Source of the DNA: DASVDK01 sp036562265 [NCBI: Thermodesulfobacteriota bacterium]
Lineage (GTDB): Bacteria > DASVDK01
Direction of reading: 5' to 3'
Length of the DNA stretch: 16,544 nucleotides
NCBI GenBank assembly: GCA_036562265.1
Contig: DATCKS010000282.1
Location: forward strand, 1-16,544
The stretch's first letter is position 1, and each line of letters starts with the position of its first letter. Position numbers and translations under genes: made by a program. The notes under the pieces are model-generated. The model ran no database searches. It saw nothing but the letters and a program-made list of their open reading frames with translations, and was not told the origin of the DNA. Positions 1 to 16,544 of the stretch are shown piece by piece.

Positions 1-1614
1 GTAGTGGTTGGCCGTGAGCGGCCCGACCATCGGCTGGACCCGGGCGAGCAGCTCGCGGGCGATCCCCTCGCGGGAGTTGGGCAGGACGCGCGCCGCCGCA
101 TCGAGCCAGGCGTCGAGCGCCGCCGCGAGCGGCGACGGGCCCCCGCCGCCCGCCCCCCCGTCGAACGCGTTCCCCCCGAGGTCGAGGCCGACGTCGTCGA
201 GGGGAGCCGGGGCCGGCGCCGCGCGGCCCTCGAGCACGTCGAGCTCCCGCTTGAGCTCCCCGGCATCGAACGCCGCCGTTGCGCCGAAGCCGCGCAGCTG
301 CTCCTCGAGCGCCGCCACCTCGGCGGTCAGGCGCTCGCGCTCGGCCTCGAGCGCGGCGAAGTTCTTCTGCTGCGTGATCGCCTCCCGGCGCTCGGCGACG
401 GCCGCGCGGCGCTCCTTGAGGGCGCGGTACTCCTCCACCCGCTCGAGGACGCCGCTCGGCCCCGCGACGCCCAGCGTCTCCTGCGCGGTGCGTACCGCCT
501 TGGTCTCGATCTCGAAGCGCTTCTCGATCGCCTGGATCCGATCGTCGAGGCCGGCCAGGGCGTCGACGGCGGCCTTGCGCCGGCCGGCGGCCTGGATGTC
601 CCGGACGGCGCCGTAGACGGCCGTGCCGAGACCGAGGAGGGCGAGGACCGCCAGGCCCGGCAGGAAGACCCCGCCCACGAGCCCGAGCACGGTGACGCCG
701 CCCCCCGCGAGAACGAGCGGGTCCTTCTGGACCGGCGTGACCGGGGCGTTGGCCGCGAGTTCGAGCGCCTCGCGCTCGGCCTCCACGGCCGCGAGGTCGG
801 CCTCGCGCCGGTCGGCCAGCGTCTTGAAGCCGCGCGCCCGCGCCTCGAGCTGGTCGGGGTCGACGCCGAGCGCCTCGAACTCGCCGATCGCCCGATCGAG
901 TTCCGCCGCCATCTGGTCGAGCTTGCGGATGTCGCCGAACTCGGCCTCGATCTCGAAGAGCCTGGCCTTGACGCCGTCGAGCTTGAACTCGACCTGCCCC
1001 ATCTCCTCGATGCGGGCCAGCTCGGCCTTGAGCTCCGCGATGCGCGCCTCCTTGGCCGCGCCGGCGAGCGGCGCCGCGGGGGGGGCGGCGGCAGCCACGC
1101 GTACCGTCCCGAGGCCGTCACCGCTCGAGGCGGCCCCCCGGCCGGCAGCCCCACCCAGGAGCCCTCGCCGGTCGGCCGCCGACGGCATGCCGACCCGGTC
1201 GAGGCAGAAGAGCGTCTCGAAGGCGCGGCGGCCCGGCAGCCCGGCCGACTCGAAGAGCCAGCGGCGGACCGCCTCGGCGTCGCGCCCGATCGCCTGGTAC
1301 TTGCCGGAGTCGGGGTCGAGAACGCCCAGCGAGGCGGCGCCGTCGTCGAGGTCGCGAACGAGGCGGTAGGTCCGGTCCTCGTGCACGAAGATGAGGCCGG
1401 TGCGGGCCTGGCCGCGCGGCGCCCCTTCCGGGGCGAGCGAGCCCGCGCGCCCCTCGAGCCACTCCGGTTCGAGCGTGGCGAGGAGGGCGAGCAGGCAGGT
1501 GGTCTTGCCGCTCCCGTTCGGCCCCGACAGGAGGTTGTACCCCTCCTGGAAGGTGAGCTTGCGCCCCCCTTCGAAGCGGCGAAGACCGCGCAGCGCGAAC
1601 TCGGTGATGCGCAC
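1..1614 (-). CDS. SMC/YhaN-like coiled-coil ATPase with central membrane segment (3' end outside window)
   Basis: This partial gene encodes 538 residues with no stop and leaves the window at position 1. The N-terminus is an ABC/SMC-type ATPase half: a first strand (RITEFALRGLRRF), then Walker A GPNGSGKT at residues 31-38. A Gly/Ala-rich linker (about 155-178) leads into a long coiled coil (about 178-296) rich in Glu, Leu, Ala and Arg. A hydrophobic stretch at about 300-336 could form one long or two short membrane helices. A second coiled coil (about 338-470) follows, and a Leu-rich segment reaches the window edge just before the expected ABC signature and Walker B. This architecture resembles YhaN-type/RecN-SbcC-like ATPases, some of which carry membrane segments inside the coil. 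The GTG start at 1614 lies 23 bp after the rplS stop and directly precedes the first conserved strand, so the gene is probably cotranscribed with rplS. Its function is unknown; DNA repair or chromosome organisation is an inference. Confidence 0.8.
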   Translation of the reverse strand, partial: MRITEFALRGLRRFEGGRKLTFQEGYNLLSGPNGSGKTTCLLALLATLEPEWLEGRAGSLAPEGAPRGQARTGLIFVHEDRTYRLVRDLDDGAASLGVLDPDSGKYQAIGRDAEAVRRWLFESAGLPGRRAFETLFCLDRVGMPSAADRRGLLGGAAGRGAASSGDGLGTVRVAAAAPPAAPLAGAAKEARIAELKAELARIEEMGQVEFKLDGVKARLFEIEAEFGDIRKLDQMAAELDRAIGEFEALGVDPDQLEARARGFKTLADRREADLAAVEAEREALELAANAPVTPVQKDPLVLAGGGVTVLGLVGGVFLPGLAVLALLGLGTAVYGAVRDIQAAGRRKAAVDALAGLDDRIQAIEKRFEIETKAVRTAQETLGVAGPSGVLERVEEYRALKERRAAVAERREAITQQKNFAALEAERERLTAEVAALEEQLRGFGATAAFDAGELKRELDVLEGRAAPAPAPLDDVGLDLGGNAFDGGAGGGGPSPLAAALDAWLDAAARVLPNSREGIARELLARVQPMVGPLTANHY

Positions 1615-1637
1615 GCGCCCTGCCAGGACGGCGGCGC

Positions 1638-2003
1638 CTAGCTCGCCGCCGTCTCCTCCGCTGCGCGCTTCTCCTTGATCCGCGCCGCCTTGCCGGCGAG
1701 GGCGCGCAGGTAGTAGAGCTTCGAGCGCCGGACGCGGCCCTCCTGCACCCGCTCGATCTTCTCGATCCACGGGGTGTGCAGGAGGAACGTCCGCTCGACC
1801 CCGACGCCGTACGAGATCTTGCGCACGCGGAACGAGGAGCGGATCCCGGCGTTCTTCCGGGCGATCACGACGCCCTCGAAGACCTGCACGCGGTCCTTCT
1901 CGCCCTCGCGGATCTTCACGTGGACGCGGACGGTGTCGCCCACCCGGAACTCCGGGATGTCCTGCCGCATCCGCCCCTTCTCGAGACGGTCGATGACGTT
2001 CAT
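1638..2003 (-). CDS. rplS: Large ribosomal subunit protein bL19
   Basis: The product is 121 aa, the usual L19 length. L19 sits at the interface of the 30S and 50S subunits and helps form an intersubunit bridge. Recognisable family features are the N-terminal segment with [16 protein letters not shown] (residues 19-34), [23 protein letters not shown] (42-64, basic RNA-binding surface), and the C-terminal signature RRSKLYYLR (92-100). The basic tail is typical. The ATG overlaps the trmD stop by 4 nt (ATGA), which suggests translational coupling, and GAGGGAGA lies 9-16 nt upstream. It is the last ribosome-related gene of the operon; an ATPase gene follows after 23 bp. Confidence 0.97.
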
Positions 2004-2770
2004 GGCCTCTGGTCTCCCTCGTCAGCTTCGGGCGCGCCCCCGGCTTCCCGCTCGGCCGCCAGGGCCGCGAGGAACGCGCGATCCTCGTCGCTCAGCTCCG
2101 CCCGGGCGAGCAGGTCGGGGCGCCGCTCGGCCGTGAGCCTGAGCGCCTCGCGCCGCCGCCACCGGGCGATCTCCGCGTGGTGCCCGGACAGGAGCACCTC
2201 GGGCACCGAAAGCCCCCGGAACTCGCGGGGGCGAGTGTACTGCGGGTACTCGAGCAACCCGCCCGCGAAGCTCTCCTCCACCGCCGAGGCCGGCGCCCCG
2301 AGCGCGCCCGGCAGGAGTCGAACCACCGCGTCGATCACCACCATGGCCGGCAGTTCGCCGCCCGTCAGGACGTAGTCGCCGATCGAGATCTCCTCGTCGA
2401 CGAACCGCCGGACGCGCGCGTCGATCCCTTCGTACCGGCCGCAGATCAGGACGAGCCGCGGCTCCCTCGCGAGCCGCCGGGCGTCCGCCTGCTCGAACCG
2501 CACGCCGGCGGGCGACATGAGGAGCGTCCGGGCCGGTCCCTCGCCCTTGAGCGCCTCGATCGCCGCCACGACCGGCTCGACCTTCATGACCATCCCCGCG
2601 CCGCCGCCGTAGGGCGTGTCGTCGGTCACCCTGTGCCGATCGGTCGCCCAGTCGCGCAGGTTGTGCACCCTGAGGTCGACGAGCCCGCGCTCCCGCGCCA
2701 GCCCCACGATCGAGTGGTCGAGCGGCCCCCGGAACATCTCGGGGAAGAGCGTCAGGACGTCGATGCGAAT
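2000..2770 (-). CDS. trmD: tRNA (guanine-37-N1)-methyltransferase TrmD, probable ATT start
   Basis: TrmD methylates N1 of G37 in tRNAs using S-adenosylmethionine and so prevents +1 frameshifting. It is a SPOUT-family enzyme with a trefoil knot. Seen here: [17 protein letters not shown] (residues 50-66), the knot segment ICGRYEGID (109-117) and [16 protein letters not shown] (128-143), and [10 protein letters not shown] and [13 protein letters not shown] in the C-terminal domain. The first ATG (2737) would cut off the first beta strand. The sequence before it reads [10 protein letters not shown] in frame, matching the universal TrmD N-terminus, and the expected initiator position is ATT (2768-2770), 8 nt after GGGAAGGGGG. 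From there the protein is 256 aa, against 255 in E. coli. The residue aligned with the catalytic Asp169 of E. coli is Glu (166). The stop overlaps the rplS start by 4 nt, and rimM ends 26 bp upstream. Confidence 0.95.
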
Positions 2771-2785
2771 ACGGTCCGCCCCCTT
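2768..2785 (-). promoter_or_regulatory. trmD ribosome binding site and ATT initiation codon
   Basis: Read on the minus strand, GGGAAGGGGG is followed by 8 nt and then ATT (2770-2768). No ATG, GTG or TTG occurs in this frame between the rimM stop and the internal ATG at 2737. The purine tract decides the start because it is correctly spaced for the ATT and 40 nt away from the ATG. Confidence 0.6.
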
Positions 2786-2796
2786 CCCGCCGGGCC

Positions 2797-3465
2797 CTAC
2801 GACTCGAAGAGCCCCTCGATCGGCCGGATCACGATCCGGCCCGCCGCCGGGTCGATGGCGACGACCACCTCGTCCACCGCCGGCACGAGGTGCTCGCGGT
2901 CGCCGTCGCGCAGGACGTAGACGTCGTGCGTAGGCCCGCTCAGGATCTCCGTCACCCGTCCGACCGGCTCGCCCTCCTCGGTGACCGCCTCGAGACCGAC
3001 CACCTCGAACCAGTAGTACTCCCCTTCGGGGAGCTTCGGCAGGTCCTCGGCCGCGATCAGCACCCGGGCCCCCACGAGCGGCTCGGCGTCGTTGGCGCTC
3101 GCCACCCCCTCGAACCGCACGAGGAGCGCCCCCTTGTGCCGCCGGACGCCGACGACTTTCGCCTCGCGCGCCCCCCCGCGCCCCTCGAGCAGGAGGCGGA
3201 CGCCGGGCCGTACGGCCTCGCTGTCGGGGTTGTCGGGGCGCAGCTTCAGATCGCCGCGGAGCCCGTGTATCCCGACGAGACGCCCGAGCCGGACCCGCCG
3301 GGTCTCGGACCGGTCGGGCGGCGGCTCGCCGCGACTCGCCCGGTCCGCCGGCGGCGCGGCCGGCGGGACGCCGCCTACGCCGCGCCGGCCAGCTTCTTGA
3401 GCACGCCGGCCTTCTTCAGGTACCGGCCGACGGTCTCGGTCGGCTGGGCGCCCTTCTTGAGCCAC
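2797..3465 (-). CDS. rimM: Ribosome maturation factor RimM, start overlapping rpsP
   Basis: RimM binds S19 and helps the 3' domain of 16S rRNA mature in the 30S subunit. The core starts with [17 protein letters not shown] (about residue 58 onward), the conserved N-terminal beta-barrel segment. It continues through the [15 protein letters not shown] and [15 protein letters not shown] segments, and the PRC-barrel domain contains [25 protein letters not shown]. It ends with the usual [10 protein letters not shown]. The core is about 165 aa, the normal family length. However, no ATG, GTG, TTG, CTG or ATN codon lies in frame between the rpsP stop and the core. The only in-frame start is GTG at 3465, 91 nt inside rpsP, with AAGGTG 5 nt upstream. 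That gives an Arg/Pro-rich extension of about 57 residues. Either the overlap is real or the start is non-standard. trmD follows after 26 bp. Confidence 0.9.
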
Positions 3466-3635
3466 TCGATCACCTTCGCCTCGTCGACCCGGAAGGCCGG
3501 GGGCGACTGCACGGGATCGTAGGTGCCGACCTGCTCGATGAACCGGCCGTCGCGCGGATTGACGCTGTCGCTGACCACGACGCGGTAGTAGGGACGCTTG
3601 CGCGCACCCCAGCGCGCGAGCCTGATCTTGACCAT
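3375..3635 (-). CDS. rpsP: Small ribosomal subunit protein bS16
   Basis: The 86-aa product has the standard S16 N-terminus ([20 protein letters not shown]), followed by [19 protein letters not shown] and a helical [20 protein letters not shown] tail. S16 binds helices of the 5' and central domains of 16S rRNA and is important for 30S assembly. The ATG is preceded by a strong AAAGGAGT seven nt upstream. The gene starts 19 bp after the ffh stop and is followed directly by rimM. A KH-domain (khpA) gene, which sits between rpsP and rimM in many bacteria, is absent. The 3' third of rpsP probably also carries the beginning of the rimM reading frame in another phase. Confidence 0.97.
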
Positions 3636-3654
3636 CCGGGAGACTCCTTTGCCG

Positions 3655-4992
3655 TTACGCGAATGGGAGGCGGCCGCTGCGCCGGAGCGCCTTCATGCCG
3701 CCCCGGCTGAGCCGCATCATCATCTTCCGGGCCTCGAGGTACCGCTTGACGAGCCGGTTCACCTCTTCGACCGTCGTGCCGCTGCCGCGCGCGATCCGCT
3801 TGCGCCGGCTGCCGTTCAGGATGGCGTGGTTGCGCCGCTCCTGGGGCGTCATCGAGTTGATGATGGCCTCGACCCGGACGAGTTCCCGCTCGTCCACGCG
3901 GATCCCCTGCCCCTTGAGCCTGTCGAAGCCGGGGATCATGCCGAGGAGCGACTCGATGGGGCCCATCTTCCTCACCTGCTGGAGCTGTTCCCTGAAGTCC
4001 TCCAGCGTGAACTGGTTCTTGCGGAGCTTGCGCTCGAGCTCGCGCGCCTGCTCGGCTTCGACCGCCTGCTGGGCCTTCTCGATGAGCGTGAGGACGTCGC
4101 CCATCCCGAGGATCCGCGACGCCATCCGCTCCGGGTGGAAGACCTCGAGCGCGTCGACCTTCTCGCCGACGCCGACGAGCTTGAGCGGCCGCCCCGTGAC
4201 CGCCCGGACCGACAGGGCCGCGCCGCCGCGCGCGTCGCCGTCGAGCTTGGTCATCACGACGCCGTCGAAGCCGAGCCCCTCGTTGAACGCCTTGGCCACC
4301 GTGACGGCGTCCTGCCCCGTCATGGCGTCCACCACGAGGAGCACCTCGCGCGGCTGGATGGCGGCCTTGAGGTCGCGCAGCTCCTGCATGAGCCGCTCGT
4401 CGACGTGGAGGCGTCCCGCCGTGTCGAGGAGCAGCGTGTCGCAGGCCGCCGCGTCGGCCGCCCTGAGCGCCTGCCGGGCCGCCTCGACCGGGTTCGCCGA
4501 CGGGTCGGTGTCGAAGCACGGGACGTCGACCTGCCGGGCGAGCGTCTTGAGCTGCTCGATGGCGGCGGGCCGGTAGACGTCCACCGACGCGAGGTAGGGA
4601 CGGCGCCCCTGCTTCTCCCGAAGGAACCTGGCGAGCTTCGCCGCCGTCGTCGTCTTGCCCGAGCCCTGCAGCCCGACCAGCATCACCGGCACCGGCGGCT
4701 TGCCGGCGAGCGCGAGACCCGACGCCTGGCCGCCCAGGAGCTCGACCATCTCGTCGTGGACGATCTTGATGACCTGCTGGGCCGGCGTGAGGCTCTCGAG
4801 CACGTCGCGGCCGGTGGCCTTCTCGGTGACGCGGGCGATGAAGTCCTTCACCACCCGGAAGTTCACGTCGGCCTCGAGGAGGGCCATCCGGACGTCGCGC
4901 AGCGCGACCTGCACGTCCTCCGGGGTGAGCGCCCCGCGGCTGCGGAGCCGCTTGAAGGCGGCGGAGAGCTTCTCGGTCAACGAATCGAACAT
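3655..4992 (-). CDS. ffh: Signal recognition particle GTPase Ffh (SRP54)
   Basis: Ffh binds 4.5S/SRP RNA and signal sequences of nascent membrane proteins and docks with FtsY. All domains are present in 445 aa. The N-domain four-helix bundle spans about 1-90. The G domain has GLQGSGKT (107-114), the [11 protein letters not shown] insertion region (138-148), DTAGR (190-194) and [10 protein letters not shown] (248-257). The M domain spans about 320-440, with Met-rich hydrophobic helices and the SRP-RNA-binding segment with [20 protein letters not shown] near the C-terminus. The ATG at 4992 is preceded by GAGG and begins the usual [10 protein letters not shown]. It is the first gene of the ffh-rpsP-rimM-trmD-rplS operon, with a 94-nt leader carrying a GC-rich hairpin. 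Confidence 0.98.
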
Positions 4993-5041
4993 GGGTCCTC
5001 GAGGCTCGCTCGGTCAGGCGACGCCCGGTCGACTCCCGGGC

Positions 5042-5058
5042 CGGCGCCGAAGGCGCCG
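5042..5058 (-). repeat. GC-rich perfect hairpin in the ffh leader
   Basis: CGGCGCC-TTC-GGCGCCG (minus strand) forms a 7-bp all-GC stem with a 3-nt loop. It lies between the ffh promoter and the ffh ATG, about 50 nt before the start. No T-run follows, so it is not a classical terminator. A leader stability element or attenuation element is possible. Confidence 0.55.
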
Positions 5059-5092
5059 TTCGGCACGCGGTCTCGTGCGGCGAAACCTGGCG

Positions 5093-5122
5093 ATCTTACC
5101 GGGGTTACGCGAGATGTGTCAA
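5093..5122 (-). promoter_or_regulatory. Sigma70-type promoter of the ffh operon
   Basis: On the minus strand a perfect -35 TTGACA (5122-5117) is followed after 18 bp by TAAGAT (5098-5093), four of six matches to the -10 consensus. Transcription would start near 5086, giving a leader of about 94 nt before ffh. It sits in the gap between the HD-GYP regulator gene and ffh, the position expected for an operon promoter. Confidence 0.7.
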
Positions 5123-5201
5123 GGCGACGGCCCTTGCGGGAAGCAAAGACCGGGTCGGCCCCGGCCGGGCCACCACGTCTCGGGGAAGGAACCTCTTAAC
5201 T

Positions 5202-5239
5202 AGGGGCGGCGGCCCGGCGGACGACCGGCCCCGGCCCCT
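5202..5239 (-). terminator. Possible stem-loop terminator of the rlpA/HD-GYP transcript
   Basis: AGGGGC (5202-5207) and GCCCCT (5234-5239) can pair, and the 26-nt interior contains further CCGG complementarity. It starts about 10 nt after the stop of the HD-GYP gene and precedes the ffh promoter. There is no downstream T-run, so termination by this element is uncertain. Confidence 0.3.
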
Positions 5240-5249
5240 CGTGTGACGG

Positions 5250-6233
5250 CTAGATGTCCCCCCGATCCACCAGCTCGAGGAACACGGCCAGGAGCTCCTC
5301 GTCCCACTGACCGCTCTTCCGCTCGCGGCGCATGAGGGCGGCCGCGTCCTCGCGCGGCATCGCCTTGCGGTAGGCTCGCGTGCTGGTCATGGCGTCCCAG
5401 CTGTCGCAGATGGCGATGATGCGCGCCCCCACCGGGATGTCGCGGCCCGCGAGGCTGTCCGGGTGGCCGCAGCCGTCGAAGCGCTCGTGGTGGTGGCGGA
5501 TCATGGGGGTGATGGCGGCCGCCGCGCGCAGCGGCGTGCAGATGCGCGCGCCGATCACGGAGTGCGACCGGACGATGGCGTACTCCACGTCGGTCAGGGG
5601 GCCCGGCTTGTCGAGGATGGCGTCGGCCATCCCGATCTTGCCGATGTCGTGCAGGAGCCCGGCGTAGCGGAGGTTGAGCCGGTCGGCCTGGCTGAAGTCG
5701 AGCGCGCGGGCGAGCCGCACCGCGTAGTGCGCGACGCGCTCCGAGTGGCCGCGCGTGTACACGTGCTTGGCCTCGACGGCGGCGGCGAGGGAGAAGATGA
5801 CGCTTTCCTGGGTGTCCTTCGCGTCGAAGCGCGCCTTGAGCTTCAGGAGCGAGCGGACCTTCGAGACGAGTTCCCCCCGGTGATACGGCTTCGAGAGGAA
5901 GCCGTCGGCGCCGGCGTCGGTCGCGCGGATCCGGTCCTCCGGATCCGACATGGCCGTCACGAGGACGATGGGAACCCAGGACGCCTCCTCGAGCGCCTTG
6001 AGCTGCTCGGTCACCTGGTACCCGTTGAGCCGCGGCATCATCACGTCCATGACGATGAGATCGGGCTCTTCGGCCACGAACTTCTCGATCGCCTCGACGC
6101 CGTCGCGGGCGCGGACGACCACGTAGCCTTCGGGTTTCAGGTACTGCTCGAGGATCTCGAGGTTGAACGGATGGTCGTCGACGATGAGGATCTTTTGCGG
6201 CCTGGGGGCCTCGAGCCTGGCCACGATGCTCAT
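5250..6233 (-). CDS. Response regulator with HD-GYP domain (RpfG-like, c-di-GMP phosphodiesterase family)
   Basis: The 327-aa product has a receiver domain at about 12-130: acidic pair D19-D20, phospho-acceptor D63 in LIVMDVMMPRLNGYQ, T93 and K115 in SKPY. An HD-GYP domain follows from about 140. HD-GYP proteins hydrolyse cyclic di-GMP, so phosphorylation by a histidine kinase would set c-di-GMP levels. Metal-ligand positions are kept: H163, H195-D196 (HDIGKIG), H224, H248-H249 and D277. The GYP motif is altered: HHERFDGCGHPDSLAG instead of the usual HHERxDGSGYPxGLxG, so Tyr is His, Ser is Cys and Gly is Ser. The ATG at 6233 begins MSIVARLEAP before the receiver; an overlapping ATG at 6243 is out of frame. 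It lies 29 bp after rlpA on the same strand. No kinase gene is nearby. Activity is likely but not certain. Confidence 0.92.
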   Translation of the reverse strand: MSIVARLEAPRPQKILIVDDHPFNLEILEQYLKPEGYVVVRARDGVEAIEKFVAEEPDLIVMDVMMPRLNGYQVTEQLKALEEASWVPIVLVTAMSDPEDRIRATDAGADGFLSKPYHRGELVSKVRSLLKLKARFDAKDTQESVIFSLAAAVEAKHVYTRGHSERVAHYAVRLARALDFSQADRLNLRYAGLLHDIGKIGMADAILDKPGPLTDVEYAIVRSHSVIGARICTPLRAAAAITPMIRHHHERFDGCGHPDSLAGRDIPVGARIIAICDSWDAMTSTRAYRKAMPREDAAALMRRERKSGQWDEELLAVFLELVDRGDI

Positions 6234-6262
6234 GGGCCCCCATGATAACAAGGGCTTGCGCG

Positions 6263-6877
6263 TCAGTCTATTCTCTCGACGCGTACGCGTGCAGTGCCCG
6301 CCTGGACAATGCCCAACCGCGCCGCGGCGGCGCGGGAGAGGTCGATGACCCGACCGCGGACGAAGGGTCCCCGGTCGTTGATGCGGACGACGACCGTCCG
6401 GCCGGTGGCGAGATCGGTAACGCGCACCCGAGTCCCGAAGGGGTAGGTTCGATGGGCGGCGGTCATCGCGTTCATGTCGAAGATCTCGCCGCTCGCGGTG
6501 CGGCGGCCGTGGTGGGCGGCGCCGTACCAGGACGCGATCCCCACCTCGGCCCGCGTGCCGGCAGCCCCAGGGCGGGACGGCGCCGACGCGCACCCGGCCG
6601 CGAGGGCGGCGATCAGCGTGGCGGCGGCGAGCGCGGCCGCCCGGGCGAGTCGCCTCCCGGCGGCGACGTGCGCCGGCGCACGCCGGAGAGCCCCTGCGCC
6701 GCCGGCCCGAGGAGGAGCCGCCGCGGCCCCCTGCCGCCCGGGCGCGCGATCCGGACGACGACCAGGAGCAGCGCTGCCAGGACGAGCAGGCCCACGACCA
6801 GGCGCCGGGCGCGCCCGTGCGGCATCGCCCCGACTCCGACCGGCAACCACCCGCATGCTCGGCGAGACTCGCACCAC
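6263..6877 (-). CDS. rlpA: RlpA-like lipoprotein (double-psi beta-barrel), N-terminus uncertain
   Basis: RlpA proteins are outer-membrane lipoproteins; some are lytic transglycosylases for denuded glycan strands at the septum. The C-terminal 95 residues are a clear RlpA barrel: [23 protein letters not shown], then [40 protein letters not shown] and AAAARLGI. No SPOR domain follows. A lipoprotein signal ([22 protein letters not shown], written here as its key parts: RR, Ala/Leu core, lipobox LAAGC) has its Cys at 6592-6590. No ATG, GTG or TTG lies in this frame shortly before that signal. The best in-frame start is GTG 6877, behind GAGGGAGG, but it adds about 70 Arg/Pro/Ala-rich residues that do not look coded. 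One extra base near the GGG at 6656-6658 would join the frame to GTG 6681 and give a normal 31-residue signal. The HD-GYP gene follows after 29 bp. Confidence 0.8.
6613..6825 (-). CDS. Small membrane protein, or the true N-terminal frame of rlpA
   Basis: An ATG at 6825 opens a 70-residue frame beginning [20 protein letters not shown], with one hydrophobic helix at about 8-25 between basic flanks, and then an Arg/Pro/Gly-rich tail. Almost all third codon positions are G or C, as in real genes here. It overlaps the 5' part of the rlpA frame in another phase and ends inside the lipoprotein signal region. GGAG lies about 8 nt upstream of the ATG. It may be a separate small protein translated ahead of rlpA. 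Alternatively it may be part of rlpA if one base is missing in this sequence. I do not recognise the family. Confidence 0.35.
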
Positions 6878-6945
6878 GATCCCCTCCCTCTTCCGCACGC
6901 CGGCCGGACGCGCCGCGCGTGGGCGCCCCCGCCGGGCGGCCCGCA

Positions 6946-6974
6946 TTGCCACCCCGCGGGCGTTGCCCTATCCT
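6946..6974 (+). promoter_or_regulatory. Probable promoter of the holB-metG-tatD-hpt cluster
   Basis: TTGCCA (6946-6951), 17 bp, then TATCCT (6969-6974): five and four of six consensus matches. Transcription would start near 6981, only about 7 nt before the holB ATG. That would leave the AAGGGA (6975-6980) outside or at the very edge of the mRNA. Confidence 0.4.
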
Positions 6975-6987
6975 AAGGGACTCCGGT

Positions 6988-8052
6988 ATGCCTTTCGATG
7001 CCCTCCTCGGTCAGGCGCGTGCGGTCTCGGTGCTGGCCGCCGCGCTGCGCGGCGGGCGCGTCGCGCACGCGTACCTCTTCGAGGGCCCGGAAGGCGTCGG
7101 GCGACGGATGGCCGCGCTGAGCCTCGCGCAGGCGCTCAACTGCGAGGCGGCCGCCCAGGCGGAGGGGCCGTCGCTCTTCGGCGGCGACGACGGGTCGGAC
7201 CTCCGGGCGCGGGGCGGCTGCGGCGCGTGCCGGGCCTGCCGCAAGATCGCCGCCGGACAGCACCCCGACGTGCAGACGCTCGCCCCCGAGGGGCAGAGCG
7301 GGGGCGGCGTCTACCTGGTCGACCAGATCCGCGGCCTGGCTCGCGACCTCTCGTTCCGCCCCTTCGAGGGGCGCCGGAAGGTGGCCGTGCTCGAGCGGGC
7401 CGAGCGACTCGGCCCCGTGGCCGGCAACGCGCTCCTCAAGACGCTCGAGGAGCCGCCCGCGGAGAGCCATCTCGTGCTGCTCGCGCCCGGACGCCACCAC
7501 CTCCTGCCGACGGTCGCGTCCCGGTGCCAGGTGGTCACGTTCCGGCCGCTCGAGACGGCCGACATCGTCGCCATCCTCGAGCGCGAGGGCGTGCCGGTCG
7601 GCCCGGACGGCCGCTTCGACGCCGCGGCGGCGCGCGCGGCCGCGGCCCTCGCCGACGGCAGCGCCGCCCGCGCGCTGGCGCTGGCCGCCGAGAACGGTCT
7701 GGCCGGCCGCCGGGAGTGGATCGAGCGGATCGGGCGGCTCACGCGGCGGCGGCTCGAGGAGGTGTTCGAGGCGGCCGAAGCGCTCGCCGCCGACAAGGAG
7801 CGGCTGCCGGCGGTGCTCGACAGCCTGCGCGCGTGGTTGCGCGACCTGGTAGTCACGGCGGCGGCGCCGGGCGCCGTGCCGCTCGTCAACGGCGATCTCG
7901 CCGAGTCGGCCCGCCGCGAGGCGGCCGGCCGGACGATCGAGGAACTGACCGCGGGGCTCGAGGCTGTGGACGCCGCGGAGGCGGCGCTTCGCCGCAACGC
8001 CAACCGGACGCTCGTCGTCGAGCGGTTGCTCCTCCGCCTCGCGCGGCCCTGA
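6988..8052 (+). CDS. holB: DNA polymerase III subunit delta' (clamp loader)
   Basis: Delta' is the stator of the clamp-loader complex that places the beta clamp on primed DNA. The 354-aa product has the family layout: MPFDALLGQARAVSVLAAAL, HAYLFEGPEGVGRR (P-loop position 33-40), and a zinc module with C78, C81 and C84 plus a likely C52. It continues with VYLVDQIRGL, RRKVAVLERAERL, GNALLKTLEEPPAESHLVLL (146-165) and SRC (178-180), the arginine-finger motif. The P-loop lacks the Lys needed for ATP (GVGRR), as expected for delta' and unlike the ATPase subunit DnaX. The ATG at 6988 follows AAGGGA by 7 nt and starts the conserved FDALLGQ segment. It is followed 23 bp later by metG; tmk, often upstream of holB, is not present. 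Confidence 0.93.
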   Translation: MPFDALLGQARAVSVLAAALRGGRVAHAYLFEGPEGVGRRMAALSLAQALNCEAAAQAEGPSLFGGDDGSDLRARGGCGACRACRKIAAGQHPDVQTLAPEGQSGGGVYLVDQIRGLARDLSFRPFEGRRKVAVLERAERLGPVAGNALLKTLEEPPAESHLVLLAPGRHHLLPTVASRCQVVTFRPLETADIVAILEREGVPVGPDGRFDAAAARAAAALADGSAARALALAAENGLAGRREWIERIGRLTRRRLEEVFEAAEALAADKERLPAVLDSLRAWLRDLVVTAAAPGAVPLVNGDLAESARREAAGRTIEELTAGLEAVDAAEAALRRNANRTLVVERLLLRLARP

Positions 8053-8075
8053 ACCCCCCTCTGGAGAACACGTCC

Positions 8076-9620
8076 GTGGGACAGAAGTTCTACATGACGA
8101 CCGCGATCGACTACGTCAACAGCCGGCCCCACCTCGGGACCGCGTACGAGAAGATCGCCGCCGACTGCATCGCCCGCTTCAAGCGCCTCGCCGGCTACGA
8201 CGTCCGCTTCCTCATGGGCAACGACGAGCACAGCCTGAACGTCGAGCGGCGGGCGCGCGAGCAGGGCCTCGATCCGCTGACGTACTGCGACCGGATGGCC
8301 GAGGTCTTCGAGTCCACCTGGAAGGCGCTCGGCATCTCGTACGACGACTTCATCCGGACCACCGAGGAGCGCCACAAGCGGGGCGTCCGTCTCCTCCTCG
8401 ACCGGATCCGGGCGAAGGGGGACATCTACGAGGGGGTCTACGCCGGGCACTACTGCGTCTCCTGCGAGGCCTTCTACCAGGAGAAGGACCTCGTCGAGGG
8501 CCTCTGCCCGGTCCACAAGACGAAGCCGCAGTGGCTCGAGGAGAAGAACTACTTCTTCCGGCTGTCGAAGTACCGCGACGCCCTCCTCGCCCACATCGAG
8601 GCGCACCCCGAGTTCGTCCAGCCCGACATCCGCCGAAACGAGATCGTGGCGCTGCTCAAGGAGGGCCTCGAGGACCTCTCGATCTCCCGGTCGTCGGTCC
8701 GGTGGGGGATCCTGATCCCCTGGGATCCGCAGAGCGTCGTCTACGTCTGGTTCGACGCGCTCATCAACTACCTCTCGGCCACCGGCTTCGGCACCGACAC
8801 ACCCGAGGCGGAGGCGAGCTACCGGAAGTGGTGGCCGGCCGACCTGCACATCATCGGCAAGGACATCACCCGCTTCCACTGCGTGATCTGGCCGGCGATG
8901 CTCATGGCGGCCGACGTGGCGCTGCCGAAGCAGGTCTTCGGGCACGGCTGGGTTCACCTCAAGGGCGAGAAGATGTCGAAGAGCCTCGGCACGGTGGTCG
9001 ACCCGGTCGAGGCGGCCGAGCGCTTCGGCGCCGACCCGCTCAGGTACTTCCTCCTGCGCGAGATCAGCTTCGGTCGCGACGGCGACTTCTCCTGGGAGCG
9101 CTTCACGGAGCGGTACAACGCCGACCTCGCCAACGACCTCGGCAACCTCCTCTCGCGCACCCTCTCGATGACGGAGAAGTACTTCGACGGCCGCATCCCG
9201 CCGCCGGGGCCCGGAGCGGATCGTCTCGCCCGGCTCGCGGAGGAGGTCGTCGAGCGGTACCGCGAGGCGATGGAGCGCTACGATCTCTCGACCGGTGCGC
9301 AGGAAGCCTGGCGCCTCGTGTCGGCCGCCAACGGCTTCGTCGACGAGGTGAAGCCCTGGACGCTGGCGAGGGACGCCGCGCGGCGGGCCGAGCTGGCCGG
9401 CGCGGTCCGCGGCCTCCTCGAGTCGCTCCGCCTGGTGGCGGTGCTCGCCTTCCCGTTCATGCCGGCAAAGAGCGCCGAGCTGTGGCGGCAGCTCGGCGAG
9501 GACGAGGCGCTGTCGGGGCAGATCCTCGACGCCGAGGGGGTGCGGTGGAACCGGCTGCGCGAGGGGCACCGGATTCGCAAGGGGGACCCGCTCTTTCCCC
9601 GGATCGAGGAGATCCCGTAG
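8076..9620 (+). CDS. metG: Methionyl-tRNA synthetase
   Basis: The enzyme charges tRNA-Met and initiator tRNA with methionine. The 514-aa product is a class I synthetase of the short type without a C-terminal tRNA-binding dimerisation domain. The HIGH-type motif is PHLGTAY (18-24). The connective domain carries one zinc site with C127, C130, C144 and H147. KMSKS is intact at 299-303, followed by LGTVVDP. The anticodon-binding helical domain (about 350-500) includes NDLGNLLSRTLSM and FPFMPAKSAELW. The GTG at 8076 is chosen because GQKFYMTTAIDY, the first beta strand, would be cut by the ATG at 8094; GGAG lies 9 nt upstream. tatD begins at the very next base after the TAG. Confidence 0.97.
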   Translation: MGQKFYMTTAIDYVNSRPHLGTAYEKIAADCIARFKRLAGYDVRFLMGNDEHSLNVERRAREQGLDPLTYCDRMAEVFESTWKALGISYDDFIRTTEERHKRGVRLLLDRIRAKGDIYEGVYAGHYCVSCEAFYQEKDLVEGLCPVHKTKPQWLEEKNYFFRLSKYRDALLAHIEAHPEFVQPDIRRNEIVALLKEGLEDLSISRSSVRWGILIPWDPQSVVYVWFDALINYLSATGFGTDTPEAEASYRKWWPADLHIIGKDITRFHCVIWPAMLMAADVALPKQVFGHGWVHLKGEKMSKSLGTVVDPVEAAERFGADPLRYFLLREISFGRDGDFSWERFTERYNADLANDLGNLLSRTLSMTEKYFDGRIPPPGPGADRLARLAEEVVERYREAMERYDLSTGAQEAWRLVSAANGFVDEVKPWTLARDAARRAELAGAVRGLLESLRLVAVLAFPFMPAKSAELWRQLGEDEALSGQILDAEGVRWNRLREGHRIRKGDPLFPRIEEIP

Positions 9621-10436
9621 GTGACCCGCCTCGTCGACACCCACTGCCATCTCGACTTCCCCGACTACGAGGGCGACACGGCGGGGCCGGTGGCGCGCGC
9701 CGTGGCGGCCGGCGTGACGCGCATGGTGACGATCGGCACGACGCTCGACACCTCGGAGGCGGCGGTGCGGATCGCCGAGCGCCACCCCGAGGTGTACGCG
9801 GCGGTCGGCGTCCACCCGAACGACCTCGACTCGATCGGGCCCGACACCTACGACCGGCTCGTCGCCCTCGCCCGGCGGCCGAAGGTCGTCGGCTGGGGCG
9901 AGTGCGGCCTCGACTACTACCGCAACCGCGACGGCCGCGACCTCCAGCGCCGGCGGTTCCGGGAGCAGATCGAGCTGGCGGCCTCGCTCCGCCTCCCGGT
10001 CCTGGTGCACGACCGCGACGCGCACGACGACATCCTGGCCATCCTGCGCGAGGCGCCCGAGACCGGCCGGGGGGGCGGCGCGCCGCGCGGCATCATCCAC
10101 TGCTTCTCGGGCGACCTCCCCTTCGCCCGGGCCTGCATCGACCTCGGCTTCCTCATCTCCGTCCCCGGGATCGTCACGTTCAAGAACGCCGCGCCGCTGC
10201 GCGAGGTCGTGGCCGCGCTGCCGCTCGACGTCCTCGTGGTCGAGACCGACGCGCCGTTCCTGGCGCCCGAGCCCCACCGGGGCAAGCGCAACGAGCCGGC
10301 GTTCGTCGCCGCGACCGCGCGCCGCGTCGCCGAGGTGAAGGGCGTGCCGTTCGAGGCGGTCGCCGAGGCGACCACGCGCAACGCCGAGCGCGTCTACGGC
10401 TTCGGCGAGGCCGGGCCCGAAGGCGGACGGTCGTGA
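9621..10436 (+). CDS. tatD: TatD-family metal-dependent hydrolase (DNase)
   Basis: TatD-family proteins are TIM-barrel metal hydrolases, with DNase activity shown for several members. The 271-aa product has all metal ligands: H8 and H10 (DTHCHLDFPDY), E94 (GWGECGLDYY), H130 (PVLVHDRDA), H160 (GIIHCFSGD) and D210 (VVETDAPFLAPEPHRGKRNEP). GVHPND (63-68) is also typical. The length is normal. The GTG start immediately follows the metG stop with no gap, with GAGGAG about 9 nt upstream inside metG. The stop overlaps the hpt start by 4 nt (GTGA). The metG-tatD pair is common in bacteria. Confidence 0.96.
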   Translation: MTRLVDTHCHLDFPDYEGDTAGPVARAVAAGVTRMVTIGTTLDTSEAAVRIAERHPEVYAAVGVHPNDLDSIGPDTYDRLVALARRPKVVGWGECGLDYYRNRDGRDLQRRRFREQIELAASLRLPVLVHDRDAHDDILAILREAPETGRGGGAPRGIIHCFSGDLPFARACIDLGFLISVPGIVTFKNAAPLREVVAALPLDVLVVETDAPFLAPEPHRGKRNEPAFVAATARRVAEVKGVPFEAVAEATTRNAERVYGFGEAGPEGGRS

Positions 10437-10963
10437 CGCAGCCGGCCCCCGCCCTCGAGCTGCTCTTCCCGGCCGAGGCGATCGACGCCGCGGTCGATCG
10501 CCTGGCCGCCCGCATCGCCGCCGACTACGCGGGGCGCGAGCCGGTGCTGATCGGCATCCTCAAGGGCTCCTTCCTCTTCCTGGCCGACCTCTGCCGGCGG
10601 CTGCCGATGCCGCTCGCCGTCGACTTCATCCGGCTCGCCTCGTACGGGAGCGGCATGTCGTCGACCCGCCAGGTGCGGCTCACCAAGGACGCCGAGCTGC
10701 CGCTCGAGGGACGCGACATCCTGATCGTCGAGGACATCGTCGACAGCGGCCACACGGTGGTGTTCCTGCGCGAGCACTTCCGCAAGTTCGCCCCGCGCTC
10801 GGTGCGCATCGTGACGCTCATCGACAAGCGCGCGCGCCGCGAGGTGCAGGCCGAGGCCGACTACGTCGGCTTCACGATCGACGACGGCTTCATCGTCGGC
10901 TACGGCCTCGACCTCGACGAGCGCTACCGGAACCTGCCCGGTATCTATCTCGTGAAGACCTGA
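10433..10963 (+). CDS. hpt: Hypoxanthine phosphoribosyltransferase
   Basis: The enzyme salvages hypoxanthine (and often guanine) by transfer to PRPP, making IMP or GMP. The 176-aa product has the family's motifs: LKGSFLFLADL (43-53, pyrophosphate loop), the flexible loop with YGSGMSSTRQVRL (71-83), and the PRPP motif ILIVEDIVDSGHTV (96-109). It also has IDKR with the purine-contacting Lys132, and FIVGYGLDLDERYRNLPGI (153-171). The GTG at 10433 overlaps the tatD stop, which suggests coupled translation, and AAGGCGGACGG lies just upstream. It is followed 2 bp later by the zinc-ribbon gene. The length matches bacterial Hpt. Confidence 0.95.
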   Translation: MTQPAPALELLFPAEAIDAAVDRLAARIAADYAGREPVLIGILKGSFLFLADLCRRLPMPLAVDFIRLASYGSGMSSTRQVRLTKDAELPLEGRDILIVEDIVDSGHTVVFLREHFRKFAPRSVRIVTLIDKRARREVQAEADYVGFTIDDGFIVGYGLDLDERYRNLPGIYLVKT

Positions 10964-10965
10964 CC

Positions 10966-11985
10966 ATGTCCGTTGCCTTCGCCTGCCCCGCCTGCCGCAC
11001 CGCCTACAAGCTGCCCGCGCACCTCGCCGCATCCGGATCGGTGCGCGTCCGGTGCGCGCGGTGCCGGCACGTCTTCGAACTGCGAGCGGGCCCCGGGGGG
11101 CCCCTCGTCACGACCTCCCCGACGCCGTCGAGAGACGGGGTGCCGGAGTCACGAGGGGGGCTCCGCCCCCGTCCCGACACCCTCCCCGGTCCATCGGTAA
11201 CCCCCGCAACGCCGGGCCGACCTCCAGAGGGACGGCCGGCACCGAGTGCACCGTGGCGAAACGGACCGGAGCCGGTGAGGTTCGACGAGGCGCCGGTGGA
11301 GCACCGGTACGAGCTCGGCGCGGTCCCGGACGAGATCGAGGACCTGGGGCCGACGCTCGGTGACGACGACGCGCCGCCGCACGACGGGCGACCGGTCGAG
11401 ACGCGTCGCGGGCCGGGATTCGGCGCGTTCGCGCCGGCCTCCGGGACGCGCCCGTACCGACGGGAGCGGCCGCCCGCCGCGTCGGGTCGGCGCGCGTTCC
11501 TCGCCGGCCTCCTCGGCGTGTGCGGTCTGGCGGCCGCGGGCGGCCTCGCCGTGCGCGCCTGGCGTGGGCGTGACTGGCTCGCCCTCCTGTCGGGCGACCC
11601 GTTCGAGGTGCGTCTCGACGGCCACGGCGCGATCACCGGGCGCGCCGGCCGGCTGTACGTGGTGCACGGGACCGTCACGAACCTGAGCGGCGCGCCGAAG
11701 GGCTTCTTCGAGGTTCGCGCCCGCCTCCTCGACGAGGACGGCCGGACGATCGCCGAGCGCACCGTCTACGCGGGCCACGTCCTGGCGGAGCCGGAGTTGA
11801 AGGGGCTGTCGCGCGCGGAACTCGAGCGGCGCGTTTCCGAAACCGTGTTCGGCGACGGCATGGCCAACGCCCGGGTCGAGCCGCGGCGCAGCATCCCCTT
11901 CCAGGTGGTCTTCGTGCCGGCGCCCTCGGCGCGGCGCGTCGCGGACGTCGCGGTAGCGGTGGTCGGGGTCAAGGACGTGCCTTGA
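10966..11985 (+). CDS. MJ0042-type zinc-ribbon membrane protein with DUF3426-like C-terminal domain
   Basis: The 339-aa product begins with an MJ0042-type zinc ribbon: FACPACRTAYKLP and VRCARCRHVFEL, with C7, C10, C30 and C33. A long Pro/Gly/Arg-rich disordered linker (about 42-172) follows, then one membrane helix (about 176-197, FLAGLLGVCGLAAAGGLAV). An extracytoplasmic domain (about 210-335) has LYVVHGTVTNLS, FFEVRARLLDEDGRTIAERTVYAG and IPFQVVFVP, as in DUF3426. The function of this family is unknown; the topology puts the zinc ribbon inside and the beta domain outside the membrane. The ATG at 10966 is 2 bp after the hpt stop with only a weak SD, which suggests coupled translation. The stop codon overlaps the -35 box of the next gene's promoter. 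Confidence 0.85.
   Translation: MSVAFACPACRTAYKLPAHLAASGSVRVRCARCRHVFELRAGPGGPLVTTSPTPSRDGVPESRGGLRPRPDTLPGPSVTPATPGRPPEGRPAPSAPWRNGPEPVRFDEAPVEHRYELGAVPDEIEDLGPTLGDDDAPPHDGRPVETRRGPGFGAFAPASGTRPYRRERPPAASGRRAFLAGLLGVCGLAAAGGLAVRAWRGRDWLALLSGDPFEVRLDGHGAITGRAGRLYVVHGTVTNLSGAPKGFFEVRARLLDEDGRTIAERTVYAGHVLAEPELKGLSRAELERRVSETVFGDGMANARVEPRRSIPFQVVFVPAPSARRVADVAVAVVGVKDVP
11156..11170. repeat. GC hairpin inside the zinc-ribbon protein linker
   Basis: GGGGGC-TCC-GCCCCC forms a 6-bp perfect stem with a 3-nt loop within the coding sequence of the disordered linker. No regulatory role is evident. Confidence 0.4.
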
Positions 11986-12011
11986 CAGTCCCGCCCGGCA
12001 GGCCGCATCCT
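11982..12011 (+). promoter_or_regulatory. Promoter of the peptide-type ABC transporter operon
   Basis: A perfect TTGACA (11982-11987) is followed after 18 bp by CATCCT (12006-12011), three of six matches. The -35 box contains the TGA stop of the preceding gene. Transcription would start near 12018, 26 nt before the ATG of the binding protein and upstream of its GAGGAG ribosome binding site. Confidence 0.55.
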
Positions 12012-12043
12012 GGTTCGAAAGCCCTGTCGCCGAGGAGCGAGCC

Positions 12044-13621
12044 ATGCCGGTCCTGGTTGCCGTCCTCACCGCCGTCCTCGTCGCCGCCACCCTCGCCGCG
12101 CCTGCCGCGGCGCAACAGCGAGGCGGCACGCTCACCATCGTCCGCCCGACCGATCCGGTCTCGCTCGACCCGCACCTCGAGACCACTGCGCCCGGCGCCT
12201 GGGTGTACTACAACATCCTCGAGCCGCTCCTCACGCTCGACGAGCGGATGCAGGTGCAGCCGAAGCTCGCCGAGTCCTACGAGGTGCTCTCTCCGACCCG
12301 TGTGCGCTTCAAGCTGCGCCGCGGCGTCAAGTTCCACGACGGCACGCCGCTCGACGCCGAGGCGGTCAAGTTCACGTTCGACCGGGCGTTGAACGGCACG
12401 CCCCCGGCGCGCTGGGCCAGCCTCGCCGGTCCGCTCGGCGGCGCGGAGGTCGTCGACAGCCATACCGTCGACGTCGTCTTCAAGGAGCCCTACGGACCGG
12501 CGCTGCGGACCCTGGCCATGGTCTACACCGGCATCGTCTCCCCCACCGCGGTGAAGCGGATGGGGGCCGACTTCAGCCGGGCGCCGGTCGGCACGGGGCC
12601 GTTCCGGTTCGTCGAGTGGCGGACGAACACGCACGTCATCCTCGAGCGCTTCGACGACTACTGGGGCCGGAAGGCGTGGCTCGACCGCGTCGTGTTCCGC
12701 GTCGTGCCCGAGGAGGGAGCGCGGATGATCGCCCTGCAGACGGGCGAGGCCGACATGGTCCTCCTCCCGTCGCCCGCGCAGCTGCCGGCGATCCGCCGCG
12801 ACCCCAGGTTCACCGTCCACGAGACGACGGGCGGCCGCGTGGTGTTCGTCGGGATGCAGACGAAGGTGCCGCCCCTCGACGATCCCCGCGTCCGCGCCGC
12901 GCTCCTCCACGCGGTCGACCGGAAGGCCATCCTCGACAACATCATGGAGGGGTCCGCGGTGGCCGCGCGCGGGGTCCTCGCGCCGGGCGTCTTCGGGTTC
13001 AAGGACATGGACCTCGACCGCGCCTTTCCCTACGACGTGGCCCGCGCGAAGGCGCTCCTGCGAGAGGCCGGCTGGACGCCCGGCCCGGACGGCATCCTCC
13101 GGAAGAACGGCCAGCCGCTCACGCTCCACTGGCTCACGGCGCGCGGGCGCTACCCGAAGGACGGCGAGATCGCCGAGGCGGTCCAGCAGATGCTCCAGGA
13201 GGTCGGGGTCGACGTCCGCGTCGACTTCCGCGAGTGGGCGACCGTCTTCCAGCAGATGCGGGGCGATCCCTTCACGCCGCACCTCTTCACCTTCGGCTGG
13301 GTCACGACCAACGCCGACGCCGACTACTCGCTCTACGCGCTCTTCCACTCGAAGGGCATCCCGCCGGCCGGCTGGAACACCTCCCGCTGGGGGAACCCAC
13401 GCGCCGACGCGCTCCTCGAGCAGGCCCGTCGCAGCACGAATCAGTCCGAACGCGAGCGGATGTACCACGAGGTGCAGGACCTCATCGCGAAGGACATGCC
13501 CTGGATCCCGATCTACAACACCAAGGAGATCGTCGTCACGCGGTCGGACGTGAAGGGCTTCGTGGTGCACCCCGTCGAGTACAACCTTGGCCTCTGGACG
13601 GTCTGGCTCGAACGCCGCTAG
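12044..13621 (+). CDS. ABC transporter substrate-binding protein, family 5 (peptide/nickel type)
   Basis: The 525-aa product starts with a Sec signal peptide (residues 1-23, cut after APAAA), with no lipobox Cys, so it should be a soluble periplasmic protein. The mature part has the family 5 pattern: GGTLTIVRPTDPVSLDPHLE, YYNILEPLLTLDE, KLAESYEV, VKFHDGTPLDAEAVKFTFDR, GTGPFRFVEW and DPRVRAALLHAVDRKAI. It continues with a C-terminal lobe ending YNLGLWTVWLERR. Family members bind di/oligopeptides, nickel chelates, glutathione or opines, so the substrate cannot be told here. The ATG at 12044 is preceded by GAGGAG at 7-8 nt. It heads an operon with two permeases; a hairpin lies between this gene and the first permease, as often seen where the binding protein is made in excess. 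Confidence 0.93.
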   Translation: MPVLVAVLTAVLVAATLAAPAAAQQRGGTLTIVRPTDPVSLDPHLETTAPGAWVYYNILEPLLTLDERMQVQPKLAESYEVLSPTRVRFKLRRGVKFHDGTPLDAEAVKFTFDRALNGTPPARWASLAGPLGGAEVVDSHTVDVVFKEPYGPALRTLAMVYTGIVSPTAVKRMGADFSRAPVGTGPFRFVEWRTNTHVILERFDDYWGRKAWLDRVVFRVVPEEGARMIALQTGEADMVLLPSPAQLPAIRRDPRFTVHETTGGRVVFVGMQTKVPPLDDPRVRAALLHAVDRKAILDNIMEGSAVAARGVLAPGVFGFKDMDLDRAFPYDVARAKALLREAGWTPGPDGILRKNGQPLTLHWLTARGRYPKDGEIAEAVQQMLQEVGVDVRVDFREWATVFQQMRGDPFTPHLFTFGWVTTNADADYSLYALFHSKGIPPAGWNTSRWGNPRADALLEQARRSTNQSERERMYHEVQDLIAKDMPWIPIYNTKEIVVTRSDVKGFVVHPVEYNLGLWTVWLERR

Positions 13622-13638
13622 CACGGTAGCGGGAACGC

Positions 13639-13655
13639 GCCCCGCGAAGCGGGGC
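13639..13655 (+). repeat. Hairpin between binding-protein and permease genes
   Basis: GCCCCGC-GAA-GCGGGGC forms a perfect 7-bp stem, 17 nt after the stop of the binding-protein gene. There is no T-run. Such intercistronic hairpins commonly protect the upstream mRNA or reduce downstream expression; that role here is inferred. Confidence 0.55.
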
Positions 13656-13737
13656 CGGACCGAAAGCCCGGGTGTCGTGACACCGGCCCGCGGGCGGGAT
13701 GGGCATGGAGGCCAAGGAGCCGTTTCCCGGGTGACCC

Positions 13738-14679
13738 GTGGCGCGCGCTAACGTCCTCCTCCTCTTCGCGGCACGGCGGCTCCTCACCGCCGTGCCGGTG
13801 CTCCTGGGCGTCGTGTTCCTGGTGATGCTCACGATCGAGCTGATCCCGGGCGACGCCGTCACCCTCATGCTCGGCGAGCACGCCACACCGGAGGCGGTGG
13901 CGCGCCTGCGCGACTTCCTCGGCCTCGATCGGCCGCTCCTCGTCCGCTACGTGGAGTACGTCGGCCGGCTCGTCAGAGGCGACCTCGGCGTCTCGATCCA
14001 GCAGAACCGCCCGGTCGTCGACGAGATCGCCGAGGCGTGGCCGGCCACGCTCGCGCTGGCCGCCGCGGCGCTCGCCATCGCCATCCCCACCGGCGTCGCG
14101 GCGGGCGTCGTGTCGGCCGTCAGGCCCAACTCCGCCTTCGACGTCGTCGCGCGGCTCGGCGCCCTCTTCGGCCTCTCGATGCCGGTCTTCTGGACCGGCC
14201 TCGTCCTGATCGTCGTCTTCTCCCTCTGGCTCCCCTGGCTGCCGGTCGGCGGCACCGGCTCGGCGGCGCACCTCGTGCTGCCGGCGGTGACGCTGGCGCT
14301 CCCGTCGATCGCCATGGTGGCCCGCCTCGCGAGGTCGGCCGTCCTCGACGTCCTGCGGGAGGACTACGTGCGGACGGCGCGGGCCAAGGGGCTGCGCGAG
14401 GGGTCGGTCGTGCTCCGTCACGCGCTGCGCAACGCCGCCATCCCCATCCTCACCCTCGTGGGGCTCCAGGCGGGGCAGATGCTCGGCGGCGCGGTCCTCA
14501 CCGAGACGGTCTTCGCGTGGCCGGGCCTCGGGCGCCTCATGGTCAAGGCGATCTTCGCCCGCGACTACGTGCTCCTCCAGGGGGCGGTGCTCGTCTTCGC
14601 CTTGGCCTTCGTCGTCGTGAACCTCCTGGTCGACCTCTCCTACGCGCTGCTCGACCCGCGGCTCGCGCGGCAGGGGTGA
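13738..14679 (+). CDS. ABC transporter permease, DppB/OppB type
   Basis: This 313-aa integral membrane protein is one of the two permease subunits of a peptide/nickel-type importer. It has the family N-terminus (RRLLTAVPVLLGVVFLVMLT then LIPGD at 35-39), LGLDRPLLVRYVEYVGRLVRGDLG (61-84), about six hydrophobic segments, and the EAA coupling loop EDYVRTARAKGL...HALRNAAIP (208-236) that contacts the ATPase. WPGLGRLM and LLDPR near the end are typical. The GTG at 13738 has only a weak GGGTGA upstream. One codon before it in the same frame lies a TGA (13732-13734), and an 11-codon in-frame stretch from ATG 13699 precedes that stop. A substitution creating this stop, or a short leader peptide, are both possible. 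The second permease starts 4 bp after the stop. Confidence 0.94.
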   Translation: MARANVLLLFAARRLLTAVPVLLGVVFLVMLTIELIPGDAVTLMLGEHATPEAVARLRDFLGLDRPLLVRYVEYVGRLVRGDLGVSIQQNRPVVDEIAEAWPATLALAAAALAIAIPTGVAAGVVSAVRPNSAFDVVARLGALFGLSMPVFWTGLVLIVVFSLWLPWLPVGGTGSAAHLVLPAVTLALPSIAMVARLARSAVLDVLREDYVRTARAKGLREGSVVLRHALRNAAIPILTLVGLQAGQMLGGAVLTETVFAWPGLGRLMVKAIFARDYVLLQGAVLVFALAFVVVNLLVDLSYALLDPRLARQG

Positions 14680-14683
14680 TCGG

Positions 14684-15565
14684 GTGACGGACCGCGTCGC
14701 GACCGCCGCGCACGACGCGCCGGCCACCCTGACCGCGGACGCCTGGCGGCGCTTCCGCCGCAGCCGGCTCGGTCTCGTCGGCCTCGCCCTGGTAGGGCTA
14801 CTGGTGACGACCGCGGTCTTCGCGCCGGTGCTCGCGCCGCACGACCCCGCGCGGCAGCGGCTCGCCGATCGGCGCGCCGCGCCGGGGACGCGCTACGTCC
14901 TCGGCGCCGACGAGTTCGGGCGGGACATCCTGTCGAGGGTGATCTACGGGACGCGCGTGGCGCTGGTCGTCGGCGTGGCGGCGGTGGGTATCGCGGTCGG
15001 GCTCGGCGTGCTGTCCGGCAGCATCGCCGGCTTCGCCGGGGGGTGGGTCGATGCCGTCATCATGCGGGTCTGCGAGATGCTGCTCGCCTTCCCCTACCTC
15101 CTCCTCGCGATCGGCATCGTCTCGGCCCTCGGTCCGGGGACGCTCAACACGACGCTCGCGGTCGGCATCTGGGGCGCCCCCGCCGTCACGCGGATCGTGC
15201 GCGGCGCGGTCCTCGGCCTCCGGGAAACCGAGTACGTCCAGGCCGCGCGCGCGGTCGGCACGCCGGCGGCCCGCATCCTCGTGCGCCACATCCTTCCCAA
15301 CGTGATGCCGACCGTCCTCGTCTACGCCACGCTCTTCATGGCCCAGGCGATCCTCGTGGAGGCGGCGCTCTCCTTCCTCGGCCTCGGCGTGCAGCCGCCG
15401 ACGCCGTCGTGGGGCCTGATGGTGGCGACCGGGCGGGACTACCTCCTCGTCGCGCCGCACATCGCGACGATCCCGGGCCTCGCCATCATGGTCGCCGTGC
15501 TCGGCTTCAACCTCCTCGGCGACGGTCTACGGGACGCGCTCGACCCGCGCCTGCGCGGCGCCTGA
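14684..15565 (+). CDS. ABC transporter permease, DppC/OppC type
   Basis: This 293-aa product is the second permease of the importer. It has the N-terminal pattern of the DppC group: WRRFRRSRLGLVGLALVGLL (21-40), APHDP (51-55) and LGADEFGRDILSRVIYGTR (73-91). The EAA loop is ETEYVQAARAVGT...RHILPNVMP (181-209), and EAALSFLGLGVQPPTPSWG (226-244) and LGDGLRDALDPRLR close the protein. Five to six hydrophobic segments are visible. The GTG at 14684 lies 4 bp after the first permease stop, with GGGGTG upstream. No ATP-binding subunit (DppD/DppF type) follows; the next gene is convergent, so the ATPases must be encoded elsewhere. Confidence 0.95.
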   Translation: MTDRVATAAHDAPATLTADAWRRFRRSRLGLVGLALVGLLVTTAVFAPVLAPHDPARQRLADRRAAPGTRYVLGADEFGRDILSRVIYGTRVALVVGVAAVGIAVGLGVLSGSIAGFAGGWVDAVIMRVCEMLLAFPYLLLAIGIVSALGPGTLNTTLAVGIWGAPAVTRIVRGAVLGLRETEYVQAARAVGTPAARILVRHILPNVMPTVLVYATLFMAQAILVEAALSFLGLGVQPPTPSWGLMVATGRDYLLVAPHIATIPGLAIMVAVLGFNLLGDGLRDALDPRLRGA

Positions 15566-15590
15566 CGTCCGGGGTCGGGCCTCGAGTCGT

Positions 15591-15640
15591 TCCCGATCCG
15601 GGACGGCAGGCACGCGAGGGGCCCGCCCCCGGCCCGTGCC
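15591..15640. terminator. Stem-loops between convergent permease and PilZ genes
   Basis: TCCCG-ATC-CGGGA (15591-15603) is followed by a larger structure, GGCACG (15609-15614) pairing with CGTGCC (15635-15640), with an inner GGGG/CCCC stem. The second ends at the base before the PilZ stop codon. The position between converging genes fits a bidirectional terminator, though no U-tract is seen. Confidence 0.5.
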
Positions 15641-16135
15641 TCAGGCGTGCTCGATCGCGGCCAGGATGCTCTGGTAGAACCCGGCGTAGCGCTCGGCGTC
15701 CTCGGGGGCCACCTCGACGCCGATCTCGAAGCGGTCGGCCTGCGCCCGCCGGCACCACCGGACCTCGACGTCGAACTGCGTCGGGGGGGCGACCCGGCCG
15801 GGGACCACGGCGGCGCACTGGAGCCGCTGGCCCACCTCGTGGAGCCGGGGCGCGCCGATCCGGAAACCGTGGCGGCTGATCTCGAGGATCGGCTCCGCCG
15901 GCCCCGCGGTGCCGTCGGTGCGGCTCATCGTGATCCGGGCGGCGACCTCGGCCGGGACGAGGTGACGCGGCCCGCGGCGGACGTTCGCCGTCGAATCGCG
16001 GCGCGAGACGAGCGTGCCGTACGCCATCTCGCGCAACTCGGCGCACGGCTGGCAGACGATCCCCTCCGCGACCCGATGGGCCGGATCGCCCGGGGCCAGC
16101 TCGGTACGGCAATCGATGCACGCCTCAGGTGGCAT
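15641..16135 (-). CDS. PilZ-domain protein with N-terminal four-cysteine motif
   Basis: PilZ domains bind cyclic di-GMP and pass the signal to motility, polysaccharide or other outputs. The 164-aa product has a four-Cys N-terminus (C6, C9, C28, C31 in ACIDC and IVCQPC) that looks like a DksA/zinc-ribbon-type knuckle. The PilZ domain (about 52-160) has the RxxxR motif as R53-R-G-P-R57. The second motif is E85-I-S-R-H-G90 where the consensus is (D/N)xSxxG. VEVRWCRR and RFEIGVEVAPED (135-146) are typical late strands. The ATG at 16135 is preceded by GAGGG at 8 nt. A promoter and a hairpin-bearing leader lie upstream. It is convergent with the transporter genes. c-di-GMP binding is likely, but the Asp-to-Glu change needs a test. 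Confidence 0.82.
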   Translation of the reverse strand: MPPEACIDCRTELAPGDPAHRVAEGIVCQPCAELREMAYGTLVSRRDSTANVRRGPRHLVPAEVAARITMSRTDGTAGPAEPILEISRHGFRIGAPRLHEVGQRLQCAAVVPGRVAPPTQFDVEVRWCRRAQADRFEIGVEVAPEDAERYAGFYQSILAAIEHA

Positions 16136-16153
16136 GGTCTTTCCCTCTGGTCA

Positions 16154-16177
16154 CGTTCGGCATCAAAGACCCGAACG
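16154..16177 (-). repeat. Inverted repeat in the PilZ gene leader
   Basis: CGTTCGG and CCGAACG form a perfect 7-bp stem around a 10-nt loop. It ends 18 nt before the PilZ ATG, just upstream of its ribosome binding site, and lies within the predicted transcript. It could be an RNA hairpin or a repressor site. Confidence 0.55.
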
Positions 16178-16195
16178 GCACGGCTGCCGGCTGCC

Positions 16196-16224
16196 CTTCT
16201 ACGCCGGACCGGGGCGTTGGTCAA
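16196..16224 (-). promoter_or_regulatory. Sigma70-type promoter of the PilZ gene
   Basis: On the minus strand TTGACC (16224-16219), 17 bp, then TAGAAG (16201-16196): five and four of six consensus matches. The start of transcription would be near 16189, giving a leader of about 54 nt. Confidence 0.6.
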
Positions 16225-16247
16225 CGTCGCCCGTCACACCTCGCGCC

Positions 16248-16264
16248 CGGCCGTCCCACGGCCG
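16248..16264. repeat. Inverted repeat upstream of the PilZ promoter
   Basis: CGGCCGT-CCC-ACGGCCG is a 7-bp perfect inverted repeat, 24 bp upstream of the PilZ -35 box. It may be a regulator site; chance is possible in such GC-rich DNA. Confidence 0.35.
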
Positions 16265-16314
16265 AGCGGTCGGCCTGCGGTCGCTCCCGCCGCACGGCGT
16301 CCCGTCGCCTCGCG

Positions 16315-16328
16315 CGCGGACGTCCGCG
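16315..16328. repeat. 14-bp perfect palindrome
   Basis: CGCGGACGTCCGCG reads the same on both strands, with a GACGTC core. It is about 195 bp before the gene at the right edge and about 90 bp upstream of the PilZ -35. A dimeric regulator could bind it. Confidence 0.45.
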
Positions 16329-16379
16329 TCGTCGTGGCCGGTCGGCATCCGGCCCGGGGAAAGGCGAGGTCGGCCGCCG

Positions 16380-16393
16380 CACGTCGCGACGTG
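16380..16393. repeat. 14-bp perfect palindrome
   Basis: CACGTCGCGACGTG reads the same on both strands and contains ACGTC/GACGT half-sites like the palindrome centred 65 bp to its left. It lies about 60-75 bp upstream of the possible -10 box for the right-edge gene. Confidence 0.45.
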
Positions 16394-16513
16394 GTGAACG
16401 GATCGGCGAACGGCGCGGGGAGTAATCCGGTCGCCTGCCGTGGGCCCGATCGGCTACACTCGGACGAGCGTCGCACGCCGGCCGGCGCGCGACGGTGACG
16501 GGATGGATTCATC

Positions 16514-16518
16514 GGAGG
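16514..16518 (+). promoter_or_regulatory. Ribosome binding site of the right-edge gene
   Basis: GGAGG lies 5 nt before ATG 16524 and favours that start over the in-frame ATG at 16503, which has no comparable site. Confidence 0.65.
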
Positions 16519-16523
16519 ACGGG

Positions 16524-16544
16524 ATGAGGATTCGCATGCGCTAC
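16524..16544 (+). CDS. Start of an unidentified gene, cut by the window end
   Basis: Only seven codons are visible (MRIRMRY), starting at an ATG 5 nt after a good GGAGG. An upstream in-frame ATG at 16503 would add seven residues (MDSSEDG). The product cannot be identified from this fragment. Confidence 0.55.

Follow-up and report, generated by a model that had tools for sequence, protein, structure and literature searches.

The window (the whole stretch of DNA analysed, 16,544 nucleotides) has a GC content of 73% and carries on its minus strand the genes ffh, rpsP, rimM, trmD and rplS, in this order (Table 1). The genes ffh, rpsP, trmD and rplS match their family models over the full length, and gross assembly damage is therefore unlikely there. 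The membership of the trmD product in the TrmD family is supported by two full-length matches above the curated cut-offs (220 for NF000648 and 195 for TIGR00088). Near ffh, positions 5250-6967 of the minus strand encode two proteins that we take, by eye, for a response regulator (HD-GYP-like domain) and an RlpA-like protein.

Table 1. Features of the trmD locus and its neighbouring genes (positions of the window).
Feature	Position	Strand	Evidence and remarks
ffh, ATG start	3655..4992	-	TIGR00959
rpsP (S16), ATG start	3375..3635	-	TIGR00002
rimM, as open reading frame from GTG 3465; conserved core from ~3309	2797..3465	-	TIGR02273, 130.9 bits from residue 58
GGGAAGGGGG, Shine-Dalgarno sequence	2779..2788	-	8 nt before ATT; duplex with 16S 3' end -10.8 kcal/mol
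ATT, proposed trmD start codon	2768..2770	-	TrmD residue 1 in alignments; 215 upstream codons free of canonical starts
ATG, first canonical codon in the trmD frame; internal, minus 11 residues	2735..2737	-	without Shine-Dalgarno sequence
trmD, tRNA (guanosine(37)-N1)-methyltransferase, 256 aa from ATT	2000..2770	-	NF000648 321 bits, TIGR00088 301 bits
rplS (L19), ATG start; overlaps the trmD stop	1638..2003	-	TIGR01024

The preliminary description had proposed that trmD begins at a rare ATT codon, and the anatomy that it gave for the site was recovered in all its parts. The ATT is present, 26 nt away from the rimM stop codon TAG (2799-2797), and the Shine-Dalgarno (SD) sequence lies at the spacing claimed. 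The open frame of trmD extends from 3415 to 2000 and, as had been stated, no ATG, GTG or TTG occurs in it upstream of the ATT. The only NTG or ATN codon before the ATT is CTG 3013; those after the ATT are ATC 2764, CTG 2755 and ATG 2737. Translation from this last codon gives 245 aa, so that the loss of 11 residues announced for an automatic annotation is also correct.

The claim that the first conserved strand of TrmD is encoded ahead of ATG 2737 is supported by the alignments of homologues. When the translation starts at the ATT, the alignment to the NCBIfam TrmD models begins at residue 2 of the protein and position 2 of the profile, and 26 of the 27 TrmD sequences of solved structure that were listed align from query residue 1-4 (the exception, 7kff, aligns from residue 76). 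The residues 4-9 (DVLTLF) are conserved in kind among 352 surveyed homologues, with D4 found in 291 sequences, T or S at position 7 in 352 and F9 in 345; this conservation indicates that ATG 2737 is internal. Initiation at ATG 2737, the first canonical codon of the frame, would produce a TrmD deprived of its first 11 residues and thus of this strand, from a codon where the calculated SD pairing is +0.7 kcal/mol (i.e. no SD), and we consider it extremely improbable.

The SD pairing at the ATT site was the strongest among the window sites tested by duplex formation with the 16S 3' end, the other values being -8.5 kcal/mol for rplS, -8.2 for rpsP, -7.0 for the rimM GTG 3465 and -5.9 for ffh; a further row of this comparison, AAA 1613, does not fall on a start codon and was left out. 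The value of the ATT site is reached at 1.9% of minus-strand positions and 0.9% of plus-strand positions, and by only 3.4% of 323 canonical trmD starts. The trmD site unites three features of a non-canonical start: the lack of a usable ATG, GTG or TTG, a codon placed at residue 1 of the family and a strong, well-spaced SD sequence. In the predicted fold of positions 2735-2810, the SD stretch is paired with a pyrimidine stretch inside trmD; the SD sequence may thus be hidden around the start, and we count this prediction against initiation at the ATT. The fold of the start region has no extra stability compared with shuffled sequences (z +1.39), and no Rfam family matched the window at gathering scores. 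Control by RNA structure was dropped on these two results. Overall, the translation of trmD from AUU 2770-2768 is the best reading of the sequence and is probable in this organism, with roughly two chances in three.

TrmD could also be produced by another route, by a frameshift or a readthrough fusion with RimM, or from another non-canonical codon nearby. The trmD frame indeed extends without a stop from 3415 across the conserved region of rimM, a gene whose own start is unclear: GTG 3465 lies inside rpsP, it is followed by no in-frame ATG, GTG or TTG down to 3240, and 52 codons separate it from the anchor. In the 150 rimM loci with an upstream start, the distance from start to anchor has a 95th percentile of 11.6 and a maximum of 50 codons; 58 other rimM loci have no upstream start, and many of them have one just past the anchor (by eye). 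However, the spacing of the SD sequence suits the ATT, and such a route seems very improbable to us.

The ATT codon is rare in this DNA: it accounts for 15 of 33,084 trinucleotides, a chance of about 1 in 2,200. In the eight genes counted, with the proposed start left out, isoleucine is encoded by 90 ATC, one ATT and one ATA. This scarcity argues that the codon is either special or was recently an ATG, and by itself it does not separate these two possibilities. In an alternative reading, a base error, the codon would in truth be ATG or some other canonical start, and the ATT a mistake of the consensus or of sequencing, or a damaged allele of one strain. The ATT is a single substitution away from ATG, whereas ffh, rpsP, trmD and rplS are intact and, if an error rate of 1e-4 per base is assumed, the 309 trmD genes of the survey would contain about 0.1 damaged start codons.

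The relatives of the window bear directly on this alternative. Among the matches listed and the phylum samples, the closest TrmD sequences are 62-68% identical (68% in G084) and none is closer. The best full-length Ffh match is at 64% (G115) and IMG/VR provided two loci at 49%. None of the seven genomes of the G441 phylum matched at E 1e-75, the G463 phylum is represented by one genome, and G014 and G009 belong to one phylum, so that their samples of relatives largely overlap. In a tree obtained from TrmD, RplS, RpsP, RimM and Ffh pieces, the window groups with L090, L095 and L162 with a support of 89, a placement that is tentative (FastTree, long branches); two earlier trees, built with fewer rows, placed the window in no supported clade. 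The phylum sample that provided these three loci also includes Geothermobacter (G007). L087, with a TrmD identity of 68%, branches apart from the window in the trees. The alignment of trmD starts gave a divided answer: the ATT does fall where the TrmD proteins of relatives begin, but the nearest rows of the tree (L090, L095 and L162, TrmD identity 58-62%) carry GTG, GTG and ATG, respectively, at this codon, in agreement with a base error. Since no TrmD relative above 68% identity was found, the base error stays a live rival, although we judge it rather unlikely.

The start codons of trmD were surveyed at loci L001-L329, where the 322 matches correspond to 309 distinct junctions, one of which lacks an aligned N-terminus; one more locus is truncated at its own edge. 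A canonical start is found at the aligned codon in 199 of 308 junctions and within 9 codons upstream in 106, i.e. in 305 of 308 in total (205 ATG, 62 TTG and 38 GTG); the sample was defined by similarity to the window and by a few phyla, and these counts are not frequencies for all bacteria. In no other surveyed trmD is ATT the sole start, which is a further point for a base error in the window. Three of the 308 have no canonical start by the survey rule, namely L302 (G628), L226 (G463) and L316 (G566). L316 was rejected as a non-canonical case, as an ATG at -21 is preceded by GGAGG (by eye). In L226, a CTG is located at the aligned trmD start, 44 nt after the rimM stop; this CTG is a candidate start, with a GTG at -25 as the alternative. 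In L302, the codon immediately upstream of the anchor is CTG and a TGA is present at -4, so that no canonical start precedes the conserved strand.

Three Nitrospinota loci (L045, L101 and L110) also have an ATT at the trmD anchor, together with an ATG located 9 codons upstream, inside rimM. We tentatively take this ATG for the likelier trmD start, and the Nitrospinota ATT was set aside as a second case of an ATT start. In this phylum, a TTG three codons upstream of the anchor and overlapping rimM is present in 51 of the 62 distinct junctions, most of which start trmD there. The ATG at -9 occurs in 4 of the 11 junctions without this TTG and in 1 of the 51 junctions with it. The three loci belong to a Nitrospinota lineage that does not have the majority TTG.

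The relatives of G628 were then read at the same junction. Of 60 genomes searched, 56 contain a match; the best 30 of these 56 loci (L330-L359) were read and one was cut by a contig edge, leaving 29 genomes. In this set, the codon before the trmD anchor is CTG in 26 genomes. No ATG, GTG or TTG occurs between the preceding in-frame stop and the CTG in 19 of the 26; in five others a canonical codon is found only 16-31 codons upstream, and in the last two it lies within 3 codons (L353, ATG at -2; L359, TTG at -3). Seven of the 26 have a canonical codon within 15 codons downstream, mostly an internal ATG at +11. An in-frame TGA four codons before the anchor (-4) is present in 14 of the 29 genomes, all of them among the 26 with CTG, and excludes in-frame entry from upstream there, which also weighs against the production of TrmD by readthrough in the window. 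The exceptions L347, L349 and L356 have CCG, without canonical start within 20 codons upstream. By eye, a GGAGG-like sequence precedes an ACG at -2 in these three loci.

In the rimM frame, the C and T of the CTG occupy the second and third positions of a codon, which is GCT in 21 genomes, ACT in three, TCT in one and CCT in one (GCC in the three exceptions). At fourfold-degenerate sites of the same rimM and trmD genes, T is found at 9.3%, so that 2.9 of 29 would be expected where 26 are seen, a difference to which no simple binomial applies as the genomes are related. The trmD genes contain 36 fourfold sites at which the amino acid is conserved, and at none of them is a single base shared by 26 genomes. 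As the rimM residue varies while the fourfold third base stays T, we conclude that the CTG has been maintained on account of trmD. Nineteen of the 20 more distant genomes taken from the same draw were readable, and their anchor is ATG, GTG or TTG in 19 of 19. The SD pairing of the CTG clade is ordinary, with a median of -6.05 kcal/mol for 22 distinct junctions, compared with -6.4 for trmD starting with TTG, -6.5 with GTG and -5.35 with ATG. From this pattern of codon conservation, the CTG is well supported as a conserved trmD start in the G628 clade. It is a firmer product of the analysis than the ATT start and makes this class of explanation credible: non-canonical trmD starts are probably real elsewhere, which argues against a base error in the window.

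Several known systems can be compared with this locus. The pcnB gene of E. coli shares the AUU start with the proposed trmD, and its expression is reportedly limited by the inefficiency of this codon. Unlike trmD, it is not known to lie in a ribosomal-protein operon. Also in E. coli, the drop in translation over rimM and trmD is not known to stem from an ATT start. The E. coli operon rpsP-rimM-trmD-rplS has the same gene order as the window, and at an even mRNA depth ribosomes are ten-fold less dense on most of rimM and trmD than on rpsP and rplS (PMC4378010). The preliminary description had considered ATT starts as known for very few genes; in the parts of the literature consulted, this holds for the experimentally studied cases (PMC5472188), but more have now been reported (PMC13009471, PMC13068326). 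The start of infC, encoding IF3, is ATT in E. coli, ATC in Streptomyces and AUA in S. aureus (PMC5472188, PMC13009471). Like the proposed trmD, infC is a gene of the translation apparatus with a non-canonical ATN start; it differs in being autoregulated by its own product, whereas trmD would only respond to IF3.

The sigR gene of Streptomyces starts with GTC, is repressed by IF3 as described from experiments, has an extensive ribosome-binding site and keeps its rare start in 32 of 34 species (PMC5472188). It resembles trmD by this ribosome-binding site, by the rare start and by the balance with a neighbouring gene; the codon and the gene are different, and the effect of IF3 is experimental for sigR only (PMC5472188). 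In Staphylococcus aureus, cvfC1 (AUU) and ccpN (AUA) combine a rare start with an extended SD motif, as is found for native non-canonical starts of this species and at trmD. These are other genes, for which codon conservation and ribosome footprints have been shown in S. aureus; reporters with AUU and AUA starts are described there as reaching about 10% of the yield obtained with AUG when the medium is poor, and ccpN attains up to 30% when it is rich (PMC13009471). No report of a rare trmD start was found in literature searches that covered titles and the openings of abstracts, with few subscription journals, and a search on rare starts in general returned no paper.

The mechanism that we propose builds on the anatomy of the site, on the lack of another start and on the non-canonical trmD codon kept by selection in another clade. 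Provided that the base call is correct and that the AUU is used, the strong and well-placed SD sequence would bring the 30S subunit to the AUU site, where the pairing of the initiator tRNA with AUU would have a mismatch at the third base. Because of this mismatch, initiation would be inefficient, and TrmD would be produced at a fraction of the rate of the ribosomal proteins encoded on either side of it in the same transcript. Weak initiation would in this way keep TrmD low between two ribosomal-protein genes. By analogy with infC, pcnB and sigR, trmD may be under IF3-sensitive control: IF3 represses non-canonical starts (PMC5472188) and would discriminate against the AUU, so that TrmD could rise when IF3 activity falls.

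On the evidence of the conserved CTG clade and of the candidate CTG in G463, trmD seems to be a gene where non-canonical starts occur. A broader and speculative proposal, which we put forward only tentatively, is that trmD could be a recurrent site of such starts (CUG fixed in one lineage, maybe CUG in G463, and AUU here), acting as a translational dial in rpsP-rimM-trmD-rplS. The m1G37 modification would then depend on IF3, and a loosened start fidelity would raise the level of the enzyme protecting the reading frame. A weak start, if real, offers a simple explanation for little TrmD being made from an mRNA that has to supply much ribosomal protein, and the link between IF3 and the m1G37 tRNA modification becomes testable. 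As its codon is kept across species, the CTG clade is better suited for such tests. Gene callers that accept ATG, GTG and TTG alone would shorten trmD in the window and place its start wrongly in the CTG clade, giving a wrong N-terminus to an essential enzyme.

Neighbouring genes were used as controls at distinct loci, a start being accepted when a canonical codon is located at the start, at most 15 codons upstream or at most 3 codons downstream; rimM was left out because of its variable N-terminus. A canonical start was lacking in 0 of 195 rpsP, 0 of 202 rplS, 0 of 42 ffh and 29 of 360 trmD, the latter consisting of 27 sequences of the CTG clade (24 CTG and 3 CCG), L226 and L316. ATG is used by 118 of 195 rpsP (with 51 TTG and 26 GTG), 220 of 360 trmD and 197 of 202 rplS. 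Weak starts are thus not peculiar to trmD: the use of ATG is no higher in rpsP, and rplS alone starts almost always with ATG. The argument from expression for a weak trmD start is therefore not favoured by the rpsP control, which lowered our confidence in the ATT start very slightly. The apparent TTG start of rpsP, in 51 of 195 distinct loci, is more frequent than expected for a ribosomal protein.
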